Source: an uncultured Chloroflexales bacterium
Lineage (GTDB): Bacteria > Chloroflexota > Chloroflexia > Chloroflexales > Chloroflexaceae
DNA: 64,000 nt
Reading direction: 5' to 3'
NCBI GenBank assembly: GCA_937918935.1
Contig: CAKZSI010000039.1
Coordinates: forward strand, 1 to 64,000
Notes under the pieces: generated by a model
The model's input: the letters and a program-made list of their open reading frames with translations, nothing else
Told to the model about the DNA's origin: nothing
The model's database searches: none
Made by a program: the position numbers and the translations under genes
Shown: positions 1 to 64,000 of the stretch, piece after piece
Position numbering within the stretch: position 1 is the first letter of the stretch
How the letters are laid out: each line of letters starts with the position of its first letter

Positions 1-15
1 CCCTTGCGGGCGTGC

Positions 16-21
16 TATAAT
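16..21 (+). promoter_or_regulatory. -10 box of the J-domain gene
   Basis: Perfect TATAAT at 16-21; the matching -35 lies outside the window. The predicted transcription start (about 28) falls only about 5 nt before a possible GTG start at 33, which argues for the ATG at 69 as the real start of the J-domain gene. Confidence 0.55.
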
Positions 22-68
22 GCATCGGTTGTGTGAGGCAGCACGAACGTGATCGGCCAGAGGATGGC

Positions 69-1379
69 ATGGACGAGTTCGAGGAGCTTGACTACTACGC
101 AGTACTCGGCGTCCACCGCAATGCAACGGCGGAGGAGATCAAACGCGCGTATCGCCAGCAAATCGCGCGGTACCATCCGGATCGCTTCGCGACGGCCAGC
201 CCTGAGGAACAGGCCCGGGCTAGCCGGCGCGCCCAACAGATCAACCAGGCCTATGCCACGCTGAGCAATTTCGCCGCGCGTACGGCATACAACCGGAAAC
301 TGGGGCAAGCCTCTCCGCATCCCCACCCAACTCCGGCGGCGCCGGCCCAACCTCGCGATCACCTGGCAGAACTGTACGCCCAGGCACGGGCCCACCTTGA
401 GGCCGGACGCCACCTGCAGGCCGCCGCAACCCTGCGTGAGATCCAGCGGATCAACCCATTTTACCGTGATAGCAGTGAGCTCCTGGCACGCGCCGAAGCC
501 GCCGGGCGCGCCGTCACGTCCTCGCCAGCGCCTCCTGCCCGACAACCAGACCGTGGGCGCCGGGCGTTGCTGCTCGGCGGCATCGCGGCCCTGTTCCTGG
601 CAGGGTCAGGGGTCGCCGGCTGGGCCTTGCGTCGGCAGAGCGCTGTCGCGGTAAGCGGTGCAACTGGCGCCAGCCCACAGAGCGCCGCCGCAGCGCCTAC
701 TCTCGCCCCCTCCAACACCCCCACCCGTGCCCCTACCAGCATCCCCACCTCTGGCCCCACCCGTGCCCCTACCAGCGCCCCAACTCCTGTTCCCACCAGC
801 ACCCTTCAGCCTGCTCCCACAATGGAGGTAATCGCCGAGAGCGGTACGGTGTTGTACCAGGAGGATTTCACCCAGGCGGCTCGATGGCCCTCGGTCCAGG
901 GGGCCGGGTGGAGCGTTGGCTTCGTTCCTGGCGCCTATCGCATCACCGCCACCCAGGGGGTCGGCAACATCTGGGCGTTTAACTCCTCGCCTGCGGGCGC
1001 GAATTTCCTGGTCGGTGTTGATGTCGAGGTGCGCGGGGGACGAGCGGGACTGCTCTTGCGATCCAACGATCGGAACTTTCTTGCCTACATGGTTGACCCA
1101 CGCGAGGGCAGCTACCAGTTGCTTCGTTCCAGCGGCGGGCGCTCCACGGTGCTTCTTGAGGAGCAACATCCGGCGGTTATTGTTGGCGAAGGGGCACAGA
1201 ATCGCCTGGCGGCCCGTATGGAGAATGACCAGATCACCCTGTGGATGAATGGCGAAGAGGTGGCGAACCTCAGCCTTGCCGATCCGCCTCCCACCGCCCG
1301 CTACGGAATGGTGGCCAGGGCCACTGAGGCCGAGGTGGTGGCGCTCTTCCGTAATCTGGTGATCCGATCGCTCGATTAG
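69..1379 (+). CDS. J-domain membrane protein with extracytoplasmic beta-sandwich domain
   Basis: Membrane-anchored DnaJ-like protein of 436 aa. A J domain spans residues 8-75 with the HPD motif at 36-38, so it should stimulate a DnaK-type ATPase in the cytoplasm. A TPR-like helical pair follows (about 96-145), then one transmembrane helix (about 166-187), a Pro/Thr-rich linker, and a C-terminal domain of about 180 aa resembling LamG/3-keto-disaccharide-hydrolase-type jelly rolls (EDF start, GLLLRS and WMNGEEV segments), predicted outside. There is no Gly/Phe region or zinc finger, so it is not DnaJ proper. The ATG at 69 is chosen over the GTG at 33 because AGAGGA (59-64) precedes it. The stop overlaps the convergent ferredoxin remnant by 4 nt. 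The J-domain call is certain; the outer domain assignment is tentative. Confidence 0.85.
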   Translation: MDEFEELDYYAVLGVHRNATAEEIKRAYRQQIARYHPDRFATASPEEQARASRRAQQINQAYATLSNFAARTAYNRKLGQASPHPHPTPAAPAQPRDHLAELYAQARAHLEAGRHLQAAATLREIQRINPFYRDSSELLARAEAAGRAVTSSPAPPARQPDRGRRALLLGGIAALFLAGSGVAGWALRRQSAVAVSGATGASPQSAAAAPTLAPSNTPTRAPTSIPTSGPTRAPTSAPTPVPTSTLQPAPTMEVIAESGTVLYQEDFTQAARWPSVQGAGWSVGFVPGAYRITATQGVGNIWAFNSSPAGANFLVGVDVEVRGGRAGLLLRSNDRNFLAYMVDPREGSYQLLRSSGGRSTVLLEEQHPAVIVGEGAQNRLAARMENDQITLWMNGEEVANLSLADPPPTARYGMVARATEAEVVALFRNLVIRSLD

Positions 1380-1957
1380 CGCGTGCGCAGCAACTCGATG
1401 CCGTGGGTCTCCAGCCCCAGGCTCAGGTTCAACGCCCCGTCGGGGCAAACGTTGATGCAGTTCTGACAGAGAATGCAATCGGTGGACAGCACGCGCAGGT
1501 GCAGGCGTGTGTAATCAATAATGCGAATATCCATCGGGCACACCGCGATGCATTCAGCATGGCCGTTGCACTTCGTGGGGTCCCCGGCCACCTTGACCAG
1601 ACTGTACCGCGCCGCGGGGCGCGCCAGCACCCCTGCCGGGCAGGCGTACTTGCAAAAGGCGCGGTTATCCTTCAGCCCGTAGGCCAGACCAGGCCCCGGC
1701 GCATAGTAGAGCGCGCATCCTCCCAGGAACCAGACCAGCGCCCCGACGGGACCCGGCACGTAACCGAACCCGAGGACCAGCACGGTCACCAGGATCACAC
1801 TGGCGGCCAGGTGGATCAGGGGGAGCCGGCGCCAGATCCCTCTCAGGCGCCCTTTGCTTAGCCGATAAGGCAAGAGATCGAGGAACATGCCCGTCCAGCA
1901 GGCCCAGCCGCAGTACAGCCGCCCGGAGTGGAAGGACCGAGCGCACTCAGGGTTTCC
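1376..1957 (-). pseudogene. 5'-truncated NapH/CcoG-type polyferredoxin
   Basis: Remnant of a membrane iron-sulfur protein of the NapH/NosR-C/CcoG type, which normally passes electrons through 4Fe-4S clusters. The only ATG in frame (1888) gives 170 aa. The frame is open to a stop at 1958-1960, and its untranslated part encodes the conserved CGWACW segment just upstream of that ATG, so the N-terminal transmembrane half and the first Cys motif appear lost. What remains is one or two membrane helices, a CKYACP motif, and two cluster motifs, CNGHAECIAVCP and CILCQNCINVCP. No other frame upstream restores the missing helices. The breakpoint lies in a pair of 72-bp-spaced direct repeats (1925-2035). 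A short translated product cannot be excluded. Confidence 0.65.
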
Positions 1958-2036
1958 CTACCACCGCGGCGGAATGTAACATACGTCTGCTGCGAGGTGT
2001 GGAAGGACAGAGCGCGACCAGGGTTTACCTGCTTCC
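1925..2036. repeat. Imperfect direct repeat pair, 72-bp spacing
   Basis: Two similar blocks of about 35 bp begin near 1926 and 1998; both contain GTGGAAGGAC, then GAGCGC, then CAGGGTTT. They sit at the point where the polyferredoxin reading frame is broken. The spacing matches the period of about 70 bp seen in the palindrome arrays elsewhere in the window. Confidence 0.5.
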
Positions 2037-2176
2037 TTCCATAGCAGGTTGTAGCGGCGCAGACCCTGTCAGGCGACGCACGCACCTCCAGTGTAGCACC
2101 ATCGCCGCCCTGACACGTAATGGTCCAGGGGTGCTATGTAGTCATTCATTCACCAGAACCTGCCGCTTCGCAACCC

Positions 2177-2205
2177 TTGACGCACCCTCTGAGAAGGGGT
2201 AAAGT
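2177..2205 (+). promoter_or_regulatory. Promoter of GntR-family gene
   Basis: TTGACG (2177-2182), a 17-bp spacer and TAAAGT (2200-2205), about 35 nt before the ATG at 2241. A strong Shine-Dalgarno GGGAGGA lies at 2228-2234. Confidence 0.6.
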
Positions 2206-2240
2206 GGCAAAAAGGGATAGGGCAAGCGGGAGGACGTGCG

Positions 2241-2912
2241 ATGGTACAGCTAGACCCAGACGGCATACGGCGCGGCCCGGGGCTGGCGCTCCACGCCTAC
2301 GCCGGCATGCTCGACCTGATCGCCGATGGACGCTTGCAGGCCGGTGAACCGATCCTGATCGAGCGCCTCACCGAACACCTGGGGACGAACCAGACGGCTG
2401 TATGCGAAGCGGTGATGCGCCTCGTCCAGGAGGGGTTGGTGACCGAAGCGGCTGATGGGCGCTTGCACATTATCAGCCTGAGCGACGGTTACGTTCGTAA
2501 CGTATACCTGGTGCGCGGGACGCTGGAAGGGTTATGCGCGGAGCTGGCCACACCCTACATCCGTATGGAGGACCTGTTCCAACTACGGGCGCTCATCCAC
2601 GAGACGGCCGATGCCCTTGCCCGCGGCGACGCCCGGCCCTATGTGCGATCCGATACGCAGTTGCACGCTCTGATCGTCGGCGCCACCACCAACACGGTCC
2701 TGCTTACCGCCCTTCAGACACTGCAACCTCACGTGAACCTGATCCACCGCTATTTGCAGCGTATCGAAGGCGCACATCTGCTTACCTCACACCAGGAGCA
2801 TCTGGAGATCGTCGCGGCAATTGCCGACCGCGATGCCGTGCGCGCCCGCTACGCTATGGAACAGCATATTCGCAAGACTGGCGAGCGCATCGGCAGGCTG
2901 CTGAGTCTCTAA
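2241..2912 (+). CDS. GntR family transcriptional regulator, FCD domain
   Basis: DNA-binding regulator of 223 aa. A winged helix-turn-helix (about 17-75) precedes an all-helical FCD ligand-binding domain (about 85-210). Conserved FCD polar residues are visible: the D-x-x-x-H of DTQLHALI, the His pair of HQEHLEI and the His of MEQHI, which in relatives bind a metal and organic-acid effectors. The start is fixed by GGGAGGA six nt upstream and by the TTGACG/TAAAGT promoter. It stands alone: the downstream gene is convergent and the upstream one is a broken polyferredoxin, so no target operon is suggested by context except possible autoregulation. The effector is unknown. Confidence 0.85.
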   Translation: MVQLDPDGIRRGPGLALHAYAGMLDLIADGRLQAGEPILIERLTEHLGTNQTAVCEAVMRLVQEGLVTEAADGRLHIISLSDGYVRNVYLVRGTLEGLCAELATPYIRMEDLFQLRALIHETADALARGDARPYVRSDTQLHALIVGATTNTVLLTALQTLQPHVNLIHRYLQRIEGAHLLTSHQEHLEIVAAIADRDAVRARYAMEQHIRKTGERIGRLLSL

Positions 2913-2998
2913 TCTGGAAGAGCATTGCGCTTCCGGCCCACCCGCCAGGCAGGGGCAAAGCGTCCGGGCCGAGCCTCTGTTCAGTAGCGAATTTGCTT

Positions 2999-4726
2999 CT
3001 ATCGGCAGATCAGTACCGGCCGGTCGGTGGAACGGAGCACCTCGTCTACCGTACCACCGAGGACCGCTTCAACCAGGGGGCCGTGGCCATAGCTGCCGAT
3101 TAAAATCAGATCGCACGCCCGCTCGCGTGCGGTCGCGACGATGGTGGCAGAAGGCTGCCCCGAGGTAGCAACGCAGACCGGCTGCACCCCGTGGGCCTCC
3201 AGGTAGCGCCGGGCGCGGGCGAGGGTGGATTCGTCGGCGCGCCCCGGCTCCATTACCGTCAACACGACGATTGGAATGGCCCACTGGATCCCCAGGTAGG
3301 CGGCGGCAAACAGCGCCTCGTTGGCTTTCGGGGTGCCGTCGTAGCAGAGCAGCGCGGCGTTGAGGGGCCGCGCCGGACCAGGAACGGCCAGGATCGGTCG
3401 TGGGCAGTGCTGCACCAGGGAGTGAAAGCCGGCGCGCAATCGCGCCAGCCCTCCCCCGGCGGGAGGATGGGCCAGACGAACCACTACAAGATCGCTCCAG
3501 CGCGCGCGGGCCACGATTGTCGGGGTGATCGCGCCAACCTCGATCGCCAACTGGCCACTTACCCCGACTGCCTGGCACCGCCGCTCGAACTCAGCCTGAA
3601 CCGCCAGGGCTATCGCACTGCTCATGGCCGCGGCCTCAGGCACGATGTGCAACCCCTGCAGCCGCCCACCTTCGCGTCGGGCAACGATGAGGGCCTGTTC
3701 GAGCGCCGCCCAACTCTCAGGCTTGCCGCTGAGCGGCACGAGCACATCGGCAGAGAGTCGCTGTTCAACTGAGGCAATACCGCGCTCCTGACGCCACTGG
3801 CCAGGCGGCGGCCCGGCATCCAGCGGATTAGCCGCCACGAGAGGTGAGAGGACCGTGGCGACGCCTCGCAGGGGCCCCTGCTCCTGCATAGCTACCAGGT
3901 CAGCCGCAGCGATGTCGGGATCGAGCGCCCAGCCCAGCGCGGCTTCCAGATGCGCCCGGTGCTGCGAGATCCAGACGTACAGATCGGTCTCGGTACGACC
4001 CGGAAAGTCGTGGAGCATACCCCGGTCGCGGATAATTTCGACGATCGGTGAATAGATCGTATCGTACCAGAGCGCCGCCGCCTCCGCCAGTTCCAGGGCC
4101 TGCCCACCCGCGCCCCGTTCCTGCTGCAACGCCTCAATATCAGCGAGAATCTCGCGATACTGCCCCGGATTGGTCACGCGCAGGTCGGCGCCGGGACGCT
4201 GCTTGTCCAGGTCGGTCAACTCGTAAAAGTCCGCTTCTTCAGCCTTGCGGATCAATTCATCAGGGGTAGTATCCGGGGTAAGCGACACGCGGGCGTGCAC
4301 GTGGGTGACATACGCCAGAATGTGGCTGGCCCCGCGCTGGCGAGCCACCGACACGCGGTGGTTGCCGTCGAGCACAAAGTAGACCTCGCCGATCTGGTAA
4401 ACGAGGATCGGCGGTGCATTGCGCGGGTCGTCCATTGCCGTCATGACCCGTGTCCACCGCTCCTCGTCACTCCGGCGCCGGGGCAGAAACTGCCGCGTAA
4501 AGTCGGTGTAACGCCCCACACTGCCCACAATCGCCTCAAGGGGAATTTCGCGCAATTCGCGCTGTTCGCTGACGCGGCCCTTGAGCGCCCGTTGCGCTTC
4601 CTCGAAGGGGATCAGATCGTTGCTGCGCCCGGTGAGACGCGCAAGAATGTCTTCGAGGTAGGCCCGGCTCAACGCCCGCCGAAAGTGATAGACCGCCTGT
4701 TCGCGGGTATCGGCGCCTGAGGTCAT
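2999..4726 (-). CDS. ParB-like N-domain fused to tandem universal stress protein domains
   Basis: Cytoplasmic protein of 575 aa. Residues about 55-140 resemble the ParB/sulfiredoxin nuclease-like fold, with the motif DGNHRVSVARQ at 120-130 behind a PPILVYQ strand. A helical linker with FYELTDLDKQRPG leads to two UspA domains (about 325-440 and 455-575). The second keeps the nucleotide-loop pattern G-x2-G-x9-G in GSYGHGPLVEAVLGGT, so it may bind ATP; the first is degenerate. Usp proteins act in stress and starvation signalling; the role of the ParB-like part is not known. GAGGGACC just before the ATG supports the start. The gene is monocistronic, convergent with the GntR gene. Confidence 0.8.
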   Translation of the reverse strand: MTSGADTREQAVYHFRRALSRAYLEDILARLTGRSNDLIPFEEAQRALKGRVSEQRELREIPLEAIVGSVGRYTDFTRQFLPRRRSDEERWTRVMTAMDDPRNAPPILVYQIGEVYFVLDGNHRVSVARQRGASHILAYVTHVHARVSLTPDTTPDELIRKAEEADFYELTDLDKQRPGADLRVTNPGQYREILADIEALQQERGAGGQALELAEAAALWYDTIYSPIVEIIRDRGMLHDFPGRTETDLYVWISQHRAHLEAALGWALDPDIAAADLVAMQEQGPLRGVATVLSPLVAANPLDAGPPPGQWRQERGIASVEQRLSADVLVPLSGKPESWAALEQALIVARREGGRLQGLHIVPEAAAMSSAIALAVQAEFERRCQAVGVSGQLAIEVGAITPTIVARARWSDLVVVRLAHPPAGGGLARLRAGFHSLVQHCPRPILAVPGPARPLNAALLCYDGTPKANEALFAAAYLGIQWAIPIVVLTVMEPGRADESTLARARRYLEAHGVQPVCVATSGQPSATIVATARERACDLILIGSYGHGPLVEAVLGGTVDEVLRSTDRPVLICR

Positions 4727-4931
4727 GGTCCCTCACCGGAATGTGGAAAGGCGCGCAGAGGTTACACCTTCCGGCAACCTCTTATTCCACCCACGGATGA
4801 CACGCTCTGGCGCAGCCGGGGCGCACTTGCCAACGCGGGTGACTGTAGAGGATCGTGGAGGGCTGCGTCCTCCACGCCTCCCCCGTAGGATTACGCGACA
4901 GGCCGCGCAGCAAAGGCTTATCAGTCGGGTG

Positions 4932-4966
4932 AAAAGGCAGCGACCGCACCCTCCGGCGCGGTCGCT
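4932..4966 (-). terminator. Intrinsic terminator of tRNA-Arg
   Basis: On the minus strand, AGCGACCGC and GCGGTCGCT form a 9-bp stem around a loop of about 10 nt and are followed by GCCTTTT. It begins only a few bases after the tRNA 3' CCA. Confidence 0.8.
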
Positions 4967-4972
4967 CTACGA

Positions 4973-5048
4973 TGGCGGGGCTGGTGCGGATCGAACGCAC
5001 GACCGGCCGCTTAGAAGGCGGCTGCTCTATCCACTGAGCTACAGCCCC
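4973..5048 (-). tRNA. tRNA-Arg (anticodon TCT)
   Basis: The minus strand folds as a full cloverleaf: acceptor GGGGCTG/CAGCCCC, D arm GCTC-AGTGGATA-GAGC, anticodon stem GCCGC/GCGGC with loop CTTCTAA (anticodon TCT, reads AGA), variable loop CGGTC, and T arm GTGCG-TTCGATC-CGCAC. The discriminator base is G and the 3' CCA is encoded in the DNA (4973-4975). It is flanked by its own promoter and terminator. Confidence 0.97.
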
Positions 5049-5060
5049 GTGTCTGGCTTT

Positions 5061-5089
5061 ACTATAAACCAGACGCGAAATGGTGTCAA
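5061..5089 (-). promoter_or_regulatory. tRNA-Arg promoter
   Basis: Minus strand: consensus -35 TTGACA (5084-5089), exactly 17 bp, then TATAGT (5061-5066). Twelve bases separate the -10 from the first base of the mature tRNA. Confidence 0.85.
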
Positions 5090-5117
5090 AGCCCCGGTCT
5101 CCCACAGCAGGGCGTGA

Positions 5118-5185
5118 GCAACGTCCGTCTTCGACAGCGGAGTGTGGGGCGGCATAGCCGCCCCACAGGATCTTTTTTTCATTGG
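5118..5185 (+). repeat. Family D repeat, copy 1
   Basis: Begins gcaacgtccgtct and contains a perfect 11-bp inverted repeat TGTGGGGCGGC / GCCGCCCCACA (5143-5153, 5157-5167) with a 3-nt loop, then seven T residues (5172-5179 region) and CATTGG. It looks like a Rho-independent terminator on the plus strand, although no plus-strand gene precedes it. Other copies lie at 16365, 32976 and 35993 (reverse). Confidence 0.7.
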
Positions 5186-5277
5186 TTAAAACCAACGGAA
5201 AAAACTGGGTCCGGGGCCTGCCCCAACGACCTCTGCAATATCCTCCCTGCGGGTGTGGGGCGAAGGCAGATCACCCT

Positions 5278-6387
5278 TCACTGCACGACGAACGACGCCA
5301 CGCCGGTCAGACTGCTACGCTGGCCGTAGAGCACGATCTGGTACAGGCCGCGCGACAGGCCCGCACTGTTCAGCACCAGTTCGATGCTCCCCTCGCTGTT
5401 GGCCGTGCCCCGCAGCGACAATGGCTGAACACCCCCGGAGGGCGTGTTCAGCCAGGTAGTCACGTCTTCGCCTGGGAGGAAGCGGTTGGTGAAGAAGGCG
5501 AAGCGTGTCCCGGCCGGACCGCTCTCCGGCGTCCTTCGCACCCAGATGTAGGGCGCGTCAACCGAGCCTCCACCTACCAGCACCGGCGCCCAGTTGGTGC
5601 GCTGGCCACCACCGCGAGCATCGTCGCGGAAGGTGTAACTGGCCCGAGTGTCGATCAGCACCGGCGTCTGGGTCGGCGACGGCAATGGCAAGTTCTCATT
5701 CACACGCATAAAGAGCTTGCCACTGCGCCTGGCGCCCGCATTCAACGGACCAAACACCACTGTGATGCTGTTCTGGTCCACCGAACGTACCCAGTCGCCG
5801 GCCTGGCTATTCAGGCTGGTGTAGAAGCCGTAAACCTGAGCGCGGTTGATCGGGAAAACCACCACCGTCTCGCGCGCCGTGCCCCGGCCATAGTTCGTCA
5901 GTCGGAACTCATACTCGAGTATGGCGCCCCGCGCTACCCAGATGCTCGGCTTCGGCCAGATCGTCACCGCCACATCGGCGACGTCGCCCGGCTCAGGTTC
6001 AGGCGCTGGCGTCGGCGTCGGGGTCGGGGTCGGTACCTGACCCAGCTCCGGCGCCCTGCGGATGACCGGTATGTACACCGTTGAGATACGGTCGAGCACC
6101 GCTATGGCTGGAACCATGTTCTGATCAACGAACGCCATTGCCGCATCCAGGACCATCGGGTCACCGGCGAGATAGGTGCGGAGAGTCGCCTCGACCGCCT
6201 CCTGTTCACTCAGCGTCCAGATCGGCACATCGGCCATCAGGGCCTCTTCCGGCTCGATGTTCGGCAGCAGGGGCTCGCCGGGCGGACCAGGCTGAGCAAA
6301 TGCCTGACCAGGCACCGCCAGCACGAGTGCGACGACCAACGTCAACGGCAAGCCCCAACGCCATGTTCGCGCAAGCCTGCGAGACAT
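5278..6387 (-). CDS. Secreted protein with DUF11-like beta domains
   Basis: Exported protein of 369 aa. A Sec signal peptide occupies residues 1-31 (RR-containing n-region, hydrophobic core, cleavage after QAFA). An alpha-helical segment (about 45-110) leads into a Thr-Pro repeat linker (PTPTPTPTPAPEPEP), followed by two beta-rich domains: one (about 135-245) with the RLTNYGRGTA pattern of DUF11/CARDB adhesion-type Ig folds, and a second (about 275-369) starting PYIWVRRTPES. It is probably a cell-surface structural or adhesive protein; no catalytic motif is seen. AAAGGAT at 6395-6400 supports the ATG. An 11-bp inverted repeat lies in the leader. No neighbour shares an operon with it. Confidence 0.75.
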   Translation of the reverse strand: MSRRLARTWRWGLPLTLVVALVLAVPGQAFAQPGPPGEPLLPNIEPEEALMADVPIWTLSEQEAVEATLRTYLAGDPMVLDAAMAFVDQNMVPAIAVLDRISTVYIPVIRRAPELGQVPTPTPTPTPAPEPEPGDVADVAVTIWPKPSIWVARGAILEYEFRLTNYGRGTARETVVVFPINRAQVYGFYTSLNSQAGDWVRSVDQNSITVVFGPLNAGARRSGKLFMRVNENLPLPSPTQTPVLIDTRASYTFRDDARGGGQRTNWAPVLVGGGSVDAPYIWVRRTPESGPAGTRFAFFTNRFLPGEDVTTWLNTPSGGVQPLSLRGTANSEGSIELVLNSAGLSRGLYQIVLYGQRSSLTGVASFVVQ

Positions 6388-6411
6388 TGTCGTATCCTTT
6401 CACGAAGATGG

Positions 6412-6438
6412 CTGAAGGGGCCACCACGGCCCCTTCAG
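6412..6438. repeat. Perfect 11-bp inverted repeat in the 5' leader
   Basis: CTGAAGGGGCC, loop ACCAC, GGCCCCTTCAG. It sits 25 nt upstream of the secreted-protein ATG. It has no T-run on the minus strand, so it is more likely an mRNA hairpin or operator than a terminator. Confidence 0.6.
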
Positions 6439-6573
6439 GGGAGTCAATAGTACCTCCGTACTATATGACGCTGGCAGAGGGTTACAGGTTCCACATTTGG
6501 AGCGGTGTGGGGCAACCGGGTTGCCTATACCCTTGCCCGCCAGAGTCAGCCCTCGCCCGGTAAGGCCGGAGCA

Positions 6574-7701
6574 TTACACACAGCGCGCAGGCACGCGGGC
6601 CTGCCGGTACACGCGGGTAAACTCTTCGGCAAAGGCTCGCGCCAGCCCCGGATCGTCGATAATCAACAGGTTCTCGTCGTTGACTTCCTCCGCGCGGCGG
6701 GTAAAGTTGTACGAGCCGGTGATCACCACGCGCTCGTCGAGGATCATGACCTTGTGGTGCATCGTATGGCAGTTGCCGTCGCGTTGTACATCGAGGCCGG
6801 CCGCGCGGAGACGGCCGTACTCCGACCCGGAGCCGTTGGCATTGCGCGCCTCGAAGACCACCCGCACCGGTACACCCAGATAGTGACGATCAATCAGCGC
6901 CCTGGCGATTTTGTCGTCGGTAAACGAGAATGCCAGCACATCTATGCTTCGCCGCGTGCGGGCCAGATGGTCAAGGATATGCTCGCGCACCGGTTCGTGC
7001 GGCGAGAAGAAGGTGGCGACCGTCACCCCGGAGAGACGCGCCAGGGGATAGGGCGTCGCCCCGGCCTTGCGGCTGCCAAAGCGTCCCGCAGCCATGCGCT
7101 CGAACTCGGCGACGTAGTTTGCCACTACCTGCGGGGCAGTGATTCGCAACAGGTTGTTGTTGTTGCGGTAAGTGTCATTTACCGTCACGTTCCACGACCC
7201 GGTCCAGACCACGCGCCGGTCGAGAATCACGAACTTGCTGTGCAGAAAGCCGTCGCTCCGTTCCCAGCTTACGCTTGCGCCGGCCTCTTCAAGCAGCCCG
7301 GCCCAGCGGGCCATGGCCGGATGGTGCAGGCTCTCGCGGTCAAGAGCGAGGCGCACCTGCACCCCCCGGGCGCGGGCACGGATCAGCGCCTCGGCGACGC
7401 TGGCCAGGTTGTACTCGAAGCTGGCCAGCTCAATGCGTTCCCTGGCAGTGGCGATGTCGGCCAGCAAGGCCCGTTCGAGGGCCGGCGCAACCCGGTTGCG
7501 TGGCACGTCGGGGTAGCGCAGTTCCGGAGTGGTGAAGTAGACCGCCAGCCTTCCGCCCGCCGCCAGGTAAGGCTGGCCGGCCCGGCCCGGCAAGGGGCCG
7601 ACGCGCCCCAGAAAGCCATAGGCCACCACGGCGGCGAACACGAGCGCCAGGATGATCAGCATGCGCCCGGAGTGGCGCAGGGGAAGAGCAGAGGTGGTCA
7701 T
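6574..7701 (-). CDS. Membrane-anchored phospholipase D-like protein
   Basis: 375-aa protein of the PLD superfamily. An N-terminal hydrophobic anchor (about 13-31) places two PLD domains outside or at the membrane. Both HKD motifs are complete: HSKFVILD...GSWN from His154 and HHKVMILD...GSYN from His315. This matches cardiolipin-synthase-like and nuclease-like members (phosphodiester transfer through a His intermediate). Because cardiolipin synthases carry two membrane helices and this has one, it may be a PLD-family nuclease or phosphatidyl-hydrolase; the substrate cannot be told. No Shine-Dalgarno is evident. Stand-alone gene. Confidence 0.8.
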   Translation of the reverse strand: MTTSALPLRHSGRMLIILALVFAAVVAYGFLGRVGPLPGRAGQPYLAAGGRLAVYFTTPELRYPDVPRNRVAPALERALLADIATARERIELASFEYNLASVAEALIRARARGVQVRLALDRESLHHPAMARWAGLLEEAGASVSWERSDGFLHSKFVILDRRVVWTGSWNVTVNDTYRNNNNLLRITAPQVVANYVAEFERMAAGRFGSRKAGATPYPLARLSGVTVATFFSPHEPVREHILDHLARTRRSIDVLAFSFTDDKIARALIDRHYLGVPVRVVFEARNANGSGSEYGRLRAAGLDVQRDGNCHTMHHKVMILDERVVITGSYNFTRRAEEVNDENLLIIDDPGLARAFAEEFTRVYRQARVPARCV

Positions 7702-8297
7702 ACACTACGACATCTCGAAGATCACCAGAGCACTGACCGGAATGCCTGATCCTTTGAGGAACCTGCGCCGTGTGGCTCGCTGCGCTCGTGCCACCAGCGT
7801 TGCGGGTCAATCGTTTCGAGAAACGCTCTGAGACGCGGAGGGTTGGGGAGGACGTGGCTTCCCAGGCACAACCCTTTGCACCTCCGTGAGGGATGGGAAA
7901 CCCGAGTTTGCCATTCCCCCACCGGCTGGAAGGGTTACTAATCTGTGAACAAAGTTTCCAAGCATTTCCGCTCCCCTCCCACCCCCACCCACGTTGGGGG
8001 GAGGCGCCGGACTCCCTCCCCCGGCGAGGGTTGGGGAGAGGCGGAGTTACCGAAAAACTTCGTTCACAGAGTAGTTACGCGCACGATGAAACCGTCTCAG
8101 GAGAGGAGAAGTTACGCCGCTAAGCCCCGGCTCAACCTGCGTTCTCGCTTCTCCCGCTCGCGCCACGCATTATCCAGATGTCATCGCGCGTCACACACAC
8201 GATTGCGCAGGAGCGCATCCTGATGCCGCATACGGAAGAGGAGCCGGTGGCATCGGCGGAGTTCGGACGCCATGTCCAGGAGAGAAGTTGGAGCCTC
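7702..8297. other. 596-bp intergenic region with repeats
   Basis: No convincing gene on either strand. It holds a degenerate family A palindrome near 7888-7915 and the full-length family C element at 7934-8078. The rest (8079-8297) shows no structure that I can name. Confidence 0.6.
7934..8078 (+). mobile_element. Family C MITE-like element, full copy
   Basis: 145 bp bounded by imperfect terminal inverted repeats of about 25 bp: GTTACTAATCTGTGAAC at the left and, read in reverse, GTAACTACTCTGTGAAC at the right, both continuing into AAGTTT. The interior (C-rich left half, G-rich right half around CGTTGGGGGGAGGCGCC) also pairs with itself, so the whole element can form one long hairpin. Related copies lie at 21641-21747 and 57029-57125. 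No coding capacity. Confidence 0.6.
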
Positions 8298-9260
8298 CTA
8301 CAACCGCGATCGGGGGTCGAAGGCGTCGCGAAGGCCATCGCCGATGTAGTTGATGCTGAGAACAGTGAGGAAGATCAGGAAGCCGGGCCAGAGCACCACC
8401 CAGGGAGCGAAATCGAGGAAGTTCTGCCCATCGTAGAGCAGACGCCCCCAGGTGGGCGTGTCGGGAGGAAAACCCAGACCGAGGAAGGAAAGCACCGACT
8501 CGGTGATGATTGCCGCACCAACGCCAAGGGTCGCCGCGACGATGATCGGCCCGAGGGCATTGGGCAACATGTGGCGGAACATGATCGTTATCTCGCCAAC
8601 CCCCAGCGCGTGAGCGGCCTCAACAAACTCCCTCTGTTTGAGCGAGAGGAACGAACTACGCACCAGGCGCGCCACAGTCATCCAGTTCAGCCCGCCAATG
8701 ACAGTGACGATCAGGATAAAAATGCCTCTTTCCGACCCGAAGGCGCTACGCAGGCTGTCACGGAAGAGAAAGATCAACAGCAGCAGTAACGGCACCACCG
8801 GCAGGGCCAGAAACAGGTCGGTCAGGCGCATGAGCAGGCTGTCAACCCGCCCGCCGGCAAAGCCGGCCACGGCGCCAATCAGGGTTCCGAGGGTGATGGC
8901 GATCAGCATGGCCGCTACGCCAACCGACAGCGAAACGCGACCGCCGAGCATCACCCGCGCCAGCACATCGCGACCCAGGTCGTCGGTACCCATCGGGTGC
9001 GCCCGGCTCGGGGGGAGCAGGCTCCGCGAGAAGTCAATTTTGCGCGGATCGCTATGCCAGACCACGGGGCCAACGATGACCCCCAGGACCAGAAATGCGA
9101 GCACCAGCGCGCCGGCCACGGCCATGCGATGGCGACGGAAACGGCGCCAGGCGTCGCTCCACAACGAGCGCGGCGGGCGCGCTACGTGCCCAGGGGGTGT
9201 TGCCGCAACCGTCGTGCGCGCTCCGGGAGCACGTTCGACAGGTGGGTTCGCTTCCGACAT
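8298..9260 (-). CDS. ABC importer permease, DppC/OppC type
   Basis: 320-aa inner-membrane permease of the peptide/nickel class. It has an N-terminal cytoplasmic stretch, a first helix (AVAGALVLAFLVLGVIVG), the OppC_N segment with HPMGTDDLGRDVLARV typical of DppC, then four to five helices with the EAA loop (EAAHALGVGEITIMFRHMLPN). It would form the channel with the upstream DppB-like permease for uptake of peptides or related solutes. The ATG at 9260 (MSEANPP) is preferred over the ATG at 9368, because the extra 36 codons lie inside intergenic palindrome repeats. Confidence 0.85.
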   Translation of the reverse strand: MSEANPPVERAPGARTTVAATPPGHVARPPRSLWSDAWRRFRRHRMAVAGALVLAFLVLGVIVGPVVWHSDPRKIDFSRSLLPPSRAHPMGTDDLGRDVLARVMLGGRVSLSVGVAAMLIAITLGTLIGAVAGFAGGRVDSLLMRLTDLFLALPVVPLLLLLIFLFRDSLRSAFGSERGIFILIVTVIGGLNWMTVARLVRSSFLSLKQREFVEAAHALGVGEITIMFRHMLPNALGPIIVAATLGVGAAIITESVLSFLGLGFPPDTPTWGRLLYDGQNFLDFAPWVVLWPGFLIFLTVLSINYIGDGLRDAFDPRSRL

Positions 9261-9348
9261 CTTCGTTTCCGAGATCGACGCCGGGGACCGGCGCCCCTTA
9301 CATGCCTCCGAATGGAACCGCGCGCCCGGGTCTGCCAGGCGGGGCATA

Positions 9349-9553
9349 GAGAATCCTGGTTTCGCCACCCACCTCCAACCAGCAGTGGGGGCGCCCGCAC
9401 TCTCGCCTCAGGCAGGGGGATGAAGAAACCCGGTTTCCCCGCACTTTTCCCACCAGTGGTGTGGTTGCCCGCATCCTCCAGGGGTGAAGCGAAGCTCGAT
9501 TTTCCCACACGCCTCCAACCAGCAGCGGGGGCGCGGGGCAATCGGGTTTCCCC
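9349..9553. repeat. Array of family A palindromes between two permease genes
   Basis: Degenerate family A copies at about 9353-9366, 9423-9440 (GAAGAAACCCGGTTTCCCC), 9485-9505 and 9535-9553 (GGGGCAATCGGGTTTCCCC), with the accompanying block CCTCCAACCAGCAG at about 9373 and 9511. Spacing is 68-72 bp between the first three. The array fills the gap between the permease genes inside an apparent operon. Confidence 0.7.
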
Positions 9554-9556
9554 ATG

Positions 9557-10516
9557 TCAATCGTACCGAATGCGCGGATCGAGAACCCCGTACAGCACAT
9601 CCGCAACCAGATTAAACACCACCACCAGCACCGCGAAAATAAACGTTATCGCCATTACTACCGGCGTATCGGAGTTCTGGATTGACTTGATCAGCAACTC
9701 GCCGATGCCGTTGATACGAAAGATCTGTTCGGTCACAATCGCGCCGGTAAAGATGGTCGGCACACCCAGGGCCAGCAGGGTCACCACGGGGATCATGCTA
9801 TTGCGAAACACGTGCCGCAGCACCACTACCTGCTCGCTAAGCCCCTTGGCCCGGGCGGTGCGGGCATAATCCGCGGGCAGGTTCTCCATCATCGCAGCGC
9901 GCACGAAGCGGGTGAGCGAGCCGGTCTGGAACAGGGCCAGCACTGTGACCGGCATGAACATCTGGCGCACCTGGCGCGCGAAGGTATCCCAATCGGTGAC
10001 TCGCAGGGTCGAGTCGTAGATGAAAGGCAGCCAGTTCAGACGCACGGAGAAGATCAGGATCAACAGCAGGCCGGTGAAGAAGGTCGGCACAGAGAAGCCG
10101 ATAAAGGCAAAGGTGGTGGCCAGATTGTCGAAGAGCGAGTAGGGGCGCACCGCCGAGATGATGCCGATCGGGATGGCGATGAGGATCGAGACCAGGTAGG
10201 CCACCCCGACCACCTGCAGGGTCTGCGGCAGGCGCTGGGCGATCAGGTCGAGCACCGGCACGCGACTGGCGAAAGAGTAGCCCCAGTCGCCGCGCATCAG
10301 AGCGGCCAGCCATTTGAAGTAGCGAAGGAGCCAGGGGTCATTCAGGCCCAGGTTCTCGCGAATGCGGTCGCGCACCTCGGGCGGCACCGAGGGATCGGCG
10401 GCGAACTGCGCCAGGGGGTCGCCGGGGGCAAGGGCGAGAATGGCAAAGATCACCATGCTGATGCCCAGCAAGGTGGGGATGGCAAACATAAGCCGGCGGA
10501 GAATATAGCGACCCAT
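9557..10516 (-). CDS. ABC importer permease, DppB/OppB type
   Basis: 319-aa inner-membrane permease. It starts MGRYILRRLMFAIPTLLGIS, a typical DppB N-terminus with the first helix, followed by the periplasmic segment (LAQFAADPSVPPEVRDRIRE) and five further helices, with the EAA loop YARTARAKGLSEQVVVLRHV. Length is normal for the family. It lies 53 nt downstream of the binding-protein gene and upstream of the DppC-like gene, so the three form one minus-strand operon. A family B hairpin occupies the 53-nt gap and could tune relative expression. No ATPase gene is present in the window. Confidence 0.88.
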   Translation of the reverse strand: MGRYILRRLMFAIPTLLGISMVIFAILALAPGDPLAQFAADPSVPPEVRDRIRENLGLNDPWLLRYFKWLAALMRGDWGYSFASRVPVLDLIAQRLPQTLQVVGVAYLVSILIAIPIGIISAVRPYSLFDNLATTFAFIGFSVPTFFTGLLLILIFSVRLNWLPFIYDSTLRVTDWDTFARQVRQMFMPVTVLALFQTGSLTRFVRAAMMENLPADYARTARAKGLSEQVVVLRHVFRNSMIPVVTLLALGVPTIFTGAIVTEQIFRINGIGELLIKSIQNSDTPVVMAITFIFAVLVVVFNLVADVLYGVLDPRIRYD

Positions 10517-10524
10517 AAATGTCC

Positions 10525-10547
10525 CTGGGAGGGCAAAGCCCTCCCAG
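10525..10547. repeat. Family B hairpin
   Basis: CTGGGAGGGC-AAA-GCCCTCCCAG, a 10-bp perfect stem with 3-nt loop, between the binding-protein gene and the first permease gene. Confidence 0.75.
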
Positions 10548-10569
10548 ACCCTTCCCTGCTATGCGCTCG

Positions 10570-12402
10570 TCACTTATACCAGTTGGCCACATCCCACAGC
10601 TCCGCGTCCCAACCGGAGGGCTTGTAGCCCTTGAGGTCCTTACTGGCGCCGGCAACTCGTGGGCGCGCCACCAGAGGGATCATGGCCACATCGCTGACGA
10701 TCAGCGCGTCCATCTGGCGGGCAATCGCCACGCGCCGGTTGGCGTCAAGCTCGTTGCGAAGCTGCTCGCAGAGGGCATCGTACTCAGCATTCTGCCAGCG
10801 CATATTGTTGGTGCCGCGCCACTCGTTTTCTTTCTGCGAGGCGGCGCTGGAGATCCACCCGCAGAGGTGCGACGTGGGATCGGGTTCCGTCGCGCCGGTG
10901 GTGTACATCTGGATATCGGCGAAGAAGTGGCCAATGTTATCCGGGTTGCCCGGATCGCTGCCGAAGAACACGCTGCCATCCACGCTTTTCAGCTCCGTCT
11001 CAACGCCAATCTCGGCCCAGTTGGCCTTGATCAACTCCTGGGTCTTCTGGCGCAGGGTGTTGACACTGGTCTGGAAGAGCAGGCTGAGCCGCTTGCCGTC
11101 CTTGACCCGAATGCCATCGGGGCCGCGCGTCCAGCCGGCCTCGTCGAGGAGACGGTTGGCCTCGGCAATATCCTGATTACAATCCTTGAAGATATCGGCG
11201 ACGCTTTCGGCGAAGGGCGGGTACCACAGGAGGGTGCAGGTCGGGTAACCTGCCGGGCCGTAGAGTTGCTCGGCAATGGCCTTGCGGTCAATCGCCAGGG
11301 CCAGGGCCTGGCGCACCTTCAAATCGGTCAGGAAGGGGTGCGGCTGGCTGAACTGGCCGCGTTCCTCGCCGAGGGCCGGGTCGGGGTTGGTGAAGTTGAT
11401 CAACAGGCGCTCGACATTGGCCGTGTTGTAGGTGACCAGGTTGCCCTGACCGCCCTGGTTGGCCAGTTGCTGGAGCACGGCGGCCTCCACCTGCAAGTTC
11501 CAGGCCCAATCCACCTCGCCGGCCTGGAGCACGGCGCGAGCCGCAGAGGGCGCATCACCCCCGCCCTTCAACTCTACGCGCTTGAAAAAGGGCCGGTCAG
11601 GGTCACGGTACAGTTCGTTGAGCGCATAGATGACCACATCGCCGGGCTTGAACTCGACCACTTTGTAGGGGCCGGTGCCAATGGGGGCCAGGTTGGCCGC
11701 CTGACAATCGGCGGCGGTGGAGGCAGCCTCGCCAACGCACTTCTCGAACTGGGCCTTCTGGAGAATGGCCCCGCGCGTGCTGGTAAACACCTGGTAGGGA
11801 TAGCTGTTGGGAGCCTGCCAGGTAACCTTCACCGTATACTCGTCCAGCGCCTCGACTGATTTGATGCCGCGGAACGCAGCAACACTGGTGCAGGCAGTTT
11901 TCGCATCGGCGCAGTACTGATACGTAAAGACCACATCAGCAGCGGTGAAGTCGCTGCCGTCGGACCACTTGATATCCTTGCGCAGCTTCCAGGTGATCGA
12001 GGTGAAATCCGGGGCCACGCCGCCGTTCTCCACGGTAGGGATCTCCTCGGCCAGCAGCGGCACGAAGTTGCCCTCGGGGTCGATGGCCGCCAGCGGCTCA
12101 AGCACCAGCCGCGAGGCTTCAACGTCTTTCGTGCCGACCGCCAGGTGGTTGTTGAGAATCGTGGGCGCCTGCCAGTAGAGAATGCGCAGCGTATCGCCTT
12201 CACCGCGTCCGGGACGGGCAGCGGGCGCCTCGGTGGGCGCGGGAGCCGCCGTGGCGCCCGCTGCCATGGTGGGGGGTGCTGGCGCTGTGGTTGCGGGCAC
12301 CGTAGTGGGCGCCTGCGCAGAGGGCGCACTGCCACATGCCGCGAGCACCATCACCCCGACGAACAGAGCGACCATCCAGGACCAGATCCGTTGCTGGTTC
12401 AC
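10570..12402 (-). CDS. Peptide ABC transporter substrate-binding lipoprotein (SBP family 5)
   Basis: Extracellular solute-binding protein of 610 aa. Lipoprotein signal with lipobox LAAC, then an Ala/Pro/Thr-rich tether, then a full SBP_bac_5 domain (WYPPFAES, LALAIDRKAIAEQLYGPAGYP and WRGTNNMRWQNAEYDAL segments typical of OppA/DppA). It should capture oligopeptides or similar ligands and deliver them to the DppB/DppC pair downstream. The GTG at 12402 is chosen: GAGGAG sits 6 nt upstream, within what would be codons 4-5 of a TTG start at 12423. The ligand cannot be predicted. Confidence 0.88.
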   Translation of the reverse strand: MNQQRIWSWMVALFVGVMVLAACGSAPSAQAPTTVPATTAPAPPTMAAGATAAPAPTEAPAARPGRGEGDTLRILYWQAPTILNNHLAVGTKDVEASRLVLEPLAAIDPEGNFVPLLAEEIPTVENGGVAPDFTSITWKLRKDIKWSDGSDFTAADVVFTYQYCADAKTACTSVAAFRGIKSVEALDEYTVKVTWQAPNSYPYQVFTSTRGAILQKAQFEKCVGEAASTAADCQAANLAPIGTGPYKVVEFKPGDVVIYALNELYRDPDRPFFKRVELKGGGDAPSAARAVLQAGEVDWAWNLQVEAAVLQQLANQGGQGNLVTYNTANVERLLINFTNPDPALGEERGQFSQPHPFLTDLKVRQALALAIDRKAIAEQLYGPAGYPTCTLLWYPPFAESVADIFKDCNQDIAEANRLLDEAGWTRGPDGIRVKDGKRLSLLFQTSVNTLRQKTQELIKANWAEIGVETELKSVDGSVFFGSDPGNPDNIGHFFADIQMYTTGATEPDPTSHLCGWISSAASQKENEWRGTNNMRWQNAEYDALCEQLRNELDANRRVAIARQMDALIVSDVAMIPLVARPRVAGASKDLKGYKPSGWDAELWDVANWYK

Positions 12403-12758
12403 GTTGATCTCCTCGAACAGCAATCTGTGGATACGAAGGGTACATTGGAACCGTATGCGGCCGGGCCGCGCACTGCGAATGCAAACACGAAGAAAGCAGG
12501 TTCCCGCACACCCCTGCTCAACAGTACGCCTTCACACGCTACGCGATAATACTGTTTGTTAAGGTAACATACTTCTTCCTGGCATGTCAAGATCAACGAG
12601 ATCCTGGTCGTTTTACCCTGTTGTAGAGCGGAGACGACGTGGTAAATCTTGAAAAGGTGTAAAGAGTTACTGGACTGATCAGCTTTCTTCCAGTCCAATA
12701 CGTTTCTATGCGGTGCGGGCCACTGACTCACGCTTCCTGGCTGCCCCACATTGCGCGC
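12403..12758. other. 356-bp intergenic region
   Basis: No gene seen. On the minus strand a TTGACA (12585-12590) is followed at 17 bp only by a poor -10 (TTACCT), so the promoter of the ABC operon is not settled. A small inverted repeat AACGA...TCGTT lies at about 12595-12612. Confidence 0.4.
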
Positions 12759-14204
12759 TCAATGGGCGGGCGCGGCGTCAGGTGTGCCAAAGCCGTTGCG
12801 ACGGAAGACAATCTTACCGCCGGCCATGGTCAACATCACCTGGCCCTTGAGGCGCTGGCCGTGCAGGGGGGTGTTCTGCCCCCGCGAGACGAAGCGCATC
12901 GCGTCTACCGTCCAGGCGGCATCGGGGTCGAAGATCACGATGTCGGCGCGGGCGCCGGGGCGCAGGGTGGCCGGCGAACGGCCAAGCACCTGGGCCGGCC
13001 CTTCGGTCAGCCGGGCGACCAGGTCCACCATATCCATTTCGCCGCGATGGACCAGCGAGAGGGCCAGGGCCAGAGCCGTTTCCAGGCTGCTGATGCCTGG
13101 GGCGGCCAGGCCGTACTCGCACTCCTTCTCGACGCGCGATTGGGGGCTGTGGCCGGTGGCGATGGCGTCAATCGTGCCATCGCGTAAGCCCTCGGCCAGG
13201 GCCTCGATGTCCTCCTCGGTCCGCAGCGGGGGACAAACGCGGGTGCTCGAGTCGTAGGGCGGCAGACGGGTGGGGTCGAGCCAGGACGGCAGGCCCAATT
13301 CAGGATGGGGGTTGCGCTGGCGGCGTTGCCGGGCAGGCGCCTTCGGCGCTGGATCGTGGGCGGCGAGGGCGCCCAGCACCCAGCGATCGGTGAGAGTCAG
13401 GTGGTGCGGCGACACCTCGGCGGTCACACGCGCACCGCGGGCCCTGGCAGCGCGGATGAGGGCCACGCCACCCGCGGTGCTCACCTGGCAGATGTGCAGA
13501 TGGGCGCCGGTCAATTCGGCCAGGGCGATGTCACGGGCGATCAGCGCCTCTTCGGCGGCGGCGGGGAAGCCCGGCAAGCCCAGGCGCGTGCTTACTGCGC
13601 CCTCGTGCATGGCCCAGCCGGCGCTCAGGCGCGCCTCCTGGCAGAAACTCATCACCGGCAACCCCAGGGCGGCGGCGTAGGCCAGCGCGTGCCGCATCAA
13701 GGCGGCGTCGCTCAGCGCCCGGTCCCCATCGCTGAAGGCGATGCAACCTGCCTCGGCCAGTTCGCCCAGGTCCGCCAGGGCGCGCCCCTCGCGGCCCACG
13801 GTCAGCGCACCTACCACATCTACATGCACGTAGCCTTCCCGGCGGGCAAGCTCCTGCACCAGCCGCACCGTCGCCGCCGTGTCATGGGTGGGATGCTCCG
13901 TAGGCATAGCGCAGACGGTGGTGAAGCCGCCGTGGGCCGCGGCCCGGGTGCCGCTGGCGATGGTCTCTTTGTGCTCTTCCCCCGGCTGGCGCAGGTAGGC
14001 GTGGAGATCGGTGAAGCCCGGCGCCACCACCGCGCCACGGGCATCAATAATCTCTACACCATCGTCCAACACATGCTGTTCCGCGGCGCGGTCAGCGATC
14101 TCAAAGAGGCGCTCCACCTTGCCGTCGCTTACCAGCACATCGCCTACCGTGGCAACCCGCTGCGCCGGGTCGATGATCGAGCCGTTTTTGATCAGGTAGC
14201 GCAT
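12759..14204 (-). CDS. pyrC': Dihydroorotase homologue lacking metal ligands (PyrC' type)
   Basis: 481 aa, amidohydrolase fold, clearly homologous along its length to type I dihydroorotases (PGFTDLHAYLRQPGEE, GFTTVCAMP, AEVSPHHLTLTD, CPPLRTEED). Metal and catalytic residues are replaced: the second His of DxHxH is Tyr70, the His of the HAED/HCED motif is Phe187, the His of HVST is Gln240, and the catalytic Asp of ATDHAPH is Gly351, with the final His changed to Gln355. It should therefore be inactive as a hydrolase. In Pseudomonas an inactive PyrC' is a structural partner needed for assembly of aspartate transcarbamoylase; here it lies in the same operon, 123 nt after pyrB, which suggests the same role. 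An active dihydroorotase must then be encoded elsewhere. Confidence 0.88.
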   Translation of the reverse strand: MRYLIKNGSIIDPAQRVATVGDVLVSDGKVERLFEIADRAAEQHVLDDGVEIIDARGAVVAPGFTDLHAYLRQPGEEHKETIASGTRAAAHGGFTTVCAMPTEHPTHDTAATVRLVQELARREGYVHVDVVGALTVGREGRALADLGELAEAGCIAFSDGDRALSDAALMRHALAYAAALGLPVMSFCQEARLSAGWAMHEGAVSTRLGLPGFPAAAEEALIARDIALAELTGAHLHICQVSTAGGVALIRAARARGARVTAEVSPHHLTLTDRWVLGALAAHDPAPKAPARQRRQRNPHPELGLPSWLDPTRLPPYDSSTRVCPPLRTEEDIEALAEGLRDGTIDAIATGHSPQSRVEKECEYGLAAPGISSLETALALALSLVHRGEMDMVDLVARLTEGPAQVLGRSPATLRPGARADIVIFDPDAAWTVDAMRFVSRGQNTPLHGQRLKGQVMLTMAGGKIVFRRNGFGTPDAAPAH

Positions 14205-14298
14205 AGAACCTTACGGTTACCCCATACTAGAAGAGCGGGAGCGACCTCGTGACCGGGTCACACCTGTAAAAGGGAGGACGTTCCATCGAGCAGCGGAT

Positions 14299-14319
14299 TG
14301 GGGAAACCTGGTTTCCTCA
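14299..14319. repeat. Family A palindrome
   Basis: TGGGGAAACCTGGTTTCCTCA in the pyrB-pyrC' gap, one mismatch from a perfect palindrome. Confidence 0.75.
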
Positions 14320-14327
14320 TACTCATA

Positions 14328-15281
14328 TCAACCTGCCAGACGGTACAACAGGGCCATGCGCACGGCGACGCCGTTGGTCACCTGTTCTTCAATTACCGCG
14401 TTCGGAGCGGTGGCAGCCTCGGGTGAGATCTCGACGCCCTCGTTCATCGGGCCGGGATGCATGATCAGCACCCTTTCGCCGAGACGCGCCAGCCGCTCGG
14501 GGGTCAGCCCGTAGAGGCGCGTGTACTCGCGCAACGAGGGCAGCAGACCGGCCTGTTGGCGCTCCTTCTGCAACCGCAGGACCATCACCACATCGGCGCT
14601 GCTTAACACCTCGTCGAGCTGGTAGGAGATCGTCACCTCCGGCCAGGTCGCCGTCCAGTAGGCAGGCGGACCGAGCAGCGTCGCCGGCCCGCAGAGGGTT
14701 ACACGGGCGCCCATACGGGTGAGGCCCCAGAGATTGGAGCGGGCCACGCGGCTGTGAACAACATCGCCCAGAATGAGCACATGGACGCCGCGGATCTGCC
14801 CGAGGCGTTCACGCATCGTGTAGAGGTCGAGCAGAGCCTGGGTGGGATGGGCGTGGCGCCCGTCGCCCGCGTTGATCACCGAGCCGCGGAAGTGTTGCGC
14901 GACGAGGTAAGGTGCACCGGACTGGCTGTGACGGATCACCACCACGTCGGCGCCCAGGGCCTGGAGCGTGCGCACGGTGTCAACCAGGGACTCGCCCTTC
15001 TCAACGCTGCTGCCACGGGCGCTGAAGTTGACAATATTGGCCGAGAGAGCGCGGGCGGCCAGTTCAAAGGAGATGCGCGTGCGGGTGCTATCCTCGTAGA
15101 ACATATTCACGATGGTACGCCCGCGCAGGGCCGGCACCTGCTTGATCTCACGGGAGAGCACCTCTTTCATGCTCTCGGTGGTCGTGAGGATCTCCTCGAT
15201 CTCTGTAGCCGAAAAATCGTCCAGGTCAATCACATGGCGGCGGCGTGAGCGTTCCGTCGAGGATGTTGGCATACCGTTCAA
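14328..15281 (-). CDS. pyrB: Aspartate carbamoyltransferase catalytic subunit
   Basis: 317 aa; condenses carbamoyl phosphate with aspartate in the second step of UMP synthesis. All signatures are present: STRTRISFE (carbamoyl-phosphate loop), SSVEKGES (the 80s loop), GDGRHAHPTQALLDLYT and HPGPMNEGVEI. Length is normal. The start is TTG at 15281 (AGGA six nt upstream) or the ATG at 15272; I give the former. It is co-transcribed with pyrR upstream and pyrC' downstream, under the PyrR attenuator at 16187-16299. No pyrI regulatory subunit is present, consistent with an ATCase/PyrC' complex of the class-A type. Confidence 0.95.
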   Translation of the reverse strand: MNGMPTSSTERSRRRHVIDLDDFSATEIEEILTTTESMKEVLSREIKQVPALRGRTIVNMFYEDSTRTRISFELAARALSANIVNFSARGSSVEKGESLVDTVRTLQALGADVVVIRHSQSGAPYLVAQHFRGSVINAGDGRHAHPTQALLDLYTMRERLGQIRGVHVLILGDVVHSRVARSNLWGLTRMGARVTLCGPATLLGPPAYWTATWPEVTISYQLDEVLSSADVVMVLRLQKERQQAGLLPSLREYTRLYGLTPERLARLGERVLIMHPGPMNEGVEISPEAATAPNAVIEEQVTNGVAVRMALLYRLAG

Positions 15282-15399
15282 ACCATTTCCTGGAGCCTAT
15301 CGGAATAACCAGAGTGTCCGATCTCATTCTAGGAAGTGACCCTCCCTGACCCCCCCTGAGCGAGGGTTTCCCCTTCCAGGGCTTGCGCCAGGTGGCTTC

Positions 15400-16299
<900 letters not shown>

Positions 16300-16308
16300 G
16301 GCGGTTAG

Positions 16309-16337
16309 ATTGTAGCACCGTGACGGGGCGGAGTCAA
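16309..16337 (-). promoter_or_regulatory. pyr operon promoter
   Basis: TTGACT (16332-16337), 17-bp spacer, TACAAT (16309-16314) on the minus strand. The predicted start near 16302 gives a leader of about 350 nt to pyrR. Confidence 0.85.
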
Positions 16338-16364
16338 TCGAGGCGCGAGGGGAGCGGGGCGGAT

Positions 16365-16432
16365 GCAACGTCCGCCTCCCACGGTAGGGTGTGGGGCGAC
16401 GTAGCCGCCAGGCAGGGTCTTTGTCACAACCC
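16365..16432 (+). repeat. Family D repeat, copy 2
   Basis: gcaacgtccgcctcccacgg followed by gtgtggggcgacgtagccgc and a short T-rich end (GTCTTTG); the central inverted repeat is more degenerate than in copy 1. Confidence 0.65.
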
Positions 16433-16565
16433 GGGGTTTGAGGCAAGGCTCAAAGACGTTGCAACAGCCCTGCTGCAGGTATCCCCGAACGCCAGCCGAC
16501 GCAAAAACGTGGTACGATGGGTGCGGTTGCGTGTTTGACCGTTCATCATCTCCAGGACTACGCCC

Positions 16566-17705
16566 ATGCCTCGAGTGTTACTGCTTCACGCCTCTGTTGG
16601 CACTGGCCACAAGCGAGCCGCCGAGGCGTTGGCTGCCGCTTTTATCCGTCGCCAACCCGGTGAGGTGCGGGTGGAAGACGTGCTCGACCACACCTCACGT
16701 CTCTTTCGTGTCGCCTATGCCCGCTCGTATCTGGAATTGACCGACCGCGCGCCCCTCGTCTGGGGCTATTTTTACACTCAGAGCAACGTCGATCCCAATC
16801 TCGCCGAGTTTACCAATAACCTGCGCCGGATCGTCGAGAGTATCGGCACCACGGGGCTGAAGGATCTGTTACGGGCCTTTCTCCCCCAGGTGATTATCTG
16901 CACGCACTTTTTACCGATGGAACTCCTGGTACGCTACCGGCGCAGCGCGCAACTCACGCAGCCGATCTACTGCGTCATCACTGACTACGCCGCCCACACC
17001 TTCTGGACCTATACCGAGATTGATGGCTATTTTGTCGGCGACACGCAGACCCGCGACCAGTTGATCGCCCGCGGAGTGAGCGCCGGGCAGATCTGCGTCA
17101 GCGGCATTCCGGTTGATCCGCAGATCGCGGAACCTAAAGACCCGGTCGAGATCCGCAACCGCTACGGCCTGCCGGTGGAAGGGCCGATCATCACCCTCTT
17201 TGGCGGCGGGGTAGACGAGGAGCACGTGCGAGTGATCGTGCAGGGTCTCAAACGCAGTGAGATCGAGGCGACGCTGATCGTGGTAGCGGGGCGCAATCCA
17301 ACCCTGGTGGAGTACCTCGCCGACGAGCGTTCTACACCGCGTTTGAACCTCCGGCTGTACGGGTACGTCCATTTTGTTGATGACCTGATCGTCGCCAGTG
17401 ATCTGGTAATCACCAAAGCGGGCGGGCTGATCGTCAGCGAAGTGCTGGCGCGCGGCGTGCCGCTGGTGGTGATTGACCCCATACCGGGGCACGAGGAGTG
17501 GAACGCTGACTACGTCGTCCGCTCGTGCGCGGGGGTCCAGTTACGTATGGCCGAGTCAGTGCCGGCGACGGTGGAACGCTTGCTCAACCGTCCCCAGTTG
17601 CTGGCCGAGATGCGCGAGAATGCCCACTGTGTCGCCCGGCCCCGCGCCGCCGCCGTGATCGCCGAAAAAGTGATCAGCGATTTCAACGACCGTCGCTACC
17701 ATTGA
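16566..17705 (+). CDS. GT28 glycolipid glycosyltransferase (MGDG-synthase family) 1
   Basis: 379-aa GT-B enzyme of the monogalactosyl/monoglucosyl-diacylglycerol synthase family. The N-terminal domain begins with VLLLHASVGTGHKRAAEAL, the GxGH loop that marks this family, and includes ITDYAAHTFW. The C-terminal domain has the nucleotide-sugar site (TLFGGGVDEEHV, DLVITKAGGLIVSEVLARGVP, with the K-A-G-G motif). It should transfer galactose or glucose from a UDP-sugar to diacylglycerol at the inner membrane face. AGGA lies 8 nt before the ATG. It is followed after 13 nt by a paralogue, so the two probably act in series (mono- then di-hexosyl lipid). Confidence 0.85.
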   Translation: MPRVLLLHASVGTGHKRAAEALAAAFIRRQPGEVRVEDVLDHTSRLFRVAYARSYLELTDRAPLVWGYFYTQSNVDPNLAEFTNNLRRIVESIGTTGLKDLLRAFLPQVIICTHFLPMELLVRYRRSAQLTQPIYCVITDYAAHTFWTYTEIDGYFVGDTQTRDQLIARGVSAGQICVSGIPVDPQIAEPKDPVEIRNRYGLPVEGPIITLFGGGVDEEHVRVIVQGLKRSEIEATLIVVAGRNPTLVEYLADERSTPRLNLRLYGYVHFVDDLIVASDLVITKAGGLIVSEVLARGVPLVVIDPIPGHEEWNADYVVRSCAGVQLRMAESVPATVERLLNRPQLLAEMRENAHCVARPRAAAVIAEKVISDFNDRRYH

Positions 17706-17718
17706 GTGAGGAAGGCCT

Positions 17719-18936
17719 ATGAACGGGTCGGTAGATGTGCTCTTTGCGATCTCGGACACCGGCGGCGGCCACCGCAGCGCCGCGGTCGCCATCAGCGCCG
17801 GGCTGGACGAGGCCAGCAACGATGCGCTCTCCTGGTCAATTGACGATATTCTGCGCCTCACCGACTTCCCCGGTGTGCGCGGCGCGCCCGAGCATTACGA
17901 GCGTCTCTCGACGCGCTGGCTGCGCCTGTACGATCTGACCTTCCAACTTACCAACACTACCCGCACGGTGGATGTGCTCTCACGCCTGGTCTTTCTAACG
18001 GCGCGCCGCAACCTGGTGCGCCTCTTGCTGGAGCGCCAGCCCCGGCTGGTGGTCTCCACCCATCCGCTGGTGCACCGGCTGGTCGTGGCGGCGCGGCAGA
18101 CGCGCCGGCTGCCCTTCCGGGTGGTCACCGTCGTTACCGACCTGGTGAGCCTGCATGCCTCGTGGACGTACCCTGGTGTGGACCTCGCGCTGGTGCCTAC
18201 TGACGAAGCCTACCAGATCATGTACCGGCGCGGGATGCGGCCCTCAAAGCTGCGCCGCACGGGCTTCCCCGTCCACCCGAAATTCGCCAACTACACCACA
18301 CCGCGCTCCGAGACCCGCCGGCAGTTGGGGCTCGACGAGCGCTTCACCATCCTGCTGACCGCCGGCGGGGTTGGCTCCGGGCGTCTGGGGGAACTGGTCG
18401 TGGAACTGGAACGCGCCTTTCCCGAAAAGCAACTCCTGGTGGTGACGGGCAAGAATCGCGCCGTGTATGATGAACTGCAACGGCGCCACGGTTCACCGCA
18501 TAGCCGCATCTATGGGTTCGTGAACAACATGGAAGCGTTGATGGCGGCGAGCGACCTGGTCGTGACCAAGGCCGGCCCGGGGACGTTGATGGAGGCCCTG
18601 GTGATGCGCAAGCCGGTCATCGTCACCGAAGCGGTGGGGATGCAGGAGCGGGGCAACATTGACTTCGTGCTCAACTACGAACTGGGACTCTTCTGCCCGA
18701 CCAATGAGCGCATCCTGGGCGCAGTGCGCGAGTTGGAGGAGCCGCAACGCTACGCCGACACCCTGCGCCGCCTTGAGGGCGCCGTGCCGCGAGACGGATC
18801 CAGACAGATCGCGCAGATCCTTATGGAACAACTCTCGCTGGTGAATGAACGGGCCAGCGCCGAGCCCCGCCGCCCGCGCCTCCTGCAATTGCGACCCTGG
18901 GGGCGGCGGCTGCAACGCGGGCGCCGCATGCGATAA
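17719..18936 (+). CDS. GT28 glycolipid glycosyltransferase (MGDG-synthase family) 2
   Basis: 405-aa paralogue of the preceding gene. It keeps the N-terminal SDTGGGHRSAAVAI loop, VTVVTDLVSLHASW, and the C-terminal DLVVTKAGPGTLMEALVMRKPVI donor-binding segment. The tail is basic (Arg-rich RPWGRRLQRGRRMR), suited to electrostatic membrane attachment. AGGAAG lies just before the ATG and only 13 nt separate it from the upstream stop, so the pair is an operon. Divergence between the two suggests different acceptors or donor sugars; which is which cannot be told from sequence. Chloroflexia are known to contain MGDG- and DGDG-type glycolipids. Confidence 0.85.
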   Translation: MNGSVDVLFAISDTGGGHRSAAVAISAGLDEASNDALSWSIDDILRLTDFPGVRGAPEHYERLSTRWLRLYDLTFQLTNTTRTVDVLSRLVFLTARRNLVRLLLERQPRLVVSTHPLVHRLVVAARQTRRLPFRVVTVVTDLVSLHASWTYPGVDLALVPTDEAYQIMYRRGMRPSKLRRTGFPVHPKFANYTTPRSETRRQLGLDERFTILLTAGGVGSGRLGELVVELERAFPEKQLLVVTGKNRAVYDELQRRHGSPHSRIYGFVNNMEALMAASDLVVTKAGPGTLMEALVMRKPVIVTEAVGMQERGNIDFVLNYELGLFCPTNERILGAVRELEEPQRYADTLRRLEGAVPRDGSRQIAQILMEQLSLVNERASAEPRRPRLLQLRPWGRRLQRGRRMR

Positions 18937-19060
18937 GGCTATTGCCGGATATGGATCGCGGATGTTGAATTGCCGGGTGTAAGCTCCCGATGAGAGCAGG
19001 CGATGATGCCGGCCCGTCGTTCAACAGGAATTGAGATAAGGCGTCCGGGGTCAGTGCCTG

Positions 19061-19924
19061 TCACCGCGCGGTCTGATGGGCCACATCGCCAACCGGCGGC
19101 GGGACAGCGGCGTAGGGTACGGCGCGGATGATCACCCGCTGGGTAAACTTCTGGGGGCCAGTGGGGGGCCAGCAGGTCACCAGAGTGACCACCTCGTAGT
19201 CGGTCGGGGCGATCAGGCGCGCATGTTCGGCTCGTTGCTCAGGCGCCACGCCTTCTTCGGTCACTACCAGCCGTTCCTTGACCGTGTAGAGAAACTGCCG
19301 CCCCTCGCTGTAGAGCACCACCGGCTCGCCGGGCCGCACGTAGAAGAGGTCGCGGAACACCTTGCCGTACCCGCCGACGTGGCCAGCCAGCACAATGTTG
19401 CCCCCTTCGCCGGGATTGGCCGAGCCCCGGTGTTGCCCGACGGCATATTCGGCCACCTGCCACACCGCCACTTGCTGGCCGTTCTGCTCCACGATTTCCC
19501 ACCCGACCTCGATCACCTTCGAGTCAACCTTGATGCTGGGAATAACTATGCGCTCGACCAGCGCCGGGCGAACTTCCGGGGCAGTGGCCCCCGGCGCCAC
19601 CTCGCTCTGACTGGCAAGCACGGGCGCCTCGAAGGCGGGCAGAGCGGCGGGCGCCGTGGACGGCAGAGCCAGGGAGGCGCCGGCGACGCTGATGTCGGCC
19701 TGCCCGGCGCTGCCACCCATCAGAACCTGCGGCGCGGCAATGTCACTGTCACCGCGGGCGGCCATACGGTAGTAGGCGATCTCCGCGTACACCCCACCCA
19801 CATAGAACAACAGGTACAGCCCCGCAATCGCCAGCAGATTACCCAGCGTCCAGTACACCCGGCGCCGGCGGGTCGTCCGGTTAACGGTAACAAGTACATC
19901 GCCAGTTCTGGATGGTGTGACCAT
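19061..19924 (-). CDS. Sortase family transpeptidase
   Basis: Membrane-anchored sortase. After a basic stretch (TTRRRRVYW) comes one transmembrane helix, a linker of about 70 aa rich in Ala/Pro, and a sortase beta-barrel. The catalytic set is visible: His in IVLAGHVGG (residue 182 from this start), Cys in VVTLVTCWPP (251) and Arg in FTQRVIIRA (263). The lack of a long C-terminal helix and the N-terminal anchor suggest class D/E-like enzymes. The start is uncertain: the ATG at 19924 is used because a TATACT -10 (19969-19974) overlaps the alternative ATG at 19978; neither has a Shine-Dalgarno. No LPxTG-like substrate is recognised nearby. Confidence 0.82.
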   Translation of the reverse strand: MVTPSRTGDVLVTVNRTTRRRRVYWTLGNLLAIAGLYLLFYVGGVYAEIAYYRMAARGDSDIAAPQVLMGGSAGQADISVAGASLALPSTAPAALPAFEAPVLASQSEVAPGATAPEVRPALVERIVIPSIKVDSKVIEVGWEIVEQNGQQVAVWQVAEYAVGQHRGSANPGEGGNIVLAGHVGGYGKVFRDLFYVRPGEPVVLYSEGRQFLYTVKERLVVTEEGVAPEQRAEHARLIAPTDYEVVTLVTCWPPTGPQKFTQRVIIRAVPYAAVPPPVGDVAHQTAR

Positions 19925-20307
19925 ACACAAAGGTTCGGGCAATGGCACCTTCGAGTTACGCTTCTTTGAGTATACCATCGGATTGTGACGGGTGGGACGC
20001 CCATCCGGGTTGCCCTACCTGTCCTCTGGCACTTTGCGCCTGGCGGTGGTTGCGGGGGCCTGCGGCCCTCGAAGATCTTTCCTCCCTGGCGCGGTGTGGG
20101 TTCGCCGCATCGCGCCGGGAAGGGGAAAGCTCAGAGGGCATAGTCTCTCCGAACCTCCTCGCAGCGGAAACGGGGGCAAGTGACAACGTAGAGCTACAGG
20201 CGCCTCTCACCAAACACTCATTTGACACTGCGCCTTGAGATGCCGCAGGCTGATCCATGGCCGCGAGGCGCCCCGAAGGCTTATTCCAGATCTCAGGAGC
20301 TTACCCG
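19925..20307. other. 383-bp divergent intergenic region
   Basis: Contains a TATACT -10 candidate (minus strand, 19969-19974) for the sortase gene and a TTGACA (20222-20227, plus) without a matching -10. Imperfect inverted repeats such as CCCTGGCGCG / CGCGCCGGG lie near 20088-20125. No gene seen. Confidence 0.45.
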
Positions 20308-21054
20308 ATGCTACGACGAGTGTTTACCATCTTCCTGCTCGCTGGCGTGCTGGCCGCCTGTGCCGCACCAGCCGCTCAGACGCCCACCGAGGCGCCCACC
20401 CTCGGCCCTGCTCCAACCGAAGCGCCCACCACTGCGCCTGCCCCCACCGCCGCAGCGGCTACACCCGCCGCCACAAACGCGGATGCGAATGCCGCTCCGG
20501 CCAGTGCCGGCGTGGTCGTGTTTCGCATTGTCCCGGAGGAGTCGCAGGTGACATACGAGGTCGGTGAGACCTTCCTCAACCAGAACAACCGCTACGCCAT
20601 CGCTGTGGGCCGCACGCAACAGGTCAACGGCGAGGTGCGCTTTGACCAGGCCAACCCGCGCAACAGCAGCGTTGGCGCGCTGACCATTGACATCAGCACC
20701 TTCACCTCGGACAGCCCGCGCCGGGACAATGCCATTCGCGACCGCTGGCTCGAGTCGGCGCGCTATCCGCTGGCAACCTTCGCCCCCACGGCGATTGAGG
20801 GCCTGCCCGAGACATACACCTCAGGCGAAGAGATTACCCTGACCATCACCGGCGACCTGACCGTGCGCGAGGTGACCCGGCCTGCGACGTTCACCGTCAC
20901 CGGGGCGATTGACGGCGAGACCATGCGCGGCGTGGCCGAGACGCAGATCAAGATGACCGATTTTGGCTTCCAGCCACCCGACATCGCGGGAGTGCTGCGG
21001 GCCGAAGACGACGTGAAGATCAGCTTCAGTTTCGTGGCGCGACCGGTAGCGTAG
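20308..21054 (+). CDS. YceI-family lipoprotein
   Basis: 248 aa. Lipoprotein signal MLRRVFTIFLLAGVLAACA with lipobox LAAC, then a long Ala/Pro/Thr-rich tether (to about residue 65), then a YceI lipocalin-like domain (ITFTSD-type segment ISTFTSDSPRRDNAIRD, then AIRDRWLESARYPLATF and TGDLTVREVTRPATF). YceI proteins bind isoprenoid-type lipids in a beta-barrel and are linked to stress or quinone handling; the ligand here is unknown. The ATG at 20308 is set by AGGAGC 7 nt upstream. An intrinsic terminator follows at once, so it is monocistronic. Confidence 0.9.
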   Translation: MLRRVFTIFLLAGVLAACAAPAAQTPTEAPTLGPAPTEAPTTAPAPTAAAATPAATNADANAAPASAGVVVFRIVPEESQVTYEVGETFLNQNNRYAIAVGRTQQVNGEVRFDQANPRNSSVGALTIDISTFTSDSPRRDNAIRDRWLESARYPLATFAPTAIEGLPETYTSGEEITLTITGDLTVREVTRPATFTVTGAIDGETMRGVAETQIKMTDFGFQPPDIAGVLRAEDDVKISFSFVARPVA

Positions 21055-21060
21055 TGCGAA

Positions 21061-21096
21061 GGGCGTGAGAGGGCAAAGCCTTCTCACGCCCTTTTT
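21061..21096 (+). terminator. Intrinsic terminator after YceI-family gene
   Basis: GGGCGTGAGA (21061-21070) pairs perfectly with TCTCACGCCC (21082-21091), followed by TTTTT. It starts 6 nt after the stop codon. Confidence 0.88.
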
Positions 21097-21171
21097 ATCT
21101 GGCAGGGATACAGGGAAAAACGCGGTTTCCCGATATTTACGCGCAGCGTGCGGTGCGGTCGCCTGCGCGCC

Positions 21172-21405
21172 TCAGGCGGCGCTGGTCGGCTCAATGCCGC
21201 TGAGGCGAACGAGGGAGGCGCGCAGCAGCGCGAGCTCCTCATCGGTCAGACGGGCCAGCAACGGGTCGTTGGCAGCGCTCGCCTCGCTCAACAGCAGGAG
21301 CGCCCGCAGAGCCGCGGGCCATCCCGTCTCCGATGCCATGTCACCGGCGACGAGGGGGAGGAATGGCCCGTGTGGTTGTTGTTTCAGAGAACGCGCGGTG
21401 GTCAT
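21172..21405 (-). CDS. Small helical protein of unknown function (77 aa)
   Basis: Not recognised. 77 aa, leucine- and alanine-rich in the middle, predicted as two or three helices (WPAALRALLLLSEAS, then LARLTDEELALLRASLVRLSG), no signal peptide or cysteine. It is judged real because GAGGAG lies 5 nt before the ATG and a good promoter (TTGACC, 17 bp, TACACT at 21438-21466) is correctly placed about 35 nt further up. The LTDEELALLRASLVRLSG end resembles short helical dimerisation hairpins, but that is only an impression. It is convergent with the YceI-type gene. Confidence 0.6.
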   Translation of the reverse strand: MTTARSLKQQPHGPFLPLVAGDMASETGWPAALRALLLLSEASAANDPLLARLTDEELALLRASLVRLSGIEPTSAA

Positions 21406-21437
21406 GGCATCTCCTCAGTGTATGGCATATTTCTCTT

Positions 21438-21466
21438 AGTGTAGATCCGAGATGTAACCAGGTCAA
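21438..21466 (-). promoter_or_regulatory. Promoter of the 77-aa gene
   Basis: Minus strand TTGACC (21461-21466), 17-bp spacer, TACACT (21438-21443). Confidence 0.7.
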
Positions 21467-21640
21467 GGGCTTTTTGTCCCGAGGCAATGGTTCACACCCG
21501 AGTTGCCATCTGGAAGGGCGCGAGGAGGTGCAGCCCTCAGCGCCTCCCCGTGGAGAAATGCGGGGATCCGCGCCCCTGGGCGAGGGGCCTGCTTTCTCCA
21601 ACCGGCGGTCAGCGGGGTAGACGGCGGCGTCGTCTGCCTC

Positions 21641-21747
21641 AGTATGCTGTGAACCAGGTTTTTCGGCACCTCCGCCCTCTGGAGGAGGAAGGCCGGCCCT
21701 CCAACGGGAGGAGGCTGGGAGGGGGGCGGAAATACCACGAAACGTAA
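21641..21747 (-). mobile_element. Family C MITE-like element, reversed copy
   Basis: Read on the minus strand it shows GCGGAGGTGCCGAAAAACCT and then TTCACAGC at its end, matching the right end of the copy at 7934-8078, and a C-rich/G-rich interior. The left terminal repeat is eroded. Confidence 0.5.
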
Positions 21748-21774
21748 CTTTCCAGACTACTCAGGTCTGGAAAG
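21748..21774. terminator. Perfect 10-bp inverted repeat, possible terminator
   Basis: CTTTCCAGAC, 7-nt loop, GTCTGGAAAG. It lies 54 nt beyond the HAD phosphatase stop on the minus strand; the following TTACGTTTC is only moderately T-rich, so terminator function is uncertain. Confidence 0.45.
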
Positions 21775-21827
21775 ATGCTTCCTGGGAAAGCAAAGCCCTT
21801 CCAGACCCTCCCACGTGGGACCGGTGT

Positions 21828-22607
21828 TTACCCCAGCAACTCAAACAGACTTTCCATCACATACATGGGCTGCACGGGGGCGCCGGGCAGATCGGCGCGT
21901 TTGCTGTCGCCGGTGAGCACCAGCGCGGTGGCCATGCCCGCGCCCACACCCATGGCGATGTCGGTCATCAGCCGGTCACCGACCATCAGGCAACGTTCGG
22001 GGGGCAGTTGGAGCATTGCCCCGACGGTGCGGGCCATAATCGGCGAGGGCTTGCCAACGTTCACCTCGCAGCGGGTGTTGGTGCAAGCCTCAATCGCGGC
22101 GATGATCGCCGCCGCGTCGGGCTCGCCGCCGCCGGGCACCGGGCAGAAACGGTCGGGATTGGTGGCCACCAGGCGCGCCCCGGCACGAATGGCGTCGAAG
22201 GCCACCTGCAGCTTGTGGTAGGTGAAGGTGCGGTCGAACGAGGCGACAACAATGTCGATCGCGCCGGCCCGTTCGCTCAGCGTGAAGCCTGCCGCAGTCA
22301 ATTCGCCGATCAACGGGGCCTCGCCGCAGACGAAGAGCGTGGCCCCCGGCGCGTGCTCCAGCAGCCACTGCACCAGCACGTGCGATGAGTTGACCACCTC
22401 CTCCAGCTCGGCTTGCAGGCCCATCCCACGCAATTTCGCGACGTACTGCTCGCGGGTCCTCGTCGGATTGTTCGAGAGGAAGGCCACCCGCCGCCCCTCG
22501 GTCCGCAGGGTCGCCAGCACCTCCACCGCCCCCGGCAGGGGTACGTCGCCCAGGTAGAGCGTGCCGTCCAGGTCGAAGATATAGCCATCGTAGCGTGGGA
22601 TGCGCAT
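21828..22607 (-). CDS. HAD-IIA family phosphatase (NagD / phosphoglycolate-phosphatase-like)
   Basis: 259-aa cytoplasmic phosphatase. Motif I is FDLDGTLYLGD, motif II is FLSNNPTR, motif III Lys is in VNVGKPSP and motif IV is MVGDRLMTDIAMG. The C2-type cap between motifs II and III identifies subfamily IIA (NagD, AraL, p-nitrophenyl phosphatase), which hydrolyses small phosphorylated metabolites such as sugar phosphates, phosphoglycolate or nucleotides. The ATG at 22607 is chosen because upstream codons to 22766 lie in a repeat-like region; no good Shine-Dalgarno is seen. Stand-alone gene, exact substrate unknown. Confidence 0.88.
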   Translation of the reverse strand: MRIPRYDGYIFDLDGTLYLGDVPLPGAVEVLATLRTEGRRVAFLSNNPTRTREQYVAKLRGMGLQAELEEVVNSSHVLVQWLLEHAPGATLFVCGEAPLIGELTAAGFTLSERAGAIDIVVASFDRTFTYHKLQVAFDAIRAGARLVATNPDRFCPVPGGGEPDAAAIIAAIEACTNTRCEVNVGKPSPIMARTVGAMLQLPPERCLMVGDRLMTDIAMGVGAGMATALVLTGDSKRADLPGAPVQPMYVMESLFELLG

Positions 22608-22951
22608 AGTGAAGGGGTAAGCACTGGCGAAAGAAAGCTGCTTGCTTCGCGCCTGGAGCTGCGGCCGGAAGGGTCTCAGGGAGGGCAAGCCCTGCCCGCC
22701 CCCCTGCTCTCCTTCTGCGAAAGGCCGCAAGCGTAGCTTGCAAACACGTGGCCGATTATACCGCACATGGCCCGGGGCGGCAGCATTCGCGGCGGCGAAT
22801 GTAGGGCAACGTCAACCTCCTCGCTGAAGGCCCACATTGGAGAAGAATGCGAAAACCAGCTTTCCCCACACCCCCGCCAGTGGTGGCGCGTGGGAAACCC
22901 CGAGGGTGTATGGTATATTTGTGCTACCATCAATGCACAGAGGAGAGACCC
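22608..22951. other. 344-bp divergent intergenic region
   Basis: Contains a family B-like hairpin near 22680-22700, a degenerate family A copy (about 22851-22870, GCGAAAACCAGCTTTCCCC), and an extended -10 for the HerA-like gene (22911-22919). No gene seen. Confidence 0.5.
22911..22919 (+). promoter_or_regulatory. Extended -10 promoter of HerA-like gene
   Basis: TGG-TATATT (TG at 22911-22912, hexamer 22914-22919), 33 nt before the ATG; no convincing -35. Confidence 0.5.
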
Positions 22952-24577
22952 ATGCCGCCATCCCGAAACCGCCTCGGCGTCGTCGTCAGCGGCTCGCTCA
23001 TTGAAGGGCTGACCGTCCGGCTTGATACGCATACGAGCGTCGAGGATATGCGCGTCGGCAAGTTCGTAGTGATCCAGGGCGACCGACACGCCTTCTTCTC
23101 GATGGTGACCGACGTCGCCCTCGCCGCAACCAACCAGGAGGTGCTGCTCGACCCGCCCGACGGCGACCGCTTCGTCCACGAGGTGCTCGCCGGAACGGCT
23201 ACCTATGGCGCCCTCGAACTGATGCCTCGCCTGATGCTGCCCCTGGAGCAGAGCGAGCAGTCCCTGCTCCCGGTAAAGACCATTCCCCGCCACTTCGCCC
23301 CGGTCTACGAGGCCGACGCGGAGGATTTCGGGCGCGTGTTTGGGCAGGCCGGCGGCGCCTCGTTCGAGATCGGTCGCCCGCTGGATATGGACGTGCCGGT
23401 GTGCCTGAACCTGGAACGGCTGGTGGAACGCTCGAATGGCATCTTCGGCAAGAGCGGCACCGGCAAGAGCTTTCTGACCCGTTTGCTAATCTGTGGGACG
23501 ATCCATGCCGATGTGGCCAGCAACCTGATCTTCGATATGCACAGCGAATACGGCTGGGGCGCTCCGTCGGAGGGTGGGACGTTCGTCAAGGGTCTGCGGC
23601 AACTCTTCGGCAGTGACGTGCTGGTCTACACCATCGATCCCGAGGCGTCGCGGGGGCGGGCCTACGACGGCGACCTGGTGATCGGCCTTGACCAGATCGA
23701 GGTCGAGGATGTGATCGCCCTGGAGGAGGAACTTAACCTGAGCAGCACCGCCACCGAGTCGTCGTACCTGCTCTTCGATCGCTACAAGGAGGGCTGGCTG
23801 CGGGCGCTGCTTGATATGGACAGCGAGGCGATCCGGGAGTTCGCCGAGAGCAGCGGGGCCCACGCGGGGGCGATCAGCGCGCTTAAACGCAAACTGGCCC
23901 GCGTCTCCCGGCTGAGCTTCGTGCGCGAGCGGGCCGATTTTTCCGCCGTTGACCGCCTGATCGACGCCCTGGCCGCCGGGCGCCACGTGGTGCTGGAGTT
24001 CGGGCGCCACGATAGCAGCCTGATCTACGTGCTGGTGGCCAACATCATCACCCGGCGCATCCACCGCCGCTGGGTAGAGCAGACCAGCCGCGCCATCCAG
24101 AGCCAGAGCCAGGCCGACCGGCCCCGTCCCCTGATGATCACCATCGAGGAGGCCCACAAGTTCCTCAACCCACGCACGGCGCGCCAGACGATCTTCGGCA
24201 CGATCGCCCGCGAGTTGCGCAAGTACGGCGTGACGCTCCTGGTGGTTGACCAGCGCCCCTCTTCGATTGACCCGGAGGTGATGAGCCAGCTTGGCACACG
24301 GGTCACCGCCCTGCTGAACGACGATCGCGACATCGAGGCGGTGTTTACCGGCGTGAGCGGCAGCGCGGGCCTGCGGGCGGTGCTGGCGTCGCTCGATAGC
24401 AAGCAGCAGGCCCTGGTGCTCGGGCATGCCGTGCCCATGCCGGTGGTCGTCAAGACCCGGGCCTACGACACGACCTTCTACGCCGCGATGGAGCGGCGTG
24501 GCCTGCGCCGCGCGGCGCCAGCGCCCGGCCCGGCCCGCCCGGCCCAGGAGGAGATTGATGAGTTGTTTCCCGATTGA
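22952..24577 (+). CDS. HerA-like ATPase (HAS-barrel / DUF87)
   Basis: 541-aa hexameric-type ATPase of the FtsK/HerA superfamily. An N-terminal HAS-barrel-like beta domain (about 5-70) is followed by the Walker A GKSGTGKS at 166-173, a DMHSEYGW segment after beta-2, and Walker B ITIEEAHKF. Near the end are VVDQRPSSIDPEV and an arginine-finger-type region. Archaeal HerA works with the NurA nuclease in DNA end resection, while bacterial relatives occur in DNA translocation or defence; no NurA-like gene is adjacent, so its partner is unknown. AGAGGAGAG lies 5 nt before the ATG at 22952. Monocistronic. Confidence 0.85.
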   Translation: MPPSRNRLGVVVSGSLIEGLTVRLDTHTSVEDMRVGKFVVIQGDRHAFFSMVTDVALAATNQEVLLDPPDGDRFVHEVLAGTATYGALELMPRLMLPLEQSEQSLLPVKTIPRHFAPVYEADAEDFGRVFGQAGGASFEIGRPLDMDVPVCLNLERLVERSNGIFGKSGTGKSFLTRLLICGTIHADVASNLIFDMHSEYGWGAPSEGGTFVKGLRQLFGSDVLVYTIDPEASRGRAYDGDLVIGLDQIEVEDVIALEEELNLSSTATESSYLLFDRYKEGWLRALLDMDSEAIREFAESSGAHAGAISALKRKLARVSRLSFVRERADFSAVDRLIDALAAGRHVVLEFGRHDSSLIYVLVANIITRRIHRRWVEQTSRAIQSQSQADRPRPLMITIEEAHKFLNPRTARQTIFGTIARELRKYGVTLLVVDQRPSSIDPEVMSQLGTRVTALLNDDRDIEAVFTGVSGSAGLRAVLASLDSKQQALVLGHAVPMPVVVKTRAYDTTFYAAMERRGLRRAAPAPGPARPAQEEIDELFPD

Positions 24578-24623
24578 ACCCGTGGGAGCAAAAGGTCGTT
24601 CGCCCCTATCTGGCAGGGCACAG

Positions 24624-25376
24624 TCATAACCAGGCATTATCCTGACTCCCCGCCGCCGCTCGGTCGAGCATCCACACCACCGCCCCGTCGGGCGGGCGCA
24701 CGATCTGCGCAGGAATGGCGTGGGGATCATACGGCGCCCGCAGGGCCGCGCGGACCATCGGGGCCTTGTCGGCCCCCGCAACGAGGAAGAGCGCCAGGGC
24801 GGCGCGGTTCAATGCCGCGGGGCTGAGCGTCACGCGGGTGGGAGGCGGTTTCGGCGCACCTTCGACCGGCAACGCCCACACATCGGGCGGCGCGTCGAGT
24901 TGCGGAAAGCCCGGAAAGAGCGACGCTGTGTGCCCATCGGGACCCATGCCCAGCAGCGCGACGTCAATGCGCCCTTCGTGCAGCGCAAGCAGGGCCGCCA
25001 CCTGCTGATGGTACACTTCGGCGGCGCGAGCGGCGTCGTAGTAGGTCGCCACAGGGTACACTTGCAGCGAGGGAATGCGCACGTGGGCCAGCAGGGTCTC
25101 GCGCGCCAGACGGTAATTGCTGTCGGGGCTGCCGAAGGGCACGAGGCGCTCATCGCACCAGATCAGGCTGACCTGCTCCCAGGGCACCCGGCTGCGCAGC
25201 GGTTCCGATGCCAGCAGACCGAACACGCCCGGCATCGCCGACCCGCCGGATACGGCGAGCAACACCCGCCCCCGCGCGCGTCCCACTGCCTCGGCCACGG
25301 TCGCCACCCGCTCCGCCGCCGCGGCCTGCAATTCCTCCAGGCTGGCGTAGATCTCAACCTCGGGTTCTGCTGGCAT
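24624..25376 (-). CDS. pgl: 6-phosphogluconolactonase
   Basis: 250 aa, DevB/SOL type. It hydrolyses 6-phosphogluconolactone in the oxidative pentose phosphate pathway. Family signatures: LLAVSGGSAMPGVF, VSLIWCDERLVP with the following SPDSNYRLARETLL, and LLGMGPDGHTASLFPG. Length is normal. It lies after the APH-like gene on the same strand (130 nt, with a large hairpin between), so the two may or may not share a transcript. No zwf or gnd gene is in the window. Confidence 0.93.
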   Translation of the reverse strand: MPAEPEVEIYASLEELQAAAAERVATVAEAVGRARGRVLLAVSGGSAMPGVFGLLASEPLRSRVPWEQVSLIWCDERLVPFGSPDSNYRLARETLLAHVRIPSLQVYPVATYYDAARAAEVYHQQVAALLALHEGRIDVALLGMGPDGHTASLFPGFPQLDAPPDVWALPVEGAPKPPPTRVTLSPAALNRAALALFLVAGADKAPMVRAALRAPYDPHAIPAQIVRPPDGAVVWMLDRAAAGSQDNAWL

Positions 25377-25419
25377 GGTCTGGAACTTTCTTGATTTACA
25401 GGATTGCCCGGAGGGGGGC

Positions 25420-25494
25420 TGGTCCTCACCCTCCCCCGCCTCGCTAAGCTCCCCCCCTCTCCACCTGCGGTGGAAAGGGGGAGGGGGAGGACCA
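25420..25494. repeat. Large hairpin between pgl and the APH-like gene
   Basis: TGGTCCTCACCCTCCCCC (25420-25437) pairs with GGGGGAGGGGGAGGACCA (25477-25494), 17 of 18 bp plus one wobble, with a smaller stem CCACC/GGTGG inside the loop. No T-run on either side. It resembles the interior of family C elements. Confidence 0.6.
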
Positions 25495-25505
25495 CCGCCC
25501 TACAC

Positions 25506-26477
25506 TTACGCAGCGACCAGCGTCTCGATGAGCCGCAAGGCGTCGTCACGGGCCGCCTCGTAGGGCCAGGCGCGCATGTAGTGGTAGGAGGCGAGCCAGA
25601 AACTGGCCAGCAGGCGCAACAGGGGCAGCCGCTCTTCCTCGACCGGGGAGAGCGGCCCGGCAACGCCGTAGCCCTCCAGCAGGCCCTCGCGCCAGGGTTC
25701 GGGGTACAGCGGGCAGAGGCCGCAGGCCAGGTCCCACAACCCGTCGCCGCCCACCCAGCGCCCCGGCTCCTCAATCGCCTCCACATGTACCCCGTTGCCA
25801 GCGGTGCAGCGCGCCACCGCCGGACCGAAGGCGCCGTGCATCAACACCGGCCGGGTCAACTCCAGGCGCTCGTCGTCGAGCAGGAGGGCGACCGCCGCCC
25901 GTTCCGTCTCGCCAAACAGCAGCGCGTCGCTGGGGGGCGGAGCCAGGTACTCGCCAATGTGCCGCAGCACCAGGCGCCAGCGCGTGCGCGGCCAGCGCCC
26001 CGTGATGCGCGGGCGCCCCGCACCGGGGGTGTTGACGCGGTGCATGCGCCGCAGGGCGCGCCCGGCCTGGCGCCCCGCGCCGCGCAGCAGGTGCGATTCG
26101 CCCAGCGCCGCCGCGGGGAGGCCCGGCACGAACGTTTCCAGGGTGTAGGCAAAGGGCACCAGGGTGCACGAGAGGTCACGCTGAATAAGCCGCGCCGCGG
26201 GCAGGTTCTGGGCGCTCATCATGCGCAGAAAGAAGACGTGCGCCGCCAGGTCGTCCTCGGGAGCGATGCGCAGGATCAGGTGCTCGTTGAGCGTCGAGAC
26301 GCGCACCAGGACATGCTGCTCGGTCTGCCTGTAGAGGGTCACGGCAGTGGGACGCAGGTTCAGCGCGCGCACAATCAGCGCGGTATGCTCGCCCAGATGG
26401 GCCAGCAGGCGTCGCCAGGCATCGCTCATGCCTTCGCTGACCGGGGGAATGGCGTGGTTGAGGTGGGTGTAATCCAT
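25506..26477 (-). CDS. Aminoglycoside-phosphotransferase-like pseudokinase
   Basis: 323 aa with the overall plan of APH/choline-kinase-fold proteins: an N-lobe ending in HLILRIAPEDD, a central GxxLRRMHRV helix and a C-lobe. The catalytic loop normally reading HGDxxxxN is HGAFGPAVA (residues 214-222), so the catalytic Asp is Ala216 and the Asn is missing; the metal-binding D-W-E region reads EAIEEP (about 234-239), with Glu in place of Asp. Kinase activity is therefore doubtful. It may bind a ligand or regulate a partner. It is upstream of pgl on the same strand. No Shine-Dalgarno is seen at the ATG at 26477; an ATG at 26429 is an alternative. Confidence 0.7.
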   Translation of the reverse strand: MDYTHLNHAIPPVSEGMSDAWRRLLAHLGEHTALIVRALNLRPTAVTLYRQTEQHVLVRVSTLNEHLILRIAPEDDLAAHVFFLRMMSAQNLPAARLIQRDLSCTLVPFAYTLETFVPGLPAAALGESHLLRGAGRQAGRALRRMHRVNTPGAGRPRITGRWPRTRWRLVLRHIGEYLAPPPSDALLFGETERAAVALLLDDERLELTRPVLMHGAFGPAVARCTAGNGVHVEAIEEPGRWVGGDGLWDLACGLCPLYPEPWREGLLEGYGVAGPLSPVEEERLPLLRLLASFWLASYHYMRAWPYEAARDDALRLIETLVAA

Positions 26478-26587
26478 TTGTTCTGATGTAAAAAAAGTCA
26501 GTTCAAGGCATGTGAGAAAACGTGGTTCCCCACATCCCTACTTGCCGGGTATAGCGAGAACCCACGTCCCCTACCCTACGGCCCCAA

Positions 26588-29500
26588 TCATTGCGGCGCC
26601 ACGTCGGGCAGAACGAAGCGCAACACTCGATTGGTGGCTCGATCAGTCACCCACACCGCTCCCTCGGCATCCACCACCAGGCCACTCGGGCTGGTCAGGG
26701 CGACCAGGTCGTTGCTCTGGCCGCTCCAGCGCAGCAGCGGATCGCCCCGCAGGTTGAAGGAGACCACCTGGCTCCGGACGGGCACGCTGACAAAGACCGT
26801 GCCATCGGGACCGGCGGTAAGCGCGGGATCGTCGTAGGTGTTCGGGCGCCAGCCAGCCACCTGCCAGGTGACGATGGGGATGGGGCCGACCCGTCCGGCG
26901 CCGTCGGGGGCGAAAACCTGCACCCGGCTGTTCCAGGTGTCGGCGACGTAAAGATTGCCCTGCGCGTCCACGGCCAGGCTGACCGGCTCGTTGAACTGGC
27001 CCGGCCCGACGCCGGCCGAACCGAACTGGTAGAGGAACGTCCCGTTGCTGTCGGTCACGATGACGCGGCGATTGCCTGTATCGGCGATGTAGACGTTGCC
27101 CCGGGCGTCCACCGCCACGCCGCGCGGCCCGAACAGCCCCAGGGGGGCGGCGGCGTTTCGCTCCGGGTCGCCCTCGGTAATCGTCGCACGCCGGCCATCG
27201 CCGAGGTCCTGATCGCCACTGCCCCAGGCGGCGACGGCCCGGCCCTCGCGATCGTACTTCACGATGCGCGCGTTCCACGTATCGGCCACGTACAGGTTCC
27301 CCTCAGCGTCAAGGGCCAGCCCGCGGGGCTCGTACAACTCGCCCAGGCCCGCGCCCTGCCCGCCGAGGGTGCGAATCAAGCGCCTGTCGGGGCCGTAGAC
27401 GTGAATGCGATGGCCGCCGGTGTCGGCAACGTAGAGGTTGCCCTGCGCGTCCACGGCCACGCCCGTCGGCTGACCGCCCCCGGCGGGCAAGGTCACCACC
27501 TGCCGGGCCACCAGACGCAGATCGGGCGAAGCCAGGGCTGCCGCTGTTCCTTCCACGCCGCCGGCCACCAGGTCGCTGCGGACCCAGACCTCCATCTCCC
27601 GGGCGCCGGGCACGAGGGGATAGGGCAACTCGCGGTGAAAGACGTAGCGGCCCAGCCAGGTCCAGTTCTCGACGCGGAACGGCCAGAGGAGCGGAGCATA
27701 CGGGCCGTGCACCTCCGCTGAAATATCGCGCCCGCAACCGCCCGAGCCGCCGGCCCCTGGAGGTTTCAACAACTGCTCCACCGGCGTCCACGTGCTGTAG
27801 TAGAAACGTTTGTACCCGGGACTGTTGGGTGAACACTTGTCGCCTTCGGGGAACCACCAGTTAAACACCCCCGCCGGACCGTAGGGCTGCACATAGGATC
27901 CGCGCAGCGCCTCGCGCACCGCTTCGGTCACGTGGGGGCGGTAGAGCAGGACCACGGGGGCCAGGGCGGTGGAGCCATCGGGCATGGAGACCACGAACGT
28001 TTGCGGGCCGGGATCGGCCTGAAAGCGGTCGCGTTTGGTCCAGGCCAGGTTCTTGAAATCGCGGAAGTACCATTGCAGCGGCCAGGCCAGCGACCCCTCG
28101 CCGCTGTCGTCGCCGCTGTCAATGAACACCGGCATGCTCAGGCCGCCGGTCTGGTCCTGGGGGGTGCGATTGCCGCGGGTCAGGTTAATCGCCATTTCAC
28201 GAACATCGGCGACGTAGCGGGGCACCTCGGGGGCGGTCTGGGTGTAGATCAGCGGTTCGATGGGCGTATCGGGATGGTGATAGACCACCATCCAGGTGGC
28301 CCGCACGGTGTAGGCGCCGATGCTGAGGGCCATGGTCAGAGCGACCAGGGCGACGACCAGCCGCGCGCCGAGGAGGTTGGCCAGGGTCAGCAGGGCGTAC
28401 ACCAGGCCCCCGGCGATGAACAGCGGCACCAGGCCCTGCAACAGATTACGCTGCCACTCCTGGCCCTGGGCGCCGGCTCCGATGCGCCAGAGCGCCACGC
28501 CAACGGCGATGACGGCAAGAGCAGTGACCAGGGGCACGAGGCCGATCAGCGGGTTCAGTCTGGCATTGGCCGCGGGCGGATCGCTCATCTCGGCGGGTGC
28601 GTCGCGCCCCTCGCGCTCAACGACATCAAGCAGGCGGGCGATCACCCAGGCGGCCAGCAGGGCGCCCGGCAGGGCCATATGCACCACCAGCCAGGGCATC
28701 TTCTCGCCGGCCCAGGAAAAGATGATCAGCGCTGTCCAGAACCAGAACAGGGTGAGCAGGGGATAGAGGCCCCAGGGCCGCAACGCCCCGGGCATCAGCG
28801 GCACGCCGGTTGGCGAAGGTTTCTCCGCCGTCGGGGCCTCAACGCCCGCCTCGGGCGCGTCTTCGCCGGTCGCGGCAGTAGCAGCGTGCTGGCGGAGGAG
28901 GAAGCGCCGCACTACGGCGACCGGGGACGTCCCGGTCGGCGCGGGTTCCTCCGGCGCCCGCGTCTCATCGCCCGCCGAATCACCGCCGGTCACAGCAGGG
29001 ACAACGCGCCGTCCGGCCAGGAAGCGCCGCGCCACGGCGACCATCAACGCCAGCACCACTCCGATGGCCGCCAGCACCACCAGCGGCTCGTAGAGTGGCA
29101 GCAGCATCAGGTAGTAGTACCAGGGCTGATCGCCGCGGGCATACTCCTGCTGGCTGCCGAGCCAGTAGGCCAGGCCGGCGTACAGCCCGTCGAAGGCCCC
29201 GCGCATGTGAGCGAAGAACGAGGAATAGAGCACCAGGTAGATGCCGCCCAGAATCGCCAGGGCGACCCACAGCGTCGGGCGCTGTTCGCTCCACAGCGCC
29301 CGCAGCCGCGGCAAGAGGACCGGCGCGGGATCCCACAACTGCTGGCAGAGCCAGGCCAGCAGGAAGGCCAGAGCCACCAGAAAGGCTTTTTCGCCGAAGT
29401 ACAGCCCCTGGCCCACCGGGATGCGCGGATTCACCAGCATCAGCAACACGGCGATGCCGATGACGGCAATCAGGAACCAGTTGAGGTAGCGAGCAAAGCG

Positions 29501-30172
29501 GCTCTCGGCGAGCAGGCGCATGAGCACAAAGACGCCAAAGATGAACAGGAGAATGTAGTACAACTCGTGGGTGGCGATGGCCAGGGCCACCGCTGCCGCG
29601 GTAAGGTACAGCCAGGCAGGACGCCCGCTGTCGAGCCAGCGCAGCGCCCCGATGAACATCCAGATCTCCCAGAGCACCATCAGGCCATCGTGGCGCGCGA
29701 AACGGGTGTAGTAGAGCAGCGAGGGCGAGAAGGCCAGCAGCGCCGCCGCCACCAGCACCCCGCGGCGTCCCAGGTAGGGTCGCAGCCACCAGGCCGAAGC
29801 GACCATCAGAATGCCAGCTATGGCCATCGGCAGACGCGCCTGGGCGTCGCCGTCGCCGAAGAGAAAGTAGGCCAGGGCGGTGAAATAGTACAACGACGGC
29901 CCGTGGTAGACCGGGTCGTAGCAGTACGTCGGCGCGCTTACCCCACCCCAGCAGTTGAAGCCGCCTGCGCCCGTATACAGGCGCCAGCTCGACCAGGCGT
30001 GGATGCTCTCGTCGTGATGCAGCGCCATGACGCCCAGACCCCAGAGATGGGTGATGATGCTGGCAAGGACGATCAGGGCGAACGCCACGGTATCCCATGT
30101 CAGCCAGGCAAGGCCGAGCGGGCGGGTGAGCGCCGGTGGTTGTGCGGGCTGGTTAAGCGTCTCGAGTGCCAT
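26588..30172 (-). CDS. Agl23/TIGR03663-type membrane protein fused to NHL beta-propeller
   Basis: 1194-aa polytopic protein. The N-terminal half has 12 or so transmembrane helices in a GT-C (PMT/ArnT-like) arrangement: an acidic motif HHDESIHAW follows the first helix, then YDPVYHGPSLYYF, and later WAGEKMPW. This layout matches the TIGR03663 family (flippase-activity-associated Agl23), which occurs beside protein-glycosylation genes. From about residue 890 to the end come five to six NHL repeats (pattern GVAVDAQGNLYVADT), forming an extracytoplasmic propeller. It probably handles lipid-linked sugars at the outer membrane face; the propeller may bind glycan or cell-wall polymer. The paralogue immediately upstream lacks the propeller. 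Confidence 0.8.
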   Translation of the reverse strand: MALETLNQPAQPPALTRPLGLAWLTWDTVAFALIVLASIITHLWGLGVMALHHDESIHAWSSWRLYTGAGGFNCWGGVSAPTYCYDPVYHGPSLYYFTALAYFLFGDGDAQARLPMAIAGILMVASAWWLRPYLGRRGVLVAAALLAFSPSLLYYTRFARHDGLMVLWEIWMFIGALRWLDSGRPAWLYLTAAAVALAIATHELYYILLFIFGVFVLMRLLAESRFARYLNWFLIAVIGIAVLLMLVNPRIPVGQGLYFGEKAFLVALAFLLAWLCQQLWDPAPVLLPRLRALWSEQRPTLWVALAILGGIYLVLYSSFFAHMRGAFDGLYAGLAYWLGSQQEYARGDQPWYYYLMLLPLYEPLVVLAAIGVVLALMVAVARRFLAGRRVVPAVTGGDSAGDETRAPEEPAPTGTSPVAVVRRFLLRQHAATAATGEDAPEAGVEAPTAEKPSPTGVPLMPGALRPWGLYPLLTLFWFWTALIIFSWAGEKMPWLVVHMALPGALLAAWVIARLLDVVEREGRDAPAEMSDPPAANARLNPLIGLVPLVTALAVIAVGVALWRIGAGAQGQEWQRNLLQGLVPLFIAGGLVYALLTLANLLGARLVVALVALTMALSIGAYTVRATWMVVYHHPDTPIEPLIYTQTAPEVPRYVADVREMAINLTRGNRTPQDQTGGLSMPVFIDSGDDSGEGSLAWPLQWYFRDFKNLAWTKRDRFQADPGPQTFVVSMPDGSTALAPVVLLYRPHVTEAVREALRGSYVQPYGPAGVFNWWFPEGDKCSPNSPGYKRFYYSTWTPVEQLLKPPGAGGSGGCGRDISAEVHGPYAPLLWPFRVENWTWLGRYVFHRELPYPLVPGAREMEVWVRSDLVAGGVEGTAAALASPDLRLVARQVVTLPAGGGQPTGVAVDAQGNLYVADTGGHRIHVYGPDRRLIRTLGGQGAGLGELYEPRGLALDAEGNLYVADTWNARIVKYDREGRAVAAWGSGDQDLGDGRRATITEGDPERNAAAPLGLFGPRGVAVDARGNVYIADTGNRRVIVTDSNGTFLYQFGSAGVGPGQFNEPVSLAVDAQGNLYVADTWNSRVQVFAPDGAGRVGPIPIVTWQVAGWRPNTYDDPALTAGPDGTVFVSVPVRSQVVSFNLRGDPLLRWSGQSNDLVALTSPSGLVVDAEGAVWVTDRATNRVLRFVLPDVAPQ

Positions 30173-30402
30173 GCTATGCGGGTCTATCCTACCACCTGAC
30201 GGAAGCCATACGGCGCTTTGCGCTTGCGAGAACTCTTATCGAGTATGGGGAAACCTGGTTTCCCCACACTTCTCCAACCGGACCCTGCGCGCAACCCTCC
30301 AGGTTGCGCTAACGTTTCTTCGCAGCGGGCAGTGGGGACACCTGGCTTACCCATACCCCTCCAGGCGCACCTTGCGGTCAATCCCGAGGGTTGCGCTACC
30401 GT
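30173..30402. repeat. Gap with two family A units
   Basis: A perfect palindrome TGGGGAAACCTGGTTTCCCCA at 30246-30266 followed by ACACTTCTCCAACC, and a second, degenerate unit GGGGACACCTGGCTTACCC at about 30335-30353 followed by ATACCCCTCC. Unit spacing is about 88 bp. Confidence 0.75.
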
Positions 30403-32871
30403 TCAGGGTCGCCTGCCGCTCAACTGGCCCCCGAAACCAGGACCGATCTGGTCGGCAAGCTCTGGGCGCACGGCGACAATCACATCGGTCGAACCCAGGC
30501 GCTCGCCGAGATCGCGAAACATCAGAAAGCGCCACCAGCGTTCGCCCACACCACGATCGAAGGGCGCGCGCAGGGCCTGGCCGAGCAGCGACACCTGATC
30601 GAGCGGCGCCTCGCGCCAGCCTGGCCCCAGCCGGTAGACGTGATCCTCGGGGAACCACCAGCGCAGCGGATAACGCTGGATCGCGAAGCCCTCCAGGTAA
30701 CGCCGGTTTTCCGGATACCGGTCGTAGTTCTCCTGAAGCAGCAGCACGGCCATGATACGCGCGTCGGGCGGCCCCAGTAATTGCCCGCCAATGCGCTCGG
30801 CGGCACTAAAATCGCGCAGGTACCAGCTCCAGATGGTCTCGTTATCGTAGATAATCGGCAAGGCCAATCCCCGTCCCCGGCGGATGGAGGCCTCTTCGAG
30901 GCGACGCACGACGCGCAGCATATCCGGCGAGGTCTGGGTGTAGACCATGGCTTCAACCGGCACGTCGCCATTGATATAGGCCAGGCGGAAGGCCGAACGG
31001 ACGGTGTAGAGGCCCACAGCGACCCCCAGGCAGGCGGCGAGCAGGGCCACAGCGTGTCCTGGCCCCCAGCGCAGGGCGGCCCCCGTGGTCAGCAGCGCGA
31101 TCAGGCCCAGCGCCGCCGCCGGCACCACCCAGGGCGGCAGCACCGACTTCTCACCGAAGGCTACGATGGCCGTCAGCAGCACGAAGCTCAAGCCAACGAT
31201 AATCGCGAAGAGGGTCGCGTAGATCACCCAGGCAGCGTGCCCAGAGGCGCGGGCCAGGGCCGCATCCTCGGCGGCCAGTTCGACCTCCTCACCGGCGCGC
31301 CGGCGGTTCCAGATCAGCCGCTGCGCGCCCCAGGCCGCCAGTAAGGTCAGTGGCACACTGATGTGGAGCGTCAGCCAGGGCATCTTCTCGCCGGCCCAGG
31401 TGTAGATGCCCGGAGCAGCCAGCGCCCACCAGGCCAGTAGATAAACCCCGGGGCCGGCTTCATGCCCGGGATGCGCCGGCCCGTCTGGCGCGGCGTCCGG
31501 CGCTTGCCCGGCACGGCGCGCCGCCCGCAGGGCATCCCGCGCCACCAGTGCCAGGGCGGCGCCGCCGAAGATCAGCAACAGCGGCTCATAGACACCAAGC
31601 AAAAAGAAGTAATAGTGTCCCGGCTGTCCACCTCGCTCGACGTTGTGCTGCGCGAGCCAGTAGATCAGCGACCCGCTCACGCCACTGATGACGCCGATAA
31701 TGTTGGTGAAAAAAGCGGTGAAAAACACCGTGTAGATGCCGAGGACAATCAACAGAGCCACCAGCCAGCGCCGCCCGGCGCCGAGGCTGGCGAAAACCTC
31801 CGCCGCAGGATCGCCGCGCTCGCGGGCGACCTGCCATGGAGTGCGCCCGTCCGCGCCGGGACGCCGCCAGATCAGGAAGACCAGCGCCGCCAGTACGCCG
31901 AGGGTCAGCCCGATGGCCAGCAACACCGCCGGATGGCGGAAGAACTGCCAGAGATCGCCCAGATACAGGCCAAGATTGGCGAAGAGACCGCGCCCACCGT
32001 CGTCATCGGCACGATTACGCACCCGCAGCGCGTAGCCGTTATCCTCGGTCTCCAGCGGCGGCCAGCCAAACCAGCCCGGCCGCTCAACGATCAATTCGCC
32101 CGTCTGTGGGTCGCGCATAGCGTGGTGCGCGCCGTCCACCCGGGCATGACCGGGCATCACAAAAATCAGCGCGGCGACCGCCACCCCCAGCAGGCCCGCC
32201 AGGGCGATCCCCGGGCGGTACACGCGCCACAGAAAGGTCGCTGCCAGGGGCGCGGCCATGATCAGGAAAAAAAGGTAGGTCGTCTCCTGGTTCACCAGCA
32301 TGAACGCGAAGGCGCCCGCGCCCACGAAGAGCCAGAGAGGGCGGCGCGTGGCTCCGTAGCGCACAATCGCAGCAAAGACCAGCACTTCGCACAGCACCGA
32401 ATAGATGTCGTGGCGGAAGAAGCGCCCGACATACAGGGCCACTGGCGAAATCAGGAGATAGACGGCAGCAATCAGCGCCGCGGGGCGCCCGAGGGTCTGG
32501 CGGAGGAGGTAAGGCGAGAGCGTGAGGGCCGTTCCGGCCAGGGCCGGTCCCAGACGGGCCACGAAGTCGGTATCGCCAAAGAGGAAGTAGAGCGCCGCCC
32601 CCAGGTAGTAGAGCAGCGGGCCGTGGAGCAGGGGATCATGGATATAGCCGCGGCCCACCAGCAAGTACCACGAATACGCCGCATGGAGCGTCTCATCGTG
32701 GTGCAGGGCCCGGTCACCGAGCGCCCAGAGATGGGCCAGCAGGGCTACCGCGCCGAGCGCCAGGTAGGCCACCTGCTCGACCGTGAGCAACCAGAGCCGG
32801 AGAGCAGTTGCACCCGCGCCAGGGGCAGGCTCGGGGGCGGCCCGTGGCCGCGACAGTTCAATGGTTGCCAT
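30403..32871 (-). CDS. Agl23/TIGR03663-type membrane protein
   Basis: 822-aa polytopic membrane protein, paralogue of the neighbouring 1194-aa protein. It shares the post-helix-1 acidic motif HHDETLHAAYSWYLL, HDPLLHGPLLYYLG, a mid-protein cytoplasmic loop and the conserved WAGEKMPWLTLH. It ends with a soluble region of about 170 aa (YTQTSPDMLRVVRRLEE to the C-terminus) that corresponds to the pre-propeller part of the other protein. No NHL repeats. The GT-C fold suggests a glycosyltransferase or flippase accessory that uses polyprenyl-phosphate sugars. The two genes lie in tandem 230 nt apart with palindromic repeats between; a common transcript is likely but not certain. Confidence 0.8.
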   Translation of the reverse strand: MATIELSRPRAAPEPAPGAGATALRLWLLTVEQVAYLALGAVALLAHLWALGDRALHHDETLHAAYSWYLLVGRGYIHDPLLHGPLLYYLGAALYFLFGDTDFVARLGPALAGTALTLSPYLLRQTLGRPAALIAAVYLLISPVALYVGRFFRHDIYSVLCEVLVFAAIVRYGATRRPLWLFVGAGAFAFMLVNQETTYLFFLIMAAPLAATFLWRVYRPGIALAGLLGVAVAALIFVMPGHARVDGAHHAMRDPQTGELIVERPGWFGWPPLETEDNGYALRVRNRADDDGGRGLFANLGLYLGDLWQFFRHPAVLLAIGLTLGVLAALVFLIWRRPGADGRTPWQVARERGDPAAEVFASLGAGRRWLVALLIVLGIYTVFFTAFFTNIIGVISGVSGSLIYWLAQHNVERGGQPGHYYFFLLGVYEPLLLIFGGAALALVARDALRAARRAGQAPDAAPDGPAHPGHEAGPGVYLLAWWALAAPGIYTWAGEKMPWLTLHISVPLTLLAAWGAQRLIWNRRRAGEEVELAAEDAALARASGHAAWVIYATLFAIIVGLSFVLLTAIVAFGEKSVLPPWVVPAAALGLIALLTTGAALRWGPGHAVALLAACLGVAVGLYTVRSAFRLAYINGDVPVEAMVYTQTSPDMLRVVRRLEEASIRRGRGLALPIIYDNETIWSWYLRDFSAAERIGGQLLGPPDARIMAVLLLQENYDRYPENRRYLEGFAIQRYPLRWWFPEDHVYRLGPGWREAPLDQVSLLGQALRAPFDRGVGERWWRFLMFRDLGERLGSTDVIVAVRPELADQIGPGFGGQLSGRRP

Positions 32872-33181
32872 GCGCTACCTGTAGGCCCAACACGCGCCTG
32901 TGCCACGTGTTCCGAGGCATTGTACACGATGGGGATGCGCGGGGCAAGGCGACCGCATTCTCCCGCAGGGCTTTTGCAATGCCCGTCTCCCACGGCAGGG
33001 TCCGGGTCAGCTATGCCGCCAGAACCACCGAAACAATCAGGGTGGGGAGGTTGCCCAATGGACGTTGCAAAAGCCCTGCATTCTCCCGGCGGGGAGGGCG
33101 GAGGGCCAGCGGCCAGAAGGCCCGGTGAAACGAGGGGGGGAAACCAGGTTTCCCCACCCCCCTGCCAGATGAACCCGACGC
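32872..33181. repeat. 310-bp gap with family D copy and family A palindrome
   Basis: Family D copy at 32976-33024 (GCAATGCCCGTCTCCCACGG start) followed by a reversed fragment near 33060-33080, and a perfect family A palindrome GGGGAAACCAGGTTTCCCC at 33137-33155. No gene seen. Confidence 0.65.
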
Positions 33182-35644
33182 TCATCGTGGTTCGAGGAAC
33201 AGCACATCGGCCGTATGGCGCTCAACCGCTTCGCGGCTCCACAGGAGCGGGCAGTAGCCCCCCGCGCGCCAGGCGCTGGCCAGGTCGGCGTAGTGGCTAC
33301 TCATCGGGTGACCACTCTGCCCGGCGGGGATGATCACCCGCGCCGCGTCCCAGTCACCGGGGTCGAAGATCTGCCGGTAGGAAGGGGCGTTGTAAATCGG
33401 CCCGGCGGCCGTCTGGCGCGGCACGTACTGCTGGTTCACCGTGTCGACGTCACCGCCGGTGGGCCAGGGACCGCGGTTGAAGATCGGCGCCAGCGCCGGA
33501 ACACCGCCCAGCGGATGGCGCAGGGTCAGGGTGTGGATCTTGCCGTAGCTCCATTTCGTCGGATCAGGGCCGAGTTTCTCGCACAGTTCGGCCACGGCCA
33601 GACGCAGCGCCTCGCCAAGTACCGAGCCCCAACTGCGCTCTCCGCCGAGCCAGGCATCCGTCCGGGTCAGATCGGTGGCGGCCTCGGCGCGCGCCAGGAC
33701 TTCAGGCAGGGCTCGTTCCAGATAGGTGTTGGAAGGCAGCGCGCCGAAGGCCCCCAACCCGCCCTGGGCGCCGATCAACTCGCCAAACTCGGCGTAGACC
33801 ACGCGCAGCAGGTGGTGGCGCATAGCATCATAGACCGCGCCTGCCGGCGCTTCGGCCGTCAACTCGCCGTCCCAGGCCACCAGCAGGTCACGCGCGGCCC
33901 GTTCCAGTGGCTCCCCGGGATCTAGACGCGCCACCAGACGCGCCAACTGCAAGCCCGGCAGGCAGCGCAGGTCGGCCTGAATATGGGCGAAGCTACGCAG
34001 GTCGTGCCGCTCCACACGCTGCAACAGTTCGGTGATCCGTTCGGCGCGGTAGGGGTTGGCCCAGTCACCGTGGATGGCATCGTGGTAGGGGTGGTTGGCG
34101 CTGACGATGCGGTTGTTCGCCGTGACCACCAGACCGCCCGGCGGGTCGAGCGCGGCGGGCAGGGAGAGGTTGGGGATGAAGCCCTGCCACTCGTGCTCGC
34201 CGTCCCAACCGGGCACGGGGATTTGCCCGTCGCCCTTCGCCCGCACCGGCAGGCGGCCACCTACAGCATAGCCGATATGCCCGTCCACGTCGGCGTAGAC
34301 GAAGTTCTGCGGCGGCACGTCCCAATCTTCCAGCGCGGCGCGGAACTCGTCCCAATCCCGGGCGCGGTTGAGGCGCAGCACCGCCCGCGTCACTGCCGGC
34401 GACGGATCGAGCGCCGTCCAGCGCAGGGCCAGCCCCTGATGAGGCACAGCCGGTTCGGAGCGGCGGAACGGCGAGCCTTCGGGGCCGGCGATTTCATCAA
34501 TGATCGGGCCGTGGTGGGTCAGACGCACATCAACCAGCACGACCTCTTTCTGGCCCTTGACCACAATCTCTTCCCGGAGGCTCTCGACCTCGCGCCACTC
34601 GCCGCGCCACTCGTAGAGGTCGGGGTTCTCGGGATGGAACCGTTCGATGTAGAGATCCTGATTATCGGTCATGGTATTGGTCTGACCCCAGGCGATGCGC
34701 TCGTTGTGCCCGATAATCACGCCGCAGGTGCCGGGAATGGTCGCGCCGGCCACCTTAAAGTCGCCGCCCTCAAGATGGGCCAGGTACCACAGACCGGGCA
34801 GGCCCAGGCTGAGATGGGGGTCCTCGGCCAGCAAGGGACGGCCCGTGGCGCTGCGCGCGCCGGAGACGGCCCAGGCATTGGAGCCCTGAGGCGTACCGCT
34901 CTCGCCGGTAAAGGGGGCCGCCTCGGCGGCGAGCCGCAGGGCGCCCTCTCCCAGATGGGGCGGCAACTGCGCCTCGGGAGGCACGGTGACCACCGCCGCC
35001 CCGGGGTAGCGCGGGGCGATAGCCGCGGCACGCTCGTAGCCCACGGCGGCAATGATCTTGCTGTTCAGCAACTCGCCCGTCCAGTTGCCCGAGAGCGTCA
35101 GGGCCATAATCTTCGGCCAGACCAGAATATCCACCAGTTCCCAGGGGCGCGGCTGGAACCCCAGGAGGGTGAACTCCAGCGGCAACCGCCCGCGACTGGC
35201 TTCCAGACAGGCGTTGACGCCATACACATAGGCCTCCAGGATCGTGCGCGTCTCATCATCGAGCAGCTCGACCTCGCGGCGGGCCAGGCGCTCGAATCCC
35301 AGGGTGCGCACGAACTGGTCGGAACTCAGCGCCACCGGACCAAAGATCTCGGCCAGTTGCCCGCGCCCGGTGCGGCGGTTCAACTCCATCTGCCAGAGCC
35401 GGTCCTGAGCATGGACATAGCCCAGCGCGGCGAAGAGGTCGGCGTTACCGGCGGCGTAGAGGTGCGGAATACCCCAGCGATCGCGGCGCACCTCCACCCG
35501 GGCGACAAGACCCGGCAGTGGCTGCGGCCCGGCCACGCGGGGGAGCGAACGGCGCAAAGCGGTAACCACGCCAATGCCCACCGCGCCAGCGGCAAGACCG
35601 AGGGTGAGGCCAAGCACCCGTGCAAGGCGGGGAAGTTCTGTCAT
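33182..35644 (-). CDS. Penicillin acylase family Ntn hydrolase
   Basis: 820-aa precursor of the penicillin G/AHL acylase family. An N-terminal hydrophobic anchor (about 9-30) precedes the alpha-chain region (WGIPHLYAAGNADLFAALGYVHAQDRLWQME). The autocatalytic site is QGSNAWAV with nucleophile Ser255, which becomes the N-terminus of the beta chain; TGRPLLAEDPHLSL and CGVIIGHNERIAWGQTN follow, as in all family members. The enzyme would act outside the cytoplasm and cleave amide bonds of acylated compounds (beta-lactams, acyl-homoserine lactones or acyl-peptides). Natural substrate unknown. Monocistronic. Confidence 0.9.
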   Translation of the reverse strand: MTELPRLARVLGLTLGLAAGAVGIGVVTALRRSLPRVAGPQPLPGLVARVEVRRDRWGIPHLYAAGNADLFAALGYVHAQDRLWQMELNRRTGRGQLAEIFGPVALSSDQFVRTLGFERLARREVELLDDETRTILEAYVYGVNACLEASRGRLPLEFTLLGFQPRPWELVDILVWPKIMALTLSGNWTGELLNSKIIAAVGYERAAAIAPRYPGAAVVTVPPEAQLPPHLGEGALRLAAEAAPFTGESGTPQGSNAWAVSGARSATGRPLLAEDPHLSLGLPGLWYLAHLEGGDFKVAGATIPGTCGVIIGHNERIAWGQTNTMTDNQDLYIERFHPENPDLYEWRGEWREVESLREEIVVKGQKEVVLVDVRLTHHGPIIDEIAGPEGSPFRRSEPAVPHQGLALRWTALDPSPAVTRAVLRLNRARDWDEFRAALEDWDVPPQNFVYADVDGHIGYAVGGRLPVRAKGDGQIPVPGWDGEHEWQGFIPNLSLPAALDPPGGLVVTANNRIVSANHPYHDAIHGDWANPYRAERITELLQRVERHDLRSFAHIQADLRCLPGLQLARLVARLDPGEPLERAARDLLVAWDGELTAEAPAGAVYDAMRHHLLRVVYAEFGELIGAQGGLGAFGALPSNTYLERALPEVLARAEAATDLTRTDAWLGGERSWGSVLGEALRLAVAELCEKLGPDPTKWSYGKIHTLTLRHPLGGVPALAPIFNRGPWPTGGDVDTVNQQYVPRQTAAGPIYNAPSYRQIFDPGDWDAARVIIPAGQSGHPMSSHYADLASAWRAGGYCPLLWSREAVERHTADVLFLEPR

Positions 35645-35927
35645 ATGCAGTCGCGCCTTTCTGTTGTCTGGCTCACCACGCTGGTTTTGCGGGGGCCGGC
35701 ATGAGGGTTCGGGATGGCCAGGCTCTCCTGAAACAAACTTACCCGCAAAATGAGTGTGGTGAACCAGGAGAAAGATCTCCTGATATTGTGTGCCGCTCGC
35801 GCCGCGATGTCAAACCCCGACCGGCCACAGCGGCCGCCAGGCGAGTGGGGAACCCCGGGTTCCCCGGGGCCGTCGCAACATCGTTGGGGTTGGCCCCAAA
35901 CCCCAGGTGGCACTGTAGCCGCCAGAC

Positions 35928-35993
35928 CCAACGAAAAAAGAACCTGTCGGGCGGCTGCGACACCCATACCCTCCTGTCGGAGACGGACGTTGC
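35928..35993 (-). repeat. Family D repeat, reversed copy
   Basis: On the minus strand it starts GCAACGTCCGTCTCCGACAG, followed by a hairpin region around GTCGCAGCCGCC and TTCTTTTTTCGTTGG. The order of blocks matches copy 1 at 5118. Confidence 0.7.
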
Positions 35994-36045
35994 TCAAGCC
36001 CTGCCGGATTCCCCATGCAGGCTCTGCGCGATTTCAATTGCGACG

Positions 36046-36051
36046 TATAAT
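36046..36051 (+). promoter_or_regulatory. -10 box of the prenyl-synthase-like gene
   Basis: Perfect TATAAT 41 nt before the ATG at 36093; no convincing -35 at 16-18 bp. Confidence 0.5.
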
Positions 36052-36092
36052 AATAAGAAGATGAGGCATGCCTGAAGCAGCAGCGGCAGACT

Positions 36093-37040
36093 ATGCGACA
36101 AGCAGCGTTTTCTCCCAATCTGAGCGCCGATCTGCAACAGGTGGAGCAGATCATCCACGAGCGGACACGCGCCCGCGCCGCAGTGATCAGCATCGCCGGA
36201 TCACACCTGTCACCACCGGACGTGCCCCGATTGCGGGCCGCGCTGGTACTGCTGGCCGCGCAAACCGCTCATTATCGTCTGGAACGGGTCATCCACGCCG
36301 CAGCGGCGGTAGAATTGATCCACGCTGCCACACAAACCCATAATGATCTGGTAGACGAAGCCGAACGTCGTCGCAGTCAGCCGCGCATTGGCCCCTGGAA
36401 CCACGGCGTGGCCCTGATGGTGGGCGACTACCTGTTTGCCCTGGCCGCCGGAGAAATGGCCCTCAGTCCTGACCCGAGAGTGATCACCTTCTTTACGGAG
36501 GCGGTCAAGCAAATCACCGAGGGGGTCTTGATGCCTGCCGCGCCGCTGCGGCCGCTGGAGGAGGGGCGAGCGCATCATCTGGAACGCATCGCACATACGG
36601 ATGCCGCGCTCATCGTAGCAGCTTGCAAGGCCGGGGCCGCAGCCGCAGACGCCGATGCGGAGCAGATCGAGACCCTGGGTCGCTTCGGTCACGAACTGGG
36701 TCTGGCCCTGCGCCTCGGCGACGAGATGCGTGATTTCACCGAACGGAACGGCAGCACGTCCCCCGGTGCCAGCCTCCGCGCCGGAACGGTGACCCTGCCG
36801 CTGATCTTCGCAGCATCCCTTGGTGACGGGGCACGCCTGATGGCCGCCCTCGACAGCGGTGATGCGGCCGATCAAAGCTGGGCGATTGATGAGGTGCGGC
36901 GCTATGGCCTCACTCCGACCCGCGCGGAGGTGCTGCGCTGCGCCGAAGGCGCCCGTGGCCTGCTCACCCGGATACCCCCCGGTCCCGGGCGCGAAGCGCT
37001 GGCTCGTGTCGCCGACTACGCCGTGCAACGCGCCGCCTGA
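36093..37040 (+). CDS. Polyprenyl synthetase family protein with altered Asp-rich motifs
   Basis: 315 aa, all-helical isoprenyl diphosphate synthase fold. The region equivalent to the first Asp-rich motif is HNDLVDEAERRR (N84-D85-x-x-D88 instead of DDxxD) and that of the second is GDEMRD (D210-E211-x-x-D214). The N-terminal GK-x-x-RP loop that binds isopentenyl diphosphate is replaced by SPPDVPRLR. With several diphosphate- and magnesium-binding residues altered, chain-elongation activity is uncertain: it could be a slow enzyme, a regulatory subunit of a heteromeric synthase, or inactive. Length is normal. Convergent with a small membrane-protein gene one nt away. Confidence 0.8.
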   Translation: MRQAAFSPNLSADLQQVEQIIHERTRARAAVISIAGSHLSPPDVPRLRAALVLLAAQTAHYRLERVIHAAAAVELIHAATQTHNDLVDEAERRRSQPRIGPWNHGVALMVGDYLFALAAGEMALSPDPRVITFFTEAVKQITEGVLMPAAPLRPLEEGRAHHLERIAHTDAALIVAACKAGAAAADADAEQIETLGRFGHELGLALRLGDEMRDFTERNGSTSPGASLRAGTVTLPLIFAASLGDGARLMAALDSGDAADQSWAIDEVRRYGLTPTRAEVLRCAEGARGLLTRIPPGPGREALARVADYAVQRAA

Positions 37041-37041
37041 A

Positions 37042-37269
37042 CTACAGATCCTGCCGCTGCCGCCCAATGGCCCAACCCAGGGCCAGCCCCCCCAGCGCAA
37101 AGAGAATCACCGCGCCCGCCACCCCTACCAGCAGGTGGCGCCATCCCAGCGGCCCACCCAGCAACCACCAGGCCAGCAGTGTCGGCACGCCGACCAGCGC
37201 CAGGGCCACCAATGCCAGTGGAACGGCGCCACGGAGGAACAGCACCACTCTGTGGAACCATGCACCCAA
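37042..37269 (-). CDS. Small two-helix membrane protein (75 aa)
   Basis: Not recognised. 75 aa with two predicted transmembrane helices (LALVALALVGVPTLLAWWLL and LLVGVAGAVILFALGGLALGW) and a charged cytoplasmic end GRQRQDL. The start is TTG at 37269, with GGAG 8 nt upstream; no ATG is available in frame upstream. It lies 33 nt after the lipase-like gene on the same strand, so it is probably its operon partner, and converges with the prenyl-synthase-like gene with one nt between stop codons. Function unknown. Confidence 0.55.
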   Translation of the reverse strand: MGAWFHRVVLFLRGAVPLALVALALVGVPTLLAWWLLGGPLGWRHLLVGVAGAVILFALGGLALGWAIGRQRQDL

Positions 37270-37302
37270 CCGGCTGCTCCGGGGGTGAGCAGACGCAGCG
37301 GA

Positions 37303-39072
37303 CTATTCCGTCTTGAGCGCCTGCAACTGCACAATCAGCGCCTCGGCGAGCGCCACGTCCTGCGCACCGACGACATCGCGGGCAACAGCGGCGAGGGCGT
37401 CTACCATTGCCGCGGGTTCGGCGCCGCCAAGCGTCTCCAGCGCCGCCTCGGCAGCCGCGCTATCCTCGCCCAGCGCCGCCTCGGCCGCCTGGTGCACCTC
37501 GGGCGGCGCTTCACCCAGCACCTCCGCCGCGGGCGGTGCGCCGCCGAGCACCGCGCCGCCCGCGGCTGCACGCAGTTTCGCCATTGCGTCGGCGGCGGTG
37601 GCCCGCGCGTCGAGATGCACATCTGGCAGCGTGGTCACGTCAGTTACCACCACCTCGTAGAAGAGATCCGTCCCATCGGCTACCTGCCCGTGAACGGTGC
37701 TGATCTGGGTATGCCGGGTCTCCGCTGCCACGCTTTCAGCCGCGCCTTCGGCGGCGCCAGGCACGGTCACCTGCTCGGCGCTGACGAGCATGGCGCCAAG
37801 AGCCAGGCTACCGGTCGCAGTGCCGTGCAGGTGCACGCGGTAGGACCCTGCGGGCGGATTGGGAACGACGGCGATGTTGAGATGTTTCCCGCTGTGACCA
37901 TGATCACGGGCGCGCACCCGCCGCGGGCGTGCGGGGGCGCCCACCGCTTCGAGCGCGGCGCCCAGGACGCCGACGCCGGGAAGGGTCGGACCAGCCGGCG
38001 TCTCCACCACCATCGTCACCGGGGAGGCGGTGAGCACCACCAGTTTCGTCTCCTCGACCGGCGGCGCGCCGAGCGGGGGCACACTGAGATCAGGTTCTTC
38101 AAACGCCCGCAGTTCGTTGAACATCAGACCCAGCACATCGGGATGATCCGGCAGCACCCCATGGCCCGTGCCAGGCAGGGGACCGAGATTGCGTATGTTC
38201 GGATGCGCCAGGCCGGCGCTGGCAACGCGCACGGTGCCGTCCCCTTCGGTATCAACCTCCTCATGCACCGGCTCCCCATCGGGGAAACGGGGCGGATCGC
38301 CTGGAGGAATGGGCGGACCACCCACCACAATCGCCCGGATAGTCGGAAAGCCGGTTGCGCTGATGGTGGTAATCGGCACGCGCCGGGCCAGCAGATCCAG
38401 TTGCGCCGGCTGGTTCAACATCAGGCCCACCAGGTTGCGCTCCCGATACGATGTCTCCGGCTTCGGCAGCGGAGGCCCCTGGTGGTTGAGCAGATAACCA
38501 TCTATGGGTAACAAATCGCGGATGCCGGGCACCTGGGTGCGGATCGTCCGCAGTGGGTCCATCTGGGTCTGGAAGGGATGGGCGTGCCGGAGGTACCAGA
38601 GGTACACATCGAAAACTGCTTTGACGGTGGGATCGGCTCGCAACTCGCCACCGCCCCAGGCGTAGTAAGCCTGGCCTGCGCCGCGATGGGGCGTGCCCAG
38701 GGTAAACAGCCGCGCAACATCATGGCCGTAGTTGGCACTCTGAATGTAGCTCCGCGCCACCAGACCGCCCATACTATGCCCCACCAGGATGACCTTCTCG
38801 GCCCGCGCCCGTTGCTTCGCCCGATCAATCCACGGCTTCAGGTACAGTCGCGCCGCGTCTTGCACCGACTTGCGCCAGTCGTAGAAAGCGACGAACAGAT
38901 CCGTATCCCGGACGTAGCCGGCCCGTTCGAAGGCCTCGATGAAGCGTTTTCCGTAACTGATGAAGGGCGGAAAGTTCCAACCGGTGAGCCGCGAGCCCTG
39001 GAAATCGAGCAGAACCATCAGATTAAACGAGCCACATAGACCGGGCACAAAGATAACAGGCGTGCGGGCCAT
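37303..39072 (-). CDS. Lipase-like alpha/beta hydrolase (PGAP1/LCAT type) with C-terminal extension
   Basis: 589 aa. Residues 1-330 form an alpha/beta hydrolase close to the lecithin:cholesterol acyltransferase/PGAP1 group: oxyanion region PVIFVPGLCGS, nucleophile VGHSMGG (Ser near 99), TLGTPHRG, and a C-terminal His in a GTGHGVLPDHPDV block. This group acts on phospholipids or fatty esters. The C-terminal 250 aa hold a beta-rich segment (TKLVVLTASPVTMVVETP) and an Ala/Glu-rich helical tail. There is no signal peptide, so it is likely cytoplasmic or unconventionally located. AGAGGGGA lies 6 nt before the ATG. Operon with the 75-aa membrane protein likely. Confidence 0.8.
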   Translation of the reverse strand: MARTPVIFVPGLCGSFNLMVLLDFQGSRLTGWNFPPFISYGKRFIEAFERAGYVRDTDLFVAFYDWRKSVQDAARLYLKPWIDRAKQRARAEKVILVGHSMGGLVARSYIQSANYGHDVARLFTLGTPHRGAGQAYYAWGGGELRADPTVKAVFDVYLWYLRHAHPFQTQMDPLRTIRTQVPGIRDLLPIDGYLLNHQGPPLPKPETSYRERNLVGLMLNQPAQLDLLARRVPITTISATGFPTIRAIVVGGPPIPPGDPPRFPDGEPVHEEVDTEGDGTVRVASAGLAHPNIRNLGPLPGTGHGVLPDHPDVLGLMFNELRAFEEPDLSVPPLGAPPVEETKLVVLTASPVTMVVETPAGPTLPGVGVLGAALEAVGAPARPRRVRARDHGHSGKHLNIAVVPNPPAGSYRVHLHGTATGSLALGAMLVSAEQVTVPGAAEGAAESVAAETRHTQISTVHGQVADGTDLFYEVVVTDVTTLPDVHLDARATAADAMAKLRAAAGGAVLGGAPPAAEVLGEAPPEVHQAAEAALGEDSAAAEAALETLGGAEPAAMVDALAAVARDVVGAQDVALAEALIVQLQALKTE

Positions 39073-39393
39073 TGGCAGTCCCCTCTATCAGTGGCGCGAT
39101 TGGTGGCAGTGAGGCCTGGAGCAACTTCATCATAGGCCCTCGGCTTGCGCGCGTCAAGGGCGGCGGGATTTCCCAACTCGCCTCCAACGATGGGTCGTGG
39201 GGTGACTTTGGCGCCTCAAGGACAGCGCACAGACATCGTTACACAATTCTAAAAATATGGTAAAATAGACCTGCCAGCGATCACTTGAAGATCATACTGT
39301 TGCTGTAGCGTTCCTCGTGTTCGAACCCTGCGCAATCCGCCAGTTTCCTCATCGTGGCGGTTCAGGAGAGTTCACACTTGTAGGGAGGAGGGC
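39073..39393. other. 321-bp divergent intergenic region
   Basis: An AT-rich stretch holds a -10-like TAAAAT at 39261-39266 (plus strand) with no clear -35; this would give a leader of about 120 nt for the DUF5317 gene, with a small stem CGCCA/TGGCG at about 39348-39358. A tRNA-like TTCGAA at 39318 has no matching arms. No gene seen. Confidence 0.45.
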
Positions 39394-40011
39394 ATGCTCA
39401 GAGGCATTGTTGTTTTGATCGTCATTGCGGTAGCGCTGGTCCGAGGCGGCTCGCTGCGTAACTTCGCCACACTCGAGCTGCGCTGGCTGCCCCTGGTCCT
39501 GGGTGGTTTTGGCCTGCAACTGCTAATCTTTACCCCCTTTCGCGACCCACCGCTGATCCCCTTTGCCACCGCACCCCTCTACCTGCTCTCAATGACGCTC
39601 CTGGTGATCTGGATCGCGCTGAACCGCCAGCTCCCCGGCGCTCTGCTGATCACCGCCGGCGTGTTGCTGAACACGATTGCCATTGCCGCGAACGGCGGCT
39701 ATATGCCCGTGAGTCCCGCGGCGGCGCAGTACGCCGGTCGTCTGGAAGGCTACGCTTCCGAGGGCCTGCCGGTAGATAACAATTCCCTCGCTGCCGAAAA
39801 CGTCCATCTCTGGATTCTGACCGACATCTTCCCCGTACCCGCCGGCATCCCCTTCGCCAATGTCTTTAGTCTTGGTGATGTGCTGCTCACCCTCGGCATC
39901 GCAATCCTCTGTTACCAGACCATTCGCGGCCCCCTGGCTGCACCCCCTGCCTCGTCCCCTTCCCCTCCCTCGACCCCGACGCGCGCTCCGCCGCTGGGCA
40001 CAGGTCAGTGA
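39394..40011 (+). CDS. DUF5317-type membrane protein
   Basis: 205-aa integral membrane protein with five or so helices: an N-terminal LRGIVVLIVIAVALVRGGSL, then a short RNFATLELRW loop typical of DUF5317, further helices, and a conserved loop NGGYMPVSPAAAQYAG followed by NVHLWILTDIFPVP. The C-terminal tail is Pro/Ser/Thr-rich. The family has no known function and is common in Chloroflexota and clostridia. GGGAGGAGG just before the ATG fixes the start. It is followed by 200 nt containing a family B and a family A hairpin, so it is probably monocistronic. Confidence 0.75.
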   Translation: MLRGIVVLIVIAVALVRGGSLRNFATLELRWLPLVLGGFGLQLLIFTPFRDPPLIPFATAPLYLLSMTLLVIWIALNRQLPGALLITAGVLLNTIAIAANGGYMPVSPAAAQYAGRLEGYASEGLPVDNNSLAAENVHLWILTDIFPVPAGIPFANVFSLGDVLLTLGIAILCYQTIRGPLAAPPASSPSPPSTPTRAPPLGTGQ

Positions 40012-40214
40012 GAGCCGATCTCACCACACGGTACGACCGCAAGAGACCGGCATAACGTGCATTCCTGGGAGGGCTGCGCCCTTCCAGGCCCTCCCCTGTA
40101 GCAGGGGCGTTGGCGCGGCGGCGCCACCTATGTGCAGGGGTATGGGGAAACCTGATTTCCCCATACCCCTCCAATCCACTATTTGCACCTTAGAAATCGT
40201 GGAGGAAAAAAACC
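40012..40214. repeat. Gap with one family B and one family A hairpin
   Basis: CCTGGGAGGGC-TGC-GCCCTTCCAGG at 40064-40088 and the extended palindrome GTATGGGGAAACC-TG-ATTTCCCCATAC region at 40140-40166, 76 bp apart. The latter is followed by CCCTCCAATCC. Confidence 0.75.
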
Positions 40215-40874
40215 ATGACTTCAGATGCCCTTCCAACCGGTCCGCTGTTGCTTGAACAACTGATCTACCAGGTCCGTGGCGTTCAGGCGGCGCGCCTGAT
40301 TACCGACTCGCAGGGGCAGATTAACGAGATTCACGTCGTGGGTACAGCCCGGCGCAACCCCAAACAGATTGTGCGCGACATCGAGTCGATCCTCTACGTG
40401 CGGGGCGGCGTGCGGCTCGACTATCGCAAGATCAGCCTGGTGCAGGTTGCTGAGCGCGATACCACCGCTGCGAGACGCCGGCTGCAACTGCTGGACGTTA
40501 TGACCAGCGCCCTTGAGGCGGGCACGCGGGTTGAGGTGCGCCTGGCCTTGCAGGAACGGCGTTTCGAGGGCGCCAGCACCGGCAAAAGCGGAGGAGAGAC
40601 GTCACGCTCCTTGCTGGCCGCCGCTGCCACAATCGAGGCCCTCAACCGCGCCATTGGCGCGCGGGGGTCCTTCCGGCTCGAACGGCTGCAACGCCAACCC
40701 CTGGGTGAGCTTGACACCTTCCTGACACACCTCTCATTCGTGCTCGAAGGCAGCCTCGAGGCTCTCCTGGGAGTGAGCATCGTGCGCGAAGACGAGGCCA
40801 CTGCAGCAGCCCGGGCCGTACTCGATGCGGCCAACCGCCGGGTTGAGCGGCTGTTGAGCGACCCGAACCCATGA
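40215..40874 (+). CDS. Conserved protein of unknown function
   Basis: 219 aa, cytoplasmic, not assigned. The N-terminal part (about 10-80) reads EQLIYQVRGVQAARLITDSQ, then EIHVVGTARRNPKQIVRDIE, then VRLDYRKISLVQV; a similar pattern (IHV...RNPKQVVRD...DHRKIS) is remembered from uncharacterised proteins of actinobacteria and other Gram-positives. The rest is mixed alpha/beta with a Gly/Ser loop (GASTGKSGGETSRS) and a helical C-terminus, possibly a repeat of an Asp23- or ACT-like alpha/beta unit. GGAGG lies 9 nt before the ATG. It ends just before the promoter of a micro-protein gene. No function is proposed. Confidence 0.65.
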   Translation: MTSDALPTGPLLLEQLIYQVRGVQAARLITDSQGQINEIHVVGTARRNPKQIVRDIESILYVRGGVRLDYRKISLVQVAERDTTAARRRLQLLDVMTSALEAGTRVEVRLALQERRFEGASTGKSGGETSRSLLAAAATIEALNRAIGARGSFRLERLQRQPLGELDTFLTHLSFVLEGSLEALLGVSIVREDEATAAARAVLDAANRRVERLLSDPNP

Positions 40875-40879
40875 GCGAC

Positions 40880-40908
40880 TTGCAAAGTCTCAACTTTTTT
40901 GTTACCAT
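40880..40908 (+). promoter_or_regulatory. Candidate promoter of micro-protein gene
   Basis: TTGCAA (40880-40885), 17-bp spacer, TACCAT (40903-40908); each hexamer matches consensus at four positions. It overlaps the first bases after the stop of the preceding gene. Confidence 0.45.
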
Positions 40909-41032
40909 TTCACAGCGGATTCGGAAGGCCGGGTGTCTGAATGGAACCGGGCAGATTGCCCGAAGCGGAGCGGAGGGGACCCGATACACACTGGTCATAG
41001 CGTATCAACAGCGAAGAAAGGGGTCTCCGAGG

Positions 41033-41134
41033 ATGAAATGGCACGCCCTGAACCTCTACATCAAGGTCTCTCTGCTTATGGGGGCGATCGCCTCACTCCT
41101 TCTGGCGGCAGGAGCTGAGGGCAAGTGGGCCTAG
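41033..41134 (+). CDS. 33-aa single-helix micro-protein
   Basis: Not recognised. 33 aa: a short amphipathic start (MKWHALNLYIKV) runs into one hydrophobic helix (SLLMGAIASLLLAAG) and a charged end (AEGKWA). AAAGGGG is 9 nt before the ATG, and a strong intrinsic terminator begins 26 nt after the stop, so a dedicated transcript ends here. A promoter candidate lies 125 nt upstream. It is too short for usual gene finders. A role as a small subunit or regulator of a membrane complex is typical for such peptides, but nothing here points to a partner; the nearest gene downstream encodes a membrane sensor kinase. Confidence 0.6.
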   Translation: MKWHALNLYIKVSLLMGAIASLLLAAGAEGKWA

Positions 41135-41160
41135 GCAGATAGGTACTTCTGGTCCGCACG

Positions 41161-41190
41161 AGCAGAAGGGGAAAACCCCTTCTGCTTTTT
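41161..41190 (+). terminator. Strong intrinsic terminator
   Basis: AGCAGAAGGGG, loop AAAA, CCCCTTCTGCT, then TTTT: an 11-bp perfect stem. It closes the transcript of the 33-aa protein. Confidence 0.93.
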
Positions 41191-41491
41191 GTACCCTTGT
41201 GGATCGGGGCATAGGCTATACTTCACTTCGCGAAGATCCAGGCGAGCAAAATCTTCCCGAAAACGCTCGTTCTTCGGCCACCTGGCAAAGGGCAGAGAAA
41301 CCAGAGGTCCCCCTGCCCCTGCCCGAAGAGAAGGGCCGGGGGGCTGCGCCATACCCCCAGGACACAATCGGACGACCTGGTTATCTGGACAGGCTCCAGG
41401 TACGTCCTCTCACTTGCAGGACACGACGAACCGTCAGGGATCGGCGACTCGGGTCTTCCGACACCACGCGCCGCCACAGGATGAGAAAACG
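41191..41491. other. 301-bp gap upstream of sensor kinase
   Basis: A TATACT at 41217-41222 is a possible -10 without a clear -35. The rest contains no repeat or gene that I recognise. Confidence 0.4.
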
Positions 41492-43039
41492 ATGAGCACA
41501 CTGCCACTGGCTGCGCGCTGGTACCTGTACAGCTTGTGGAGCATAGCTCTGCTCGGCGTCGTTGTGGGGGTCACCTCCTCCGGCGGAATGTGGCCTGGTC
41601 TGCTCATACTCTGCCTCAGTGGCATCGCCTATGTGCTGGCCGACTACTTCGAGGTTCACTTCGGTCTCGACCAGCGTAGTCGCGTGGCGATGACTGTTGT
41701 TGACGCGCCAACCATTTTCCTCGTGCCCATGGCCGGGCCGCCTGGCGTGCTGGTCGTGCTCATTGGCAGCCTGCTGGTGGACCGGCTGCACGGACGGCGA
41801 TGGTACAAAGGTCTCTTCAATGCTGCGCAGCGCAGCATCACCTTCCTGTTGATGGTCCTGCTGTACCACGCGCTCACCCTGCCCGAAAGCCTGCCCTTCA
41901 GCGGCTTCAGGGGATTGTTGACATTTGTGATTCTGGCCGGAGTCTATTATACCCTCAACACGATCCTCGTCTCCACGATTGTCGCCCTGGCCAGCAGCCA
42001 GCCGGCGCTCCAGATCTACCGCGCGAGCTTCCGCGAGGTGCACTGGATCCATTTTATTACCCTGCCCTTTGGCGCTATCATGGCTTACATCTGGGCAACC
42101 AACCCCTGGTTGACCCTGGTCGCCGTGCTGCCGCTGTTTATGGCCTATCGCTCCTTCAAGGCCATCGCCGGGTTGCAGGAGGAGAGCCAGCGCAACCGCG
42201 ACCTGGCCAACCATGCGACGCGCCTGATGGATGAGCTGCGCGCCAGGCAGGAGGAGTTGATCCGTTCCTCCCAACTGGCCGCCCTGGGCACCTTTGCCGC
42301 AAGCGTGGCCCACGAGTTCAACAATCTCCTTACCGCCATCTACGGCTATACGCAGCTTGGGCTGAGCACCGATGACCCCCAGGAAAAGGACCATGCGCTT
42401 GACGTGGCCCGGCGCGCCTGTTCTCGCGGCCAGAGTATCACCCGTGGCCTCCTCTCCTTTACGCGCCAGCGCGAACCGAGGCGCGAGCCCTGCCAGTTGA
42501 ACGACCTCGTGCACGATACGATCACCTTACTGCGGCCCGAATTTACCCGCCTGGGCGTGACCATCGAGGAGCGCCTGCAACCGCTCCCTGTGGTTCACTG
42601 TGATAGCGGCCAGATCACTCAGGTCTTGATTAATCTGCTTACCAACGCCCGTGACGCGATGCGCGATCAGGGTCACGGACAGATCATTGTCAGCACCAGG
42701 GTGATCGATAATCAGATCGATCTGTCAATCCGAGACACAGGGGTCGGTATTCCTGCCAAGATGCTCGGTGAGATCTTCAGGCCATTTGTGACAACCAAAC
42801 ATGCGAGCAGCGCCAGGGACACTGGCACCGGTCTGGGACTGGCGATCTGCCGCACCATCGTTGAGAACCACGGCGGCATCATTCAGGCCGAGAGCGAGGT
42901 GGGCCGGGGCACAACAATGACGGTACGCCTCCCTTGCAATGAACCGGTCGGCCCCGGGATGATAAACGGCGCCAGCGACGTTGGATTGGACGTGGAGCAG
43001 AACCCGAACCACGCTGACGCGCCGCATCCGCCGGCCTGA
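41492..43039 (+). CDS. Membrane sensor histidine kinase
   Basis: 515 aa. Six or seven transmembrane helices occupy residues 1-220 (an uncharacterised membrane sensor with short loops, no large extracellular domain), followed by a coiled-coil linker (about 225-262), a HisKA dimerisation domain with phospho-acceptor His274 in AHEFNNLLTAIYGYTQ, and a full HATPase_c domain (N box NLLTNARDAM, G1 DTGVGIP, F box, G2 GTGLGLAI). It should autophosphorylate and pass the phosphate to a response regulator. No regulator gene is adjacent, so it is an orphan kinase. The ATG at 41492 has AGGATGAG upstream; a longer frame to 41189 runs through non-coding sequence. Confidence 0.88.
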   Translation: MSTLPLAARWYLYSLWSIALLGVVVGVTSSGGMWPGLLILCLSGIAYVLADYFEVHFGLDQRSRVAMTVVDAPTIFLVPMAGPPGVLVVLIGSLLVDRLHGRRWYKGLFNAAQRSITFLLMVLLYHALTLPESLPFSGFRGLLTFVILAGVYYTLNTILVSTIVALASSQPALQIYRASFREVHWIHFITLPFGAIMAYIWATNPWLTLVAVLPLFMAYRSFKAIAGLQEESQRNRDLANHATRLMDELRARQEELIRSSQLAALGTFAASVAHEFNNLLTAIYGYTQLGLSTDDPQEKDHALDVARRACSRGQSITRGLLSFTRQREPRREPCQLNDLVHDTITLLRPEFTRLGVTIEERLQPLPVVHCDSGQITQVLINLLTNARDAMRDQGHGQIIVSTRVIDNQIDLSIRDTGVGIPAKMLGEIFRPFVTTKHASSARDTGTGLGLAICRTIVENHGGIIQAESEVGRGTTMTVRLPCNEPVGPGMINGASDVGLDVEQNPNHADAPHPPA

Positions 43040-43224
43040 GGAGCGCACCCCGTATCCTCGCGGACACTCGTTGCCGGCAACGTGGCAAAACCCTCCCGGA
43101 CCCTTGTATCCATAGCCTGGTTTCACCGATGAAAAAGGACCTTCCGGGAAGGGCAGCACCCTTCCCCCAGGCCGGCGGGTTGGACGAAGGGCCTCCAGCT
43201 CCTCCCCGGCGCCGAGCCCTGGCG
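43040..43224. repeat. Gap with family B-like hairpins
   Basis: AACCCTCCCGGACCCTTG near 43089 and CTTCCGGGAAGGGCAGCACC near 43141 (inner stem GGAAGGG/CCCTTCC). An alternative ATG at 43129 for the next gene would translate these repeats and is therefore not used. Confidence 0.5.
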
Positions 43225-45399
43225 ATGCGAACTACGCGACGTGTCGCCGAGTTCGCTTCACGGGTTGTTGGAATGGGTCTGCTCATCCTCCTGGCAAGCT
43301 GCGCCCCCGCGAACCCGCCACAACCACCCGCTCCCCACGGTATGGTTGAGCCCTTTCTCAGCGCCTGGCGACGCGCCGGCGGCGAAGCCCTCGGGCCGCC
43401 GCGCACGCCTCCGCTGTGGATCGACGATTTCCAGGTGCAACTCTTCGCCCGTCACGCCATCACTGCCACCGATGGGCAACGTGCCGTGGTCGAACCTCTG
43501 GCGCCAGATTGGGAACGCCACTACCCCGATGACCTGCTGCACCTGCCGGCTTCGCCCTTCCGCGCTTCCCTGAGCAACGCCCCGGGTCCCGTGGCGCAAC
43601 CTTTGCTCCCCCTGACGGCAACGCTGCGTGTGCCAGGCTACAGCGGTCCGATCGAGGTGCGCCTCTTCGATGGCGCCTTGCAACCGGCAGGCATTGCGAG
43701 AACGGAGGTCAACGCTGGTCACGGCGAGGTTACCCTGCTACCACGCGGGCATGCCGGAGACCAGTGGGCCGTCGTTGTGATCAACGGGCAGATTGCCGCC
43801 GCCCGGAGCCGTCTCTTCACCCTCGATCCCGTCACCGAGTTGCGCACCGGCCAGCCAGATCTCGATGCCCTCTATCCGCGCCTGCGCGCCTTTATGCAGC
43901 AAGACATTGTGGCCTATGAACTCGACGGGCGCCCGGTGCGCGGCTATCGCTCCCCCGATAACCCCCTCCTGTGGTTGCGCGACCACGTCTACCAGGGGCG
44001 CGGCTTTCGCTACTTTGAACGCGACGTGACCAGCCTGCTCGACGCCTTTCGCACCGCCCAGCGGCCCGACGGCAGCTTTCCCGATGTGATTGACTACCCC
44101 GAACGTTCGGTGCGCGCCTTTCGCAAAGAGGTCGAGAGCGACCTGGAGTTCCTCTTCGTGCAGGGCGTGTACGAGGCATGGCAAATGACCGGCGACGAAG
44201 ACTGGTTGCGCTCCAACCTGGAGGCCATGCGGCGCGCCCTGGGCTACCTCACCAGCGACCCGCTGCGCTGGAACGCTGAACGGGGCCTGGTGCGCCGTCC
44301 CTACACCATTGATACGTGGGACTTCTCCTATGGCCCGACGACCATCAGCCCCGATGGACGTCCGGCCCCCCGTCACTGGATCGACGCGGATACGGTCTGG
44401 GGAACCTTTCACGGCGACAATACCGGCCTGGCCCACGCCCTGATGTTGATGGCCCGCGTCGAAGAGCGTGTGGGCGACCCGGCCCTGGCCGAAACCTGGC
44501 GCGTCCGGAGCCGCGATCTGATGCAACGCCTGAACGACCTGAGCTGGAACGGGCGCTTCTTCACCCACTTCGTCCCCGAGGACCCGGCCTTTCGCCCCGC
44601 CGGAGTGGATCCGGCGGCGCAACTCAGCCTCTCCAACGCCTACGCCCTCAACCGCGAGGTGCTGGACCAGTGGCAGGGCCAGCAGATCGTTGAAGAGTAC
44701 TACCGGCGCCGCGATTTTGGGCGTGCTTTCGCCGAATGGTACAGTATTGATCCGCCCTTCCCGCCGGGAAGTTTCGGCATGGCCGGAGGCAAGGGCGAAA
44801 ATCCCGGCGAATATGTCAACGGGGGCATCATGCCCCTGGTTGGCGGCGAACTGGCCCGCGGCGCCTTCCACTACGGCCTCGAAGCCTATGGCTTCGACAT
44901 CCTCCGGCGCTACGCCGAACTCACCCGCCTCACCGGGGCATCTTACCTGTGGTACTACCCCACCGGCGCACCTGGCATCCAGGGACCCGACACCCTGGCC
45001 ACCGACGGCTGGGGGGCGGGGGCAATGATTGGCGCGCTTATGGAAGGCGCCGCCGGGTTCAATGATCGCGCCAGCGGCTACCGCGACCTGCTCCTCACCC
45101 CCCGCTGGGCCGCCGACCCGAGTTTTGCGGAAGTCTACGCCGTGGCGCGCTATGCCGCCTCCGACGGCTACGCGGCCTACCACTGGCGCCGTGAGGCGCA
45201 CTCCATCACCCTGAACTTCACCGGCAGCGCCGAACGCGCCGAAGTGCGCCTGCTCATCCCCCAGGAGATCGCCACACGCTCGCTCCAGGTGACCCTCAAC
45301 GGTGCTGGCCTCCCCTCCACCATCCAGGTTACCCGCACCAGCGCCTATGTCGTGGCGACGGTCACCGGCGGCGACGCGGAGATTGCGATCCGCTGGTAA
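43225..45399 (+). CDS. Lipoprotein (alpha/alpha)6-barrel glycosidase
   Basis: 724 aa. The signal peptide ends in a lipobox (LLASC). A beta-rich N-terminal region of about 200 aa leads to a six-hairpin glycosidase domain (about 230-640), similar to GH15/glycogen-debranching-type enzymes: LWLRDHVYQGRGF, RPDGSFPDVIDY, ESDLEFLFVQGVYEAW, DADTVWGTFHGDNTG and GEYVNGGIMPLVGGELA. Acidic residues in WIDADTVWG and NPGEYVNGG are candidate catalytic ones. A small beta-sandwich closes the protein. It should hydrolyse alpha-glucan or related glycans at the cell surface; linkage unknown. The ATG at 43225 is chosen because it starts the signal peptide. Confidence 0.78.
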   Translation: MRTTRRVAEFASRVVGMGLLILLASCAPANPPQPPAPHGMVEPFLSAWRRAGGEALGPPRTPPLWIDDFQVQLFARHAITATDGQRAVVEPLAPDWERHYPDDLLHLPASPFRASLSNAPGPVAQPLLPLTATLRVPGYSGPIEVRLFDGALQPAGIARTEVNAGHGEVTLLPRGHAGDQWAVVVINGQIAAARSRLFTLDPVTELRTGQPDLDALYPRLRAFMQQDIVAYELDGRPVRGYRSPDNPLLWLRDHVYQGRGFRYFERDVTSLLDAFRTAQRPDGSFPDVIDYPERSVRAFRKEVESDLEFLFVQGVYEAWQMTGDEDWLRSNLEAMRRALGYLTSDPLRWNAERGLVRRPYTIDTWDFSYGPTTISPDGRPAPRHWIDADTVWGTFHGDNTGLAHALMLMARVEERVGDPALAETWRVRSRDLMQRLNDLSWNGRFFTHFVPEDPAFRPAGVDPAAQLSLSNAYALNREVLDQWQGQQIVEEYYRRRDFGRAFAEWYSIDPPFPPGSFGMAGGKGENPGEYVNGGIMPLVGGELARGAFHYGLEAYGFDILRRYAELTRLTGASYLWYYPTGAPGIQGPDTLATDGWGAGAMIGALMEGAAGFNDRASGYRDLLLTPRWAADPSFAEVYAVARYAASDGYAAYHWRREAHSITLNFTGSAERAEVRLLIPQEIATRSLQVTLNGAGLPSTIQVTRTSAYVVATVTGGDAEIAIRW

Positions 45400-45614
45400 G
45401 CAGGCGGGGCGCCGGGGTTCCCCCGTACCGCGCAACGAACGATGAGGTAAAGGAGGTTTTCCTGGGAGGGCGCACGCCTCCCGGACCCTCCCGTCCATCG
45501 TCTGCTGTTAAAGGTGAAAAGGAGGGTTTCTGGGAGGGCCGTGCCCTCCCGGCTCCTCCCATCGAATGGTATACTCTTCCTGGTATCCCCGCATCCCCAC
45601 GCCCTGGAGGCAGC
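45400..45614. repeat. Two family B hairpins 70 bp apart
   Basis: CCTGGGAGGGCGCACGCCTC with its second arm at 45461-45483, and TGGGAGGGCCGTGCCCTCCC at 45531-45550. Both are followed by a GGACCCTCCC- or GGCTCCTCCC-type tail, and both preceded by AAAGGAGG or AAAAGGAGGG, so the repeated unit is about 70 bp. Confidence 0.75.
45567..45575 (+). promoter_or_regulatory. Extended -10 promoter
   Basis: TGG-TATACT (45567-45575), 40 nt before the ATG at 45615; no -35. Confidence 0.55.
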
Positions 45615-46415
45615 ATGGCCAGAACGAACTTCGAGCCGGCACAGCACGGTTTTGCTTTCCCTAACTCGTGGCGGCTGAAACCTGAGGAACGCACCCGCCT
45701 GCGCCAGACCCTTGCCCAGTCTACCGGCGAAGCAACCAGCACTCTGGGCAATGACCCCTTCGGCTTCGTGCGCACGATGGTCTCACCGCAGTTGGCCCGG
45801 TGGATCGAAACGGCCCTGCCCGACACCTACGGTCTCTGCGGTGGTATGGCCTTTGCCGCCGCAGACTATTTCCGCGCTGGCAAGCCCGTTCCCCACGGCA
45901 TTACCCCGAACCTGCCCCCCGATAGCGACGCGCCGCTCGACCGGGCCGTGCGCGACTACCTGTGGAAACGCCAGATCGATAGCCTCGCACCCAATGCCCC
46001 GCTGTTGCTCTCGTGGATGGCCATGCTCTTCCTGCCCCTGCCCGGCGCCGGTCCGGGCTGGTTGCTGGAGCAGACCCGCGAGCAGTTCACCAACCTTAAG
46101 GGCTTTCTCACCCAGGGGCAGCCCTGGCCGATCTGCCTGATTGGCAGTTCGACTTCGCCGTTCAACAACCACCAGGTGCTCGCCATCGGCGTGGACGACC
46201 CCGGAGACGGTACCGGCGCCATCTTCGTCTACGACGCGAACTGCCCCGGCCGGACTCAGACCATCCAGCTTGACATGCGCGGCACGGTCCTGCAAGCTAC
46301 TGAGAGTTGCCCCGGCGCCGAACGTGGCGCCCTGCGCGGCTTCTTCTGCGAACACTACACCCCGGCGCCGCCCCCGGAGTTGTCGCCGGGAAGCCAACGC
46401 AAACCGGCCCCGTAA
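45615..46415 (+). CDS. Predicted papain-like fold protein of unknown function
   Basis: 266 aa, no signal peptide. Three conserved-looking sites are spaced as in papain-like cysteine peptidases: Cys75 in TYGLCGGMAFAAADYF at the start of a helix, His186 in FNNHQVLAIGV on a strand, and Asp207 in IFVYDANCPG. I infer a C39/NlpC-like catalytic triad; hydrolase or transglutaminase-type activity is possible but unproven. GGAGG lies 4 nt before the ATG. An alpha/beta hydrolase follows after 43 nt, so both may act in one pathway. Confidence 0.65.
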   Translation: MARTNFEPAQHGFAFPNSWRLKPEERTRLRQTLAQSTGEATSTLGNDPFGFVRTMVSPQLARWIETALPDTYGLCGGMAFAAADYFRAGKPVPHGITPNLPPDSDAPLDRAVRDYLWKRQIDSLAPNAPLLLSWMAMLFLPLPGAGPGWLLEQTREQFTNLKGFLTQGQPWPICLIGSSTSPFNNHQVLAIGVDDPGDGTGAIFVYDANCPGRTQTIQLDMRGTVLQATESCPGAERGALRGFFCEHYTPAPPPELSPGSQRKPAP

Positions 46416-46458
46416 TATCATTTTGGATTGTGGATACTGGATCGCCGTACCGCAAAAT

Positions 46459-47433
46459 ATGACTACGACTTTCACCGTGACCCCGTGGTGCGCCGACGTG
46501 GCCCTGGCAGGCTTCGAGGCGCGCACGCTGACGCTCCCTCCCGACGACGAAGGACCGGTCATCGCCACGCTGGTGCGCCGCCGCGCCGCCGCTCCGGCGG
46601 GTCGCACGGTGCTCTACCTTCACGGCTTTGTGGATTATTTCTTCCAGACCCATCTGGCCGAGGCCTTCAATGCCCACGGCTACCACTTTTACGCCCTCGA
46701 CCTGCGCAAGTGCGGCCGCTCATTACGTCCCGGCCACACGCCGAACTTCTGCGTCGATCTCCGCGAGTACTACGCCGAACTTGACGCTGCCATCACCCTC
46801 ATCTTCAACGAAGAGGACCGCCCCTGGCTCGTGCTCAACGGCCACTCTACCGGCGGCCTTATTGCCGCGCTGTATGCCCACGAGGGACGTTGGCGCGAGC
46901 GGATCAAGGCCCTGTTCCTGAACAGCCCCTTCTTCGCCTTTCATCTCCCGTGGCATCAAATTGCGCCCGCGCGCCTGCTTGCCGGCGTGGGCCGCTGGCG
47001 CCCCCGTCTCGCCGCCAATGGCTCGGTCTCACCGTTCTACGCCCACAGCCTGCACCGCGCCTACTATGGCGAATGGGAGTTCAACCTGGACTGGAAACCG
47101 ATCGAGGGCTTTCCGGCCTATGCCGGGTGGATGCGTGCGGTGATGCGGGGACAGCGCCGGCTCCAGGCCGGACTGGAGATAGCCTGTCCGGTGCTGATTA
47201 TGCACTCGGCGCGTTCGGTGCTGCTCTCGCGCTGGGACGAACGCCTGCTGCGCGCCGATGCGGTGCTCAACGTTGCCCATATGCGCCGGTACGGGCCGGG
47301 CCTTGGCCCCCGGGTGACGCTGGTCGCCATCGAGGGCGGTATGCACGACCTGACGCTCTCGGCCGCGCCGGTGCGCGCGCGGGTCTTCGCAGAACTATTC
47401 GCCTGGCTGGAATGTTGGCCCCATGCCCGGTAG
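46459..47433 (+). CDS. Alpha/beta hydrolase (serine aminopeptidase S33 type)
   Basis: 324 aa cytoplasmic hydrolase. Oxyanion region LYLHGFVDYFFQTHLA, nucleophile in NGHSTGGLIAALYAH, lid helices after FLNSPFFAF, acidic residue near ALGARSVLLSRWDER, and His in EGGMHDLTLS. It fits the Hydrolase_4/monoacylglycerol-lipase-like group, which cleaves monoacylglycerols, esters or lysophospholipids. The ATG at 46459 is chosen by the start of homology; the Shine-Dalgarno is weak. It lies 43 nt after the papain-like gene and probably shares its promoter. Convergent with the PAP2-like gene through an inverted repeat. Confidence 0.82.
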   Translation: MTTTFTVTPWCADVALAGFEARTLTLPPDDEGPVIATLVRRRAAAPAGRTVLYLHGFVDYFFQTHLAEAFNAHGYHFYALDLRKCGRSLRPGHTPNFCVDLREYYAELDAAITLIFNEEDRPWLVLNGHSTGGLIAALYAHEGRWRERIKALFLNSPFFAFHLPWHQIAPARLLAGVGRWRPRLAANGSVSPFYAHSLHRAYYGEWEFNLDWKPIEGFPAYAGWMRAVMRGQRRLQAGLEIACPVLIMHSARSVLLSRWDERLLRADAVLNVAHMRRYGPGLGPRVTLVAIEGGMHDLTLSAAPVRARVFAELFAWLECWPHAR

Positions 47434-47475
47434 GGCCGAAAGCACTGGCACAACCCGGCGCTTCGGCCCTGCCGG
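47427..47475. terminator. Bidirectional terminator-like inverted repeat
   Basis: CCGGTAGGGCCGAA (47427-47440) and TTCGGCCCTGCCGG (47462-47475) pair with one mismatch. It lies between two convergent stop codons (47433 and 47480); no T-run. Confidence 0.55.
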
Positions 47476-47479
47476 ACCG

Positions 47480-48121
47480 TCAGAACACCCCGTAGGCCAC
47501 GAATGCGCCGATCACGCACCCTGCCGCCAGGAGGAACCCGGCGACGACCTGCATCGGCGTGTGGTTGCGCGTTCGCACTCGCGCCCATCCCAGGGCCAGG
47601 GCGCACAGCCAGAGGGCCAGGCCCAGCGGCTCGGAGTAGAGCGCGGCCAGTGTCGCCGTCGAACCCATACTGGAGGCGTGGATGCTGATCTTCCAGTACA
47701 GGTTGATGATCCAGGCCAGCACACTGAGGGCGATGCTTGAGGCTGCCATCGCCAAAATGGGCGGCGGCGCGCCGAGCAGTTGCAACACCACCATACCGGC
47801 CACCAGGTTGGCGATGCCAAAGAGGTACAACTCGTTGCGTTGCGAGCGTACCGAGATATCGTCATCGGTATAGGCGCCCTGCCGCAGGCGAATGGTGAAA
47901 AAGAGCGTCGGCGGCAGCACCTGCAGCCCGGTGCAGAGCAAGGCCCAGTACAAACCCGCCTGGCGCGGCTCAACCCCAAGCAGGCCAACGATAAAGATGC
48001 TGACCACGCCGAGGAACACCGGATGCAACACCTGCGAGATAAGCCGGGCCACGGCATAGCCGCGGCCCGGCGCTGCCCCCCGCTGGATGGCCTCAGCGGT
48101 CAGATCGTTCTGTGCAGACAT
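47480..48121 (-). CDS. PAP2-like membrane protein lacking the PSGH motif
   Basis: 213 aa with five to six transmembrane helices. It follows the PAP2 layout (KISIHASSMGSTATLAALY at the place of PSGH, and RVRTRNHTPMQVVAG at the place of SRxxxxxHxxxDV), keeping Lys, one Arg and a His but not the full acid-phosphatase signature. Members of this kind may dephosphorylate or merely bind polyprenyl or lipid phosphates. The ATG overlaps the end of the GT4 gene by 29 nt, so it is translationally coupled as the last gene of the polysaccharide locus. AAGGA lies 9 nt before the start. Confidence 0.7.
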   Translation of the reverse strand: MSAQNDLTAEAIQRGAAPGRGYAVARLISQVLHPVFLGVVSIFIVGLLGVEPRQAGLYWALLCTGLQVLPPTLFFTIRLRQGAYTDDDISVRSQRNELYLFGIANLVAGMVVLQLLGAPPPILAMAASSIALSVLAWIINLYWKISIHASSMGSTATLAALYSEPLGLALWLCALALGWARVRTRNHTPMQVVAGFLLAAGCVIGAFVAYGVF

Positions 48122-49280
48122 GATCACGCGATCCTTTACTCGGTCCACCGACGCCAAGCGTCCGGTAGCATGCCAATAAACGCTGCGCGGCCGTCTCCCA
48201 GCGAAACCGCTGCGCCTGGGCCGGGCCAGCGGCCCGCAGGCGCGCGTCGTCGCGCAGGGCGTGGATAATGCCGTCGGCGATGGCGGCTTCGTCAAACGGA
48301 TCCACCAGCACCGCCGCCTCACCAGCGACCTCGATCAGGCTCGACACCCCCGAGGTTACCACGGGAGTGCCACACGCCAGGGCTTCCAGCACCGGCAACC
48401 CGAAACCCTCGTACAGCGAGGGATACACAAAGGCCCGCGCAAGATTATACAACGCCGGAAGATCTGCATCCGCAACAAAATCAAGAAAATGCACCCGATT
48501 CTGGAGCCCCAGCCGCTCCACGGTAGCGAAGGTCTCCTCGTAGAGCCAGCCGCGCCGTCCCGCAATCACCAGGTGCAGCTCAGGATCAGCGAGACGGGCA
48601 AAGGCGCGCACCAGACGCGGCAGGTTCTTGCGCGGCTCCAGTGTCCCAACGAAGAGGACGAAGCTCGCAGGCAACCCTAAGCGCGCGCGGGTCGCTTCCA
48701 ACACGGCCGAGGGCAATGGCCGGAAGCGGGGATCTACACCGGGGTAGATCAGGCGGACCTGTGCACCTTCAATGCCAAGCAGCCGCGCAAGGTCCGCCGC
48801 TGTAGCTTGCGAGTCGACCAGCACCATATCGGCGCGACGCAGCGCCCGTGGCACGGCGCGGGTGAGGTAGCGCCGTAGCCCGGCCTCGGCGCACTCTGGC
48901 CGCACCAGAAAGGTGAGATCGTGAACAGTGACCAGGGTACGCGCGCGGGTTGGCGGCAGGACAAAATCAGGGGCATGCAGCAGATCAAGAGGGCCTACCA
49001 GAGCCTCGGCAGGCAGCGGTAATCGCAGGCGCTGCCAGAGAATGGTCAGCAGGCGCGGGCTGAGGGGGATGGGGCGAAGCTGAACACCGGGATGCGCCGC
49101 GCCCAGGGCGCGTAGATCGGCCAGATAGGGCGACGCGGCGGGCAGGCCGCCCGCCGCGTAGAAGAGGTGATAGGTGATCGATGGATCGAGACCGACAACG
49201 GCACGGATCAACTCGCGCGTATAGCGCCCGATCCCCGCGCCCTGCCATACCGCTGCGGTATAATCAACCCCGATGCGCAT
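48093..49280 (-). CDS. Glycosyltransferase family 4
   Basis: 395-aa GT-B enzyme. The N-terminal domain begins MRIGVDYTAAVWQGAGIGRY with the Gly-rich acceptor loop and HDLTFLVRPE. The C-terminal donor domain has GTLEPRKNLPRLVRAF and the E-x7-E motif in YPSLYEGFGLPVLEALACG. It probably adds a hexose or mannose to a lipid-linked oligosaccharide at the cytoplasmic membrane face. It lies downstream of the LPG-synthase-type gene (three palindrome units between) and overlaps the PAP2-like gene. The ATG at 49280 is chosen because upstream codons fall in the repeats. Donor and acceptor unknown. Confidence 0.9.
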   Translation of the reverse strand: MRIGVDYTAAVWQGAGIGRYTRELIRAVVGLDPSITYHLFYAAGGLPAASPYLADLRALGAAHPGVQLRPIPLSPRLLTILWQRLRLPLPAEALVGPLDLLHAPDFVLPPTRARTLVTVHDLTFLVRPECAEAGLRRYLTRAVPRALRRADMVLVDSQATAADLARLLGIEGAQVRLIYPGVDPRFRPLPSAVLEATRARLGLPASFVLFVGTLEPRKNLPRLVRAFARLADPELHLVIAGRRGWLYEETFATVERLGLQNRVHFLDFVADADLPALYNLARAFVYPSLYEGFGLPVLEALACGTPVVTSGVSSLIEVAGEAAVLVDPFDEAAIADGIIHALRDDARLRAAGPAQAQRFRWETAAQRLLACYRTLGVGGPSKGSRDHVCTERSDR

Positions 49281-49310
49281 GTGCCTGGAACCAAACCACG
49301 GGCACGAGAG

Positions 49311-49474
49311 TGGGGCAAACCGGTTTTCCCCCACCACTCCAACCGGCGTCGGGGCGCCGGCGCCTCTCCACGGGCCAGGGGCCTGGAGAAACCCGGTTTC
49401 CCCGGCTTCCTTAGCTTGCCCTGGAGCGCCGGCGCCTTTCCACGGGCAGGGGCCTGGGGAAACCAGGTTTCCCC
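49311..49474. repeat. Tandem array of three family A units
   Basis: TGGGGCAAACCGGTTTTCCC (49311), GGAGAAACCCGGTTTCCCC (49385-49403) and GGGGAAACCAGGTTTCCCC (49456-49474). The first two are each followed by GCGCCGGCGCCT and a CCACGGGC block, giving a direct repeat of 71-74 bp with 2.3 copies. Confidence 0.85.
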
Positions 49475-49481
49475 ATAATGA

Positions 49482-50573
49482 TCAGCGCCGTTTACTGAAA
49501 ATGTAGGCGATAAAGCCCCCCACGACGATGCTCCAGAAATTGATCAAGCGATCGAGGAAGGTAACGGCCGCGCCCAGATGCTTATCAACCCCGAAGAAGG
49601 TGAGCACCACGGTGATCGTACCTTCCACGACCCCAAGGCCGGCAGGGGTGATCGGCAGCGCGGTGAGCAATGAAGAGGAGAGGGCCACGAAAATGATCGC
49701 CGAGAGGGAGAGGGTTCCAATGGCCGGGCCAAGCGCCTCGATCACGAAGAAGAGCCGGAAGCCCTCGAGCAGCCAGACCCCCGCGGTTAACACAATCAGG
49801 CGGGGCAGAATGGCGGGGCTGAACGAGCGCAGGGCGGCATACTCAAAGCGCCCGTAAAAGGCGTGCAGTCGGCGTGGCAACACCCGGTACACCAGCGGGC
49901 TAAACCAGCGCATTCCCGCCAGGCCGCCGAGGATCATCAGCACCAGCAACCCGCCAAAGCCGAAGACAATCTGCGTGCCTTCGGGCATATGCGCCCCGAA
50001 GGTAAAGTAGGCCGAGATGACCAGCATACCGAATAGCCCGAGCATATCGAGCAGGCGCTCGGCAAAGATGGTGCCGATCGAGGTCGAAAAACTGACCTTC
50101 CCATTATGCTTGAGCAGGTAGGCCCGGTAGGCGTCGCCAAGTTTGGCCGGCACGATGCAGTTCGCGAACCAGGAAAGATAGATGTATTCGATTAGCGCGG
50201 GCATCGAGGCCCAGCTACTTCGTCCCTTATCAACCGGCACGCCCGCATTGCGTAACAACACGCGCCAGCGTAGCGCCCGCAGGGGGAAGGTCAGATAAAA
50301 AACGCCCAGACCGGCGAGGAGCAGCCAGGGGTTAGCCTGCCGCATGTGCTGCCAGGTAGTCGCCAGATCAATATCCAGCCCGCGCAGGGCAAAGATGACA
50401 ATCGCGACGGCGAGGCCAAAAGAGATGAGGGTGCGCGGGCTCCGCAGGCGCTCCCACAACGAAAATCCTTCGCGCGCGATCTCGGCCTCAGGAGAAACCT
50501 CAGGCGTAACCGGCAGTTCCACCGGTACTGGCGCATCACCGGCAGATGCTCCCTTGGTATTGTCTGCGATCAT
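49482..50573 (-). CDS. LPG-synthase/AglD2-type multispanning membrane protein
   Basis: 363 aa, about eight transmembrane helices, UPF0104/LPG_synthase_TM family (TLISFGLAVAIVIFALRGL start, FRALRWRVLLRNAGVPV, WFANCIVPAKLGDAYRAYLLK, PITPAGLGVVEG). The first 25 residues are a soluble acidic tail. In the family some members are lipid flippases or lysylphosphatidylglycerol synthase membrane parts; this one lacks the soluble aminoacyltransferase domain. Within the polysaccharide locus a role in moving lipid-linked glycan across the membrane is a reasonable inference. Confidence 0.85.
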   Translation of the reverse strand: MIADNTKGASAGDAPVPVELPVTPEVSPEAEIAREGFSLWERLRSPRTLISFGLAVAIVIFALRGLDIDLATTWQHMRQANPWLLLAGLGVFYLTFPLRALRWRVLLRNAGVPVDKGRSSWASMPALIEYIYLSWFANCIVPAKLGDAYRAYLLKHNGKVSFSTSIGTIFAERLLDMLGLFGMLVISAYFTFGAHMPEGTQIVFGFGGLLVLMILGGLAGMRWFSPLVYRVLPRRLHAFYGRFEYAALRSFSPAILPRLIVLTAGVWLLEGFRLFFVIEALGPAIGTLSLSAIIFVALSSSLLTALPITPAGLGVVEGTITVVLTFFGVDKHLGAAVTFLDRLINFWSIVVGGFIAYIFSKRR

Positions 50574-51061
50574 GCCTCAGCCTGCCTCCTGTGGGTGGTG
50601 CGCGATGCGACTCGCTTGACAACCTGGCTGTGACGAGTTGATTTTTTTTGCGTGGAGGGCTGCGCCCTCCCGCGCTCCCTCCGGTCCGTATCCGCCATCT
50701 CTGGCGGTGTCAGACCACTACATTCCGGAGGAGTATACCGTATTTTGCACGGTTGAGCCAGTAACAATTCTCTTAGCGATTCTTCATTGAACATTTAGGC
50801 GCCTATGACCATAACGAGACTTCCTCGCGGCGGGGGCCTGCGACTCCCGCAGAATTTCCCTTTCCAGAGCGGCACGGCTTCACCGCGCCGCTCTGGAAAG
50901 GGCTTGCGGCGAGGCAAAGCCCCTCCAGACTCGAAACCGTACCGGGTGGAGTAGGAAGGTGTTTTCCTGAGAGGGCGAAGCCCTCCCGGGCCAGAGGAAC
51001 GCCTGTTTCTCCGGGGACAGCCGGACACTTCCAGATCCACTCGGTACAACCTGACTTCACC
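50574..51061. other. 488-bp intergenic region with hairpins
   Basis: Two family B hairpins (GTGGAGGGC-TGC-GCCCTCCCGC at about 50652-50673; CCTGAGAGGGC-GAA-GCCCTCCCGGG at about 50966-50990), a large inverted repeat (50858-50902), and a TATACT on the minus strand (50732-50737) that may be the -10 of the LPG-synthase-type gene. No gene seen. Confidence 0.55.
50858..50902. repeat. Perfect 16-bp inverted repeat
   Basis: CCCTTTCCAGAGCGGC (50858-50873), 13-nt loop, GCCGCTCTGGAAAGGG (50887-50902). No T-run on either strand. It is the longest perfect inverted repeat I noticed in the window. Confidence 0.8.
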
Positions 51062-52036
51062 TCAGGCACGGGCGCGATGGTCAGGCAACACCTCTTGCCG
51101 GTACCACTCCCAGAAGCGCGCCAACCCCTCCTCAACCCTTGTGCCAGCCCGAAAGCCAAGCATGCGAGCCGCCTTTTCGGTGGAAGCGTAGGTGATCGGC
51201 GGCTCGGTGGGCGGTAGCGGCTGGTCCTCAATCACCGCGCGTATTCCGGTAATCTGTTCCAGCAAGGCGACAAAGCGCTGGAGTTCGACGGGGCTTGAAT
51301 TGCCCAGATTGAAGATCTCATAGCCCTGCGCCCGATCAAGCGCCGCGAGAACTCCCGCTACGATGTCATCAACATAGGTGTAATCGCGGTACAGCTTTAC
51401 CCCGCGCTGAAACAACACGATCGGTTGCCCGCACACCATTCTATCAACAAAGATGTACGGCGTCATATCCGGACGCCCGCGCGGGCCGTAAACAGTGAAG
51501 AAGCGCACCACGCTCATCGGCGTGCCGTAGAGGCTGTGGAACGTATAGCCCAGCACCTCGGCGGCTTTCTTCGTCGCGGCATAGGGCGAAAGGGGGCGGT
51601 CGGTGGTGTCGCACTCTTCAAACGGCAACCTGGTCGCGCGTCCATAGACCGACGAGGTCGAGGCGAGCACAAAGCGTTCGACCTCATAGCGCCGGGCCAG
51701 TTCCAGCACTTGTACGGTGCCGCCAACGTTGACCTGCTCGTAGAGCGCGGGGTTGGCAATCGAGGGCCGTGGGCCGGGCAGCGCCGCCAGGTGCACCACC
51801 CCGCGCGGACGATAGTGCTCAAACACCGCGGCCAGCGCTTCGCCGTCACGGATATCGGCCTCGACCAGCACAAACCCTGGTTGGGTAGCGGCCCAGGCCA
51901 GATTGCGCCGTTTGCGCTCAGGATCGTAGTAGGGGGTGAAGTTATCAACGCAGATCACCCGTTCACCACGGCGCAGGAGCGCATCAACCGTATGGCTGCC
52001 GATGAAGCCCGCGCCGCCGGTCACGAGACAGGTCAT
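51062..52036 (-). CDS. NAD-dependent nucleotide-sugar epimerase (UDP-glucuronate 4-epimerase-like)
   Basis: 324-aa extended SDR enzyme. Rossmann GxxGxxG in CLVTGGAGFIGSHTVD, active-site STSSVYG and YAATK (Tyr-x-x-x-Lys), with NFTPYYDPERKRRNL after the second strand, a segment typical of UDP-glucuronate/CapI-type 4-epimerases. It would provide UDP-galacturonate or UDP-galactose for the polysaccharide built by the surrounding genes. GAGGAGG lies 7 nt before the ATG at 52036. The next gene upstream, encoding a polymerase/ligase, is 112 nt away across a family A palindrome. Confidence 0.88.
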   Translation of the reverse strand: MTCLVTGGAGFIGSHTVDALLRRGERVICVDNFTPYYDPERKRRNLAWAATQPGFVLVEADIRDGEALAAVFEHYRPRGVVHLAALPGPRPSIANPALYEQVNVGGTVQVLELARRYEVERFVLASTSSVYGRATRLPFEECDTTDRPLSPYAATKKAAEVLGYTFHSLYGTPMSVVRFFTVYGPRGRPDMTPYIFVDRMVCGQPIVLFQRGVKLYRDYTYVDDIVAGVLAALDRAQGYEIFNLGNSSPVELQRFVALLEQITGIRAVIEDQPLPPTEPPITYASTEKAARMLGFRAGTRVEEGLARFWEWYRQEVLPDHRARA

Positions 52037-52102
52037 GGCCGGTCCTCCTCTCCAGGCACGAGATTGCTGTTCCAGGTTGATCGCTCCCGCGGGCAGGGGG
52101 AT

Positions 52103-52121
52103 GGAGAAACCTGGTTTCCCC
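52103..52121. repeat. Family A palindrome
   Basis: GGAGAAACCTGGTTTCCCC followed by GTCCCCCTCCACC, between the ligase/polymerase gene and the epimerase gene. Confidence 0.75.
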
Positions 52122-52148
52122 GTCCCCCTCCACCTCACATCAGCAGGG

Positions 52149-53747
52149 TCACGGCGGGTCCGAGGGAAGCGACACCTCGCACGTATGGAGCACGGCCCAG
52201 ATGGCGCCCAGTTGCAGGCCCATGTTCAGCACGTGCAGGTTCTCAAACAGGTTATGGGCAGCCACAGCAACAACCACTCCGGCCCCGCCGACTGCTACCC
52301 CGGACCACAACCAGCCGCGCGCAGCACGCGCCGCACGGACCACCTGTGCCATTACCGCGCCGATCAGGAGCAGGTAGGCCGCAAGGCCAACCAGTCCGGC
52401 CTCGGCGGCAATATGCAGGTAGTAGTTGTGCGCGTGGCCCCGCGACGCATACCAGGGCCGCACACTGAACGGCGGCGCATCTGGAGCGGGCGTTCGCTCA
52501 TAGGCGATGGTGTAGTTGCCCGGTCCGACGCCAAGCAGGGGCCGGCTGCGGAACATGTTCCAGCCGGCCTGGAGGTGGGCCATACGCTCCACCACGGCGA
52601 AATTCTCAGGGGTCACGGCAACCCCGCGCACGTCAAAGAGGCGCAGGTTGCGCACCAGACTGATGGCGCGCTGCTCGACCGCATCGGGCAACAGGCCGCC
52701 CCCGCCGAGCGCCAGGAGCACCACACCCGGTCCGGCAACGGCTACCAGCAATCGCCGGACCAGTCTACGCAGATCGGCTGGCAGCAACGCAAACGCGGCA
52801 CCAAGCAGCGCCAGCATGCCGGCCATGGCCCCGATCCACCCGCCCCGCGAGAAACTGGCGATCAGCGCCCCGCCGGTCAGAAGCGCGGCCACGCTGGCGA
52901 AAGCCAGCGTGAGGAGAGCCGGCCGGCGCGGCGCCCCCTGCCGCAGACCCACCAGGGCAAACAGGGCCAGGCCCACGGCGAGGGGCCAGGCCTGGTTCAT
53001 GTATCCGGCGAAGGAGTTAGGCTGGCCAATCGTGCCGTAGGCCCGCACCCGCCCGCCTCCGATCCCAAAACTTTCAGGACCCAACCCCAGAGCAAACTGG
53101 ACCAGTCCCAGCGCGCCCGTTACCGCGGGGGCCGCCAGCAGGCACACCAGCAGGCCCCAGACCCGCCAGGGCTGGCCACGACGCGGACCTGGTCCCGGTT
53201 CATCCTCCATGGCACGCCCGAAAGCAGGAGTGAACCACGGTTCGCGCCGGACCTCCCTCCTCCCTACGCCACCCAGGGCGCGGAGGGCCAGCACATAGAC
53301 CAGCAGCACCGTGAACCACCGTGCGGTCTCGCGCAACCCTTCAGCGAGGCTAAAGGGCGTGAACACAGCGGAGAGTGCCAGCGTCCACACAAAGCCACCC
53401 AGGGGCAGGAAGAGCGGCCCCGGGATCAGCGGTTGCTCAGGGAAGGCAAAGAGGTGTAGCGCCAGACTGGCCGCCGCCAGGAGCAGAGCGGCCTGGGTGA
53501 CGGTAAGACCGCCGGGCAGGAGCCACACCTCCTGCACCGGCACCGATAGCACCAGCAGATAGAGCGCCCAGATTGGGGCGAGCAGGGCCAGGGTGGCGGC
53601 CAGGGCGCCGATGACGAGCACCGCGGAGAGCGTGAGCGGCAGGGTTGCCGCCCCCAGGCCCAGGGCGATGGCGCCAACCAGAGTCGCCAACCCCGCACTC
53701 CGCGCCTCCCGCCCGGAACCCCAGACCCCCGCACGCCGGTCCATCAC
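52149..53747 (-). CDS. O-antigen ligase/polymerase (WaaL/Wzy) family membrane protein
   Basis: 532-aa polytopic protein with 11 or more transmembrane helices and a long extracytoplasmic loop containing RPLLGVGPGNYTIAYERTP and the hallmark HAHNYYLHIAAEAGL. Members polymerise repeat units (Wzy) or ligate glycan from polyprenyl carrier to an acceptor (WaaL, O-linked oligosaccharyltransferase). In a bacterium without lipid A the acceptor would be another lipid, protein or the wall. The GTG at 53747 or the ATG three nt later starts directly after the TAG of the preceding SDR gene, so the two are translationally coupled. Confidence 0.87.
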   Translation of the reverse strand: MMDRRAGVWGSGREARSAGLATLVGAIALGLGAATLPLTLSAVLVIGALAATLALLAPIWALYLLVLSVPVQEVWLLPGGLTVTQAALLLAAASLALHLFAFPEQPLIPGPLFLPLGGFVWTLALSAVFTPFSLAEGLRETARWFTVLLVYVLALRALGGVGRREVRREPWFTPAFGRAMEDEPGPGPRRGQPWRVWGLLVCLLAAPAVTGALGLVQFALGLGPESFGIGGGRVRAYGTIGQPNSFAGYMNQAWPLAVGLALFALVGLRQGAPRRPALLTLAFASVAALLTGGALIASFSRGGWIGAMAGMLALLGAAFALLPADLRRLVRRLLVAVAGPGVVLLALGGGGLLPDAVEQRAISLVRNLRLFDVRGVAVTPENFAVVERMAHLQAGWNMFRSRPLLGVGPGNYTIAYERTPAPDAPPFSVRPWYASRGHAHNYYLHIAAEAGLVGLAAYLLLIGAVMAQVVRAARAARGWLWSGVAVGGAGVVVAVAAHNLFENLHVLNMGLQLGAIWAVLHTCEVSLPSDPP

Positions 53748-54698
53748 CTACAACTCACCCCGGCGCCGGAGCTCGTCACGGAACCAGGGAATAGTCTGCT
53801 GCAACCCCTCTTCCAGGGTCACCAGCGGCGCCCAACCCAATACCCGTCGGGCCCTGGCAATATCCGGTTGGCGCACCTGCGGATCATCGCGGGTGCGGAG
53901 ATCCTTATAGACAATCGGGCTCTTGCTGCCGGTCAACCTGATTACCACATCGGCAAACTCACGGATCGTGAACTCGCCGGGATTACCGATGTTAACCGGC
54001 TCAACTTCATCTGAGAACAACAGGCGATAGACCCCTTCAACCAGATCGCTCACGTACTGAAAACTGCGGGTTTGCGAACCATCGCCATAGACGGTCAGCG
54101 GTTCATTCTTGAGGGCCTGCTGGATAAAATTAGGCACCACCCGGCCATCGCGGAGACGCATGCGCGGCCCATAGGTATTGAAGATCCGCACGATGCGCGT
54201 ATCGAGGCCGTGGTAGTTATGGTAGGCCATCGTCATCGCCTCGGCGAAGCGCTTGGCCTCATCATAGACGCCCCGCGGCCCAACGGGGTTGACGTGACCG
54301 TAGTAGCTCTCGGGTTGAGGATGCACCTGTGGATCGCCGTACACCTCGGAGGTAGAGGCCAGCAAGAAGCGCGCCCCCTTCGCCCTGGCCAGACCCAGCG
54401 CCTTGTGCGTGCCCAGGGCGCCGACCTTGAGGGTCTGGATCGGCAGTTCCAGGTAATCAATCGGCGAGGCCGGCGAGGCGAAGTGCAGAATGGCATCAAG
54501 CGGCCCATCAACGTAGATATAATTCGTAACATCGTGCTTGATAAACATAAAGCGGGGATGGCCCGCGAGGTGCGCGATGTTATCCGTGGTCCCGGTGATC
54601 AAATTATCCATAGCGATTACCTCGTGGCCCTCGCTGAGAAACCGGTCAGTAAGATGAGAGCCGAGGAAACCCGCGCCACCGGTAATAAGCACGCGCAT
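53748..54698 (-). CDS. UDP-glucuronate decarboxylase-like SDR (UXS type)
   Basis: 316-aa extended SDR. NAD-binding [36 protein letters not shown] (the UXS signature), active site TSEVYGDP and [10 protein letters not shown], and [20 protein letters not shown]. These match UDP-xylose synthases, which convert UDP-glucuronate to UDP-xylose; the neighbouring epimerase may compete for or supply related UDP-sugars. GGAGAGGGAAG lies upstream of the ATG. It lies 22 nt after the sugar transferase gene and abuts the ligase/polymerase gene, so it is clearly in one operon. Confidence 0.92.
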
Positions 54699-54720
54699 GC
54701 TGAGTCTTCCCTCTCCGTCG

Positions 54721-56235
54721 TCAATAGGCGCCGCGACCGCTGATCAGCACGGGGATGAGCATGAGCAGGATGCGGAGATCCATGCTGACCGACCAGTTCT
54801 CGGCGTAGTAGATATCGAGGCGAACCTGCTCATCAAACGACATATCACTTCGTCCAAGGGCCTGAGCCAGGCCAGCGCACCCCGGCAGCACCTCCAGCCG
54901 GCGGCGATGCCAGGATTCATAGCGCGCCACCTCATCAGGAAGCGCAGGGCGCGGGCCGATCAGGCTCATCTCCCCCCGCAACACGTTCCAGAACTGCGGC
55001 AACTCGTCAAGACTACTCCTGCGCAAGAAACGCCCAAAGCGGGTAATACGCGGGTCATCGCGCATCTTAAACAACGGCCCATCGGCCTCATTTCGGGCGA
55101 CCAGATCAGCCTTGCGCGCCTCGGCATCGGGCACCATGGTCCGGAACTTGTAACACACAAAGGGTTGCCCGCCCTTGCCCACGCGAACCTGGCGGAACAG
55201 CACCGGACCGCGCGAGTCCAGCTTGATCAGCAGGGCAATGAGGGCGATAAGGGGAAGCACAAACGGCGCCGTCAGGATCACCGTGGCTACGTCAATGGTG
55301 CGCTTGAGCAGCAGATTGGCGCCGCTCAGCCGGATCTCCTTGGGCCGCAGCAACGGCACACCGCTCAGTTGCAGCACATCCACCCGGTCGAAGCTTAACT
55401 GGTACAGATCCGGAGCTAGCTGGTATCTGACCCCCAGGCGCTGGCAAACGGCCACCAACTCTGGCAGGCGGCCCTGCTCGGAAAAGGGCAGGGCCAGAAT
55501 AACCTGCTGTGCGCCACTCTGCACAACGGCGCGTTCCAGGTCCTCCAGCTTGCCCAGGTGGCGATAGACCCGCGTGGCCCGGCCATTCGCAACAATCGGC
55601 CGGTCGTCAACATATCCCACCAGCGTGTAGCCCAGGCCCGGAGACGAGGCAATACCATTCATCACCTGCTGGCCCAGGCCGGTTCCGCCAACTACCAGCA
55701 CCCGATCCTGGCCAACCCCGTGCGACCACTGCCAGTGCCGCACACTCGCCAGCGCGATCCTCCAGCCGCTGAGGAGCGTGAAAATGCTCACCCCGGCGAA
55801 GGCGAAGATCAAGCGTGAATAGTAGAATGGCTTATAGAGGAACACAAAAATGATCAACAGGGCCAGTCCGGTCACCAGACTGTTAAAAATGACACCAAGT
55901 TGATCGAAGAGACTCAGCCGGGGAGCGGTGCGATACAGGCCCCGACTGGCGAAGCGCACCGCGAGGAAAAGCATCAGCGGCAGGACCGAAGGTAGCAAAA
56001 AGGCGCTAAAATCCACATAGTTCTTCGTGGCAACCTCGAGTACCACGCGGTCGAACGGTGGGGGCCAATCGGCCAGGTAGCGCAACCAGTAGGCAATGGC
56101 AAAACCGGCAAAGATTAGCGCCTGATCAAGGGCCACTACCCCTACGATCGCCAGGCGCCGCAGGCGCCGCTCAACCCAGGGCTGTTCAGGGGCAGTCAGT
56201 ACCGGCTGAGTGGTCTGGTGGATGCTTCTATCCAT
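54721..56235 (-). CDS. Initiating polyprenyl-phosphate sugar-1-phosphate transferase
   Basis: 504 aa, the WbaP/WcaJ/EpsE class. Four N-terminal transmembrane helices (about 30-130), a CoA-binding-like Rossmann domain ([15 protein letters not shown]), then the catalytic domain with a re-entrant helix ([20 protein letters not shown]), [41 protein letters not shown] and [15 protein letters not shown]. It transfers a hexose-1-phosphate to undecaprenyl phosphate to start each repeat unit. It is the first gene of the polysaccharide operon. GGGAG lies 7 nt before the ATG at 56235; an extended -10 promoter is 225 nt further up. Confidence 0.92.
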
Positions 56236-56459
56236 CCGGGTTCTCCCACGTACCCGGCTAATTGCGAAGGGGCCATGCGCCCATGCTATCAGACAGGGCA
56301 CTGCAGGGCTCCGCCTATCGCTCCACCGCTACCTCCTCACGCCAGCCCGGTCGGGGACGAGCCATAACGTGTTGGATAGCGCCCGTGATCTGATCCTGGC
56401 CCGGGTACGGCGACCCATGTGATTGGTGATCGGCCAGAGCGCGAGCCGGGTATGCGCGG

Positions 56460-56468
56460 ATTGTACCA
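56460..56468 (-). promoter_or_regulatory. Extended -10, polysaccharide operon
   Basis: Minus strand TGG-TACAAT (TG at 56468-56467, hexamer 56465-56460); no -35 at the usual distance. It would give a leader of about 218 nt. Confidence 0.45.
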
Positions 56469-56567
56469 TACTCTAGTACTGCATCCGAGAGTCGCAGCAT
56501 TGGCTGCGCCAATGCTCGACCTTACCGGGCGGGGGCCGAACCTGGTTGACGGGGCGGGAACTGTACC

Positions 56568-56705
56568 TTACGCTATCTGCCGGGTACCATCGTTAACCCC
56601 GTCCCCGCCATCAGTGGGTCGGGACCGGAGGCTCTCGAGATACAGCGAGACGCCAGGGATAGCTGCGACCATCAGCATGAGCGCGAGAAGAGCAAGCCAG
56701 GCCAT
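56568..56705 (-). CDS. Possible 45-aa membrane peptide
   Basis: Not recognised and of low certainty. 45 codons: a hydrophobic N-terminal helix (MAWLALLALMLMVAAIPG) and a polar, Asp/Gly-rich tail ending RQIA. AGGGGA precedes the ATG by 3-4 nt, which is close. No promoter is evident. It is listed because the hydrophobic/polar split is gene-like and the surrounding 974 bp has no other gene. Confidence 0.25.
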   Translation of the reverse strand: MAWLALLALMLMVAAIPGVSLYLESLRSRPTDGGDGVNDGTRQIA

Positions 56706-57028
56706 AGGTCCCCTAACCAGGGCATGTTTCAGCATTGAGCGTTCCAGTTTGACCGTTGCTCCAGCGTTCCTCGTAACCAGTCTGTGGAGATGTGGGCCAG
56801 ACTGTTAAGCGAATTTGAAACACGCCTTACATCATTATATCGATTACTATGCAAGAGACGATGCGAAACGCTTAATGGACACACTTGCCTGCTGGCCTGC
56901 CTTGCGTCACTGGAAGGCAGTCTATACTACCACACTTGCGCCAGGGCGCAAGTGGAGACGAACCACAGCAGAGCCTGTGCCAGGTGCGCCTCTGGCGGCA
57001 GGGTTCAGGGTCTGGGGCGACCTGGTCG

Positions 57029-57125
57029 TCCCCCTCCCAACCCCCCGTTGGGGGGAGGCGCCGGACTCACTTCCCCGGTGGGGGAGGGGGCGGAGTTCCT
57101 GAAAAACTCAGTGCACAGACTTATG
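57029..57125 (+). mobile_element. Family C MITE-like element, left-truncated copy
   Basis: Matches 7960-8078: CCCCTCCCAACC, CGTTGGGGGGAGGCGCCGG, GGCGGAGTTCCTGAAAAACT, then GTGCACAGACTTA. The left terminal repeat is absent. Confidence 0.6.
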
Positions 57126-57145
57126 AGCGCCATACGCGGGGCATC

Positions 57146-57154
57146 TGGTATGAT
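57146..57154 (+). promoter_or_regulatory. Extended -10 promoter of DUF1992 gene
   Basis: TGG-TATGAT (57146-57154) 56 nt before the ATG at 57210; no -35. Confidence 0.5.
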
Positions 57155-57209
57155 ACTGTGGGGAAAGGGAATCTGCTCGCCCTTGCGGAGCCTGCACTGG
57201 GAGCCAGCC

Positions 57210-57689
57210 ATGGGTTACGAACCTTCCGAGACCAGACCATCTGAAGAGAGAAGCACAGAAGCACGGCCTGGCCAGGGTCCGTTCCGGGCGAACGAAAGTC
57301 TGATCGAGCGCCGCATTCGCGAAGCCGAGGCCGCGGGTATGTTTGCGAATCTGCCAGGGGCAGGTCAACCGCTGCGCCTGGATGACGACGCTCACGTGCC
57401 GGAGGATCTGCGACCTGGCTATCGCTTGCTCAAGAATGCGGGCTACGCCCCCGCGTGGATCGAACTGCAAAAGCACATACACGCCGAACTGGCCGATCTG
57501 GAGCGCTGGCTGGCCCGTGTCACCGAACGTTGGACGAGGACCGGCCCGCTGGAGCGGGAGCGCCTGCGCGCAGAGTACACGCAGAAGGTGCGCGAACTGA
57601 ACCGGCAGATCACCACCTACAACCTGATCGCGCCACCTGCGGCCGGGCAGTTGCCGTTGCGTCGGCCCGGCCACGAATTGGCGGAGTAA
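57210..57689 (+). CDS. DUF1992 (DnaJ-homologue C28 conserved domain) protein
   Basis: 159 aa, cytoplasmic. The DUF1992 core begins ESLIERRIREAEAAGMFANL, followed by PGAGQPLRLDDDAHVPEDLR and LLKNAGYAPAWIELQKHI, the family signature; a second helical part with an ERERLRAEYTQKVRELNRQI coiled coil and IAPPAAGQLP completes it. The domain occurs in eukaryotic DNAJC28 and in stand-alone bacterial proteins such as YhdN; its function is unknown. GGGAG lies 7 nt before the ATG. It is followed by a family A palindrome and converges with gltB. Confidence 0.85.
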   Translation: MGYEPSETRPSEERSTEARPGQGPFRANESLIERRIREAEAAGMFANLPGAGQPLRLDDDAHVPEDLRPGYRLLKNAGYAPAWIELQKHIHAELADLERWLARVTERWTRTGPLERERLRAEYTQKVRELNRQITTYNLIAPPAAGQLPLRRPGHELAE

Positions 57690-57713
57690 ACGCCTTTCCA
57701 GACAGAGGGGCGC

Positions 57714-57732
57714 AGGGAAACCAGGTTTCCCC
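57714..57732. repeat. Family A palindrome
   Basis: AGGGAAACCAGGTTTCCCC followed by ACGCCCCTGCC, between the convergent DUF1992 and gltB genes. Confidence 0.75.
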
Positions 57733-57787
57733 ACGCCCCTGCCCGAGGGGAAGGACCGGAGGGTGCGGTCCACCTGGAGCTGCGCCC

Positions 57788-62401
<4,614 letters not shown>

Positions 62402-62424
62402 CGTTACCACCTTACACTCCAGCG

Positions 62425-62478
62425 AAAAACAGACAAATGCCCACCGTGCCCTCGGCCCTTCGAGGGTGTGGCGGGCAT
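62425..62478 (-). terminator. Terminator-like hairpin just before gltB
   Basis: Minus-strand RNA: AUGCCCGCC/GGUGGGCAU outer stem (9 bp, one G-U) with an inner CCCUCG/CGAGGG stem, followed by UUUGUCUGUUUUU (62425-62437). It lies 24 nt before the gltB start, in a position where it could also cover the ribosome site. Confidence 0.6.
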
Positions 62479-62629
62479 CATTGGCATACCGGTTTGCCGA
62501 CACCGGCGGATACATAAACCGCCCCGTAGCGCGTCATTGCGCCAACGAGGCCGGGCGGGCCGGGGACCTTGGCCCGAATGGAGCGATCCTGGGTACTTCC
62601 GCGAACCTGCCAGACGAACCGGGGGGTGC

Positions 62630-62667
62630 AAAAAGCCGCCGGACTCCTCCATTGAGCTTCCGGCAGC
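62630..62667 (-). terminator. Intrinsic terminator in the gltB leader
   Basis: Minus-strand RNA: GCUGCCGGA (62667-62659) pairs with UCCGGCGGC (62643-62635) and is followed by UUUUU (62634-62630). It falls about 45-80 nt after the predicted transcription start. An upstream GCAG...CUGC pairing would compete with the terminator stem. Confidence 0.7.
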
Positions 62668-62715
62668 GCCTCACTGCACCGCACAGATGGGATCATTAAT
62701 TTCGTGTTATGTAGG

Positions 62716-62744
62716 ACTATACAATGTTCTGCGGGCACTGTCAA
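62716..62744 (-). promoter_or_regulatory. gltB promoter
   Basis: TTGACA (62739-62744), 17-bp spacer, TATAGT (62716-62721) on the minus strand. Start predicted near 62709. Confidence 0.88.
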
Positions 62745-62808
62745 TATCACCGTCCAATCATCGCGGCGGTATTTTGTGCGGAAGATCCAACAGCGGGGGG
62801 CAAACCTG

Positions 62809-62817
62809 TGCTACACT
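62809..62817 (+). promoter_or_regulatory. Extended -10 of terminal GT4 gene
   Basis: TGC-TACACT (62809-62817), only 9 nt before the ATG at 62827, so the transcript would be almost leaderless. No -35. Confidence 0.5.
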
Positions 62818-62826
62818 GGCAGGGCC

Positions 62827-64000
62827 ATGCAAGCACCGCGCATCGCCTACTGTTCGCCCGTGAACCCGGCGCCCTCGGGCATCTCCGACTACAGTGAGGA
62901 GTTGCTGCCCTACCTCGGCCAGTACGCTGAGATCGTGCTGTTTGTCGAGGATGGTTTGCGCCCGGCCAACCCCCGCCTGGCGCAGCACCTGAAGGTGCTG
63001 CCGATCCGCTGCCTGCCGCGCGAACTGCGGCGGCGACGCTACGATGCCCTGGTGTACCACATGGGCAACAGCCCGGCGCACGGGGCGATCTGGGACGCCG
63101 CCCGGCGGCTGCCCGGCGTTGTCGTACTGCACGATTTTGTGCTGCACCATTTCATGCTCTGGTACGCCGCCAGCCGGCTGCGGGACGTGCAGAGCTACGT
63201 TCGCGCGATGGAAACGCGCTACGGCGCACCTGGCGCGCACATGGCCCAGCTTATGATCCGCTCGCGTTTCACCGATGCAGCCTTCGACTTCCCCTGCTGT
63301 GAACCGGTGCTTGACGGCGCCATCGGTCTGATCGCCCATAGCCGCTACGTGGTCGAGCGCGCCGCCGCGCTGCGTCCCGACCTGCCCATGGCCGTCGTGC
63401 CAATGGGTGTCCCGCTGCCGAACGTACCCTCCCGCGAGGAGGCGCGCGCACGTCTCGGCCTGCCCCCAGAAGCGGCGGTGCTGGCGAGTTTCGGCCACAT
63501 CAACGCCTGGAAGCGGGTCGAGCCGGCGCTGCGGGCGCTGGCCGCGTTGCGCGCCGAGGGCCACGACGCGCGCTATCTGCTGGTGGGCAGCGTCTCACCA
63601 AACTACGATCTCGCCGGGCTGATCGCCCGCTCGGGGCTGGGCAACGCCGTGACGGTGACCGGCTACGTGCCCCGCGCCGCGTTTGAGGCCTATGTAGCCG
63701 CCGCCGACATCTGCGTCAACCTGCGCCACCCGACCGGCGGCGAGACTAGCGCCAGCCTGCTGCGGCTCCTCGGCGCCGGGCGCCCGACCCTGGTGAGCGC
63801 CGTGGGCGCCTTCGCCGAACTGCCGCCCGGCGTGGCCGCTCAGGTGGACCCCGGCCCCGCCGAGGGCGATCAGGTCCTCGCCTATTGCCGGCTGCTGCTG
63901 GCGCGCCCGGAGCTGGCAGCGGCCCTGGGCGCGCGGGCGCGGGCCTACGTGGCCACCGAACACACCCTGGAACGGGCCGCCGTTGGGTATGCCCGCTTTC
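62827..64000 (+). CDS. Glycosyltransferase family 4 (3' end outside window)
   Basis: Open frame of 391 codons to the window edge, no stop reached. The N-terminal part MQAPRIAYCSPVNPAPSGIS contains the acceptor loop (NPAPSGISDYS) of GT4 enzymes, with VVLHDFVLHHFM next. The C-terminal donor domain shows FGHINAWKRVEPALRAL, YLLVGSVSPNYDL, VTGYVPRAAFEAYVAAADICV and RHPTGGETSASLLRLLGAG, where the usual E-x7-E is modified to ...GETSASLLRLL. It is divergent from gltB across a 425-bp region with both promoters. Acceptor and sugar unknown; a surface-glycan role is likely in view of the many glycan genes here. Confidence 0.85.
   Translation, partial: MQAPRIAYCSPVNPAPSGISDYSEELLPYLGQYAEIVLFVEDGLRPANPRLAQHLKVLPIRCLPRELRRRRYDALVYHMGNSPAHGAIWDAARRLPGVVVLHDFVLHHFMLWYAASRLRDVQSYVRAMETRYGAPGAHMAQLMIRSRFTDAAFDFPCCEPVLDGAIGLIAHSRYVVERAAALRPDLPMAVVPMGVPLPNVPSREEARARLGLPPEAAVLASFGHINAWKRVEPALRALAALRAEGHDARYLLVGSVSPNYDLAGLIARSGLGNAVTVTGYVPRAAFEAYVAAADICVNLRHPTGGETSASLLRLLGAGRPTLVSAVGAFAELPPGVAAQVDPGPAEGDQVLAYCRLLLARPELAAALGARARAYVATEHTLERAAVGYARF

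Follow-up and report, generated by a model that had tools for sequence, protein, structure and literature searches.

The locus described here raises the question of why a dihydroorotase (DHOase) homologue that has lost metal- and substrate-binding residues is kept next to the gene of the aspartate transcarbamoylase (ATCase) catalytic chain. Our preferred answer, to which we give a probability of about 0.78, is that the gene encodes a pseudo-dihydroorotase, i.e., a formerly active type I DHOase retained as a structural partner for PyrB within a class A-like ATCase. The locus lies in the window, which is the whole stretch of 64,000 nucleotides analyzed from an uncultured Chloroflexales bacterium, and comprises the following elements:

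12759..14204, minus strand: pyrC', type I dihydroorotase homologue with an eroded metal and substrate site, 481 aa
14328..15272, minus strand: pyrB, ATCase catalytic chain, with an ATG start at 15272 (the open reading frame opens with TTG at 15281)
15400..15951, minus strand: pyrR, pyr operon regulator / uracil phosphoribosyltransferase, 183 aa
16187..16305, minus strand: PyrR-binding RNA leader (RF00515), 44.1 bits, E 6e-4, below the gathering threshold of 54
16309..16337, minus strand: promoter-like site TTGACT-17-TACAAT, a consensus match only, just upstream of the leader

The catalytic motifs of PyrB are intact, and pyrB and pyrC' are separated by 123 bp on the same strand. No terminator-like site was found between pyrR, pyrB and pyrC' in the scanned intergenic stretches of the operon, and the leader carries a strong G+C terminator-like hairpin and a T run at its 3' end. 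The natural reading would be a single PyrR-attenuated operon with pyrC' as its last gene, in agreement with the initial annotation, which had proposed both an operon with pyrB and control by PyrR. In relatives, pyrB and pyrC mostly lie near each other or overlap on the same strand, and wherever an eroded pyrC could be read it adjoins pyrB directly. On the plus strand, and divergent from the pyr operon, two adjacent paralogous genes (16566-17705 and 17719-18936) encode glycosyltransferases of the MGDG-synthase family, which may make galactolipids for the photosynthetic apparatus.

Equivalent residues were assigned by alignment to the Aquifex DHOase, whose numbering is used for H63, D153 and the other catalytic positions, and to which the window PyrC' is 38% identical by structure. 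The codons replacing catalytic residues are:

13995..13997, minus strand: Tyr70 codon TAC, at the place of H63, an alpha-site Zn ligand
13899..13901, minus strand: Thr102 codon, at the place of the substrate-binding N95
13725..13727, minus strand: Gly160 codon, at the place of D153, an alpha-site Zn ligand
13644..13646, minus strand: Phe187 codon, at the place of H180 (beta-site)
13485..13487, minus strand: Gln240 codon, at the place of H232 (beta-site)
13152..13154, minus strand: Gly351 codon, at the place of D305
13140..13142, minus strand: Gln355 codon, at the place of H309

In addition, N278 is lost (Cys324), and H61 (His68), R65 (Arg72) and H306 (His352) are retained. The five substitutions on which the initial annotation had relied, Tyr70, Phe187, Gln240, Gly351 and Gln355, fall exactly at H63, H180, H232, D305 and H309; those at N95, D153 and N278 had been overlooked. 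Intact ligands shifted elsewhere in the protein had been named as evidence against a lost site. No such displaced ligand was found in the window PyrC', the columns of which align unambiguously with those of 28 intact Chloroflexales homologues.

These losses do not weigh equally. The Aquifex DHOase is mononuclear, its Zn being held by H61, H63 and D153 with D305 as the next closest residue, and its H180A/H232A double mutant remains active, with no change in kinetics (PMC3880350). Hence, Phe187 and Gln240 carry little weight and prove nothing alone, and the claim of a lost metal site stands on the disappearance of H63, D153, D305, N95 and H309. Judged from the sequence, H63Y, D153G and D305G together with N95T and H309Q make catalysis by the window PyrC' unlikely. 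Ligand loss is no proof of inactivity, because a Pseudomonas PyrC paralogue (PyrC2) without the conserved Zn residues was reported to be active (PMC2770081). This report, together with the tolerance of the Aquifex enzyme to the loss of H180 and H232, favors the view that PyrC' still works as a dihydroorotase, through an unusual mechanism that is metal-poor or metal-free, the type II enzyme described below being a second isozyme. Such a mechanism is nevertheless very improbable, the alpha-site ligands, the substrate Asn and His309 having been lost together, differently by lineage, and only beside another DHOase. The window PyrC' scores above the NCBIfam cut-off for type I dihydroorotases (TIGR00857, 356 bits vs 279.05) and lacks the combination of alpha-site Zn ligands and substrate residues expected of this type. 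Therefore, automatic annotation would name it an active dihydroorotase, a point to be corrected for Chloroflexus and Roseiflexus as well.

If PyrC' has lost its activity, as we propose, the third step of pyrimidine synthesis would depend on another enzyme. The genome of the window (G000, completeness 99.99%) carries a type II (E. coli-type) pyrC of 333 aa (L009, C62:69172-70152), which is a full member of TIGR00856 (353.8 bits vs a cut-off of 292.95). This copy keeps all nine catalytic residues, H16, H18, R20, N44, K102, H139, H177, D250 and H254 (HHRNKHHDH), and is predicted to be the separate active DHOase of the genome. The second intact pyrC for which the initial annotation had suggested a search is thereby found and, since L009 is present, the lack of any other dihydroorotase, which had been named as an argument against an inactive PyrC', does not apply. 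Across the class, the catalytic set is intact in all 39 full-length type II copies. Among the other amidohydrolases of the window genome, C22 was rejected as a DHOase candidate, being allantoinase/hydantoinase-like with a Lys site. The genome also holds two Photo_RC genes (G000:C63:5886-7582) and is that of a phototroph.

The distribution of both genes was followed in 158 genomes of the class, including those of cultured or enriched phototrophs (Chloroflexus, Roseiflexus, Candidatus Chloroploca, Oscillochloris and Viridilinea), and the PyrC site was readable in 89 of them. Type II pyrC occurs in 40 of the 158 genomes, all belonging to two phototrophic families, and none was found outside these families in a sample of 400 genomes of the phylum (27/400, all inside). 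The co-occurrence with erosion is one-to-one among readable genomes carrying type II pyrC, where the pyrB-linked PyrC is eroded in 35 and intact in none; among those without it, 51 of 54 are intact and three eroded. Within the order, at a completeness of at least 90%, the ratio of eroded to intact is 32/0 with type II and 1/18 without, the one eroded genome without it being G030. Two of the three exceptions (G002 and G026) are MAGs of 84-86% completeness whose close relatives have type II. The third, G030, is 99% complete, and its PyrC shows N95D and D153A only. This genome carries another DHOase with an 'IDDQVHFRE' motif (L155, G030:C131:5517-6860), found in 1 of the 158 genomes of the class, which we take to be of the Bacteroidota type. 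The genomes are not independent, and the PyrB tree offers three independent pairs at most, leaving a sign test without power. As phylogenetically independent contrasts are so few, strong p-values overstate independence, and the co-occurrence argument rests on the exact lineage match, the G030 exception and the residue patterns.

The initial annotation had spoken of an inactive protein of the Chloroflexia in general, which was too broad: most Chloroflexia have an intact PyrC, and erosion is restricted to lineages that gained another DHOase. Phototrophy as the cause of erosion was rejected because PyrC is intact in many phototrophs. Family f3 of the order gave the impression of a further eroded case, since its matches were split; the PyrC linked to its pyrB has TF at 152-153, where a different residue probably does the bridging, and has all other ligands, and the family was set aside. 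In this family (L167, L165, L161 and L159), an unrelated pyrC-pyrB pair stands in the opposite gene order with a pyrB about 35% identical to that of the window, and the operon was apparently replaced. Two apparent counterexamples with PyrB and no PyrC (G003 and G059) were set aside as contig edges, and G029 and G062 are further apparent cases of this kind. In G021, which has a type II pyrC, pyrC' is split over two overlapping frames near a contig edge (L098, G021:C439), through either an assembly error or true pseudogenization. In family f4, a single open frame of about 650 aa often covers both Photo_RC subunits, making it a fused reaction-centre gene.

Then, the number and order of the erosions were addressed with a PyrC tree from which the catalytic columns had been excluded. 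In this tree, 27 rows make up the main eroded clade (support 98), whose sister group is an intact clade from the same family; a Roseiflexus-like eroded clade adjoins the intact PyrC of G056 and G063, and separate eroded positions are held by G030 and, on a long branch, by G057/G058. Parsimony gives four changes within Chloroflexales, or five if lost core residues are never regained. Erosion occurred at least four to five times, and the residues lost differ. The 27 members of the main eroded clade do not have a single catalytic substitution in common: the Chloroflexus-like rows keep D305, the Oscillochloris-like G033-G037 keep D153 and G032 keeps N95. The ancestor of the clade therefore had a complete site, unless residues were regained. 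Other lineages are eroded in part and keep most ligands (the Roseiflexus D153E type, and G030 with N95D and D153A), and the inactivity of these PyrC, as read from their residues, is less sure.

The type II genes of the class group together (support 93) and have their nearest relatives outside Chloroflexota in other phyla. This grouping is consistent with one acquisition or with transfers among these families, in a tree that is poorly resolved. The group also takes in the type II pyrC of one stray MAG labelled Proteobacteria (L207, SXND01000238.1), by either mis-binning or transfer. A complete-site ancestor and the presence of type II in nearly all descendants suggest that the gain came first and the decay after. 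According to this scenario, an ancestor in the phototrophic Chloroflexales would have acquired type II pyrC, and its product would have become responsible for the third step of pyrimidine synthesis. Because of this replacement, DHOase catalysis by the ATCase-bound subunit would have become dispensable, and metal- and substrate-binding residues would have been lost separately in several descendant lineages. The remainder of PyrC' would have stayed under purifying selection since PyrB still needs it for assembly, stability or regulation.

As had been proposed in the initial annotation, the fold is kept and under selection. The AlphaFold model of PyrC' (pLDDT 90.3, pTM 0.90) has as its best PDB match 3d6n_A, the Aquifex DHOase from the ATCase complex, with a TM-score of 0.96 by target length, and the predicted fold is intact. 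Pairwise dN/dS in the eroded lineages ranges from 0.03 to 0.21 (about 0.1), similar to PyrB and type II PyrC, and confirms purifying selection at the codon level. In 37 eroded homologues, 157 columns conserved in at least 95% of the 28 intact relatives were scored. The ancestral residue is kept at 51% in catalytic columns vs 91% in the other conserved ones (p = 1.8e-4), the three most relaxed columns being N95, D153 and H309. Therefore, constraint was relaxed on the chemistry but not on the fold, and this relaxation of the catalytic columns again speaks against a working dihydroorotase. The vanished active site, the long branch of G057/G058 and the frameshift-split copy of G021 could also be taken as marks of a decaying relic without function. 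Such decay is hard to reconcile with dN/dS values like those of PyrB, with the 111 of 157 conserved columns retained in at least 90% of eroded homologues, and with the place beside pyrB in all cases that could be read, and we consider it extremely unlikely.

A Pro/Arg-rich insertion between residues 285 and 320 had been regarded as specific to the window protein and as a possible contact with PyrB. It includes one segment of low confidence:

13290..13346, minus strand: disordered part of the insertion, residues 287-305, predicted with pLDDT below 50

The segment between 'TDRWVLG' and 'STR' is long in active and eroded homologues of both families and shorter only outside them. The insertion is equally long in intact, active relatives; on this comparison it is not specific to the window protein and predates the loss of the active site. 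As active relatives carry it and disorder is predicted, a contact with PyrB is unsupported.

All 37 eroded homologues have kept the equivalents of H61 and H306 without exception. A pure scaffold would not need these two residues to be invariant, and this counts against our preferred reading. Instead, the emptied pocket with its invariant His68 and His352 could bind a ligand (a nucleotide or carbamoyl aspartate), making PyrC' a regulatory ATCase subunit like the regulatory dimers of E. coli. Pseudomonas ATCases of the same architecture are indeed inhibited by nucleotides, although Patel et al. ascribe this inhibition to destabilization and not to allostery. Moreover, the pocket residues vary freely between the eroded lineages (N95 to T/D/G/S/A; H180 to S/L/T/C/F), which argues against one conserved ligand site, and PyrR already controls transcription. 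A ligand-binding role is thus unlikely. It is equally doubtful that a former enzyme subunit became an allosteric ATCase subunit in several phototrophic Chloroflexales, independently of Proteobacteria, once an acquired enzyme had assumed its chemistry; if so, an emptied active site would have been turned into a regulatory site and not just abandoned. By analogy with known systems, PyrC' most likely acts as a structural partner for PyrB within a class A2-like holoenzyme, as in our preferred reading.

Pseudo-DHOases are already known from Pseudomonas, Sinorhizobium and fungi, and the origin of a pseudoenzyme is usually visible only as its end point. Here, a single bacterial order displays intact relatives, separately eroded lineages at different stages and the replacing enzyme, with one lineage having a different replacement. 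The sequence of events in which another enzyme comes first, decay follows and partner dependence holds the protein in place becomes directly testable, and the order offers a natural repeat experiment on the conversion of an enzyme into a non-catalytic partner. No description of a Chloroflexota pseudo-DHOase, or of a repeated origin matched to the gain of a replacing enzyme, was found in the open-access literature, the subscription literature lying outside the search. The kind of protein is known, and what is new is its separate and repeated origin in Chloroflexales, matched to an acquired replacing enzyme.

Among known systems, the Aquifex aeolicus class A1 ATCase-DHOase (3d6n) resembles the window pair in fold and gene partnership and presumably represents the ancestral state. 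The full catalytic set of the A1 enzyme is present in the intact relatives of the families of the window, whereas the window PyrC' has lost alpha-site H63, D153 and D305, the substrate residue N95, and H309. The inactive DHOase domain of the fungal CAD-like Ura2 is likewise a pseudo-DHOase attached to ATCase (an attachment that would hold for the window protein too), but it is a fused domain of a eukaryotic multienzyme with a separate origin (PMC7053772). The separate enzyme L009 is of the E. coli type (TIGR00856), differing from other members in that within Chloroflexota it is confined to the two phototrophic families. The closest functional likeness is with the Pseudomonas class A2 ATCase (PyrB with PyrC'/pDHO) and with Sinorhizobium PyrX, in which the gene after pyrB encodes a DHOase homologue lacking the Zn and substrate residues, with the active DHOase gene located elsewhere. 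In P. aeruginosa, the ATCase chain is an inactive monomer as long as the pseudo-DHOase is not bound (PMC7053772), and in S. meliloti disruption of pyrX, which adjoins pyrB, leads to pyrimidine auxotrophy (PMC5929573). The window shares the traits of class A2, namely a DHOase-homologous chain encoded with pyrB, the loss of Zn and substrate residues, and a separate DHOase, its activity here being predicted, so that the works-like relation is strong. In class A2, PyrB and PyrC' also form a dodecamer on which PyrB activity depends, and the PyrB-PyrC' pair of the window may do likewise. Common descent with the proteobacterial PyrC' was not found: the window protein nests within active Chloroflexales PyrC (support 98-99), whereas alphaproteobacterial and Acinetobacter PyrC' form a distant separate clade in which H61 is lost too, in a tree without Pseudomonas PyrC'. 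The window PyrC' hence arose separately from the sampled proteobacterial PyrC' lineage and works like an A2 subunit.
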